Assembly (NCBI GenBank): GCA_017408045.1
Contig: JAFQVL010000020.1
Coordinates: 1 to 37,991 of the forward strand
Source of the DNA: Clostridia bacterium
GTDB taxonomy: Bacteria; Bacillota; Clostridia; Christensenellales; Borkfalkiaceae
Direction of reading: 5' to 3'
Length of the DNA stretch: 37,991 nt
This document shows positions 1 to 37,991 of the stretch, one piece after another. The notes under the pieces are model-generated. The model made no database searches. It saw only the letters and a list, made by a program, of their open reading frames with translations, and was not told the origin of the DNA. How positions within the stretch are numbered: position 1 is the first letter of the stretch; every line of letters starts with the position of its first letter. Both the position numbers and the translations under genes were made by a program.

Positions 1-20
1 ACCTACGAGATATATACCAT

Positions 21-134
<114 letters not shown>

Positions 135-147
135 TTTCACTTGAAAG

Positions 148-174
148 CCGAACGCTTTACGCGCTCGGTTTTTT
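148..174 (+). terminator. rRNA operon terminator
   Basis: Stem CCGAACGC / GCGCTCGG (8 positions, one A-C mismatch) around a TTTAC loop, followed by six Ts. It sits 13 bases after the 5S end. Confidence 0.85.
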
Positions 175-210
175 CTTTGTGGAATTCTTGATAAAGTCCA
201 TTTTAGGGGA

Positions 211-239
211 TTGACACAACGCTAAGTCTGTGATATAAT
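211..239 (+). promoter_or_regulatory. Sigma-A promoter of the 117-aa membrane protein
   Basis: TTGACA (211-216), 17-bp spacer, TATAAT (234-239) with an extended TGA before the -10 box. It is a full consensus match just after the rRNA terminator. The gene's Shine-Dalgarno sequence (AAGGAAGG) and ATG follow within 30 bases. Confidence 0.85.
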
Positions 240-268
240 AAAAAAAATCTAGAAGGAAGGAAAAGCGT

Positions 269-622
269 ATGAAGAAATGGAAACTCTTGCAGAGTATCGT
301 TGGCGTATTGTTGGGGTTGTTGATAGCCTTGTTTATCTTTCGTATCGCTTTACTTCCGTACATGCAGTCCAACTCCCTGGAAGAGATGATGGAAGCGGCA
401 GGCGGTTGGGGTTGGCTGATTGCAATCATTTATCCGCTTGTTCAGCATACGTGGCTGTTGCTTACTCTGGCGGTGTTGCTGATTGCGGCGTCGCTGTATT
501 GCAAAGTGATGGAAATCCGCGAGGACGGTTTCCACCCCATTAAGCTGATTACAACCGTTATTTTCAGCATCGCGACGGTGGCTGTTATGGTTTATTTGTT
601 GATTCAGTTATACGCCCACTAA
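269..622 (+). CDS. Small three-helix membrane protein, function unknown
   Basis: 117-residue hydrophobic protein that I do not recognise. Three membrane helices are visible: about residues 5-30 (VGVLLGLLIALFIFRIALL), about 48-76 after the loop SLEEMMEAAGGWGW, and about 92-115 at the C-terminus. A short charged loop (KVMEIREDGFHP) separates helices 2 and 3. There is no signal-peptide cleavage site and no catalytic motif. The ATG at 269 has a strong SD (AAGGAAGG) and its own consensus promoter, so it is probably a real, well-transcribed monocistronic gene. It lies between the rRNA operon and a convergent DeoR-type repressor, sharing a two-way terminator with the latter. Function cannot be assigned. 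Confidence 0.8.
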   Translation: MKKWKLLQSIVGVLLGLLIALFIFRIALLPYMQSNSLEEMMEAAGGWGWLIAIIYPLVQHTWLLLTLAVLLIAASLYCKVMEIREDGFHPIKLITTVIFSIATVAVMVYLLIQLYAH

Positions 623-636
623 ACGCTAAAAACAAA

Positions 637-676
637 AAAGAGAGAGAACCTTCCTAAAAAAGGTTCTCTCTTTGTA
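637..676. terminator. Bidirectional terminator
   Basis: Stem GAGAGAACCTT (642-652) / AAGGTTCTCTC (660-670), flanked by an A-run on the left and TTT on the right. It can stop transcripts of the 117-aa gene from the left and the DeoR-type gene from the right. Confidence 0.8.
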
Positions 677-705
677 ATTTGTGCATACCAGGTGCGTGCT
701 GAATA

Positions 706-1464
706 TTACATAACGACGATATTATGTTCCTTAAAGAGCTCTTTCAGCGAGGCAGGAAACTTAGTGTCTGTAATCAGCACGCTGATGTCGTCGATCGAGG
801 CAAAGGTGTAGGGCATCACTTTTCCGATCTTTGAACTGTCCAGCATCATATACGTAAATTTCGCCTTCGAACGCAACAGTTTTAACTGTTCTGCTTCCAT
901 CATACTATCGCAGGAAAATCCGCTTTCCGGGGTGAATGCGGAGGCGGAGATGATGGCGTGTTCAAAGTTAATCTCCTCAAAATAAGAGGGGGCAACCGCC
1001 GCGACGGTGGAAAGGTTTTCCTTTTTTAAAATCCCGCCCAAAACGTGAATAGTGATATTTTTCTTTTTCGAAAGTTCCTGTGCGATGGCGATTCCCGTGG
1101 TAAAAACGGTGCAGGGAACGTCCGGCATTTCCTTGGCAAAGTACAACGACGTCGTGCCGCCGTCGATAAAGACGGAAGCCCCTTCGTCAATCAACGCCGC
1201 CGCTTTTGCGCCGATGGTACGCTTTTCGCCTACGTGCAAATTCGTATTCTTTGCGTAGGGTACGCCAGAGGTTTGTTGCAAATCCTTTACCGATTTTGCA
1301 CCGCCGCGAACGCGGACGATTTTTCCTTCTTCCTCCAGGAGAAATAAGTCCCGACGCAAGGTCATTTCCGACACCTTCGGGAAAAATTCGCGCAGCTGCG
1401 CTAACGTGATAACCCCTCGTTTGTCCACGAGCGTGGCGATTTGTTCAATGCGTTCGCGTTTCAT
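706..1464 (-). CDS. DeoR/GlpR-family transcriptional repressor
   Basis: 252-residue DNA-binding regulator of usual length for the family. The N-terminus (MKRERIEQIATLVDKRG..., then VSEMTLRRDLFLLEEEGKIVRVRGGA, residues about 31-56) is the classic DeoR winged helix-turn-helix with its RRDL recognition helix and RVRGGA wing. The C-terminal DeoRC sugar-phosphate sensor domain shows the expected KRTIGAKAAALIDEGASVFIDGGTTSLYFAKEM segment. These proteins usually repress a carbohydrate operon and respond to a phosphorylated sugar, but no sugar gene lies adjacent, so the target cannot be named. It is transcribed divergently from the 210-aa unknown gene, with its own promoter and SD (AAGGAGC). Confidence 0.9.
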   Translation of the reverse strand: MKRERIEQIATLVDKRGVITLAQLREFFPKVSEMTLRRDLFLLEEEGKIVRVRGGAKSVKDLQQTSGVPYAKNTNLHVGEKRTIGAKAAALIDEGASVFIDGGTTSLYFAKEMPDVPCTVFTTGIAIAQELSKKKNITIHVLGGILKKENLSTVAAVAPSYFEEINFEHAIISASAFTPESGFSCDSMMEAEQLKLLRSKAKFTYMMLDSSKIGKVMPYTFASIDDISVLITDTKFPASLKELFKEHNIVVM

Positions 1465-1496
1465 TCGTAAAGCTCCTTCGATCCTTTGTTGTTTCT

Positions 1497-1525
1497 ACTT
1501 TATCACATTTTATTAAGAATGTCAA
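1497..1525 (-). promoter_or_regulatory. Promoter of the DeoR-family gene
   Basis: On the minus strand TTGACA (1520-1525), 17-bp spacer, TAAAGT (1497-1502), with TGA before the -10 box. It lies about 33 bases from the start codon. Confidence 0.7.
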
Positions 1526-1570
1526 GAAATGAAAGTGGTGTGAAAGGGCGTTGCAAGAACAAAAAAACGA

Positions 1571-1599
1571 TTGCTTTTTCTTGGCGGCTGTGATATACT
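1571..1599 (+). promoter_or_regulatory. Promoter of the 210-aa unknown gene
   Basis: TTGCTT (1571-1576), 17-bp spacer, TATACT (1594-1599) with an extended TGA. It is divergent from the DeoR promoter, about 45 bp away. Confidence 0.7.
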
Positions 1600-1623
1600 A
1601 GAATAGATAGAGGTAAATGCTAT

Positions 1624-2256
1624 ATGAAATTTGAATTTATCGAGGATTTAGACGGATATTTTTGCGAGAAATACGCAAATTACGACAAAATTTGTATTTT
1701 GCCCGGCTACCGTATGCCTAAAATGCAAGAAACGACGGTGGACGCTTTTGGTAGAAAATACTCCTACACCCTGCCCGCGGAAACGATGCGCCTTGCAAAG
1801 CAGGAAAAGTGCTCGTCGTTGTTGGTGGAATTGAAGTCTCGTATGACCGATAAAAATTTCTCCTTTTCTTTCCGTCCCTTGGGCTTTTTTCAGCGGATTT
1901 CGGACGTTTTTTCAAAGGATAGTTTTCAAAAAACGTTGAAAGCGGTATGTGGGCATCATAACGCAGACCCGATTTCCGTGGTGGATGGGTTGGAGATAAA
2001 TCCTGCCGTTTGGAAGCGCATCTTAAGCGGGGAATTTTATCCTTCCAAACCCCTCGTGCTTGCCTTGGGGCTTTCGGCGCATTTCACTTACCAGGAAACG
2101 AAGGCGTTGTTGCGCTCTTGCGGATATGATTTCCAATTTGAAGACGTGTCGGACACCGTGATTAGCTACTTGCTCTTGAAGGAAATTTACAACAAAGAGA
2201 TGGTGCAGGCGGCGTTTGCGGAATATAAACTGTTGCCGTTGCCCATAAAAAACTAA
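1624..2256 (+). CDS. Protein of unknown function with a Firmicutes XRE-like C-terminal module
   Basis: 210 residues. The C-terminal about 100 residues (VVDGLEINPAVWKRILSGEF, then YPSKPLVLALGL, then TKALLRSCGYDF, then ISYLLLKEIYNKEM) resemble the all-helical module that follows varied N-terminal domains in many Firmicutes proteins. In those the pattern is 'RANIDRKLFSKIR...YRPSKKTALALALAL...LLARAGY...D.II.YFI'. This recall is from family knowledge, not a search. The N-terminal half (KICILPGYRMPKMQ...) is not recognised. It lacks an obvious SD (the AGAGGTAAATGCTAT leader has only GAGG) but has a good promoter. The module may bind nucleic acid or mediate regulation; no firm function. Confidence 0.75.
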   Translation: MKFEFIEDLDGYFCEKYANYDKICILPGYRMPKMQETTVDAFGRKYSYTLPAETMRLAKQEKCSSLLVELKSRMTDKNFSFSFRPLGFFQRISDVFSKDSFQKTLKAVCGHHNADPISVVDGLEINPAVWKRILSGEFYPSKPLVLALGLSAHFTYQETKALLRSCGYDFQFEDVSDTVISYLLLKEIYNKEMVQAAFAEYKLLPLPIKN

Positions 2257-2263
2257 AAAATAG

Positions 2264-2292
2264 TTGCATTTTTGCGAAAAAACTGCTACAAT
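2264..2292 (+). promoter_or_regulatory. Promoter of the cysS T-box transcript
   Basis: TTGCAT (2264-2269), 17-bp spacer, TACAAT (2287-2292) with extended TGC. Transcription would begin near 2299, giving a leader of about 300 nt. Confidence 0.7.
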
Positions 2293-2298
2293 AATATA

Positions 2299-2551
2299 TA
2301 GATAGATATTCCGATGCGGAAAAAGAGTACCGATATACGGGCGTATACAGAGAGCTGTACGTTTGCTGCAAGTATGGCTGCGCTTTGGTCGGGAGAGTGC
2401 GTTTTCGCGTTTGAGGACGGGGTAATGCCCGCGGTGCGCCGCCGAACAGTAGGCGAAAAGAGGAGAGTGTTTTGTTTACGCTCTTAAAGTAAAGTGGAAC
2501 AGCGTTATGATACGCCTTTACAGAAGATGTAAAGGTGTATTGTTTTTTATT
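2299..2551 (+). promoter_or_regulatory. Cysteine-specific T-box leader
   Basis: tRNA-sensing riboswitch controlling cysS. Stem I is visible: GCGGAAAA and CCGA on the 5' side pair with TCGG and TTTTCGC on the 3' side. These frame a specifier loop with AGTA on the left and GAG-UGC on the right, so the specifier is the Cys codon UGC at 2398-2400. AGAGAGC (2350-2355) is the conserved stem I motif. The T-box AAAGUGGAACAGCG (2491-2504) forms an antiterminator with CGCCTTT and leaves a 7-nt bulge UGGAACA. UGGA matches the UCCA end of tRNA-Cys. The competing terminator is TACGCCTTTACA (2511-2522) with TGTAAAGGTGTA (2528-2539) and a T-run. Uncharged tRNA-Cys should switch cysS on. Confidence 0.92.
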
Positions 2552-2599
2552 AGGCTCTATCATATCGCCTATTTTAGAGGAGTAAAAAGGAGTGAAGTT

Positions 2600-4000
2600 A
2601 TGAAAATTTACAACTCGTTGACAAGAAGAAAAGAAGAATTCGTACCCTTGGAAGAAGGGAAGGTGAAAATGTATGCCTGCGGCATTACCGTTTCGGGTGA
2701 GGCGCATATCGGGCACGGCTACCAAGCTTTAATTTACGATATTATGCGTAAGTTTTTGGAAAAACTGGGTTATCAAGTCGTGTATGCCAGAAACTATACG
2801 GACGTGGACGATAAGATTATCGCGCGCTCGGCAGAGGCGGGTGTACCTGCAGACGAGTATGCGGAAAAGATGATTGAAAAAATTAACGCCGTGATGTCTA
2901 AATTGCGTGTAGACGACCCCAACGTATGGCTGAAGGCAACCCAAAACATCGAAAACATCATCGAATTTATCGAAAAGCTCATTCAAAAGGGGCACGCTTA
3001 TCCTACGGCGAACGGGGACGTGTACTTTGACGTTGCATCCTATCCTGCCTACGGACAGCTTTCCAACCGCAACCTGGACGACGCTTTGGACGGGGTGCGT
3101 ATCGACAACGACGAGGATAAGAAGAACGCGTACGATTTCGCGCTGTGGAAGAGCGCAAAGCCGGGTGAAATCTGCTGGACTTCCCCTTGGGGCAAGGGTA
3201 GACCGGGTTGGCATATTGAATGTTCGGCGATGAATTTGGCGGCGTTTGGCGACCAAATTGACATTCACGGTGGCGGCAGAGATTTGATTTTCCCCCACCA
3301 CGAAAACGAGATTGCGCAGACGGAAGCCTTGACGGGCAAGCGCTTCGTGCAATACTGGACGCACAACGGCTTGATTAAGGTCAACGGGCAGAAGATGAGC
3401 AAATCCTTGGGCAACAGCCTGCTGCTTTCCGACCTTTTGGAGAAGTACTCCGACGAGGCAATCAAGTACGCTTTGTTGCAGACCAACTACCGCGGGGACA
3501 TCAATATCACCGACGATTTGTTCCCGATGGCGGAAGGGCATATCCGCAATTTCTACAAATTACTGCATACCGTGTACGCGTCCAACCTGCCTATGACGGC
3601 AGAGGACGAGGCTGCGGCGAAGAAAATCGACGAGGAATTTAACGCTTGCATGAGCGACGATTTCAACACCGCTTTGGCACTTTCCAACCTGTTCGGCTAC
3701 GCGAAGGAAATCAACAAATTCTTGGCGGCGAAGGACGGCAAGGCAACGGCGTATGCAAAGCAAATGCAAAAGACCTATTCCCTGCTTGGCGTGCTGACGA
3801 GAGAACCTGCGGAATACGAGGCTCTGTTTGCAGCCGAGGAGAGCAGTATTCCTGCCGACGTGCAGGCGGTTGCCGAGGAGAGATGGGCGGCGCGCCAAAA
3901 CCGCGACTGGGCAAAGAGCGACGAACTGCGCGCAAAACTTGCGGAAATGGGCTATGCCGTCAAGGATAGCAAGACGGGCTACGAGCTGACGAAATTATAA
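2600..4000 (+). CDS. cysS: Cysteinyl-tRNA synthetase
   Basis: Cytoplasmic class Ia enzyme that charges tRNA-Cys with cysteine; 466 residues, normal length. The HIGH signature is at residues 36-39 (GEAHIGHGYQ) and KMSKS at 265-269. Zinc ligands are consistent with Cys27 (MYACGIT) and the WHIECSAMN segment. The start was taken at 2600 because AAAAGGAG lies just upstream; an upstream in-frame ATG at 2507 falls inside the T-box antiterminator and is unlikely. The DALR/anticodon-binding C-terminus is present (RQNRDWAKSDELRAKLAEMGY). It is regulated by the cysteine T-box leader. alaS follows from its own promoter 80 bases downstream, with no clear terminator between them. Confidence 0.97.
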   Translation: MKIYNSLTRRKEEFVPLEEGKVKMYACGITVSGEAHIGHGYQALIYDIMRKFLEKLGYQVVYARNYTDVDDKIIARSAEAGVPADEYAEKMIEKINAVMSKLRVDDPNVWLKATQNIENIIEFIEKLIQKGHAYPTANGDVYFDVASYPAYGQLSNRNLDDALDGVRIDNDEDKKNAYDFALWKSAKPGEICWTSPWGKGRPGWHIECSAMNLAAFGDQIDIHGGGRDLIFPHHENEIAQTEALTGKRFVQYWTHNGLIKVNGQKMSKSLGNSLLLSDLLEKYSDEAIKYALLQTNYRGDINITDDLFPMAEGHIRNFYKLLHTVYASNLPMTAEDEAAAKKIDEEFNACMSDDFNTALALSNLFGYAKEINKFLAAKDGKATAYAKQMQKTYSLLGVLTREPAEYEALFAAEESSIPADVQAVAEERWAARQNRDWAKSDELRAKLAEMGYAVKDSKTGYELTKL

Positions 4001-4016
4001 AAAGCCTTTCACCCGC

Positions 4017-4045
4017 TTGACAAACTACGTTTGTCGGGATATAAT
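4017..4045 (+). promoter_or_regulatory. alaS promoter with a palindrome in the spacer
   Basis: TTGACA (4017-4022), 17-bp spacer, TATAAT (4040-4045), a perfect consensus. A perfect 7-3-7 inverted repeat GACAAAC-TAC-GTTTGTC (4019-4035) starts inside the -35 box and fills most of the spacer, placed as a repressor operator would be. Confidence 0.8.
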
Positions 4046-4079
4046 AAATAAGAAATCTTGATAAAAAGGAAACACCGTT

Positions 4080-5909
4080 ATGAAAACGTACACCAGCCAA
4101 AGTATCAGAGAAATGTACTTGAATTTCTTTAAAGATAGAGGACATAAGGTAATCCCTTCTGCTTCGCTGATTCCTGAAAACGACCCCACCGTACTCTTTA
4201 CAACGGCGGGTATGCATCCGCTTGTTCCGTATTTACTGGGAGAAAAGCACCCTGCCGGCAACCGCTTGACGGACGTGCAGAAGTGCGTGCGTACGGGCGA
4301 TATCGACGACGTGGGCGACGCTAGCCATTGTACCTTCTTTGAAATGCTGGGCAACTGGTCGCTTGGCGACTATTTCAAGCAGGAGATGATTCCTTGGAGC
4401 TACGAGTTCTTGACGGGCAAGGACTACCTTGGTATCGACCCTGAGAACCTTGCCGTTACCGTGTTTGGCGGCGACGAAACTTTACCTCGCGACGACGAGG
4501 CGGCGGCGCTTTGGGAAAAGGCAGGTATCAAAAAGGAAAATATCTACTACATGTCCCGCGAAAACAACTGGTGGGGACCTGCCGGTTTGACCGGGCCTTG
4601 CGGTACGGATACCGAAATGTTCATCATTCGTAAGCCGAAATGCTCGCCGACCTGCAACCCCGACTGTAAGTGCGGCGCTTTCCTCGAAATTTGGAACGAC
4701 GTATTTATGCGCTTTAACAAGCAGGCGGACGGCACGTACACCGAACTTTCACAGAAGAACGTGGACACGGGTATGGGCTTGGAGCGTGCTTTGTGCGTTC
4801 TGACGGGAAAATCCAGCGTGTATGAAACGGACTTGTTTGAGGACGCTATCAAGGTGATTTCCGATTTGACGGGCAAGGCGTACGACGCTGACCCCGAAAC
4901 GACGAGGGCGTTTAGAGTATTGCTCGACCACACCAGAACGGCAACCTTTATGATCGGCGACGAGAAGGGCATCGTGCCTTCCAACACCGACCAAGGGTAT
5001 ATTTTGCGCCGTATCATTCGTAGAGCGGTGCGCTTTGGCAGAAAGATTGATTTGCCCGAAGGCAGCCTTTCTAAGATTGCGGCGGCGTATATCGAAAAGT
5101 ACAAGGACGTATATCCTGAACTCCAAATCAACCGCGAAAAAATCTTTGAGGAGCTTGCAAAGGAAGAGGCGAAATTCACCAAAACCCTGCAGCAGGGCTT
5201 GAAGGAATTTGAAAAGTGCTTGAACGGTATCGAAAGAAAGAATGCATACATGGCGCAGAATAATCCCGATTACGTTCCCGAAAAGCGTATCAACGGCAAG
5301 CAGGCTTTCCACCTCTACGACACCTACGGTTTCCCCGTGGAAATCACCGACGAGATGGCAAAGGAGCGTGGATTTAGCGTGGATTTAGACGGCTACAAGG
5401 CGGCGTTTGAAGAGCACCAGAACAAGAGTAAGGCTGGCAGCGAGCAGAAGTTTGCTTGCGGTCTTGCCGACAACAAAGAGGCGACCACTCGTCTGCACAC
5501 GGCAACGCATTTGCTGCACGCAGCGCTGAAAAAAGTATATTCAGACGAGGTTAATCAAAAAGGCTCGAACATCACCGAGGAAAGATTGCGCTTTGACTTC
5601 AACCTGCCTCAGCCGATGACGGCGGAGGAAATCAAGAAGGTAGAGGACCTCGTGAACGAGGTGATTGCGCAGAACCTGCCCGTTGTGATGCAGGAAATTT
5701 CCTTGGAAGAGGCGAAAGCGCAGGGCTTTACCGGCTTGTTTGAAAGCAAGTACGGCGAACGGGTTAAGACGTATACCATCGGCGATTTCTCGAAAGAAAT
5801 TTGCGGCGGTCCGCACGCGGCGACGACGGGTGAACTTGGTAAGTTCAAAATCACCAAGGAACAGAGTTGCGGTTCGGGCTTGAGAAGAATTAAGGCTGTT
5901 TTGCAATAA
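4080..5909 (+). CDS. alaS: Alanyl-tRNA synthetase, short form
   Basis: Class II enzyme that charges tRNA-Ala. Only 609 residues against about 870 for the usual bacterial enzyme. The catalytic core is clear (FFKDRGHKVIPSASLIP, TTAGMHPLVPYL, RTGDIDDVG, FFEMLGNWSLGDYFK, GTDTEMF, VDTGMGLERAL). The editing domain retains all four metal ligands: His473 and His477 (HTATH), Cys575 and His579 (CGGPH). Between EEHQNKSK and the editing domain only about 25 residues remain where a beta-barrel of about 90 residues is expected. The chain ends at GSGLRRIKAVLQ with TAA, so the C-Ala domain and its coiled-coil linker are absent. No C-Ala sequence follows downstream. It reads as a natural compact variant, not a frameshift. 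Confidence 0.95.
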   Translation: MKTYTSQSIREMYLNFFKDRGHKVIPSASLIPENDPTVLFTTAGMHPLVPYLLGEKHPAGNRLTDVQKCVRTGDIDDVGDASHCTFFEMLGNWSLGDYFKQEMIPWSYEFLTGKDYLGIDPENLAVTVFGGDETLPRDDEAAALWEKAGIKKENIYYMSRENNWWGPAGLTGPCGTDTEMFIIRKPKCSPTCNPDCKCGAFLEIWNDVFMRFNKQADGTYTELSQKNVDTGMGLERALCVLTGKSSVYETDLFEDAIKVISDLTGKAYDADPETTRAFRVLLDHTRTATFMIGDEKGIVPSNTDQGYILRRIIRRAVRFGRKIDLPEGSLSKIAAAYIEKYKDVYPELQINREKIFEELAKEEAKFTKTLQQGLKEFEKCLNGIERKNAYMAQNNPDYVPEKRINGKQAFHLYDTYGFPVEITDEMAKERGFSVDLDGYKAAFEEHQNKSKAGSEQKFACGLADNKEATTRLHTATHLLHAALKKVYSDEVNQKGSNITEERLRFDFNLPQPMTAEEIKKVEDLVNEVIAQNLPVVMQEISLEEAKAQGFTGLFESKYGERVKTYTIGDFSKEICGGPHAATTGELGKFKITKEQSCGSGLRRIKAVLQ

Positions 5910-5911
5910 CG

Positions 5912-6286
5912 ATGAACGAATTACAGATTGAAACAGAGATGAAAGCGGCGTTTGCCGCTTTTCTCGATAAAGGGTTTACCTATCGGTACTTTTACGAAAA
6001 GGGCGGGGATTCGTCCTGCGTGTATATTTACCGCTTTCAAACGGGCAAGGACTTTTTCGACCTTCGGGAAGTATCGGGCGGCGACGAGTTAAATTTCGTC
6101 GTTTACGCACGCGGCGAATATCAGTTTCCCTTGTTAAAGCGGCTGTACCCTAAGGAGTTTTCGGCGTTTTCGCGCAAGCATTTTTTCCGCAAGGCGACTC
6201 GGGAAGAAAAGCGGGCGCTCTTTGCTGCGGTATTGACCCAACACCTTGATAAAAACCCGGACTTTTTCGGAATTTCCATTTTTTAA
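5912..6286 (+). CDS. Conserved-looking protein of unknown function
   Basis: 124-residue soluble protein, not recognised. It has mixed alpha/beta character with aromatic-rich strands (FTYRYFYEKGGDSSCVYIYRF, FDLREVSGGDELNFVVYARGEYQFPLL). The C-terminal helical tail is basic (SRKHFFRKATREEKRALFAAVLTQHL) and ends with FFGISIF. No signal peptide or membrane segment. It starts 2 bases after the alaS stop, so it is almost certainly translated from the alaS transcript by coupling; there is no separate SD. It may assist in translation, but that is only positional inference. Confidence 0.75.
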   Translation: MNELQIETEMKAAFAAFLDKGFTYRYFYEKGGDSSCVYIYRFQTGKDFFDLREVSGGDELNFVVYARGEYQFPLLKRLYPKEFSAFSRKHFFRKATREEKRALFAAVLTQHLDKNPDFFGISIF

Positions 6287-6332
6287 GTCGGATTTGCTAC
6301 GCAATACTCTGTCGAACTGTGGCAACCCTCGG

Positions 6333-6383
6333 TCATTTACGCATAGTAAACTCCCTCAAGTTATCCTCGCTCTCCTCGTCTTG
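6333..6383 (+). repeat. Intergenic repeat element, copy 1
   Basis: TCATTTACG-cata-GTAAACTCCC (6333-6355, an imperfectly palindromic TTTAC/GTAAA core), followed 26 nt later by TTGCTTGC. The same core and spacing recur at 26517-26573. Neither copy is coding. It occupies the gap between the 124-aa gene and the shared terminator; nothing else was seen there. Confidence 0.5.
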
Positions 6384-6441
6384 CTTGCAACTGCGACTTA
6401 AACGCGATACAGCGGTACACTCCGCATTTAAAATAGCGCAC

Positions 6442-6480
6442 AAAAAAGCACCCTAAGATATAGCCTTAGGGTGCTTTTTT
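6442..6480. terminator. Bidirectional terminator
   Basis: Ten-bp stem GCACCCTAAG (6448-6457) / CTTAGGGTGC (6465-6474) with six As before and six Ts after. It serves the alaS operon from the left and the TerB-like gene from the right. Confidence 0.88.
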
Positions 6481-6503
6481 GTATTCATGATGTAAATCGG
6501 CAA

Positions 6504-6932
6504 TCAAGCCTCGGCGAGCAACTTAAAAATCGTTTTTTCATTCTCGCCAAGCGCACCTTTTTCTGCGTAAATTGCCGCCGCCAAGTAGCCGGCAACAAAT
6601 CGTACGTCCCTTCCATGGGTGGTGGCGATTTCCAATGCGCCTTTAAAATTCTTGCTGATTTTTGCAACAGAGTCGTACAATTCTTCATACGTGCAAGAGG
6701 AAGAGGCGAATTTGCGGAACATTTCATGCTCTGCATAGGTCAATTGACCGTCCGCCGCAAGCAGCGCGCACGCAAAACGGGTAGCGGCAAAATAGCCCGG
6801 CCCAAACCCCATGGCTTCCTGCAAAAGCGATTCCAACCTTGCATACGCAGACTTGGTGTTTTGCAAACGCTCGTAATGGCCCATAGCGGAAAGCTCGTTG
6901 TACGTCCTAATCAGTTCGTTATATGTAAGCAT
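6504..6932 (-). CDS. TerB-like helical protein
   Basis: 142-residue all-helical protein. The segment ACALLAADGQLTYAEHEMFRKFA (about residues 55-77) fits the TerB/DjlA-N pattern of a helix, 'ADG', an acidic helix start and a hydrophobic repeat. TerB-like domains bind metal and occur in stress and phage-response contexts, but no ter cluster is nearby, so the role here is open. The later segment FVAGYLAAAIYAEKGALGENEKTIFKLL may be a second, degenerate copy of the same pattern (AEKGALGENEKTIF). No signal peptide. It has its own promoter (TATAAT at 6962-6967, minus strand) and a GGGAGA SD. Confidence 0.75.
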   Translation of the reverse strand: MLTYNELIRTYNELSAMGHYERLQNTKSAYARLESLLQEAMGFGPGYFAATRFACALLAADGQLTYAEHEMFRKFASSSCTYEELYDSVAKISKNFKGALEIATTHGRDVRFVAGYLAAAIYAEKGALGENEKTIFKLLAEA

Positions 6933-6961
6933 AGCATCATTCTCCCAAAAAAGTTTTCTTT

Positions 6962-6990
6962 ATTATACAACAAGCGGTGTGAAAAAACAA
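6962..6990 (-). promoter_or_regulatory. Promoter of the TerB-like gene
   Basis: On the minus strand TTGTTT (6985-6990), 17-bp spacer, TATAAT (6962-6967). Confidence 0.6.
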
Positions 6991-7081
6991 GGGTTTTTAG
7001 AATTTTTTTCAAAAAGAGTGAACGGGCGGTCTAAGGGAATATTTTTTTTATGAGATTCGTTGGATTTTTTTCGTCAAACGA

Positions 7082-7110
7082 TTTACAAGACAAAAATTTT
7101 GTGATATAAT
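7082..7110 (+). promoter_or_regulatory. pckG promoter
   Basis: TTTACA (7082-7087), 17-bp spacer, TATAAT (7105-7110) with extended TGA. It leaves an AT-rich leader of about 77 nt; no riboswitch fold was recognised in it. Confidence 0.75.
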
Positions 7111-7193
7111 TATACTTGGTAGAGAAGGGATTGATTTTCCTTTTTTGTCAAATACTATTACAGAAAAAAATATATTTTAAGGAGAACTTAAAA

Positions 7194-8972
7194 ATGACGA
7201 ACAATAAGAAAGTACTTCAATTCGTTGCAGACGTGCAGGCTTTCGCAAACCCTGACAAAGTGGTTTGGATTGACGGCAGCGACGCGCAGCGCGACGCGCT
7301 TCGCGCGGAAGCAGTAGCTACGGGCGAAATCATCAAGCTCAACCAGGAAAAATTGCCTGATTGCTATTACCACAGAACGGCAGAAAACGACGTTGCCCGC
7401 GTAGAGGACAGAACGTTCATCTGCTGCGAAAACGAAGAGGACGCTATGCCTCATTCCATCGTTAAGTGGAAAGCACCCAAGGAAGCTTACCAGATGGTAA
7501 ATGAAATCGCAAGAAACGCGTATGCAGGCAGAACGATGTACGTTATCCCTTATTCGATGGGCGTAATCGGCTCTCCCTTCTCCAAAATCGGTGTAGAGAT
7601 TACCGACTCTATCTACGTTGTTCTCAACATGATGATCATGACCAGAGTAGGCAAGGAGTGCTTTGACGTCCTTGGTGAAAACGGCGATTTCGTTAAGGGC
7701 TTCCATGCAAAGTGCGACGTAGACCCTGAAAAGAGATATATCATGCATTTCCCTGAAGATGACACCATCATCTCTGTAAACTCCGCTTACGGCGGCAACG
7801 TATTGCTTGGTAAGAAGTGCTTTGCACTTCGTATCGCAACCAACCTTGGCCGTCGCGAAGGCTGGATGGCAGAACACATGCTGATTTTGGGCGTTAAGCG
7901 TCCTCAGTCCGATGAAATCAAGTACGTTGCAGCTGCATTCCCTTCCGCTTGCGGTAAGACCAACCTTGCAATGTTGATTCCCCCCAAGCAGTACCTTGAC
8001 AAGGGCTATGAAGTATTCTGCGTAGGCGACGACATCGCTTGGATTCGTCAGGGCGAAGACGGCAGATTGTGGGCTTGCAACCCCGAAAACGGTTTCTTCG
8101 GCGTTGCTCCCGGTACGAACGCAAAATCCAACCCCAACGCATTGGCATCTACCATGCAGGGCACGATTTTCACCAACGTTGCTTTGAACCCTGCAGACAA
8201 CACCGTATGGTGGGAAAAATTGACGAAGGAAGCTCCTGCAGAGCTCATCGACTGGACGGGCAAGCCTTGGACGCCTGACTGCGGCAGAAACGCAGCGCAT
8301 CCTAACTCCCGTTTCACCGCGCCTGCAATCAACTGCCCTTGCATTTCGCCCGAGTTCAATTCGAAAGAAGGCGTGCCTCTGTCCGCAATCATCTTCGGCG
8401 GTAGAAGAGCAACCACGACCCCGCTTGTTTACCAGTCCAGAGATTGGAACCACGGTACGTTCGTTGGTACGATTATGTCCTCCGAAACGACGGCAGCGGC
8501 TACCGGTGCAGTAGGCGTGCTTCGTCATGACCCCATGGCTATGAAACCTTTCATGGGTTATTCCGTAGACCGCTACTTCCAGCATTGGATTGATATGGGC
8601 GCGAAAGTTCCTGTTGAAAAACAGCCTAAGATCTTCAACGTTAACTGGTTCCGTCAGGATGAAAACGGCAACTTCATGTGGCCCGGTTTCGGCGACAATA
8701 TGCGTGTTCTTGACTGGATTTTGGATCGTTGCGAAGGCAAGGCAGATGCTCAGGAAACGGCTATCGGCTACGTGCCTTATGCAAAGGACATCAACATCGA
8801 GGGCGCAGACATCGACGCAGCAACCCTTGAAAAGTTGTTGGTAGTTGATAAGGCTCGTTGGGCGGCTGAAGCAGAAGAAATCACCACCTACTATGCAGAA
8901 AACTTCGGCGACAAGATGCCCGTAGAAATTATGGAAAATCTTGCAATCCTCAAAGAAAACTGCGCAAAATAA
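7194..8972 (+). CDS. pckG: GTP-dependent phosphoenolpyruvate carboxykinase
   Basis: Interconverts oxaloacetate plus GTP with phosphoenolpyruvate, CO2 and GDP. In anaerobes it often runs in the carboxylating direction toward C4 acids. 592 residues, normal for the GTP family. The kinase P-loop is AFPSACGKTNLAM, with the reactive Cys253 and Lys255. Other family landmarks are MGVIGSPFSKIGVEITDS, HFPEDDTIISVNSAYGGN, the ENGFFGVAPGT active-site loop, SRFTAPAINCPCISP and the FNVNWFRQDENGNFMWPGFGDN block near the C-terminus. The start at 7194 has AAGGAG nine bases upstream. It is monocistronic with promoter and terminator, and its codon choice looks like a highly expressed gene. Confidence 0.97.
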   Translation: MTNNKKVLQFVADVQAFANPDKVVWIDGSDAQRDALRAEAVATGEIIKLNQEKLPDCYYHRTAENDVARVEDRTFICCENEEDAMPHSIVKWKAPKEAYQMVNEIARNAYAGRTMYVIPYSMGVIGSPFSKIGVEITDSIYVVLNMMIMTRVGKECFDVLGENGDFVKGFHAKCDVDPEKRYIMHFPEDDTIISVNSAYGGNVLLGKKCFALRIATNLGRREGWMAEHMLILGVKRPQSDEIKYVAAAFPSACGKTNLAMLIPPKQYLDKGYEVFCVGDDIAWIRQGEDGRLWACNPENGFFGVAPGTNAKSNPNALASTMQGTIFTNVALNPADNTVWWEKLTKEAPAELIDWTGKPWTPDCGRNAAHPNSRFTAPAINCPCISPEFNSKEGVPLSAIIFGGRRATTTPLVYQSRDWNHGTFVGTIMSSETTAAATGAVGVLRHDPMAMKPFMGYSVDRYFQHWIDMGAKVPVEKQPKIFNVNWFRQDENGNFMWPGFGDNMRVLDWILDRCEGKADAQETAIGYVPYAKDINIEGADIDAATLEKLLVVDKARWAAEAEEITTYYAENFGDKMPVEIMENLAILKENCAK

Positions 8973-8987
8973 GCAAAAATAAATCAA

Positions 8988-9017
8988 AAAAGCTCTACGG
9001 ATAACCGTAGGGCTTTT
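8988..9017 (+). terminator. pckG terminator
   Basis: Stem AAGCTCTACGG / CCGTAGGGCTT (one G-U pair) with an ATAA loop and TTTTT. The A-run on the left also allows use by the minus-strand gene that ends at 9022. Confidence 0.85.
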
Positions 9018-9021
9018 TATT

Positions 9022-9282
9022 TTATCTTTTCAAATGAGCTTTTAACAGCTCTATCTTATTATCAATCCCTGCTTCAAAACCACAACGAAAAAACTCTTTT
9101 TGTAAGTTTTCTACGCGAAGCTTTAAAAGCCGTTCGTATTCACGGAAAAGTCTTCTTTGTTCTTCCGTAAGAGTATCGTCAAATTTTTCGAGAGCCTCTT
9201 TTTCCTTAGGCAAAGGAGAAAGATTTTGAAAATTTATCAATTTACGTTTCTTAAAATATATATATTCCAACAATTCTTCCAT
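9022..9282 (-). CDS. Small coiled-coil protein of the XRE module, function unknown
   Basis: 86 residues, charged and helical (MEELLEYIYFKKRKLI..., then LTEEQRRLFREYERLLKLRVENLQKEFFRCGFEAGI). The end pattern 'F..GF..G' and the opening 'ME.L...Y' recall small Firmicutes proteins such as the one at 36632-36919 (the DUF6809 type, by memory). It is driven by a perfect promoter whose spacer is filled by operator 1, and is divergent from the XRE repressor gene. This suggests it is the main target of that repressor. It is not a recognised toxin, though a toxin-antitoxin or phage-remnant role cannot be excluded. Confidence 0.7.
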   Translation of the reverse strand: MEELLEYIYFKKRKLINFQNLSPLPKEKEALEKFDDTLTEEQRRLFREYERLLKLRVENLQKEFFRCGFEAGIDNKIELLKAHLKR

Positions 9283-9326
9283 AGCGTCAGTCCTTATGAC
9301 AATTAAGTCAGACTAAATTTTATTTC

Positions 9327-9355
9327 ATTATAATTGAGTAAAACTCAATTGTCAA
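9327..9355 (-). promoter_or_regulatory. Promoter of the 86-aa gene
   Basis: On the minus strand TTGACA (9350-9355), 17-bp spacer, TATAAT (9327-9332), full consensus. Operator 1 exactly spans the space between the two boxes. Confidence 0.85.
9332..9350. promoter_or_regulatory. Operator 1, perfect palindrome
   Basis: AATTGAGT-AAA-ACTCAATT, an 8-3-8 perfect inverted repeat lying between the -35 and -10 boxes of the minus-strand promoter. Its core recurs at 9383-9399. Confidence 0.85.
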
Positions 9356-9382
9356 GCAAATTTTCGTATATCTCGTTAAAAT

Positions 9383-9399
9383 ATTGAGTATAACTCAAT
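9383..9399. promoter_or_regulatory. Operator 2, perfect palindrome
   Basis: ATTGAGT-ATA-ACTCAAT, a 7-3-7 perfect inverted repeat centred 50 bp from operator 1. It contains TATAAC (9389-9394), the best -10 candidate for the XRE gene, so binding here would give autoregulation. Confidence 0.85.
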
Positions 9400-9416
9400 T
9401 TAAGACGAGGGAGAAT

Positions 9417-9617
9417 ATGAAATTTAGTGAAAGATTAGGGGTTGAATTAAAAGCAAGTGGATTAACGCAAAAAGAAATTGCAGAAAAATTGCACATCAAT
9501 CCAGCGAATATAACGAACTGGAAGAAAGGGATAAATATCCCTTCCTTAGAGGTTTTTTACGAACTGTGCAAAATTTTAGACGTAAGTGCAGACTATCTTT
9601 TGGGGTTGACGGATTAA
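9417..9617 (+). CDS. XRE-family helix-turn-helix repressor
   Basis: 66-residue single-domain Cro/CI-type DNA-binding protein. The five-helix fold is complete: SERLGVELKASGLTQKEIAEKLHINPANITNWKKGINIPSLEVFYELCKILDVSADYLLGL. The recognition helix is around residues 27-38 (INPANITNWKKG) and the family's closing 'ADYLLG' is present. There is no sensor or protease domain. The ATG at 9417 follows GAGGGAG. It lies divergently from the 86-aa gene, with two matching palindromes between them, so it very probably represses both promoters. The region is AT-richer than its surroundings. Confidence 0.9.
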   Translation: MKFSERLGVELKASGLTQKEIAEKLHINPANITNWKKGINIPSLEVFYELCKILDVSADYLLGLTD

Positions 9618-9689
9618 CGCGGCATCCTAAGCGGTTTGCTTAAAAAACCTCGCCGATGTTGTGCAGCGAAAATAACGAAAAAAGATAAC

Positions 9690-9714
9690 CGCCCGAGAAA
9701 CTTGTTCTCGGGCG
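9690..9714. terminator. Strong hairpin after the XRE gene
   Basis: Ten-bp perfect stem CGCCCGAGAA / TTCTCGGGCG with a 5-nt loop. On the plus strand there is no direct T-run (GATTACC follows). On the minus strand GGTTATC then six Ts follow, so it may end spmAB read-through. From 9618 to 9910 no other gene is convincing: a run of codons from 9739 preceded by GGGGG gives an unrecognisable peptide. Confidence 0.45.
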
Positions 9715-9878
9715 ATTACCATATGATAAGGGGGAAAATGATGAGCGGTTTTATATGTAATTCGGGAAGCGGTATTGCCTCAACCGATTTACAAGTATAT
9801 TGTAGCACGGAAAAAATAAAAAGTCATATTTTCAAACAAAGATTTTCAAAAAACTATTTTTTGTTGCATTCTAATACT

Positions 9879-9901
9879 AAAATGTTAGGAATTAACATTT
9901 T
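9879..9901. terminator. Hairpin just after spmB, possible terminator
   Basis: Nine-bp AT-rich inverted repeat AAAATGTTA / TAACATTTT with a 5-nt spacer, 10 bases past the spmB stop codon. It lacks a long T-run on the minus strand, so terminator function is uncertain. Confidence 0.4.
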
Positions 9902-9910
9902 CACATTTTA

Positions 9911-10426
9911 TTACATTACTCTGCAAAGAAGACAGCAGAGCACGACAGACAGAAAATAGGCAATCAGCGAAAAGGCGATGGCCAAAGGCAGTTTCTTTCG
10001 TTTGATACCTGCAAAGTACACGGCGGCGACGTAGAACACCGTTTCTGCCGAACCGTACGCAACGCAGGCGCATCGCGCGACGTAGCTATCCACGCCGTAC
10101 TTTCCTAAAAGCTCTGCAAGCATCGCGATAGAGCCGCTGCCCGAAAGCGGCTTGATAAGCACCAGCCCCGCAATCTCTTGCGGTACGCCTAAAAACCGAA
10201 AAGCAGGGGAAAGGAAGTGTAAAATTTTATCCTCAAGACCGCTGGCGGTAAGTAGCCGTGCTAAAATGGTGATGGCGGCGATGTAGGGGAAGATGCTGAC
10301 AATCAGAGGGATTGCCTTTCCCGCGCCCGCCACAAACGAATCGTACACCTTCGTTTTTTTTACGGCGGCGTATAAAAAAGAGGCGATAAAAATCACGGGG
10401 ATAATCAAGGCAAAAATACTATTCAT
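9911..10426 (-). CDS. spmB: Spore maturation protein B
   Basis: 171-residue membrane protein with the nucleoside-recognition 'Gate' fold. Several hydrophobic helices are visible, and the core KAIPLIVSIFPYIAAITILARLL...GLEDKILHFLSP and LVLIKPLSGSGSIAMLAELL (KPLSGSGS) is the SpmB signature. In Bacillus subtilis SpmA and SpmB are needed for spore core dehydration and heat resistance. Length matches the family (about 175). The start ATG overlaps the spmA stop (ATGA at 10423-10426), so translation is coupled. Its presence points to a sporulation lineage, though homologues occur in some non-sporulating Clostridia. Confidence 0.93.
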   Translation of the reverse strand: MNSIFALIIPVIFIASFLYAAVKKTKVYDSFVAGAGKAIPLIVSIFPYIAAITILARLLTASGLEDKILHFLSPAFRFLGVPQEIAGLVLIKPLSGSGSIAMLAELLGKYGVDSYVARCACVAYGSAETVFYVAAVYFAGIKRKKLPLAIAFSLIAYFLSVVLCCLLCRVM

Positions 10427-11052
10427 CTCGTACCTGCCGCCGACTTATTAGAAAAAACTGCTTGTTTTTTTCGCCCAGAACAAGCACCCGCCGCACAGCT
10501 TTTTTTCGGGCTCAGAAACAGCCACGTAAAAAAGCAAGCAACCACCGTAGAAAATGCGGTACACAGCATGGTGGGCAAAATGATATCCGCGGGCGCACCG
10601 CTGCCCAAAGAGGCGCGCAGCCCCACCACCGAGGTGGGCAACAGCTGCAACGAGGTAGCGTTTAACGCGAAGAACATACACGAGGCGTACTCGGCTTGAG
10701 GAGATTGGTCGAGCAGCCGCGCGCCTTCAATTCCATACGGCGTTGCCGCGCCGCCGAGTCCTAAAAAATTACAGGAAAGGTTGGCGCTGACGGCTTGCAG
10801 CGTCTGCTCGTCGTCCGTGCGAAACAGCCGCTTACAAACGGGGCGAAGGAGCTTTGCAATTCCTCTCGTGATTCCACACGCTTTCCATACTTCCATCAAG
10901 CCCATCCAGACGGCGTACGAGGCAAGCAGCGCAACGCAGAGGGTAGCCGAATCCCCTGCCGCCTCTAAGACGGTGGGCAAAAACAAAGGGGGGTTGACAA
11001 ACAGTAAAATTGCGGTTGCCCCTAAAAAGAGGCTCAAAAAAATGGCGTTCAT
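10423..11052 (-). CDS. spmA: Spore maturation protein A
   Basis: 209-residue membrane protein, partner of SpmB. Family marks are VWMGLMEVWKACGITRGIAKLLRPVCKRLF (about residues 49-78), ANLSCNFLGLGGAATPYGIEGARLL and FFALNATSLQLLPTSVVGLRASLGS. About five to six membrane helices. The C-terminus has an unusual basic, Cys-containing tail (SPKKSCAAGACSGRKKQAVFSNKSAAGTR), probably cytoplasmic. No good SD precedes the start. A weak divergent promoter (TTGGTA-18-CATAAT, minus strand, 11081-11110) overlaps the metG -35 region, so spmAB and metG may compete for polymerase. Confidence 0.93.
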   Translation of the reverse strand: MNAIFLSLFLGATAILLFVNPPLFLPTVLEAAGDSATLCVALLASYAVWMGLMEVWKACGITRGIAKLLRPVCKRLFRTDDEQTLQAVSANLSCNFLGLGGAATPYGIEGARLLDQSPQAEYASCMFFALNATSLQLLPTSVVGLRASLGSGAPADIILPTMLCTAFSTVVACFFTWLFLSPKKSCAAGACSGRKKQAVFSNKSAAGTR

Positions 11053-11096
11053 ACGCTATGGTATGCAGATGCTTGTCTGTATTATGTCCGAAACGC

Positions 11097-11125
11097 TTTA
11101 CATTTACCAAAAAAAGGGGTATAAT
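11097..11125 (+). promoter_or_regulatory. metG promoter
   Basis: TTTACA (11097-11102), 17-bp spacer, TATAAT (11120-11125). Confidence 0.8.
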
Positions 11126-11143
11126 AAATCCTGTTAGGATTTA
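11125..11143 (+). promoter_or_regulatory. Palindrome at the metG transcription start
   Basis: TAAATCCT-GTT-AGGATTTA, a perfect 8-3-8 inverted repeat that begins at the last base of the -10 box and covers the expected start site. It could be an operator or a 5' stabilising hairpin; the sequence alone cannot tell. Confidence 0.6.
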
Positions 11144-11165
11144 AACGATAGGAGAGTGCAAGAAA

Positions 11166-13160
11166 ATGGCAGACAAGAAAACCTATTATATCACCACGGC
11201 GATCGCATACACTTCGGGAAAACCGCACATCGGCAACACCTACGAGGCGATTTTGGCGGACGCGATTGCGCGCTATAAGCGCAAGCAGGGCTACGACGTG
11301 TTCTATATGACGGGCACGGACGAGCACGGTCAAAAAATCGAGGAGAAAGCAGCGGCGGCAGGGCTGACCCCCCAACAGTTTGTAGACGGGGTAGCCGGCA
11401 CAATCCAAGGGATTTGGGATTTGGTAGGGACTTCCTACGACAAATTCATTCGTACCACCGACCCGCAGCATTGCGAGCAGGTGGCAAAAATCTTCAAAAA
11501 ATTCTACGAGCAGGGGGATATTTACAAGGGCGAATACGTAGGTATGTATTGCACCCCTTGCGAATCCTTCTGGACGGAGAGCCAACTCATAGAGGGCAAG
11601 TGCCCCGACTGCGGCAGAGAGGTAAAGCCTGCCAAGGAAGAGGCGTACTTCTTTAAGATGGGCAAGTATGCCGACAGGCTCATCGAACACATCGAAAAGC
11701 ACCCCGAGTTCATTCAGCCCGTTTCCCGTAAAAACGAGATGATGAACAACTTTTTGAAGAAGGGGTTGCAGGATTTGTGCGTTTCCAGAACCTCGTTCAA
11801 GTGGGGGATTCCCGTAGACTTTGACGATAGACACGTCATTTACGTATGGTTGGACGCGCTCAACAACTACATCACGGGGCTTGGCTACGATGCAGACGGC
11901 AACCATGGCGAGAACTATAAAAAATACTGGCCTGCGGATTTGCACCTCATCGGTAAGGACATCTTGCGCTTCCACACCATTTACTGGCCTATCTTCTTGA
12001 TGGCGATGGGCGAGCCTCTGCCTAAGCAAATCTTCGGGCATCCTTGGCTGTTGCAGGGCGAGGGTAAAATGTCCAAGAGTAAGGGCAACGTCATCTATGC
12101 GGACGACCTTGCGCGCTTGTTTGGGGTGGACGCGGTGCGTTATTTCGTGTTGCACGAAATGCCGTTCGACAACGACGGGCAGATCACTTGGGAGCTCGTT
12201 TGCGAACGCTTTAACACCGAGCTTGCCAACGTGCTTGGAAACCTCGTATCCCGTACGATTGCGATGATTAACAAATACTTCGGCGGTAAAGTCGTTAAAA
12301 GCGTAAAGGCGAACGAGGAAAACCCCGACGAAGAATTTAAAGCGACCGTTTCCGCAACGTCGAAAAAGGTGGAAGAGAAAATGGAAGGTCTGCGCGTAGC
12401 GGACGCTATTTCCGAAATCTTCAACACCTTGCGCCGCGCGAATAAGTACATTGACGAAACGATGCCGTGGGCGCTTGCGAAGGACGAGAGCAAGGCGGTT
12501 AGATTAAACGACGTATTATACAACCTCACGGACACGATTTTGACCTGCGCAAGCCTTTTGGAAAGCTTTATGCCCGAAACTTCGGCGAAAATTTATGCGG
12601 CGTTCGGCGTACAGGCAAAATCCTTGGAGGAATGCGCTACGTTCGGTTTAGCGGAAGAATATACCGCAAATCCCGTACCTGCGCTGTTCCAGCGTTTGGA
12701 TTTCAAGAGCTTAGAACCTGAAATCGAAAAGATTGCGGCGGCGCAAATGGCGAGCGTGAAAGCAGCAGAGCCTGCTACGCCTGCGGCTGCACCTGCAAAA
12801 GAGGCGGCTAAAGAGGCTGCCCCCAAGAAAGCGGAAATCAGTTTTGAGGACTTTGACAAAATCGAATTGCGCGTGGGAGAAATCATCGCTTGCGAGGCTG
12901 TGCCCAAATCCAACAAACTCTTAAAAGAAACGGTGAAGTTTGGCGACGAGGTGCGTACGATTGTTTCGGGGATTGCCAAGCATTATAAACCCGAAGAAAT
13001 GGTCGGCAAAAAGGTGGTGTTCGTCACCAACCTTGCGCCTCGTAAAATCTGCGGCATCACGTCTGAAGGGATGATTTTAGCCGCAGAGGACGAGAACGGT
13101 ACTTTATCGCTCTGCGTTTCCGATAAGGCAGAGCTGCTCAGCGGCGCAAACTGCGGCTAA
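11166..13160 (+). CDS. metG: Methionyl-tRNA synthetase with tRNA-binding tail
   Basis: Class Ia enzyme charging initiator and elongator tRNA-Met; 664 residues, usual for Firmicutes. HIGN signature at residues 21-24, KMSKS at 301-305. A zinc knuckle is formed by Cys129, Cys132, Cys146 and Cys149. After the anticodon domain an Ala/Pro/Lys-rich linker (about residues 535-557) leads to a C-terminal Trbp111/EMAP-like OB domain (FDKIELRVGEIIACEAVPKS...IVSGIAKHY...LAPRKICGITSEGMILAA), which dimerises the enzyme and aids tRNA binding. The SD is AGGAGAG. It is first gene of the metG-tatD-rSAM-rsmA cluster. No T-box is seen; the leader is too short. Confidence 0.97.
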   Translation: MADKKTYYITTAIAYTSGKPHIGNTYEAILADAIARYKRKQGYDVFYMTGTDEHGQKIEEKAAAAGLTPQQFVDGVAGTIQGIWDLVGTSYDKFIRTTDPQHCEQVAKIFKKFYEQGDIYKGEYVGMYCTPCESFWTESQLIEGKCPDCGREVKPAKEEAYFFKMGKYADRLIEHIEKHPEFIQPVSRKNEMMNNFLKKGLQDLCVSRTSFKWGIPVDFDDRHVIYVWLDALNNYITGLGYDADGNHGENYKKYWPADLHLIGKDILRFHTIYWPIFLMAMGEPLPKQIFGHPWLLQGEGKMSKSKGNVIYADDLARLFGVDAVRYFVLHEMPFDNDGQITWELVCERFNTELANVLGNLVSRTIAMINKYFGGKVVKSVKANEENPDEEFKATVSATSKKVEEKMEGLRVADAISEIFNTLRRANKYIDETMPWALAKDESKAVRLNDVLYNLTDTILTCASLLESFMPETSAKIYAAFGVQAKSLEECATFGLAEEYTANPVPALFQRLDFKSLEPEIEKIAAAQMASVKAAEPATPAAAPAKEAAKEAAPKKAEISFEDFDKIELRVGEIIACEAVPKSNKLLKETVKFGDEVRTIVSGIAKHYKPEEMVGKKVVFVTNLAPRKICGITSEGMILAAEDENGTLSLCVSDKAELLSGANCG

Positions 13161-13174
13161 GGCAAAGTAGAATT

Positions 13175-13960
13175 ATGTTCATAGACGTACACGCCCATTT
13201 GTCGGGCGAGGAATATGACGAGCAGGGCGGTATAGACGGCTTGCTTACGAGGATGAAAGCAGAGGGCGTTGGGCTGGTGATTGCCAGCGGCTACGATATC
13301 GATACCTCGATAACCTCTATGAAGATTGCCGAGGCGCACGAGGAGATTTACTTCTGCGCAGGCTTTCACCCGAGCGAATTAAATCGCTTTCAAGAGGGCG
13401 ACTGGGAACGGCTGGCAGAACTTTGCAGACACGAAAAGTGCGTGGCTGTGGGGGAAATGGGGCTTGATTACCACTACGAAAACAACCCCGAAAAAGCGGT
13501 GCAAAAAGAGGCGTTTTTGCGGCAATTACAGATTGCCGACGAGGCAGGGCTGCCCGTTGTCATACACAGCCGCGACGCCGCGGAGGACACCTACGAATTT
13601 TTGTGTCAGCACCAAGGTTTACTGCGACACGGCGGCTTGATGCATTGTTATTCGTACTCACCTGAAATGCTGTTGCGGTTTGCGGAGCTGGGGCTCTACT
13701 TCTCCTTTGGGGGAACGAGCACTTTCAAGAACGCGAAAAAGGTTTGGGCGAGCGTAGAGTGCGTACCTGCCGACCGTATTTTGACGGAAACGGACTGTCC
13801 GTACTTGACCCCTGAACCCTATCGCGGGGTGTTTCCCAACGAGCCGAAGAACGTGCGATACGTTGCGGAACGGCTGGCGGAGCTTCGCGGCGTAAGCGCA
13901 GAAGAGATAGAGAGGCAGGTAGAGGAAAACGTCAAGGCGTTGTTTAGAAAATTACATTGA
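13175..13960 (+). CDS. tatD: TatD-family metal-dependent DNase
   Basis: 261-residue TIM-barrel hydrolase with 3'-5' exonuclease activity in known members. Metal ligands are intact: Asp4-x-His6-x-His8 (DVHAH), Glu94 (GEMGLDYH), His131 (VIHSRDA), His157 (HCYS) and Asp207 (ETDCPYLTP). The GLDYHY and PNEPKNVRYVAE segments are typical of the YabD/YcfH branch. Normal length. It starts 15 bases after metG, in the order metG-tatD seen across Firmicutes, and its stop runs directly into the SD of the radical SAM gene. Role probably DNA quality control; the physiological substrate in this branch is uncertain. Confidence 0.95.
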   Translation: MFIDVHAHLSGEEYDEQGGIDGLLTRMKAEGVGLVIASGYDIDTSITSMKIAEAHEEIYFCAGFHPSELNRFQEGDWERLAELCRHEKCVAVGEMGLDYHYENNPEKAVQKEAFLRQLQIADEAGLPVVIHSRDAAEDTYEFLCQHQGLLRHGGLMHCYSYSPEMLLRFAELGLYFSFGGTSTFKNAKKVWASVECVPADRILTETDCPYLTPEPYRGVFPNEPKNVRYVAERLAELRGVSAEEIERQVEENVKALFRKLH

Positions 13961-13968
13961 GGGAACTT

Positions 13969-14931
13969 ATGGAAGAGAACGAAAAAAAGCAGGCGCAAAA
14001 CAGCGGGGAAGGCGGAAGAAACCACGGTAGACGCCGCCGTCATAGACACGGCAGAGGCCACGGCGGAAACGGCAATAACGGCAACGCTGCTAATGCAAAC
14101 AACGGGCAGGAGCAAAAACAGCAAAAGCCGACCGTAGCGCAGAATGCGGATAACGCAAGCGGTAAAAAGCAGCAAAACAAGCAACAGAAGAACAAACAGC
14201 CGATGCCGCAAAAGGGACAGCCTCAACAGCAGAAAAACCAAAATGCGCAACAGCCCCAACCCAACCAACAGAGCAAAAATAAGCAGAAAAATAAAAATGA
14301 GAAAAAGGCAGAACCGCCTCGCAAGGATACTTACGTCTACGTTTTGGACGGGAAAATCTACCTTAACTTGACGAATAAATGCTCCAACGGCTGTGATTTT
14401 TGCGTACGCAACGAACGCGCAAGCTACTACGGCAATTATCTTTGGTTGCAAAAGGGCGAGCCGACGGCAGCGCAGGTGGTTGCGCAAATCCACGGCTTGG
14501 GGGATTTGACCCGTTTCAAGGAAGCGGTGTTCTGTGGCTTTGGCGAACCGACTTATCGTATGGACGTTATTGTCGAAGTGGCAGACTTCCTGCACGAAAA
14601 GGGTTTGAGTGTGCGCCTCAACACCAACGGTCAGGGCTGTCTTATCAACAAGAGGGATATCATCCCCGAGTTGGTGGGAAAAATTGACCTTGTCAACGTG
14701 TCGCTGAATGCGTCCTGCTATGAAAAATACCAAAAGATTTGCCGTTCGATGTTCCGCGAGGCGGGCTTTGACGGCATGGTGGAATTTGCAAAAAGCTGCA
14801 AGAGGCAAGGGGTTGCCGTGCGCTTCTCTATCGTCGATTGTATCGGCGAAGAAGAGGTTGAGGCGTGCAAACGACTTGCGCAGAGCGTCAACGTGCCCTT
14901 GCATATCCGCGATTATATTACCGACTGCTAA
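13969..14931 (+). CDS. TatD-linked radical SAM protein with long disordered head
   Basis: 320 residues. From about residue 120 on it is a radical SAM enzyme of the TatD-associated type: TYVYVLDGKIYLNLTNKCSN, then Cys138-x3-Cys142-x2-Cys145 for the 4Fe-4S cluster, VFCGFGEPTYR (GGEP-like), VRLNTNGQG and the closing HIRDYITDC. Substrate unknown in the family. The first 115 residues are an extra low-complexity head: Arg/Gly/His-rich (RRRRHRHGRGHGG, residues 21-33), then Asn/Gln/Lys-rich with almost no hydrophobic residues. This looks disordered and nucleic-acid-binding. The ATG at 13969 follows TGAGGGA; an earlier in-frame TTG at 13957 lacks an SD. Coupled to tatD. Confidence 0.9.
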   Translation: MEENEKKQAQNSGEGGRNHGRRRRHRHGRGHGGNGNNGNAANANNGQEQKQQKPTVAQNADNASGKKQQNKQQKNKQPMPQKGQPQQQKNQNAQQPQPNQQSKNKQKNKNEKKAEPPRKDTYVYVLDGKIYLNLTNKCSNGCDFCVRNERASYYGNYLWLQKGEPTAAQVVAQIHGLGDLTRFKEAVFCGFGEPTYRMDVIVEVADFLHEKGLSVRLNTNGQGCLINKRDIIPELVGKIDLVNVSLNASCYEKYQKICRSMFREAGFDGMVEFAKSCKRQGVAVRFSIVDCIGEEEVEACKRLAQSVNVPLHIRDYITDC

Positions 14932-14934
14932 GCT

Positions 14935-15693
14935 ATGAGTTTAAAAGAAATGATAAAGCGAGAAAAGGCGGAAATGAACCCGATTCGCTTTCGCTTAAAT
15001 TATTACGTCTGCACGACGTTTTTTGCAGGCATTCTTCTTTGCTTGATTTCGATCGCCATCGTAGCCGAGCTTGTAAAGCCAGAATGGCTTTGCTTAATCC
15101 CTGCGGGGGTTGCGCTTGCGCTGTTAATCGCCTTGCTTGTAATCAGCGCGGTGGTTGTCAAAAAAGAAGAGGAAACCGAGCTAAAACGCTGGGCATATCT
15201 GTTTAAAGGCGACCTTGTATTCGAGGGGGAAACGCTGGAAACAGACGATCCTGAAACGGGGATTAAATATCTGCTTTCGCAAAAAGGAATGAAGATCATT
15301 TTACCAAAAGATGAGGAGCAGGTATTTGACGAGGTCAAAGAAAACGAATTTTTTATGCCTTGGTCGGACGCCGAGCTGGTGGTCGCCAGCGACAACTTTG
15401 CACGCCGTGTGCGGCTGGCGTTTGCAGTAGTGGACGTATCGGGGCTTTGTGTAGACGGTGAATACGTACCGACGGATAGCGAGGTGCACTTTTTGCCGTT
15501 GGAAGAAGAGTTAATCGCTTTTTTCCGCAAATACGGCTTGGAAGAAAAGCTGTCGGTGGAGTGGCGGTACATACAGCGTCAGCCGCTGGATGCCTTTCGG
15601 CAGATCTTAGCACGGGGGTATATCCGCACGATGATCGACGAAAACGGCAAGCGTATAAAACGTGAAAACGCAGAGCATCTGTTTGAAAAATAA
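14935..15693 (+). CDS. Two-helix membrane protein of unknown function
   Basis: 252 residues. A basic cytoplasmic N-terminus (MSLKEMIKREKAEMNPIRFR) precedes two adjacent membrane helices (about 26-45 FFAGILLCLISIAIVAEL and 51-74 LIPAGVALALLIALLVISAVVV). A soluble C-terminal domain of about 175 residues follows, rich in acidic residues and beta strands. The pattern of two helices then a strand-rich domain is loosely like YcxB-type proteins, but no signature could be confirmed. It starts 3 bases after the radical SAM stop and ends 9 bases before rsmA, so it is part of the operon in the place where other Firmicutes carry rnmV (RNase M5). It shows no Toprim motif, so it is not M5. Confidence 0.75.
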   Translation: MSLKEMIKREKAEMNPIRFRLNYYVCTTFFAGILLCLISIAIVAELVKPEWLCLIPAGVALALLIALLVISAVVVKKEEETELKRWAYLFKGDLVFEGETLETDDPETGIKYLLSQKGMKIILPKDEEQVFDEVKENEFFMPWSDAELVVASDNFARRVRLAFAVVDVSGLCVDGEYVPTDSEVHFLPLEEELIAFFRKYGLEEKLSVEWRYIQRQPLDAFRQILARGYIRTMIDENGKRIKRENAEHLFEK

Positions 15694-15702
15694 AGGGGCG
15701 TT

Positions 15703-16539
15703 ATGCAGGATTTAAAGAGTATTTTAACCCGACACGGCTTTCATTTTAAAAAGCAGTTCGGGCAAAATTTCATCTCGGATACCAACCTTTTGGAGAGTAT
15801 CGTCGCGGCAAGCGGCATTGACGAAAACACGACGGTGGTGGAAATCGGTTGCGGCGCAGGCACGCTGACGAGGGCGCTTGCAGAAAAGGCGAAGAAAGTG
15901 TATGCCTACGACGTGGATACGGCTTTGCAGCCTGTCTTGGCGGAAACGCTGGCAGGGCTTGACAACGTCGAGGTTATTTTTCGCGATTTTACGAAGGTAA
16001 ACCTGCCGCAGTTAGACGAGGAAATCGGCGAGTTTACCGTCGTGGCAAACTTGCCTTACTATATCACGACCCCCTTAATCACCAAACTGTTAGAAGAAAG
16101 CGAAAAAGTACAGGGCATTTCCGTTATGGTACAAGAGGAAGTGGCGGAACGCTTTTGCGCCAAGGAGAACACGGCAGAGTACGGCTCTATCACGGCGGCG
16201 ATTGCCTTGAAAGGCGAGGCGAAGATTGTCAAGAGGGTTTCCAGAAACCTGTTCTATCCTCGTCCCAACGTCGATTCCGCGGTGGTAAAAATCACGTTTG
16301 ATAGGGGCAGGGTCGCGGTGAAGAGCGAAAAAGCTTACCGCTTGGCGGTAAAATGCGCTTTCTTGAATAGACGAAAAACCTTGGAAAACAACCTCGTCAA
16401 CTTCTTCAAATTGACGAGAGAACAGGCAAAGCAAGTGCTTTCAACGGCAGGGATTGACGAAAAAGCAAGAGGGGAAACGTTATCCCCCCAAAGGCTTGCC
16501 GTCCTTGCAGACGCTCTGTTAGATGCGGGAATATTATAA
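15703..16539 (+). CDS. rsmA: 16S rRNA dimethyladenosine transferase
   Basis: RsmA/KsgA; dimethylates A1518 and A1519 in helix 45 of 16S rRNA late in 30S assembly and gives kasugamycin sensitivity. 278 residues, normal. KQFGQNF at residues 17-23, SAM-binding EIGCGAGTLTRALA (48-60), acidic YDVD (69-72), catalytic NLPYY (116-120), followed by ITTPLI and the C-terminal FLNRRKTLENNL rRNA-binding segment. The SD GGGG precedes the ATG at 15703. Last gene of the metG cluster; a strong terminator follows. Confidence 0.97.
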   Translation: MQDLKSILTRHGFHFKKQFGQNFISDTNLLESIVAASGIDENTTVVEIGCGAGTLTRALAEKAKKVYAYDVDTALQPVLAETLAGLDNVEVIFRDFTKVNLPQLDEEIGEFTVVANLPYYITTPLITKLLEESEKVQGISVMVQEEVAERFCAKENTAEYGSITAAIALKGEAKIVKRVSRNLFYPRPNVDSAVVKITFDRGRVAVKSEKAYRLAVKCAFLNRRKTLENNLVNFFKLTREQAKQVLSTAGIDEKARGETLSPQRLAVLADALLDAGIL

Positions 16540-16554
16540 ACGCAAAACGATAGC

Positions 16555-16585
16555 AAAAAAGGCGACGGAAAACCGTCGCCTTTTT
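16555..16585. terminator. Bidirectional terminator after rsmA
   Basis: Perfect 8-bp stem GGCGACGG (16561-16568) / CCGTCGCC (16573-16580) with AAAA loop, A-run before and TTTTT after. Shared with the convergent PAP2 gene. Confidence 0.9.
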
Positions 16586-16597
16586 GTATTTCATTGA

Positions 16598-17128
16598 TTA
16601 AAACAACAACCCGACCGAGCCAAACGCAACGCCGATGAGTGCGCCCACCAAAACGTCAGAGGGATAATGCACGCCACGTAAAACACGCAGTACCGCTATG
16701 CCTGCCGCTACCGCCAAAAGAACGATACCGCAAGCCAAGCACTCTGGCAAAATCACCATTGAAATCACGAACGCAGAGCCAACGTGCCGCGAGGGCATCG
16801 AATTGCCTCTGCCACGCTTGGAAACGAGCGGTTCGATACCTGCCCCTTCCGTTTCGTACGGTCTGGGGCGTTTGATTAGCCACCGCAACGCCGTAATACA
16901 TGCAAAGCACAGCGCAGGCAAGCCAACCTTATTCAAGACGAGCAGCCAAGGGAAAGGGGAAAGTGCGTTCGGCTGCAAAAAAGTCAAGCCTAAAAAGACG
17001 GCGTATGCCGCCACGTACCCCCACGCCAAAACCTTGTCGAGAATTTCGACGGCTTTCACGGCGGCGGGGTGGGCTTTGATCCCTTTCGTTGCTTTTTCGT
17101 AAAACTGTTTGTAAGATTCGTAATGCAT
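16598..17128 (-). CDS. PAP2-family membrane phosphatase
   Basis: 176-residue integral membrane phosphatase, probably acting on an undecaprenyl or phosphatidyl phosphate at the outer face. The tripartite PAP2 signature is present: KRPRP (residues 86-90), PSRHVGSAF (112-120, His115) and RVLRGVHYPSDV (148-159, His154). About five helices. The N-terminus (MHYESYKQFYEKATKGIKAHPAAV) is cytoplasmic and basic. It lies just past the terminator of the EF-G-like gene on the same strand; no separate promoter was found, so it may depend on read-through. SD weak. Substrate cannot be read from sequence. Confidence 0.9.
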   Translation of the reverse strand: MHYESYKQFYEKATKGIKAHPAAVKAVEILDKVLAWGYVAAYAVFLGLTFLQPNALSPFPWLLVLNKVGLPALCFACITALRWLIKRPRPYETEGAGIEPLVSKRGRGNSMPSRHVGSAFVISMVILPECLACGIVLLAVAAGIAVLRVLRGVHYPSDVLVGALIGVAFGSVGLLF

Positions 17129-17135
17129 GGCTCGT

Positions 17136-17177
17136 AAAAAGCAAGACCGCCGTCAGGGGGGACGGAAACGGTCTTGC
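17136..17177 (-). terminator. Terminator of the EF-G-like gene
   Basis: On the minus strand a long stem GCAAGACCG...CGGTCTTGC (17141-17177) with an inner CCGTC/GACGG, followed by five Ts. A second hairpin GGCGGCAA / TTGCCGCC (17185-17206) lies just before it. The start codon of the PAP2 gene is 8 bases past the T-run. Confidence 0.8.
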
Positions 17178-17233
17178 GGGGTAGGGCGGCAACTCGCGTT
17201 GCCGCCGATAAGTCGCGTTTGGTTCGTAAACGG

Positions 17234-19294
17234 TTAAGCGTTATTCGCCGCTTTTGCCGCCGCAATCACTTTTTCTGCAATCATAGGCGGCACTTCTTCG
17301 TAAGCAAGGAAATCGGAAACGAACTTACCGCTGCCACGGGTAAGAGAGCGCAATTCCATCGTGTACGTCTTGATTTCTGCCATAGGAACTTCGGCGGTGA
17401 TAACCGACTTATCTTCCTCGGTGTCCGTACCCATAATTCTGCCGCGGCGTTTGTTGATGTCGCCCATAACGTCGCCAAGGTAATCGCTGGGAACGACGAT
17501 CTTCAAACGGTAGATGGGTTCGAGCAGAACGGGTTTTGCCTTGGGCATACCGTCCTTGAAAGCGAGCGCCGCCGCCATCTTAAACGAAAGTTCGTTGGAG
17601 TCTACGTCGTGATAACTGCCATCATACAATACGGCTTTCACGCCGATTACGGGGCAACCTGCCAAAGGCCCGTTCGCCATACATTCGCGAAGTCCTTTTT
17701 CCACCGCAGGGAAGTAGTTCTTCGGTACAGCGCCGCCAACGACTTCTTCTGCGAACTCAAATTCTTCTTCGCTCGGTTCAAAACGGATTTTACAATGCCC
17801 GTACTGACCGTGGCCGCCCGATTGTTTCTTATGTTTACCCTCAGCGTCCGCTTTGCCGCGGATCGTTTCCTTGTAGGCAATCTTCGGTTCGGAGAGCTTA
17901 ATCTCTACGCCATAGCGAGCCTTTACCTTCTTTGCCAGCGTTTCCAGCTGCATATCGCCCTGACCGCCGAGCAGCAATTCGCCCGTGGAAGCGTTCTTTT
18001 CAATACAGAAGGTCAAATCCTCTTCGCCGAGTTTCGCAAGCCCTGCAAACACCTTATCTTCTTCGCCCTTCTTTTCCGAGGTGCAAGCCATATAGAGGGT
18101 AGGCTTAGGCATCGGGATAGCAGGGAAGCGTACCTTTGCGTTCACGTCGCAGAGGGTGTCGCCTGTCGAGGTGTTGTTGAGCTTATTGACAGCGCCGATA
18201 TCGCCTGCATCCAACTGGTCAACGGGTTCCATCTTCTTGCCCTTCAAAAGGTAGACTTGACCGATACGTTCTTCCTGTTGGGTGTTTGCGTTCCATACGG
18301 TAGAGCCGCTCTTCAACACGCCACGGAAACTCTTTAAGTAAGAAAGCTTGCCGGAGAAGGGGTCGATCACCGTCTTGAATACCTGCGCCGCAAACGGAGC
18401 GTCTGCCGTGGTTTCAATGGAAATAACGTCGTCGTTTACAAGGTCGTCTGCAAACATGTTTGCGCGTTCGCCTGCGGTAGGCATATAAGTAACGATTTCG
18501 TTCAAAAGGTTGATAACGCCGCGGTTGGTGAGCGCCGAGCCTGCCATAACGGGAATGGTATTACACGTCTTGATACCGATACGGATACCGCGAATGGTGT
18601 CCTCTTTGGAAAGATAACTTTCTTCAAAGTATTTATCCAAAAGGCTCTCGTCGTTTTCCGCGCCCGTTTCCATGAGGCTGTACTGCATTTCTTCCACTTG
18701 GGCTTTCATGTCCTCGGGAATAGCGATTTCCTGAGGGCCGCCTTCCTTGAAGAGGTACGCACGCTCTTGCAGAGCGTTGATAACGCCTTGCATCTTGCCG
18801 TTTTCCATAATGGGAATTTGGATGGGAGCCATCTTACCTGCGTATTTTTCTTTGAGCGCAGCAACCGTGCCGAAGTAATCGGCGTTTTCCTTATCCATAC
18901 CGTTAATGAAAATAATCAACGGTTTTCTCAGTTTCAAGCAATATTCAACGACGTTCTGCGCGCCGATGGGAACGGAGCCGTTTGCGCCGATCACGAGCAG
19001 AGCGCCGCCTGCCGCGCGCAAGCCCTCGTTTCTTTCGCCCTCAAAGTCGTAATAACCGGGCAGGTCAATCAAGTTGATTTTCGTATCCTTCCAAACAAGG
19101 TGCGAACAGGATGCGTAAATCGACATCTGTTTTGCTTTTTCAAGGTCGTCGTAGTCAGATACGGTCGAGCCGTCTACCACTTTGCCCATACGGTCAATCG
19201 CGCCGCCGTTAAAGAGCATTGCCTCACAAAGGGTAGTTTTCCCTTCGCCGCTGTGTCCGATGATAGCAATGTTCTTGATGATTTTAGTGCTCAT
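17234..19294 (-). CDS. EF-G-like translational GTPase paralogue
   Basis: 686 residues, five-domain EF-G architecture. G1 GHSGEGKT (13-20), G3 DLPGYYDF (77-84), G4 NGMD (131-134). Domain IV retains GGHGQYG and GAVPKNYFPAVEKGLRE, and domain V ends RRGRIMGTD...LRSLTRGSGKFVSDFLAYEEVP. It belongs to the EF-G-like group distinct from housekeeping FusA. The invariant catalytic His of DTPGH is Tyr81, and the usual NKxD Lys is Gly132, so GTP binding or hydrolysis is likely altered. The ATG at 19294 follows AGGGGG; an upstream in-frame ATG lacks an SD. Role may be ribosome rescue or stress-phase translation; not established. Confidence 0.9.
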   Translation of the reverse strand: MSTKIIKNIAIIGHSGEGKTTLCEAMLFNGGAIDRMGKVVDGSTVSDYDDLEKAKQMSIYASCSHLVWKDTKINLIDLPGYYDFEGERNEGLRAAGGALLVIGANGSVPIGAQNVVEYCLKLRKPLIIFINGMDKENADYFGTVAALKEKYAGKMAPIQIPIMENGKMQGVINALQERAYLFKEGGPQEIAIPEDMKAQVEEMQYSLMETGAENDESLLDKYFEESYLSKEDTIRGIRIGIKTCNTIPVMAGSALTNRGVINLLNEIVTYMPTAGERANMFADDLVNDDVISIETTADAPFAAQVFKTVIDPFSGKLSYLKSFRGVLKSGSTVWNANTQQEERIGQVYLLKGKKMEPVDQLDAGDIGAVNKLNNTSTGDTLCDVNAKVRFPAIPMPKPTLYMACTSEKKGEEDKVFAGLAKLGEEDLTFCIEKNASTGELLLGGQGDMQLETLAKKVKARYGVEIKLSEPKIAYKETIRGKADAEGKHKKQSGGHGQYGHCKIRFEPSEEEFEFAEEVVGGAVPKNYFPAVEKGLRECMANGPLAGCPVIGVKAVLYDGSYHDVDSNELSFKMAAALAFKDGMPKAKPVLLEPIYRLKIVVPSDYLGDVMGDINKRRGRIMGTDTEEDKSVITAEVPMAEIKTYTMELRSLTRGSGKFVSDFLAYEEVPPMIAEKVIAAAKAANNA

Positions 19295-19368
19295 AATAGT
19301 TGTCCCCCTGAGTCGTTCGATTTCTGTCATCACCGATTGTACTTAGTCAAAAGACGATAACTAAACTC

Positions 19369-19397
19369 ATTATATACGATTTTATCTAAGATTTCAA
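19369..19397 (-). promoter_or_regulatory. Promoter of the EF-G-like gene
   Basis: On the minus strand TTGAAA (19392-19397), 17-bp spacer, TATAAT (19369-19374). Confidence 0.75.
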
Positions 19398-19527
19398 GGG
19401 GGTTTTGGAAATTTTTTTCAAGTTTTTTAATTCGCAGGGCTTAAATAAGGTCTAAGAAATAAAATATAGAAAAATAAATAAACGCTGTCAATTCAATTTT
19501 AAATTATTAAAAATATAAAAATTTCGC

Positions 19528-19556
19528 TTGCTATTATTCGCGATTTAGAATATAAT
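19528..19556 (+). promoter_or_regulatory. Promoter of the DpnI module
   Basis: TTGCTA (19528-19533), 17-bp spacer, TATAAT (19551-19556). The SD TTGGAGA and the ATG at 19585 follow. Confidence 0.75.
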
Positions 19557-19584
19557 AGTATTACAAAAAAATTGGAGAAAAAAT

Positions 19585-19782
19585 ATGTTAAGTTTTATTT
19601 CCGCAAAGGAAGCGGCTGAAAAGTGGGAAATTTCCCAACGGCGCGTTGCGATTTTATGTTCTGAAAATCGTATTGACGGGGCTATGATGGTAGGTAATAT
19701 GTGGATTATACCAAGCAACGCCGAAAAGCCTATTGATAAAAGAACAACTCGCCACAAGAAAGGAAATAATAATGAATCTTAA
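19585..19782 (+). CDS. Small MerR/excisionase-like helix-turn-helix protein
   Basis: 65 residues. FISAKEAAEKWEISQRRVAILCSENRIDGAMMVGNMWIIPSNAEKPIDKR is the common Firmicutes 'SAKEAAEKWGIS.RRV..LC..GRI.GA...G..W.IP..A.KP' DNA-binding fold, a winged helix like those of excisionases and MerR. The tail is basic (TTRHKKGNNNES). It overlaps the start of the restriction gene by 11 bases, so the two are co-translated. Likely a regulator or DNA-recognition accessory of the restriction module, by position only. Confidence 0.85.
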   Translation: MLSFISAKEAAEKWEISQRRVAILCSENRIDGAMMVGNMWIIPSNAEKPIDKRTTRHKKGNNNES

Positions 19783-20542
19783 TTTTGGAAAAATAGAAAT
19801 ATCTAAATATCATAGTTCAAGCCAAATCGCTCGAGTAAAAACAGAGTCGTGGGTGGCAAATAATATGTATTGTCCGCGTTGCGGAAATTTGCATATAAAT
19901 CATTTTGAAAACAATCGTCCTGTTGCAGATTTTTATTGTCCCAACTGTAAAAATGAATTTGAATTAAAAAGCAAAACAGGTTCGCTGGATAAAAAAATAA
20001 ATGATGGCGCATATACAACAATGATTGAGAGAATTACAAGCAATCAAAATCCAGATTTCTTTTTTATGAATTATTCAAAAGAAACTCAATGCGTTAAAGA
20101 TTTTATACTTATACCGAAACATTTTTTTGTTCCCGATATTATTGAAAAACGTAAACCATTAGCGGAAACCGCGCGCCGCGCCGGGTGGATTGGATGTAAT
20201 ATTTTAATAAGTAAAATACCTGAACAAGGGCGAGTTCATATTATTCAAAACGGAAAAATTAATGATATGCAATCTGTCTTGCAAAAGGTGAATAAGGGAA
20301 AACTTTTAGAAGTTGGGGATTTGAAATCTCGTGGATGGCTGATGGATATTTTGAATTGCATAAATAATATCCCCACCGAAATTTTTTCTTTGACAACGAT
20401 GTATGCGTTTACCGATTATTTATCAAGTAAGCACCCACAAAATAATAATGTGCAAGCTAAAATACGACAACAGTTGCAACTTCTGCGAGATTTAGGATTT
20501 ATCGAATTTTTAGGGAAAGGACAATATCAAAAATTACAATGA
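19772..20542 (+). CDS. dpnC: DpnI-type methyl-directed restriction endonuclease
   Basis: 256 residues, next to the 254 of pneumococcal DpnI, which cuts GATC only when the adenine is N6-methylated. Shared blocks: NHFENNRPVADFYC, FELKSK, INDGAY, RKPLAETARRAGWIGCNI, SRGW..ILNCI and the C-terminal winged helix IRQQLQLLRDLGFIEF. PD-(D/E)xK residues Asp53, Glu64 and Lys66 and zinc ligands Cys34, Cys37, Cys56 and Cys59 fall at the same numbers I recall for DpnI. Start chosen at 19772 with SD AAAGGAAA. No methylase gene is present, as expected for an enzyme that attacks methylated DNA; the host genome should lack Dam methylation. Strongly AT-rich codons. Confidence 0.96.
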   Translation: MNLNFGKIEISKYHSSSQIARVKTESWVANNMYCPRCGNLHINHFENNRPVADFYCPNCKNEFELKSKTGSLDKKINDGAYTTMIERITSNQNPDFFFMNYSKETQCVKDFILIPKHFFVPDIIEKRKPLAETARRAGWIGCNILISKIPEQGRVHIIQNGKINDMQSVLQKVNKGKLLEVGDLKSRGWLMDILNCINNIPTEIFSLTTMYAFTDYLSSKHPQNNNVQAKIRQQLQLLRDLGFIEFLGKGQYQKLQ

Positions 20543-20739
20543 AAGAATTTATTTTTTATACCTTTGAAGGATACACTGAAAGTCCAACAGGAAAAGTGCT
20601 TGAAAATTTACAAATTTTAGGTTTTGAAAAAGGCAAAAATGAAAATGAAGCTTTTACAGCTTTAATCAACAATAATCAATGGATTATAAAAAGCGGGTTT
20701 AATAAAGATAAAATTATAAGCAAGCAATTAGCAATTTAA
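20539..20739 (+). CDS. Small protein in the dpnD position
   Basis: 66 residues: MKEFIFYTFEGYTESPTGKV, then LENLQILGFEKGKNENEAFTALI, then NNNQWIIKSGF. The start codon overlaps the dpnC stop (ATGA), so it is translationally coupled. In the pneumococcal DpnI cassette a small gene, dpnD, follows dpnC; this occupies the same place. The pattern of a beta strand, a 'GFEKGKNENEAF' helix and another strand suits a small alpha/beta protein. Whether it is a true DpnD homologue needs a profile search. Function unknown in either case. After it, 20740-20834 holds only a 28-codon open stretch (MRKNVILNGIPRR...) without SD. Confidence 0.75.
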   Translation: MKEFIFYTFEGYTESPTGKVLENLQILGFEKGKNENEAFTALINNNQWIIKSGFNKDKIISKQLAI

Positions 20740-20834
20740 ATGCGGAAAAATGTAATTTTGAATGGGATTCCCCGTCGCAAATTAGATTTAGCACACGAAT
20801 ATTTATTTGTATTTAAAAAAATATAGGTAGGAAT

Positions 20835-21977
20835 ATGGAATACGTATATTTAGACAACGCGGCGACGACGCCGTTGGATACGGAAGTGGTGGAGAAAATG
20901 CTCCCCTTTTTGACCGACCGATTCGGCAACGCCGACTCTCCGCACGCCCTTGGCAGAAAAGCGATGACGGCGGTGGACAACGCCCGCGATACGGTGGCGG
21001 CTTGCTTAGGGGCAAAGCCGAGTGAAATCTATTTCACCTCTGGTGGCACGGAAGCGGACAACTGGGCAATCCTTGGCGGCGCAAGGGCGAAGAAAAAGGA
21101 AGGGCGCAACCACGTGTTGGTGTCTGTTATCGAACATCACGCCGCGCTATATGCGGCGAAAACCCTGCGTGAAGAGGGGTTTGATGTCGAATATATCCCC
21201 GTAAACGAGGGGGGCAGGGTTGAGGTGAGCGACGTAATCGCTCGGTTAAAGCCGACCACGGCGCTGGTGTGTATCATGCGCGTCAACAACGAAACGGGGG
21301 TGGTGCAGCCGATAGAGAAGATTGCCCCTCACGTGCAAAAAAGCGGCGCTTTGTTCTTCGTGGACGGAGTGCAGGCTGCTCCGCACGAACGGATCAACGT
21401 GCGGGAAATGGGGGTGGATATGCTCTCCGTGTCCTCGCATAAATTCCACGGACCGAAGGGCTGTGGAGCGCTGTATATCCGCAGCGGCGTGAAAGTGGAA
21501 AAACTGGTGGGCGGCGGCGAGCAGGAAAGAGGCTTGCGCGGTGGCACGCTGAACGTCCCTGCTATCGTAGGATTTGCGGCGGCGCTAAACAAGACGGAGC
21601 GCCTACGTGAAGAAACGCAGCGGCATATACAAAGATTGCAAGACCTCTTCTTACAAGGGATTGCCGAGCTGGACGGCGTTTTTATAAACGGCGAAAAGGA
21701 AGAACGGACGGCGGCGGTGCTTTCTCTGCGTGTTGCAGGGGTGGACAACGCCACTTTGCTATACAAAGCGGATTTAGAAGGGCTGTGTATTGCGGCAGGC
21801 AGCGCTTGCGCATCAGCATCGGTAAAGCCTAGCCACGTGCTTTTGGCAATGGGAATGAGCGAGCAGGCGGCGCGCGAAACGGTGCGCGTGAGTTTTGGTA
21901 GGCAAAATACCGAGGAAGAGGTGGTTTTGGCGGCGAAAATTTTTGTAAAAACGGTGAAAAGTTTACGAAAAGATTAA
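20835..21977 (+). CDS. nifS: Cysteine desulfurase, NifS/IscS class I
   Basis: PLP enzyme that takes sulfur from cysteine for Fe-S cluster or tRNA thiolation; 380 residues. YLDNAATTP at the N-terminus, TSGGTEADN (68-76), PLP contact HH (101-102), FFVDGVQAAPH, the Schiff-base Lys203 in SVSSHKFHGPKG and the catalytic Cys325 in AAGSACASASVKPSH, a class I loop. No iscU or thiI partner is adjacent, but a ferredoxin gene follows. SD AGGTAGGA. Transcript start not obvious: the upstream 95 bases belong to the AT-rich island. Confidence 0.94.
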   Translation: MEYVYLDNAATTPLDTEVVEKMLPFLTDRFGNADSPHALGRKAMTAVDNARDTVAACLGAKPSEIYFTSGGTEADNWAILGGARAKKKEGRNHVLVSVIEHHAALYAAKTLREEGFDVEYIPVNEGGRVEVSDVIARLKPTTALVCIMRVNNETGVVQPIEKIAPHVQKSGALFFVDGVQAAPHERINVREMGVDMLSVSSHKFHGPKGCGALYIRSGVKVEKLVGGGEQERGLRGGTLNVPAIVGFAAALNKTERLREETQRHIQRLQDLFLQGIAELDGVFINGEKEERTAAVLSLRVAGVDNATLLYKADLEGLCIAAGSACASASVKPSHVLLAMGMSEQAARETVRVSFGRQNTEEEVVLAAKIFVKTVKSLRKD

Positions 21978-21996
21978 AAAATATTCGCCTGAAACC

Positions 21997-22025
21997 TTTA
22001 CTAATTGAAAAAAATGTGCTACAAT
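21997..22025 (+). promoter_or_regulatory. Ferredoxin promoter
   Basis: TTTACT (21997-22002), 17-bp spacer, TACAAT (22020-22025) with extended TGC. Confidence 0.65.
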
Positions 22026-22061
22026 AGTAGCAATCTAAAAGCAAATCGGAGGTAAAACACT

Positions 22062-22235
22062 ATGGCACACGTTATCAATAAAGAACTCTGCTTGGCTTGC
22101 GGCGCTTGCGCTGGTACTTGCCCCGTAGAAGCAATCGCGGCAGACGGCGACGTATTCGCAATTGACCCGAACGTATGCGTGGACTGTGGCGCTTGCGCAA
22201 GCGAATGTCCCGTAGAGGCAATTTCGGAAGAATAA
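22062..22235 (+). CDS. 2[4Fe-4S] ferredoxin, clostridial type
   Basis: 57-residue low-potential electron carrier. Two complete CxxCxxCxxxCP motifs: CLACGACAGTCP and CVDCGACASECP, separated by VEAIAADGDVFAIDPNV. It is acidic (ends AISEE) and matches the length of clostridial 2[4Fe-4S] ferredoxins. The ATG at 22062 has a strong SD (GGAGGT). It has its own promoter and terminator, so it is expressed independently of the desulfurase upstream, although cluster supply by that enzyme is a sensible link. Likely partners are ferredoxin-dependent oxidoreductases or hydrogenase elsewhere. Confidence 0.97.
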   Translation: MAHVINKELCLACGACAGTCPVEAIAADGDVFAIDPNVCVDCGACASECPVEAISEE

Positions 22236-22251
22236 GTTTTAAAAAGCAGAA

Positions 22252-22282
22252 AAAAGGCTGACGGTAAAACCGTCAGCCTTTC
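22252..22282. terminator. Ferredoxin terminator
   Basis: Stem AAAGGCTGACGG / CCGTCAGCCTTT with TAAAA loop. The A-run on the left lets it also end the convergent 54-aa gene, whose stop is 4 bases away. Confidence 0.85.
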
Positions 22283-22285
22283 TCT

Positions 22286-22450
22286 TTACGCAGCCGAGCG
22301 CAAAGGGAGACGCTTTTTAATGGCATCCGCTAATTTCTTCTCCAAAATGGTCAAGCCGCGAACCATGCGCTTGAACAAGTTGCGAAAAAACCCCATCAGG
22401 AACACCCCAAATCCCACCTTTACCTCTTCGATAAAAGCTTCGTTTTTCAT
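22286..22450 (-). CDS. 54-residue basic amphipathic small protein
   Basis: A short reading frame: MKNEAFIEEVKVGFGVFLMG, then FFRNLFKRMVRGLTILEKKL, then ADAIKKRLPLRSAA. It is supported by a near-ideal SD (TAAGGAGAAC) 6 bases before the ATG, by its own promoter, and by a terminator at its stop. The middle alternates hydrophobic and Arg/Lys residues, so it should form a membrane-associated amphipathic helix. It is not a recognised family. It could be a small regulatory membrane peptide or a type I toxin-like peptide; no antitoxin RNA was identified. Confidence 0.7.
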   Translation of the reverse strand: MKNEAFIEEVKVGFGVFLMGFFRNLFKRMVRGLTILEKKLADAIKKRLPLRSAA

Positions 22451-22474
22451 AAAAGTTCTCCTTATTTTGGTTTC

Positions 22475-22490
22475 GGCGGCGCCCGTTCGG
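22475..22490. other. GC-rich hairpin in the 54-aa gene's leader
   Basis: GCGCCC / GGGCGC inverted repeat around GTTC in the 5' leader between the minus-strand promoter and the SD. It may affect translation or mRNA stability; coordinates accurate to a few bases. Confidence 0.45.
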
Positions 22491-22516
22491 GCGCTTTTAG
22501 CGTTGGGAACAGCGTT

Positions 22517-22544
22517 AGTATAGCACAGAAAAACCCATTGTCAA
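22517..22544 (-). promoter_or_regulatory. Promoter of the 54-aa gene
   Basis: On the minus strand TTGACA (22539-22544), 16-bp spacer, TATACT (22517-22522) with extended TGC. Confidence 0.75.
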
Positions 22545-22616
22545 GCGTCTACTGCCACTTTTTTGCTATTTTTGAAAAAAATATGCAAAGCCTGCCAAAA
22601 GCAAAAGAAAAGACCC

Positions 22617-22645
22617 TTGACAAAACGAACAAAATTTCGTATAAT
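22617..22645 (+). promoter_or_regulatory. Promoter of the structured RNA / ruvCAB-queA
   Basis: TTGACA (22617-22622), 17-bp spacer, TATAAT (22640-22645), full consensus. Transcription should start near 22651-22652, exactly at the first base of the inverted-repeat element. Confidence 0.85.
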
Positions 22646-22650
22646 AGAGA

Positions 22651-22956
22651 GGCTCTATCACATCACTTGGTTGATTTTTGAACCGCCGTTTTGAAATACT
22701 GCGCGATATTGCATTAAACTGCGCTTTGTTTTGGTTGCGTACAACGGGTACGCGCCCTGCAACAAATGCTCGTTTGCCTTATCTCGCTTGTATTTGAAAA
22801 CGGCTCGGAAAAATAATTGCGAAATACTTCGTGTTTTGCTCGGTTACAGACCGCTGAGGGTATGCGCCCTCACAAAACGCTTGTCTTTCTTATATTTTTC
22901 TCGTCAACCCAACAAAAAATTTTTGTCGTAAATCAACCATTCTCTGTGACAGAGCC
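22651..22956 (+). ncRNA. Candidate large structured RNA upstream of ruvC
   Basis: About 306 nt with no plausible protein. The ends pair: GGCTCTATCACA (22651-22662) with TGTGACAGAGCC (22945-22956), one mismatch; a symmetric 5x5 internal loop; then TGGTTGATTT (22668-22677) with AAATCAACCA (22930-22939), perfect. Inside are two hairpins with matching loops: GGG-TACGCG-CCC (22746-22757) and TGAGGG-TATGCG-CCCTCA (22855-22872). The second sits in a three-way junction closed by GUGUUUUG (22831-22838) with CAAAACGC (22873-22880). It is either an independent RNA, a long ruvC leader, or a MITE with ISL3-like GGCTCT ends. No SRP, 6S, tmRNA or RNase P signature was seen. Confidence 0.6.
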
Positions 22957-22974
22957 TATAGTGGAGGCAAAGGT

Positions 22975-23727
22975 ATGGTCATTTTGGGTATTGACCCCGG
23001 CTTGGCAACGCTGGGCTATGGGTTAATCCGCAAGGATGAAAACGGAAAATGCGAGGTCTTGGACTACGGCGTGGTCAGCACGCCCAAGCAAGAGAGCTTG
23101 CCTACAAGGTTGGTGCTGTTAGAGGACGGCATCAATCAGATTTTGCGTAAGTATCATCCAGACCAAATTGCGATGGAGGAGTTGTTCTTCTCCAAAAACA
23201 TCACGACGGGTATTGCCGTCGCCCACGCAAGAGGGGTGGTGTTGCTTGCTTGTGTGAAATACTGTCCCTATCTCTACGAATACACGCCTATGCAAATCAA
23301 GCAAGCCTTAACCGGCTACGGTCGGGCGGAAAAGGCGCAAATGCAGCAAGTGGTGGCGACGATGTTGGGCTTAGAAAAAATCCCCAAGCCCGATGACGCG
23401 GCAGACGCTTTGGCGATTGCGCTCTGCCACGCAACGGCAAGCCGTTTTGGCGGCTTGTTCAAGGTGGAGAATATGACCCGCACAAAGGGTAAAAACACCG
23501 AGGCGGGCAACGCCTTCCAAAAGCTGATGCAAGAAACCATCAAAAAAGAAGACAAAAAGGCGCAAAAAAAGGCGGTGAGCGGCTCTACCCACAGTAGAGT
23601 TGGAAAACCGACCAGCGCAAAGAAGACGGTTGCGCCTGTGGCGCAAGCTCCACGCTTGAATACCGCGTCGGAGATTGCGCGGAAGATTGCCGAGCAGATG
23701 CAATCGGCAGACAAGAAAGGAGAATAA
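22975..23727 (+). CDS. ruvC: Holliday junction resolvase RuvC
   Basis: Endonuclease that cuts Holliday junctions with RuvAB. MVILGIDPGLATLGYGL starts the RNase H fold; acidic residues Asp7, Glu68 (AMEELFF) and the Asp140-144 cluster (PDDAADALAIALCH) form the active site. The catalytic domain ends near residue 155. The total of 250 residues is about 80 longer than usual, from a Lys/Ala-rich C-terminal tail (KKEDKKAQKKAVSGS..., then NTASEIARKIAEQM) that looks flexible and basic. SD GGAGG before the ATG at 22975. First gene of ruvC-ruvA-ruvB-queA, preceded by the candidate RNA. Confidence 0.95.
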   Translation: MVILGIDPGLATLGYGLIRKDENGKCEVLDYGVVSTPKQESLPTRLVLLEDGINQILRKYHPDQIAMEELFFSKNITTGIAVAHARGVVLLACVKYCPYLYEYTPMQIKQALTGYGRAEKAQMQQVVATMLGLEKIPKPDDAADALAIALCHATASRFGGLFKVENMTRTKGKNTEAGNAFQKLMQETIKKEDKKAQKKAVSGSTHSRVGKPTSAKKTVAPVAQAPRLNTASEIARKIAEQMQSADKKGE

Positions 23728-23731
23728 CGCG

Positions 23732-24343
23732 ATGATAGCATACGTACGCGGCAAAGTGCTGGCAACAACGGAAGAAACGATGATTGTAGACGTCAACGGC
23801 TTGGGCTATGAAGTCTTTTGTTCCGCTGGGGCGTTTGCCAAGGCAAACGTTGGGGAAACCGTAGAATTGCATACCTACTTACAAGTCAAAGAGGACGGTA
23901 TCACGCTGTTCGGCTTTGAGAGTGTAAAGGAAAAGGAACTGTTCTTAAAACTGATTTCCGTTTCGGGCGTAGGTCCAAAGTTGGGGATTTCCGTGTTGTC
24001 GGGCATGAGTGGCGAGGATTTCGCCGCGGCGATTGCTACTGCCGATGCCAAACGCTTGGCGGGGGTCAAAGGCTTGGGCAAAAAGACGGCGGAGAAGATT
24101 ATTTTGGAACTCCACGGCAAGATTTCCGCAGGGGAGATTATGCAGGCAAGCGGCGATACGCCTACGGCGCGCGCAAAGCAGCCTGCGGAGAAGCTCACCC
24201 CGATGGAAGAGGACGCTTTGGTGGCGTTGCAGGGCTTGGGCTTTACCCGTACGGAGAGTTTGCAGGCGGTGAAAAAGGCAAAGGAGCAAGGCGCAACCAC
24301 CACCGAGGACATCATTATGCGTGCGTTGCAGGGTGCACTGTAA
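23732..24343 (+). CDS. ruvA: Holliday junction branch migration protein RuvA
   Basis: 203-residue tetrameric junction-binding protein. N-terminal OB domain (MIAYVRGKVLATTEETMIVDVNGLGYEV...), tandem helix-hairpin-helix motifs (LISVSGVGPKLGISVLSG and LAGVKGLGKKTAEKIILEL), a variable linker and the C-terminal RuvB-binding domain (EEDALVALQGLGFTRTESLQAV...). Normal length. Start set at 23732 with SD AAAGGAG; an upstream in-frame ATG overlaps ruvC without an SD. Four bases after ruvC. Confidence 0.96.
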   Translation: MIAYVRGKVLATTEETMIVDVNGLGYEVFCSAGAFAKANVGETVELHTYLQVKEDGITLFGFESVKEKELFLKLISVSGVGPKLGISVLSGMSGEDFAAAIATADAKRLAGVKGLGKKTAEKIILELHGKISAGEIMQASGDTPTARAKQPAEKLTPMEEDALVALQGLGFTRTESLQAVKKAKEQGATTTEDIIMRALQGAL

Positions 24344-24359
24344 AAAACGAGGATAGAAT

Positions 24360-25430
24360 ATGTTTGACGAAGAGTTTGCAGGGCTTGAAGCTGGCGACAG
24401 CCAGCTGATAGCTTCTACGAAAACAGAATACGATGCAGAGGAGAACGTCCTTCGACCCAAGACCATGGCGGACTACGTCGGGCAACAAAAAGTCAAGGAC
24501 AATTTAAGCGTATACATCACGGCGGCAAGGGCAAGAGGCGATGCCCTCGACCACGTGCTTTTGTACGGCCCTCCCGGGCTTGGTAAAACGACCTTGGCGC
24601 ACATTATCGCTGCGGAAATGGGGGTATCTATCAAACTGACCAGCGGCCCTGCCATCGAACGCAGCGGCGACTTGGCGGCAATTTTGACCAACCTCAACGA
24701 GGGGGACGTGCTGTTTATCGACGAAATACACCGCCTCAATCGTTCGGTAGAGGAGATTTTGTATTCCGCGATGGAGGATTACGTGCTCGACATCATCGTC
24801 GGGAAAGGACCTTCGGCAAGGAATATCCGCTTTCCGTTGAAGAAGTTTACCCTCATCGGTGCAACGACCCGTGCAGGGATGCTTGCCGCGCCCTTGCGCG
24901 ACCGTTTCGGGATTATCAACCGCCTTGAAATGTATAGCGCAGAGGAGCTGACCCAAATTGTCAATCGTTCTGCCACGGCGCTGGGGATTGCGATGCAGCC
25001 CGATGCGGCGGCAGAGATTGCACGGCGCAGCCGTGGTACGCCTCGTATCGCCAACCGTTTGTTGAAAAGAGTACGCGACTTTTCCTTGGTAAAGGGCAGC
25101 GACGAGGTATCGCGCACGGACGCACGGTTCGCCTTAGAGCGTTTGGAAATCGACGAACTGGGCTTAGACGGAACGGATAGAAGTTTGCTGTCTGCGCTCA
25201 TTGAAAAGTTTGGCGGCGGGCCTGCGGGCCTTGAAACCTTGGCGGCGACGACGGGTGAGGACGCGAACACGATTGAGGACGTTTACGAACCCTACCTGCT
25301 GCAGCTTGGGTTTATTGCGCGGACGCCGCGTGGGCGTATTTGCTTGAAGGACGGCTACAAGCATATGGGCATGAAGCCGAGCGTAAAAGCCCAACGGCAA
25401 ATGAGCCTTTTTGAGGACGAAAACGATTGA
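24360..25430 (+). CDS. ruvB: Holliday junction helicase motor RuvB
   Basis: AAA+ ATPase of 356 residues that drives branch migration with RuvA. Starts after a short acidic leader at [13 protein letters not shown]. Walker A GPPGLGKT (70-77), Walker B LFIDEIH (118-124), sensor 1 IGATTRAG, arginine-finger region LRDRFGI, sensor 2 [17 protein letters not shown]-terminal winged helix ([43 protein letters not shown]). Normal length. SD GAGGAT. Third gene of the ruv-queA operon. Confidence 0.97.
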
Positions 25431-25443
25431 TAAACGGTTGACA

Positions 25444-26478
25444 ATGGAAAGAGTACAATACAAAAAAAGCGATTTTTATTACGACCTGCCCGAGGAGCAG
25501 ATTGCGCAAACGCCCGTCTATCCGAGGGATAGTTCTCGTCTGCTCGTTTACGACACGAAGACGAAGACAATCACGGACAGGGTGTTTCGAGATATTGAAG
25601 AATACCTTAGGCCCGGCGACGTGCTGGTGGTCAACAATACGAAGGTAATCCCTGCCCGTATGTTTGCGACGACGGCGCACGGCGGAAAGGTAGAGGTTTT
25701 GCTATTAAAGCGAAAGGACATTGACGCTTGGGAAGTGTTAATGCGCCCCGGCAAAAAGGGAAAAATCGGCACAACGATGACGGTCTGCGATGGGCTTTCT
25801 TTTACCGTAAAGGATATTACGGACAGCGGCGAACGGATTATCCAATTTTCCTACGAAGGGGTATTTGAGGAAATTTTGGACAAAGTAGGGGCGATGCCCT
25901 TACCCCCTTATATCAAGGAAAAATTGACGGATAAAAGCCGATACAACACGGTGTATTCCAAGGTAGACGGCTCGGCGGCAGCGCCGACGGCAGGCCTACA
26001 TTTCACCCCGGAGTTGTTGCAGCGCATCAAAGCCAAGGGCGTAGAGGTGGCAGAAGTGCTGCTGCACGTGGGTTTAGGAACGTTTCGTCCAGTTAGTGAA
26101 GAGATTATCACCGACCATAAAATGCACTCCGAATATTACGAAGTGAGTGAGGCGACGGCAGAAATCGTCAACCGTGCAAAGCGCGAGGGGCGGCGAGTGA
26201 TTGCCGTAGGCACGACTTCGGTACGCACCTTGGAGAGCGTAGCGGACGAAAACGGATATTTGCGTGCTTGCAACGGGAATACGGACATTTTCCTTTATCC
26301 CCCCTATAAAATGAAGTGCGTGGACGGCTTGATTACGAATTTTCACCTACCCGAAAGCACCTTGATTATGTTGGTTGCGTGCTTGACGGGTCGGGAAGAA
26401 ATCCTTTCCGTGTACGAATATGATGTGGAAAAGCGATACCGCTTCTTCTCCTTCGGCGACGCTACGTTCATCGTATAG
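25444..26478 (+). CDS. queA: tRNA preQ1(34) S-adenosylmethionine ribosyltransferase-isomerase
   Basis: Converts preQ1-34 in tRNA (Asp, Asn, His, Tyr) to epoxyqueuosine using the ribosyl group of SAM. 344 residues. [23 protein letters not shown] at the start, [54 protein letters not shown] and [17 protein letters not shown] near the end are the family blocks. Start ATG 25444 has a poor SD; translation is probably coupled to ruvB, whose stop is 13 bases upstream. ruv-queA linkage is common in bacteria. No clear terminator follows. Confidence 0.96.
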
Positions 26479-26516
26479 GCGGCGCATCTCTTTGTCGCGC
26501 TTGCGTTTTTCCTTGC

Positions 26517-26573
26517 TCATTTACGACTTGTAAACTCCCGTCGGAAAAGCCGCGCGCTTCGCGACCTGCTTGC
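26517..26573 (+). repeat. Intergenic repeat element, copy 2
   Basis: TCATTTACG-actt-GTAAACTCCC followed 27 nt later by TGCTTGC, matching copy 1 at 6333-6383 in core and spacing. The same intergenic gap has another repeated word, GGCGCATCTC at 26481-26490 and near 26635. No other feature was found in 26479-26734 apart from the SD (AGGAGG) of the next gene. Confidence 0.5.
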
Positions 26574-26734
26574 CTCTACGAAGAACTATCCTGCTTCCCA
26601 TAAAATTGGGGGACGCCTGCCTATTCTTATAAACGGCGCATCTCGGCGTTGCGGCTCGGTTCTAAAACCAAACAATATCGCTCTATCCTGTTTCCTGTAA
26701 AAAGGGACAAAACTCGGCTTTTTTAGGAGGACGT

Positions 26735-28345
26735 ATGCCCGAAAAAGTATATGTAAAAACCCCGGAAGAATATCTGGCGGCGTATCACAACGGAACGAAG
26801 TATGTCTTCCTCTATTATGAGGGGGACAAAGAAGAGTTGCCCGTCTACCTCGCGCAAAAAAGCGCAGAGGGCGATCCCCATGCGATGTATTTATACAGCT
26901 GGCATTTTTTCCGTTTGTCTGGGGAGCATTACAGCAAAAAACTCCATGACCGTACCCTTGGCAGAGATGAGTACGGACCGAAAGGCTTTGTGTACTTACG
27001 GGCGGCGGCGGAGGCGGGCGTGCCCGATGCGATAACGGAGTACGAACAGTACAAGCAGTACTATACCTATCCGATTTTTCAGTATACTTTGCCTGCATTT
27101 AACCCTCATAACGATTACGTCAACGAGAAGTTGGCGTACGAAAAGACCCAAAAAGAGCAAGCCAAGCAACCTTTAGACTACAATGCCTATATCTTAGAAA
27201 AACTGAAAAAGCTCAACATAGAAAAAGGACTGAAGACAACGCCGACCCCGAGACAAACGACGGTGCAAATGACACCGTCTTCGGCTGCCGCATCGGCAAC
27301 GGTAAATCCCGCCGAGCAATCTTTGGCGACGAAGAAACAGCCGACCCAAACGGCGGAAAAGCCGTCCGCAAAACGGACTTCCGCCAAAAAACCCTCGGCA
27401 AAAGTGGAAAATTTTGCGCCGCCGCGGGAAAAAACGGGCGACCCCGAAACCAAGCGGCAGGAAACCGCCGCGCCTGTCAAAGTATCGAAACAGTCTGCTC
27501 CTTCTACCCCTAAGACGGAAACGGTGGACCAGCCCCCTGCTACGCAGGAAAAGCGAAAGTATACGCCTGGGGAAATTTATACCGCGGGGGTGTGTTGCTA
27601 CAACGGAAACAAGGTGTCGCAGGACTACGTCAAGGCGTTGAAACTCTTTAAACAAGCGGCAAAGCTAGGCGTTGTCGAGGCTTTGACCAGCTGTGGTACT
27701 TGTTATGAGTTTGGGCGTGGCTGTGAAAAGGATTACGTGACGGCGATGGAATACTACCGCGCGGCGATGGAAAAAGGGAATGCCAAAGCCGCTTGGCGGT
27801 TAGGCTTTTTAACGGCGACTTTTGCCTGCGAATACGAGAAAGGTATTCGGCTAATGGAAAAAGGATACGAACAAGGCGCGCTTGCCGCCGCTTTCGATTT
27901 GGGGCAGGTATATTCCGCCAAAAATCCTTTTTTCAGCGTGGAAAAAGCGGCTTTTTGGTTCGAGCGTGCGGCACAGGCGGGGTATAAGAACGCCTATGAA
28001 CAGCTGGGTTGGCTGTATGAGAAGGAAGTCAAAACGGACGAGGCTAAACGCAAGGCAATCGAATGGTATAAAAAGGCGTACGAAAGCGGCGACGAAAAGG
28101 TTGCCCTGCAAATCGGAATGCTGATGACGGGATACGGTGCTACCTGCGCGGAGAATGCAGAGGGCTACGAATGGCTGAAAAAAGCCCTTCAAAAAGGGAA
28201 TACTACCGCCGTAGACCTTATGAGGATTTTGGACAATAACCGCTGTCCTCATTGTCGGGCAATATATAGTAAGACCTATAAAAAGGGATTGTTTGGCGAA
28301 CGGTGCGTTTGCTCCAAATGCGGCAAAAAAATCAAAGAAAAATGA
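26735..28345 (+). CDS. Sel1-repeat protein with C-terminal zinc ribbon
   Basis: 536 residues. N-terminal about 120 residues include a degenerate Sel1 unit (YLAQKSAEGDPHAMYLYSWHFF, then FVYLRAAAEAGVPDAI). Residues about 165-285 are a low-complexity Thr/Ala/Pro/Lys linker. From about 285 come at least five Sel1/TPR-like repeats (YTAGVCCYNGNKVSQDYVKALKLFKQAAKLG, and ones ending YRAAMEKGN, FERAAQAGY, YKKAYESGD, LKKALQKGN). The tail is a zinc ribbon CPHC...CSKCGKK. Sel1 proteins are protein-protein scaffolds. It is cytoplasmic, with no signal peptide. It ends 11 bases before the DtxR-type gene, so the two are probably co-transcribed. No specific function known. Confidence 0.88.
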   Translation: MPEKVYVKTPEEYLAAYHNGTKYVFLYYEGDKEELPVYLAQKSAEGDPHAMYLYSWHFFRLSGEHYSKKLHDRTLGRDEYGPKGFVYLRAAAEAGVPDAITEYEQYKQYYTYPIFQYTLPAFNPHNDYVNEKLAYEKTQKEQAKQPLDYNAYILEKLKKLNIEKGLKTTPTPRQTTVQMTPSSAAASATVNPAEQSLATKKQPTQTAEKPSAKRTSAKKPSAKVENFAPPREKTGDPETKRQETAAPVKVSKQSAPSTPKTETVDQPPATQEKRKYTPGEIYTAGVCCYNGNKVSQDYVKALKLFKQAAKLGVVEALTSCGTCYEFGRGCEKDYVTAMEYYRAAMEKGNAKAAWRLGFLTATFACEYEKGIRLMEKGYEQGALAAAFDLGQVYSAKNPFFSVEKAAFWFERAAQAGYKNAYEQLGWLYEKEVKTDEAKRKAIEWYKKAYESGDEKVALQIGMLMTGYGATCAENAEGYEWLKKALQKGNTTAVDLMRILDNNRCPHCRAIYSKTYKKGLFGERCVCSKCGKKIKEK

Positions 28346-28356
28346 GAGGGGAAAGA

Positions 28357-28728
28357 ATGAATACTTACGCAAAATATCATCAATCGGAAGAGGATTATTT
28401 GGAGAGCATTTTGCTGATTTCAGAGCAGAAATCCGTCGTGCATCGCATAGACGTAGCCCGCGATTTAGGCGTATCGGGTGCGGCGGTGAACAAGGCGGTG
28501 AAAATCCTCTTGGAAAAGGGGTATGTCAAAGAGGACGGCAAGCACTTAAAATTGACGGGCGCGGGCGAAACGTACGCGCGCGAGGTGTTTGAAAAGCATT
28601 GTTTAATCAAGGATTTTTTGGTGGCTTTGGGGGTTTCGGAGTCAATCGCCGAGGTGGACGCCTGCCACATGGAGCATCTTCTTTCTGCAGAAACGGTGGC
28701 GGCGATGAAAGCCAGACTTGGCAAGTAA
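28357..28728 (+). CDS. DtxR/IdeR-type metal-dependent repressor
   Basis: 123 residues, short form without the SH3-like domain. N-terminal winged helix (EEDYLESILLISEQKSVVHRIDVARDLGVSGAAVNKAVKILLEKGYV), then the dimerisation and metal-binding domain. Metal ligands Cys103, Glu106 and His107 (ACHMEHLL) and His81 match DtxR/IdeR, where Cys favours Fe(II), rather than MntR, which has Glu. The feoAB operon directly downstream supports an iron role. ATG at 28357 has SD GAGGGGAAAG. It probably binds the palindromes in the feo promoter and represses when iron is bound. Confidence 0.9.
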   Translation: MNTYAKYHQSEEDYLESILLISEQKSVVHRIDVARDLGVSGAAVNKAVKILLEKGYVKEDGKHLKLTGAGETYAREVFEKHCLIKDFLVALGVSESIAEVDACHMEHLLSAETVAAMKARLGK

Positions 28729-28757
28729 AACCAGCGAGTTTTTACGAAAACGTATAG

Positions 28758-28784
28758 GACAGGATTTATAATCCTGTCTTTTTT
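28758..28784 (+). terminator. Terminator of the Sel1-DtxR unit
   Basis: Nine-bp stem GACAGGATT / AATCCTGTC with TAT loop and six Ts. Confidence 0.9.
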
Positions 28785-28807
28785 AATTAAATTTTTCCAA
28801 AATTTTC

Positions 28808-28821
28808 TTAACCAAGGTTTA
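28808..28821. promoter_or_regulatory. Upstream feo operator (imperfect)
   Basis: TTAACC-AA-GGTTTA, one base off a perfect palindrome, just upstream of the -35 box and centred 60 bp from the downstream copy. Confidence 0.6.
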
Positions 28822-28827
28822 TTTTCC

Positions 28828-28856
28828 TTGACAACCGAATAAAATAGTGATATAAT
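28828..28856 (+). promoter_or_regulatory. feo operon promoter
   Basis: TTGACA (28828-28833), 17-bp spacer, TATAAT (28851-28856) with extended TGA. Flanked by the two operators. Confidence 0.85.
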
Positions 28857-28867
28857 ACAGTAAAAAA

Positions 28868-28881
28868 TTAACCGCGGTTAA
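28868..28881. promoter_or_regulatory. Downstream feo operator (perfect palindrome)
   Basis: TTAACCG-CGGTTAA, a perfect 14-bp palindrome just past the transcription start. Together with 28808-28821 it brackets the promoter, fitting repression by the DtxR-type protein encoded immediately upstream. Confidence 0.75.
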
Positions 28882-28903
28882 GAAATAAAAAAGAGAGGTT
28901 GAT

Positions 28904-29143
28904 ATGAAGAAACCGTTATCGGAATTTGAAATAGGGGAGAGTGGCGTTATCCTCTCCGTCGATGGCGAAAAGAGAGTGCGCCGTCGTTTATTCGATATGG
29001 GCGTAACCCCTGGCGCGGAGATTTTACTTCGTAAAAAAGCACCGCTTGGCGACCCGATAGAAATTGCCATTCGCGGCTATGAACTCACCCTGCGCAACGC
29101 GGAGGCGGCGTGTATTTTGATGGAAACGGGGAGGAGAAAATAA
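28904..29143 (+). CDS. feoA: FeoA ferrous iron transport accessory protein
   Basis: 79-residue SH3-like cytoplasmic protein that aids FeoB. MKKPLSEFEIGESGVILSVDG..., RRRLFDMGVTPGAEILLRKKAPLGDPIEIAIRGYELTLRNAEAACI matches the family closely (RRL..MG..PG, GDP..I...GY..ALR..EA). SD AGAGAGG. The stop overlaps the feoB start by one base (TAATG), so translation is coupled. Confidence 0.95.
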   Translation: MKKPLSEFEIGESGVILSVDGEKRVRRRLFDMGVTPGAEILLRKKAPLGDPIEIAIRGYELTLRNAEAACILMETGRRK

Positions 29144-31485
29144 TGGCGAACTTACGTTTTGCCTTGGCGGGCAATCCCAACAGCGGTAAGACAACGCTCT
29201 TTAACGCGTTGACCGGCTCGACGGCGCACGTCGGCAACTGGCCCGGCGTTACCGTGGATAAAAAGGTGGGTACGTATAAAAAGGGAGATACTCCCGTCGA
29301 AATCGTCGACCTGCCTGGGATTTATTCCCTCTCTCCATACACGCCCGAAGAGGTCATCGCAAGAAATTATATTTTGGACGAACAGCCCGACTGTATCATC
29401 AATATCGTCGATGCGACGAACTTAGAGCGTAATCTGTATTTGACCACGCAATTGTTGGAAATCGACGTTCCCGTCGTGATTGCTTTGAATATGACGGACG
29501 TACTCGAAAAGCGTGGGGACGACATTGACGAGCAGACCTTAGAAAAGCGTATCGGCGTACCCGTCGTAGAGATTTCCGCATTAAAGTCCACCAACGTAGA
29601 TACCTTGGTGGAAAGAGGGCTTGAGGCGGTGCAAAAGCAGCGCAAAGGGGAGAGCGTGTTGCAACATAGCGCCCTTTGGCACGTGGTGCAAAACGCGAAG
29701 ATTGCCCTCGAATTAAAGGGGGTATCCTCGCCCGTATTCCACGCGGTAAAGCTGGTGGAAAAGGACGAATTAGAGGTGCAAAATCACCCCGACGAGGCAA
29801 GGGCGGTAGACGATTTTTTGCGTTTACACGACGAGGCGAATCTCGATGCGGAGGCGGAGATTGCCGATGCCAGATATAAATACATAGAAAAGAACTTTAC
29901 CACCACCTTAAAGCGTGCGGCAAGCTACCAAAAGCACGAAATGAGCAAATCGGACAAAGTGGATAAGGTGATGACCCACAAATGGGCAGGGATTCCCATT
30001 TTCCTCGTTATCTTATTTGCGGTGTTCCATTTGACGTTCTCGGAAAACTTCCTGTATCTTGGGTCGATCATTCCCGCTTTTGGCGAATGGTGCGGCGTAG
30101 AGAGCGAAGGGGTTTGGAAAGCGGTGTTCTTCGCGGACGGTTTGAACTCCCCTGGGGTGATTTTGTTCAACCTGCTAGACTTATTGACAGGCACGCTTGG
30201 CGACCTTGCCGTTGCTGGCTTAGAGAGCGCAAACGCTTCGCCTTGGGCAATCGGCTTGATCGTTGAGGGTGTGCTCGGCGGTGTGTTCGGGGTACTTTCC
30301 TTCCTGCCGCAAATCCTCGTGCTGTTCCTGCTCTTCTCGATTTTAGAGGACAGCGGCTATATGGCGCGCGTAGCGTTCATTTTGGATCGAATTTTCCGTC
30401 GCTTTGGCGTTTCGGGCAGAGCGTTCATGCCCATGATTATGGGCTTTGGCTGTTCCGTGCCTGCAATGATCAACTCCCGCACTTTGGCGGACGAAAACGA
30501 AAGAACGGCAACCGTTCGCGTCATTCCGTTCTTCTCCTGCGGGGCAAAATTGCCTATTTTGACGGCGATTGCAGGAGGCTTGGTGACGGCGTTCGGGTTC
30601 GCAAATGCGGACATCATCACGTACGGTATGTACGTCATCGGTATTTTGGTGGCGTTCGTGGCGTTGATTGCGATGCGTTCGACCACGATGAAAGGGGAAA
30701 CCCCCACCTTTATTATGGAGTTGCCTGCCTACCATATGCCCGGGTTTAAGAACCTGATGCTCCACCTTTGGGAGAAGATGAAACACTTTATTCAAAAAGC
30801 ATTCACCGTCATTTTGGCATCCACTATCGTCATTTGGTTCTTATCGAATTTTGGCTGGGCGTTCTGGAAAGGTATGGTCGATATGGACAAATCCATTCTT
30901 GCCTCGATCGGGAGCGTGGTGCAGTATATCTTTACCCCCTTGGGCTTTGGGGCGCAGCTCGGCCGCTTTGGCTGGGTGTTTGCCGTGGCTGCGGTGACTG
31001 GCTTGATTGCCAAGGAAAACGTCGTTGGTACGTTCTATACCTTGGCGGCTTGCTTGCTCGGTTTGATGTCAGAGGGTTCGTTTATTACCGAATTGAACGC
31101 ACTCCATCTCGACCCGACGGTCGTGGGCGACTTGCTTGCCTATCTTGCAGACGCGGATGCGGTGCTCGTGGGCGCGTACGCGGAAGGCGAGCTGGAAACG
31201 CTGGCTATGATTGCGGCAACGGGTATTACGCCTGCGGGGCTTATCTCGTTCATTGTGTTCAATATGACGACCATTCCCTGCTTTGCGGCGGTGGCAACGG
31301 CGAAAGGTGAACTCACGAACAAAAAATTCTTCTGGACGCTTTTGTTCTGGCTGGCGACCTCGTTTTTGGCGAGTGCGGTGGTGTATAGCGTAATTTCCGT
31401 TTGGTGGACGGTATTTATCTGGGCGGCGGTAGCGGCTGCGGCGACGGTAGGTATCATCTACTGGAATAAACGCGAAAAGGTATAA
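29143..31485 (+). CDS. feoB: FeoB ferrous iron transporter
   Basis: 780-residue membrane GTPase importing Fe(II). N-terminal G domain: G1 GNPNSGKT (10-17), G3 DLPG (56-59), G4 NMTD (116-119), SALKS-type G5 region. A GDI-like helical part precedes the membrane region. The C-terminal region carries two Gate (nucleoside-recognition) motifs with about 8-10 helices and the conserved GFGCSVPA and FFSCGAKLPI cysteine blocks. Start at 29143 with SD GGAGAAA. Normal length. Cotranscribed with feoA and the small Cys-rich protein. Confidence 0.97.
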   Translation: MANLRFALAGNPNSGKTTLFNALTGSTAHVGNWPGVTVDKKVGTYKKGDTPVEIVDLPGIYSLSPYTPEEVIARNYILDEQPDCIINIVDATNLERNLYLTTQLLEIDVPVVIALNMTDVLEKRGDDIDEQTLEKRIGVPVVEISALKSTNVDTLVERGLEAVQKQRKGESVLQHSALWHVVQNAKIALELKGVSSPVFHAVKLVEKDELEVQNHPDEARAVDDFLRLHDEANLDAEAEIADARYKYIEKNFTTTLKRAASYQKHEMSKSDKVDKVMTHKWAGIPIFLVILFAVFHLTFSENFLYLGSIIPAFGEWCGVESEGVWKAVFFADGLNSPGVILFNLLDLLTGTLGDLAVAGLESANASPWAIGLIVEGVLGGVFGVLSFLPQILVLFLLFSILEDSGYMARVAFILDRIFRRFGVSGRAFMPMIMGFGCSVPAMINSRTLADENERTATVRVIPFFSCGAKLPILTAIAGGLVTAFGFANADIITYGMYVIGILVAFVALIAMRSTTMKGETPTFIMELPAYHMPGFKNLMLHLWEKMKHFIQKAFTVILASTIVIWFLSNFGWAFWKGMVDMDKSILASIGSVVQYIFTPLGFGAQLGRFGWVFAVAAVTGLIAKENVVGTFYTLAACLLGLMSEGSFITELNALHLDPTVVGDLLAYLADADAVLVGAYAEGELETLAMIAATGITPAGLISFIVFNMTTIPCFAAVATAKGELTNKKFFWTLLFWLATSFLASAVVYSVISVWWTVFIWAAVAAAATVGIIYWNKREKV

Positions 31486-31488
31486 ACT

Positions 31489-31686
31489 ATGCAACCTATT
31501 GACATTATTATTTTAATCGTAGCGGTGGCAATCGTCGGCGGTGTGATTGCGTGGCAAATCATTCGCAAAAAGCAGGGCAAGGGCGGCTGCTGTGAAAGTG
31601 CTTCCTGTTCGGCGTGTAGTGGGCGTTGCGGCAGTTGCGGCGGTTGCCAAAGCTGCTCTACCAAAGAGGACGAAAAGCAAGAGTGA
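31489..31686 (+). CDS. FeoB-associated Cys-rich membrane protein
   Basis: 65 residues: one N-terminal membrane helix (IDIIILIVAVAIVGGVIAWQII, about residues 4-25), a basic stop-transfer (RKKQGKGG), then a Cys-rich cytoplasmic part (CCESASCSACSGRCGSCGGCQSC, nine cysteines), probably metal binding. This is the small protein that commonly follows feoB in Firmicutes, where it may pass or hold iron. Starts 3 bases after feoB. The stop codon lies inside the operon terminator. Confidence 0.93.
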   Translation: MQPIDIIILIVAVAIVGGVIAWQIIRKKQGKGGCCESASCSACSGRCGSCGGCQSCSTKEDEKQE

Positions 31687-31704
31687 TTTCACTCTTGCTT
31701 TTTT
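31674..31704 (+). terminator. feo operon terminator
   Basis: Thirteen-bp stem AAAGCAAGAGTGA / TCACTCTTGCTTT with a TT loop and T-run. It covers the stop codon, and its 3' arm holds the -35 box of the next promoter. Confidence 0.9.
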
Positions 31705-31723
31705 CTTATGGCTGTGCTATAAT
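31695..31723 (+). promoter_or_regulatory. Promoter of the SDR gene
   Basis: TTGCTT (31695-31700), 17-bp spacer, TATAAT (31718-31723) with extended TGC. Overlaps the feo terminator. Confidence 0.75.
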
Positions 31724-31746
31724 GAAAAAAAGGAGCATAAAGGACT

Positions 31747-32541
31747 ATGAAACACGTATTGATTACGGGGGCGTACGGTGGCATGGGGAAAGCGGCGGTT
31801 GCCGCTTTTCGAGAGGCTGGCTATTTCGTCTTTGCGTTGGATAAGAGGGTGGAAGATGCTGTCGAGGGCGTTTGTCCCATTGCGTACGACGCCACCGATT
31901 CTGCAAGCGTAGAACGAGCGTTTTCCATCGTCAAGACGCAGACGGAGCATCTGGACGTCATTTTACATTTTGCCGGTATTTATACCCTAAATTCTTTGGT
32001 CGAATACACGGACGAGGAATTTTCTCGCGCGTTTGAAATCAACGTATTCGGGGTCTACCGTATCAATAAGGCGTTTCTGCCTCTGCTGACGAAGGGTGGT
32101 AAAATCATCATCACGACCAGCGAGCTTGCGCCGTTGCAGCCGTTGCCCTTTACGGGCTTGTACGCCATCACGAAAAGTACGCTGGACAAGTATGCTTATT
32201 CCCTGCGTATGGAGTTGCAACTTCTGGGGATTTCGGTGGTGGTCTTGCGCCCTGGTGCGGTGGATACGGGCTTGTTGGACGTTTCCACGCAGGCGTTGGA
32301 CGACTTTTGCAAAAAAACGCAACTATATTCCTGCAACGCGGAACGGTTCAAAAAGGTGGTAGAGAGTGTAGAGGCGCGTAAAATCCCCCCTGCAAAGGTG
32401 GCGAAAAAAGCGTTGAAAATCGCAGAGGCGAAAAAGCCGAAATACGTCTATGCCATCAACCGCAACCCTCTTTTATTGCTGTTGTCGGTGCTGCCCAAGC
32501 GTATGCAAACTTGGATCATTAAAGAAATATTGGAAAAGTAA
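31747..32541 (+). CDS. Short-chain dehydrogenase/reductase
   Basis: 264-residue NAD(P)-dependent oxidoreductase. Rossmann motif TGAYGGMG (7-14), HFAGIY (NAG-equivalent, about 74-79), INVFGV (98-103), catalytic Ser125 (IITTSE), Tyr139 and Lys143 (YAITK), and RPGAVDTGL after it. The C-terminal helix (LLLLLSVLPKRMQTWIIKEIL) is hydrophobic and may associate with membrane, as in lipid-active SDRs. Substrate unknown. Own promoter, SD AAAGGA and terminator. Confidence 0.9.
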   Translation: MKHVLITGAYGGMGKAAVAAFREAGYFVFALDKRVEDAVEGVCPIAYDATDSASVERAFSIVKTQTEHLDVILHFAGIYTLNSLVEYTDEEFSRAFEINVFGVYRINKAFLPLLTKGGKIIITTSELAPLQPLPFTGLYAITKSTLDKYAYSLRMELQLLGISVVVLRPGAVDTGLLDVSTQALDDFCKKTQLYSCNAERFKKVVESVEARKIPPAKVAKKALKIAEAKKPKYVYAINRNPLLLLLSVLPKRMQTWIIKEILEK

Positions 32542-32568
32542 AAAGCGGGCTTAAAAGCCCGTTTTTTT
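32541..32568 (+). terminator. SDR gene terminator
   Basis: Stem CGGGCTT / AAGCCCG with AA loop and seven Ts, directly after the stop codon. Confidence 0.85.
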
Positions 32569-32600
32569 ACGCATACTAACCCAAAAGAGAGGGGGCATGT

Positions 32601-33953
32601 ATGCAGCAAAAGGCGATAAAACGGGAAATAGGAGAAAGAAGAAGATTATTGACGGGGGCGGCAACGATTGCGGCAGGCGGCTTGGTGGCAAAGCTGATAG
32701 GGGCTTTATATCGTATTCCGCTGACCAACTTAGTCGGTAGCGAGGGGATAGGACTGTATCAACTGGTCTATCCTTTTTATTGTCTACTTTTGACGGTGTC
32801 GGCGACGGGGATACCCTCGGCAATCGCGACGCTTACGGCGCGCAAATACGCCGCGGGCGAAACCGCGCTTCCGCTCTATAAAACTTGTATGCGGCTGTTT
32901 TTATGGATCGGCGGCGTTTCTGCGCTGCTGATGTGTCTGCTTGCCCCGTGGCTGTCGGGGCTACAAGGGGAAAGCCGACTGACAGGCGGCTATTTGGCGC
33001 TTGCGCCGTCCGTCGTGATGGTGTCTGCGATATCCGTACTGCGAGGGTATTTTCAGGGGAGAAACGAGATGCTGCCCACCGCCCTTTCCGAGATTATCGA
33101 GCAGGTTATCAAGGTGTCGGTGGGGCTTGCGGCGGCGTATTATTTCCGCGCGGACGTGTATCGGGCGGTGGTGGCGTTGCTCGGGGCGGTCAGCGTGAGT
33201 GAAGGGGTGGCGTTGCTTTTTTTGTATGTGCGCTTTCGTCGCGGCCCTGCCTACGATAAAAACCTAAAAACAGGCGAGAAAACGACGGTGAAAGAGGTTT
33301 TGAAACTCAGTCTACCTCTCACTTTTTCTTCGGGGCTGATCCCGCTGTTTTCGCTGATAGACAGCATCTTGATCGTACGGCTGCTGGGTGAGTACGTCCC
33401 CAATTCCGTGGCGTTGTACGGGCTGTTTGCAGGGGGTGCGACTACGGTAATCAACCTGCCCGTATCCGTCTGCTATGGGATTGCCGCCGCCAGCGTGCCT
33501 GCGCTTTCCTCGGCAATAAAAAGAGGGGAAAACGGCAGAAAAAAACTGCTGTATTCCCTCGGCTTGACGGCAGGACTTTCCGCACTTTCAGCGGTAGGGC
33601 TGTACCTGTTTGCCCGTCCTGCGGTGCGGATTTTGTTCTCTTCGCTGGCAGCAGAGGAGGCGGAGGTGCTGGTCGGGCTCATTAAAGCATTTTCCGTCAG
33701 CGCGATTACGCTTTCCTGTACGCAAACGCTGTCCGCTTGCTTGACGGCGCTGGGAAAGCCGATGCATTCGGCGGTGTCGATGCTGCTTGCGATGCTCGTA
33801 AAAACGGCGGTCAGCGTGTGGTTGCTGCGTATGCCTTCGGTGGGGATTTACGGCGCGGTGGCGGCGGCGAGCGTTGGCTATGCCACGTCCTTTCTCTTCG
33901 ACCTGTTCTTTGCCTTGCACGCCACGAAACGCAAGGCGGCGAAATCCCTCTAA
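32601..33953 (+). CDS. SpoVB-family polysaccharide/lipid II flippase
   Basis: 450-residue MATE/MOP-superfamily membrane protein with about 12-14 helices. The opening LLTGAATIAAGGLVAKLIGALYRIPLTNLVGSEGIGLYQLVYPFY is the SpoVB/YabM/YtgP signature. RGYFQGRNEMLPTALSEIIEQVIKV and IPLFSLIDSILIVRLL are also typical. Members export or flip cell-wall precursors; SpoVB is needed for spore cortex. The gene directly precedes yabN, as yabM precedes yabN in Bacillus, so it is likely the YabM-type member. SD GAGGGGG; no clear promoter between it and the SDR terminator. Confidence 0.9.
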   Translation: MQQKAIKREIGERRRLLTGAATIAAGGLVAKLIGALYRIPLTNLVGSEGIGLYQLVYPFYCLLLTVSATGIPSAIATLTARKYAAGETALPLYKTCMRLFLWIGGVSALLMCLLAPWLSGLQGESRLTGGYLALAPSVVMVSAISVLRGYFQGRNEMLPTALSEIIEQVIKVSVGLAAAYYFRADVYRAVVALLGAVSVSEGVALLFLYVRFRRGPAYDKNLKTGEKTTVKEVLKLSLPLTFSSGLIPLFSLIDSILIVRLLGEYVPNSVALYGLFAGGATTVINLPVSVCYGIAAASVPALSSAIKRGENGRKKLLYSLGLTAGLSALSAVGLYLFARPAVRILFSSLAAEEAEVLVGLIKAFSVSAITLSCTQTLSACLTALGKPMHSAVSMLLAMLVKTAVSVWLLRMPSVGIYGAVAAASVGYATSFLFDLFFALHATKRKAAKSL

Positions 33954-33957
33954 ACCC

Positions 33958-33986
33958 TTGCGTTTTTTCTGAAAATATGGTACAAT
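33958..33986 (+). promoter_or_regulatory. yabN promoter
   Basis: TTGCGT (33958-33963), 17-bp spacer, TACAAT (33981-33986) with extended TGG. A 9-bp inverted repeat TGCGTTTTT (33959-33967) / AAAAACGCA (33991-33999) flanks it. Confidence 0.65.
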
Positions 33987-34015
33987 AAGGAAAAACGCAG
34001 AAAGGAAGAAAAGAT

Positions 34016-35464
34016 ATGATTACGGTAGTGGGCTTAGGCGTAAACGTTGGGGACTTAACCGAGCAGGGAAAACAGGCGATTTTGGCGGCAGCAAGCGCAG
34101 GAAAGCCGATTGTCTGCCGTACGGCAAAAGCGAAGTCGTATGCAAACCTTGCGGCGCTTGGCGTAGCGCACACCAGCCTTGATAGCGTGTATGAAAGCAG
34201 CCGAAGCTTCACCACTTTAAACAAGAATTTGGCAAATGCCGTACACGCCCTTGGAAACGGAACGGTGTATTGCGTGGACGGCGCGGCGAGTGAGGACAAC
34301 TCCGTTAAACTGCTCTCCAAAAAGCGCGGCGGCGTAAAAATCATAAGCGGCGTATCGAAGATTTCCGATTTTGCGGCGCGCGCGGCGTTCTTGGGCTGTT
34401 CATACACGGCGGTTTCCGCGTACGAACTTACCGAACGTGCCAAGGCAGGCGGCTTGACCACCCCCTTAATCGTCTACGACGTGGACGACCGTTTCTTGGC
34501 GTCGGACGTGAAATTATTGCTTGCGGATTTATTTGGAGAAGAAACGGTCGTTCAATACCTGTATGGGGAAAAACGCAAAAAACTGCCCTTGTATAGCCTC
34601 GATAGACAGCGTGTCTACGATTACACCTGCGCCGTGGCGATTGACGAAGTAGACCTATTGAAAAAGAAACGGTTTACCTTGGACGATTTGCACGAAATCG
34701 TCTGTCGCTTGCGCGCGCCGGGCGGCTGTCCTTGGGACAGAGCGCAGACCCCCGACAGTATCAAAATGAACGTCGTCGAAGAGGCGTACGAGCTCGTGGA
34801 TGCGGTGGATAGCGGCGACGACGACAAGGTGCTGGAAGAAACGGGCGACGTGTTTTTGCAAGCGGTGTTCTTTGCTGTGATGAAAGCAGAGTGCGGCGCG
34901 TTCACGCTGACGGACGCTCTGTCGGGGATTTGCGAAAAGCTGATTTCTCGCCACACCCATATCTTTGGCAAGGACAAGGCAACGGACGCGGAGAGCGCGC
35001 TTTCCGTTTGGGACAAGAACAAGAAAAAGGAAAAGCACCACGAGAGTTTTGCCGATGCCGTCAACGACGTGCCCCGTGCTTCCCCTGCGGCGATGCGCGC
35101 GCAGAAGGTGGGGAAACGGGCGGCAAAATCGGGGCTTGATTTCGCCTCGGTAGAGGAAGCTTTGGATTGCTTGCAGGGGGAAATTGAGGAGTTCCTTGCG
35201 GCGAGAAAACAGGGCAATAAGCAGGAGATAGAAAAGGAGCTTGGCGACGTGCTGTTCTCGGCGGTCAACGTCGGCAGAATGGCAGGGGTGGACTGTGAAA
35301 AGGCGTTAAAGGAGAGCACGGACGCATTCGCGCGCCGCTTTACCTTAGCGGAGCAGTTGGCAAGCGCGGCTTGCGAGGATATCACGAAACTGTCCGCAGA
35401 GGAATGGGACGGCTACTACCGTGCGGCGAAAGCGGCGATTGCAAACGAGGATAAAAATGTTTAA
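34016..35464 (+). CDS. yabN: YabN-type fusion: tetrapyrrole-methylase-like plus MazG
   Basis: 482 residues. Residues 1-about 220 are the SAM/tetrapyrrole methylase fold (MITVVGLGVNVGDLTEQG...). The conserved 'PGHPLVAE' loop reads VDGAASEDNS here, so SAM binding or catalysis is doubtful. From about 221 comes the MazG nucleoside triphosphate pyrophosphohydrolase: FTLDDLHEIVCRLRAPGGCPWDRAQTPDSIKMNVVEEAYELVDAVDSGDDDKVLEETGDVFLQAVFFA, with metal-binding EEAYE and EETGD, and a second MazG copy near 375-430 (EIEEFLAA...EKELGDVLFSAVNVGR). Cleans aberrant NTPs in known members. Overlaps dusB by 8 bases. Confidence 0.93.
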   Translation: MITVVGLGVNVGDLTEQGKQAILAAASAGKPIVCRTAKAKSYANLAALGVAHTSLDSVYESSRSFTTLNKNLANAVHALGNGTVYCVDGAASEDNSVKLLSKKRGGVKIISGVSKISDFAARAAFLGCSYTAVSAYELTERAKAGGLTTPLIVYDVDDRFLASDVKLLLADLFGEETVVQYLYGEKRKKLPLYSLDRQRVYDYTCAVAIDEVDLLKKKRFTLDDLHEIVCRLRAPGGCPWDRAQTPDSIKMNVVEEAYELVDAVDSGDDDKVLEETGDVFLQAVFFAVMKAECGAFTLTDALSGICEKLISRHTHIFGKDKATDAESALSVWDKNKKKEKHHESFADAVNDVPRASPAAMRAQKVGKRAAKSGLDFASVEEALDCLQGEIEEFLAARKQGNKQEIEKELGDVLFSAVNVGRMAGVDCEKALKESTDAFARRFTLAEQLASAACEDITKLSAEEWDGYYRAAKAAIANEDKNV

Positions 35465-36395
35465 TACGCCTATCAAAATCGGGAAATACGAAACCCGTTC
35501 GAGGGTGTTTTTCGCGCCGCTTGCAGGGTACACGAACTATCCGTTTCGTTTGCTTTGTAAGGGGTATGGCGCAGGGCTGTGTTTTACAGAGATGGTCAGC
35601 GCAAAGGGGCTGAAATTCGGCAGCGAGAATACCAAAGAGCTGCTGTATACCACCGAAAAAGAGGGTTTGACAGCGGTGCAAATCTTCGGCAGCGACCCCG
35701 AGATTATGCGCGCGGCTTGCGAGAGTGAGGATTTAGCCGCCTTTCCCATCGTCGATATCAATATGGGCTGTCCTGTGCCGAAGATTTACAAAAACGGCGA
35801 GGGGAGTGCTCTATTAGAAAACCCTTTGTTGGCGGAGAAAATCGTTTCCGAATGCGTCAAGAGTGGCAAGGCGATTACGGTAAAATTCCGCATCGGGATT
35901 GACGAAGAGCATTTGATTACCGAGGAATTTGCAAAGCGTATGGCAGGCGCAGGCGCAAGCCTTTTGACGGTCCATGGCAGGACGAAGGACAAGGTGTACG
36001 CAGGCGAAGTGAATACTTCGGAAATTGCCAAAGCGGTGCAAGCGGTGGATATTCCCGTGATTGCCAACGGCGGTGTCTTTTCCCGCGCGGACGGCGAAAA
36101 GCTGCTCCGTGATACGGGCGCGGCAGGGGTGATGGTAGCGAGAGCGGCTTTATTTGACCCACAGATTTTTACCGAGTTTTCGGGTATCAAGCGAGAGAGT
36201 AAACGGGTGATGTTTGAAAAGCAGTTGCAAGAAACGCGCGCGCTGTTTGACGAGCGGTTCACGACGGTGTTTATGCGGAAGATGGCGGCGTTCTACGTCA
36301 AGGGCGAGCGTGGCGCGGCGGCGTACAAGGAGAGGCTGTTTGCGGCGCAAAGCCCCGAGGAAATCCTCTCTATCGTCGCGGAAATTTGGGAATAG
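35457..36395 (+). CDS. dusB: tRNA-dihydrouridine synthase
   Basis: FMN- and NADPH-dependent enzyme reducing uridines in the tRNA D-loop. 312 residues. FFAPLAGYTNYPFRLLC at the start, TEMVSAKGL, VQIFGSDPEIM, the catalytic Cys105 in DINMGCPVPKIYKNGEGSAL, VKFRIG, LLTVHGRTKDKVYAG, IPVIANGGVFS and GVMVARAAL. Start 35457 chosen to keep the family N-terminus; it overlaps the yabN stop, so coupled. The DusB assignment is by overall likeness; the specific position modified is not certain. Confidence 0.94.
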   Translation: MFNTPIKIGKYETRSRVFFAPLAGYTNYPFRLLCKGYGAGLCFTEMVSAKGLKFGSENTKELLYTTEKEGLTAVQIFGSDPEIMRAACESEDLAAFPIVDINMGCPVPKIYKNGEGSALLENPLLAEKIVSECVKSGKAITVKFRIGIDEEHLITEEFAKRMAGAGASLLTVHGRTKDKVYAGEVNTSEIAKAVQAVDIPVIANGGVFSRADGEKLLRDTGAAGVMVARAALFDPQIFTEFSGIKRESKRVMFEKQLQETRALFDERFTTVFMRKMAAFYVKGERGAAAYKERLFAAQSPEEILSIVAEIWE

Positions 36396-36404
36396 TAAAA
36401 AAAG

Positions 36405-36446
36405 AATAGGGCAGGTACGCATTCAATGCATACCTGCCTTTGTTTT
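36405..36446 (+). terminator. dusB terminator, first of a matched pair
   Basis: Stem GGCAGGTA-c-GCAT / ATGC-a-TACCTGCC (36410-36438) with TCA loop, then TTTGTTTT. Nearly the same hairpin recurs at 36921-36959. Confidence 0.85.
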
Positions 36447-36557
36447 ATATAACAAAAACCACATGAAGTCAGGCGGTTTAGTAAAGGGCGAACCGAAGGT
36501 AAGAAGGACGACCGTTCTTTACGGGTAATAGGGGTTAGCCGATATGGAAAAAAAATA

Positions 36558-36573
36558 TACAACATTTGTTGTA
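36558..36573. promoter_or_regulatory. Perfect palindrome, likely operator
   Basis: TACAACA-TT-TGTTGTA, 16 bp, ending 4 bases before the -35 region of the small gene. The stretch 36447-36557 holds no gene I can support. Confidence 0.65.
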
Positions 36574-36577
36574 CTTA

Positions 36578-36606
36578 AGGACATTTTTCCTTGCTTGTGA
36601 TAAAAT
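36578..36606 (+). promoter_or_regulatory. Promoter of the 95-aa gene
   Basis: AGGACA (36578-36583), 17-bp spacer, TAAAAT (36601-36606) with extended TGA. The -35 match is partial. Confidence 0.5.
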
Positions 36607-36631
36607 AGGAAAAAGAAAAGGAGGATTTTAT

Positions 36632-36919
36632 ATGGAAAAACCGATTGAAAGATTGTATTATGGCAGGCTTTGTAATATCGAAAGTATAAAAACAAACGGT
36701 GAAAAATATGCTGCGCTTTTAGACGAGTTGGAGAAAGCGGATACAAAAATTCAAAATCTTTTAGAGAAAGACGCTACGCTGTTGGGTTTATATAAAACCG
36801 CGATGAATTCCTTGGAAGGGATTTGTGCAGAAGAAATGCTTTCCCATTACATAGAGGCTTTTCGTTCGGGTGTATTACTCGGGATGGATATTATGGGTGC
36901 TTTTGATAAAGAAAAATAG
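36632..36919 (+). CDS. Small helical protein, DUF6809-like
   Basis: 95 residues, all helical. MEKPIERLYYGRLCNIE at the start, a central charged coil (KYAALLDELEKADTKIQNLLEKDATLL) and a C-terminal block EEMLSHYIEAFRSGVLLGMDIMG. The 'ME..IE.LYYG' start and 'F..G...GM.I' end are typical of a small Firmicutes family I associate with DUF6809, often found near mobile elements; function unknown. Start at 36632 has SD AAAAGGAGG, preferred to an in-frame ATG at 36566. AT-richer than neighbours and bracketed by twin terminators. Resembles in outline the 86-aa protein at 9022-9282. Confidence 0.8.
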   Translation: MEKPIERLYYGRLCNIESIKTNGEKYAALLDELEKADTKIQNLLEKDATLLGLYKTAMNSLEGICAEEMLSHYIEAFRSGVLLGMDIMGAFDKEK

Positions 36920-36920
36920 G

Positions 36921-36964
36921 GTAAGGGCAGGTGTGCATTGAATGCCGACCTGCCCTTACTTTTT
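36921..36964 (+). terminator. Terminator, second of a matched pair
   Basis: Stem GTAAGGGCAGGT-gt-GCAT / ATGC-cg-ACCTGCCCTTAC with a short loop and five Ts. Shares GGGCAGGT, GCATT and ATGC with the dusB terminator. Confidence 0.9.
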
Positions 36965-36985
36965 GCAAAAATTTCTTAAAAAATC

Positions 36986-37014
36986 TTTCCAAACCATGGA
37001 AAATATGATATAAT
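36986..37014 (+). promoter_or_regulatory. Promoter of the GDPD gene
   Basis: TTTCCA (36986-36991), 17-bp spacer, TATAAT (37009-37014) with extended TGA. Confidence 0.65.
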
Positions 37015-37047
37015 ACTCGCAAGGAAAAACTCAAAAGGAGAAAATGC

Positions 37048-37991
37048 ATGAAAAAAGGTTGGAAAATTTTTGCAATCGTAGCAGGTGCGGTTGCGTTGGT
37101 GTATGCGACGATTGCGCTCTTTCCCCGTCCGAAGAACTTTGCTTTGGACAACCCGATGATGAAGGAGGGGAAATTACCCGTTTTAATCGCGCACGGCGGC
37201 GGAAACAAGGAATTCCCCGACAACACCTTAGAGGCGTTTTACAACGCGTACAGCGTGGACGAAAACGTGATGATGGAAACGGACGTATCCATTACCAAGG
37301 ACGGCGTTGTCATTCTTTCCCACGATACGGATATTGCAAGAAAAACGGAATTTGAGGGGGAAATTGCCGACTGGAATTACACCGATTTGATGAGCCAAGA
37401 GGTGGATTTTTCCTATCATCACGAGAATAAATTTACCAACGAACAAGGGGTGGAAGTTTCGCCTTTGGACGTAGAGTACCCCGCAGGGGTACAGCCTCGC
37501 CACCAAACGAAGTTCTTGGCGACGACCTTGGAAGAATTGATTACTGCTTTCCCGAACAACCGTATCAACGTAGAGATTAAGCAAGAAGGGGCATTAGGGC
37601 TTCGGGCGCTCGATAGCGTGATCGACTTGCTGAAACAACACGATGCCTTCGACCGAGTGGTGGTGGCGTCCTTCCACAGCGAGATTTACGAAGAATTCAA
37701 GCGCATGCAAAAGACAGGCGAAGTGCCTAAGGAGTTTATGTATTCCCCCTGCACGGATGGGGTCGTTGGCTTTTACATCACGTTCCTTTTAGGGGTAGAC
37801 GTATTCTTCGGGGATAAGATGTGCGTATTCCAGTTGCCCACCGAACAATACGGCTTTAACTTGGCGACCAAAGCGCTGGTTGACCGCGCGCACAGCCACA
37901 ACTTGGCGGTGCATTACTGGACGATTAACGAAAAGGACGAAATGCGTCATTTGATTAAAATCGGCGCGGACGGTATCATGACCGACTACCC
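37048..37991 (+). CDS. Glycerophosphodiester phosphodiesterase, partial
   Basis: Runs off the right edge after 314 codons, in frame. N-terminal membrane anchor (MKKGWKIFAIVAGAVALVYATIALF) and an extracytoplasmic TIM-barrel. GDPD motif AHGGGNKEFPDNTLEAFYNAY, METDVSITKDGVVILSHD (metal-binding Glu-Asp and catalytic His pair), RINVEIKQ, VASFHSEI and HYWTINEKDEMRHLIKIGADGIMTDYP, which is near the family's C-terminus. 'HGGGNKEFPDN' replaces the commoner 'HRG....PENT': the first Arg of the His-Arg pair is Gly, a variation to note. Start chosen at 37048 after AAAGGAG; ATG at 37044 is in another frame. Likely acts on lipid or teichoic acid glycerophosphodiesters. Confidence 0.92.
   Translation, partial: MKKGWKIFAIVAGAVALVYATIALFPRPKNFALDNPMMKEGKLPVLIAHGGGNKEFPDNTLEAFYNAYSVDENVMMETDVSITKDGVVILSHDTDIARKTEFEGEIADWNYTDLMSQEVDFSYHHENKFTNEQGVEVSPLDVEYPAGVQPRHQTKFLATTLEELITAFPNNRINVEIKQEGALGLRALDSVIDLLKQHDAFDRVVVASFHSEIYEEFKRMQKTGEVPKEFMYSPCTDGVVGFYITFLLGVDVFFGDKMCVFQLPTEQYGFNLATKALVDRAHSHNLAVHYWTINEKDEMRHLIKIGADGIMTDY

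Follow-up and report, generated by a model that had tools for sequence, protein, structure and literature searches.

The window, by which we mean the whole analysed stretch of 37,991 nucleotides from a draft genome of a Clostridia bacterium, carries at positions 22651 to 22956 an inverted-repeat element that separates the predicted promoter of a gene from its predicted ribosome-binding site. We take the gene to be ruvC, the name that the first-pass annotation of this DNA had also given it. The features that matter for the argument are as follows.

22617..22645, plus strand: predicted native ruvC promoter, TTGACA-17-TATAAT (12 of 12 consensus bases; a similar promoter in 25 of 26 relatives)
22643..22650, plus strand: left flanking 8-mer, read as a decayed target duplication (5 of 8 positions match 22957-22964)
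22651..22956, plus strand: the element in its two-core long form, very probably a MITE (dispersed over about 12 places in its own genome; 8-bp duplications across the family)
22651..22677, plus strand: left terminal inverted repeat (end pairing; terminal pattern found in the genus)
22693..22796, plus strand: core D1, the nested second core (covariance model R1, 31.3 bits, E 4.6e-5)
22805..22907, plus strand: core D2, common to the family's usual short form (model R1, 105 bits)
22912..22926, plus strand: short palindrome ACAAAAAATTTTTGT adjoining the right repeat (sequence reading)
22930..22956, minus strand: right terminal inverted repeat (end pairing)
22957..22964, plus strand: right flanking 8-mer, read as a decayed target duplication (5 of 8 positions match 22643-22650)
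22963..22967, plus strand: GGAGG, predicted ribosome-binding site of ruvC, lying outside the element (sequence reading)
22975..23727, plus strand: presumed ruvC, an open reading frame of 250 aa to which the folded leader would be attached (matched in 51 of 57 genus genomes)

Much of the anatomy that had been described from the letters of the window is present. At the ends of the element, 11 of 12 pairs form, a 5x5 internal loop follows, and 10 of 10 further pairs close behind it; the whole has a minimum free energy of -109.5 kcal/mol (z -7.2), and none of 100 shuffled sequences was equally stable. Both hexaloop hairpins are there (GGGTACGCGCCC at 22746 and GAGGGTATGCGCCCTC at 22856), each trailed by similar text (CAAATGCTCGT at 22763 and CAAAACGCTTGT at 22873, with CTTAT at 22778 and 22889), although the counterparts lie 110-112 nt apart rather than the 109 nt first given. 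The internal duplication is real, because R1, a covariance model trained on copies of the second core, also detects the first core, and the two are therefore homologous. D1 sits between TTTTTGA and CGGAAAAA and separates the left repeat from the first stem. The palindrome beside the right repeat differs in sequence from copy to copy. The longest open reading frames overlapping the 306-bp element are 66 and 69 aa, both with TTG starts, and the element has no transposase gene. A scan of the element against Rfam, at gathering score or E up to 1, gave no match; a 5S rRNA gene at positions 21-135 is the sole gathering-score Rfam match in the window. The window also holds, at 6293-6391 and directly after an open reading frame, a further core-like repeat with a TTTACgcatAGTAAA hairpin and a weak match to R1 (20.6 bits, E 0.025).

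The element is one of many. In its own genome, a draft of 1.28 Mb in 80 contigs that is 81% complete, BLAST returned 17 pieces at about 12 places: two complete long copies (the window's and one on contig C15), a third that is nearly complete and abuts a contig end (C50), left halves at two other contig ends (C40 and C60), five mainly single-core copies, one with a hybrid core, and one short decayed copy. Across the genus, element matches occur in 40 of 57 genomes and the terminal pattern in at least 29 of 57, against 0 for a reversed-pattern control; no autonomous copy bearing the terminal pattern stands among the genus matches listed. The usual form has one folded core and measures 165-205 bp (58 of 66 full-length copies), and the window copy is longer by a second, homologous core, D1, which is found in the window, C15, and L026. 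Species genomes of GTDB r220 were scanned for the core motif, GGTTACAGACCGC-N3-GGGTATGCGCCCT, and 48 of the 51 stretches recovered come from metagenome-assembled genomes titled Clostridia or Clostridiales, many of the titles naming the gut of sheep, goat, or deer. Neither plasmids (blastn with the 102-bp core) nor phages (306-bp query) returned a match, and the core motif was absent from viral contigs. In a class-wide search with R1, whose strict filters can lose weak matches, the element's own genome stood alone among 391.

The flanks of the copies tell how they arrived. Among 66 distinct full-length copies taken from the fetched loci, 14 are bounded by perfect 8-bp target duplications, where about 0.08 would be expected, and in 25 the flanks agree at seven or more of the eight positions; the control fraction of identical flanking 8-mers, drawn from pairs of unlike copies, was 0.0012. 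Flanks of length 8 agree best, with a mean identity of 0.716 where the control gives 0.429, and length 7 comes second (0.563). The target 8-mers are rich in A and T, which make up 0.54 and 0.36 of the left flanks. The window copy's own flanking 8-mers match at only 5 of 8 positions, as had been reported, and this we count against the MITE explanation. The first-pass annotation had nonetheless put a stand-alone folded RNA ahead of a MITE, and that preference does not survive the finding of many copies at unrelated sites together with family-wide target duplications: the feature is a mobile element and not a stand-alone RNA gene.

Placement has a second component. In 21 of 65 copies, no more than 10 nt separate the left end from the stop codon of a sense open reading frame (80 codons or longer) upstream of it, and the mirror case at the right end occurs in 3 of 65 (p 0.0003); each context test took in 64 or 65 of the 66 copies. 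Background rates, from 1880 similarly AT-rich 8-mers outside open reading frames in the same flanks, were 8.7% for the left-type arrangement and 5.3% for its mirror. The clustering of left ends behind sense stop codons exceeds what a preference for AT-rich sites gives, and we treat it as a lead only, since the open reading frames were called mechanically. The window copy is not of this behind-stop-codon type.

Its position is instead at the promoter. The boxes are TTGACA at 22617-22622 and TATAAT at 22640-22645 with a 17-nt spacer, a match at 12 of 12 bases as the first reading had it, and the element begins 6 nt past the -10 box, at about +1. RuvC matches were obtained in 51 of 57 genus genomes, and 30 of these loci, one of them the window, were fetched; none of the other 29 has a match to the element at ruvC, and these are empty sites. 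Within 300 nt upstream of ruvC, TTGAC(A/T)-17-TANNAT occurs in 25 of the 26 relatives whose ruvC start was located (the start was not located in three of the 30 loci, L056, L062, and L078, which were left out), a count that was made without a shuffled control and in which all 25 matches have the 17-nt spacer. In 14 of these 25 the pattern ends 20-40 nt ahead of the start codon, and one relative, G013, has a promoter nearly identical to that of the window and lacks the element. Since relatives have a similar promoter without the element, the ruvC promoter looks native and older than the insertion, and the start of the element at about +1 is, on the same grounds, an accident of insertion. From these positions we predict that the ruvC mRNA would begin with the element's first base, or close to it, and would have about 306 nt of rod-like leader. 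A DNA-repair gene would in this way acquire a long folded leader not present in the fetched relatives.

A candidate for the enzyme that moves the family came from its ends. A scan of IMG/VR with the terminal pattern returned five stretches, three of which (L176, L178, and L179) hold a 1725-bp element with the pattern at both sides; when pairs of terminal inverted repeats 0.5-5 kb apart were sought in 179 loci, 11 pairs were found, and three of them were this same IMG/VR element with its transposase. Its left end agrees with that of the family, as read from the family alignment A1 described below, at 33 of 40 bases, with GGCTCTGTCACA and TGGTTGATTTTTGACG exact in the left ends of both, and its right end agrees at 21 of 28. 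Agreement is lower for the ends of the window copy itself (29 of 40 left, 20 of 28 right), which we count against the connection. The 1725-bp element, which is intact, encodes an IS1595-family transposase (NF033547, 196.5 bits; PF12762; PF12760) and also Lnu(C), and plasmid records annotate the same transposase as ISSag10 family. Of four copies read, those in L176/L187, L178, and L195 have perfect 8-bp duplications and that in L179 a 7-bp one. From its size, transposase, and lnu(C) gene, we infer that L179 is MTnSag1-like. L176, L178, and L179 are contigs classed as viral, and each carries an ISSag10/MTnSag1-like element that bears lnu(C), a gene for lincosamide resistance.

The published description of MTnSag1, in the accessible text of PMC5704250, mentions an IS1595 transposase, terminal repeats of 25 bp, repeats of 8 bp, and insertion preferentially at AT-rich sites. 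The likeness to our family is thus in the end sequences, to the extent given above, and in the 8-bp AT-rich target duplications; the family differs in having neither transposase nor cargo gene, with a folded core in their place, and in that no such IS1595 transposase was found in the genus. PF12762 was detected in 0 of 57 genus genomes, which are incomplete drafts in which a miss is possible, and this too is counted against the proposal; a protein search for IS1595 transposases gave 5 of 398 family genomes, none of them in the genus among the matches listed. Because the genus yielded no such enzyme, our claim is restricted to IS1595-type ends, and the mobilizer is putative. It is likely, judging from the end sequences, that an IS1595-family (ISSag10/MTnSag1-type) transposase acts in trans, and such an enzyme would recognize the GGCTCTGTCACA...GGTTGATTTTTGACG ends.

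The rival mobilizer proposed at the outset was an ISL3-family transposase, on the strength of ISL3-like ends. L085, the one ISL3 element of the genus that was compared, has an intact transposase and does share the GGCTCTGT start with the family. Duplications of 8 bp are also usual for ISL3 and speak in its favor. The agreement with L085 nevertheless stops at those first 8 bases, and the rest of the ends differ. The ISL3 transposase domain PF01610 gave no match in the element's own genome and was detected in 3 of the 57 genus genomes and 7 of the 301 family genomes searched. That an ISL3-family transposase moved this MITE seems to us very improbable, and ISL3 was rejected as the origin of the ends. 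We hold it to be highly probable that window 22651-22956 is a MITE, likely moved in trans by an IS1595-family (ISSag10/MTnSag1-type) transposase, with the predicted native promoter of ruvC on one side of it and the predicted ribosome-binding site on the other. Of the first interpretation, the folded and internally duplicated anatomy stands and the MITE that it named as its rival is supported; the functional RNA and the ISL3-like ends are not.

Of the 58 copies of 165-205 bp, 43 remained after removal of those at 93% identity or above, and alignment A1 comprises 41 of these, L006 and L011 having been left out for their irregular cores. RNAalifold on A1 gave 47 pairs, 27 of them with compensatory changes; shuffles had 27.4 compensated cells where A1 has 129, and the paired share of cells, 95.7%, fell to 40-46% when the alignment was slid. 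The two hexaloop hairpins, on which the RNA reading had laid weight, showed covariation no better than shuffles (89.5% against 88.8% paired in 41 members). A single apical hairpin did beat its shuffles (97.5% against 93.8% paired, with 4 pairs changed on both sides against 0.7).

Such covariation is what would commend a functional structured RNA, a leader or small RNA at the ruvC promoter that is also mobile, and the conserved tip motif, the promoter position, and the many copies oriented in sense behind genes can be added in its favor. The check on covariation that had been called for came out strongly positive by the number of pairs; the mismatch pattern, however, is unlike that of an RNA. 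Inner stems contain 28 G·U and 24 A·C mismatches, and all stems together 35 and 45, whereas 29 tRNAs analyzed as a control gave 27 and 5. The control used acceptor and T stems from phage T5 and the fetched loci, and it leans toward pairing, the finder favoring sequences that pair well. Inner stems differ from tRNAs at p 0.005 (Fisher), and in the outer repeats the counts are 7 G·U and 21 A·C (p 0.013), p-values that are indicative only because the copies are related. Minus-strand RNA could also give the outer-repeat excess of A·C, which could hint at that strand and which we count against our explanation. The even ratio in the inner stems favors a structure kept at the level of DNA. Together with the empty Rfam scan, the absence of the element at ruvC in 29 of 29 relatives, and the copies at unrelated sites, it leaves the structured RNA very improbable.

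We infer that the compensation in the stems is best explained at the DNA level and not by selection on one RNA strand. Hairpin or cruciform DNA could maintain it, as could template-switch correction of inverted repeats; template switching is described as a source of compensatory changes in inverted repeats in the accessible part of PMC8794818. The target duplications, the empty sites, and the even ratio of G·U to A·C offer ways to separate a mobile DNA palindrome from an RNA gene. This matters in practice: with high covariation, a consensus fold, a conserved tip, and a leader position, the family could well be called a new structured RNA by a covariance-based search.

A fold kept as DNA also brings to mind a REP-like palindrome whose mover would be a Y1 transposase (RAYT/IS200 type) acting on single-stranded hairpins. 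The hairpin architecture and the lack of RNA-strand bias in the inner stems would fit, and in relatives L049, L050, L052, and L054 there are core-like repeats at which no such ends were seen. The family, on the other hand, has 8-bp duplications and long terminal repeats, and Y1 transposition is not known to produce these; the duplications disfavor such an origin for this family, and we give it almost no credence.

As a MITE family with IS1595-type ends, it is ordinary in kind. Known bacterial MITEs, the Correia elements among them, are 100-200 bp long, take AT-rich intergenic targets, and have transcripts predicted to form long stems; immediately downstream of the mtrCDE promoter there is a Correia element (PMC10969869 and PMC2229807, in their accessible portions). 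Those elements differ from our family in their ends and in host group, and the same portions of the two papers contain no report, for known MITEs, of a core whose tip motif is strongly conserved, combined with family-wide compensatory changes. We found no description of this family in the literature on MITEs, IS1595, and template switching that was openly accessible, part of PMC8101967 included, a body of text to which subscription papers are mostly external. Our verdict is a new MITE family with IS1595-type ends.

The core may have a wider history than the ends. In the scan of GTDB r220 species genomes, its motif also appeared in three soil Verrucomicrobia, inside a different inverted-repeat element (L092 4131-4406, L119 5808-6084, and L120 4602-4877). 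Full-length matches to this element number two, one, and two in the respective genomes, and partial matches occur as well. A chance match is unlikely (about 1e-4 by our own estimate, which assumes uniform bases), because 26 fixed bases were matched in 257 billion. The Verrucomicrobia element has the same motif at its stem tip, and R1 scores it at 29.2 bits in L092 and 26.2 in L119; it differs from the family in its ends, TAGGAGCCTGATGAAGTACTCAGCC and similar, and in a target duplication that is possibly TA.

We speculate, tentatively and with more doubt than confidence, that the core of about 100 nt is an independent mobile module of folded DNA, carried by two or more inverted-repeat backbones that are unrelated and belong to different phyla (the IS1595-type MITEs of gut Clostridia and the other element of soil Verrucomicrobia) and occurring also without these ends. 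The tip motif of this module would be conserved because a factor acting on DNA hairpins or cruciforms recognizes it, and template switching at the DNA level would produce the RNA-like covariation, so that such elements would imitate noncoding RNAs in covariation-based discovery. Should the shared core be such a module, it would connect mobile repeats of distant phyla whose ends are unrelated. That the R1 search met the core in a single genome of the class, and that viral contigs lack it, we count against so wide a spread.

Three copies of 453-456 bp (L101 2093-2547, L112 586-1038, and L140 4982-5437) carry an insert of about 270 nt inside the core, at the same place in all three, and this nested insert has inverted ends of its own, GTAGCCAATC...GATTGGCTA, and differs from D1. 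D1-like cores also occur in two relatives directly behind a queA-like reading frame (L050 1498-1598 and L052 1485-1585), where the stem seems to include the final codons of the queA-like gene.
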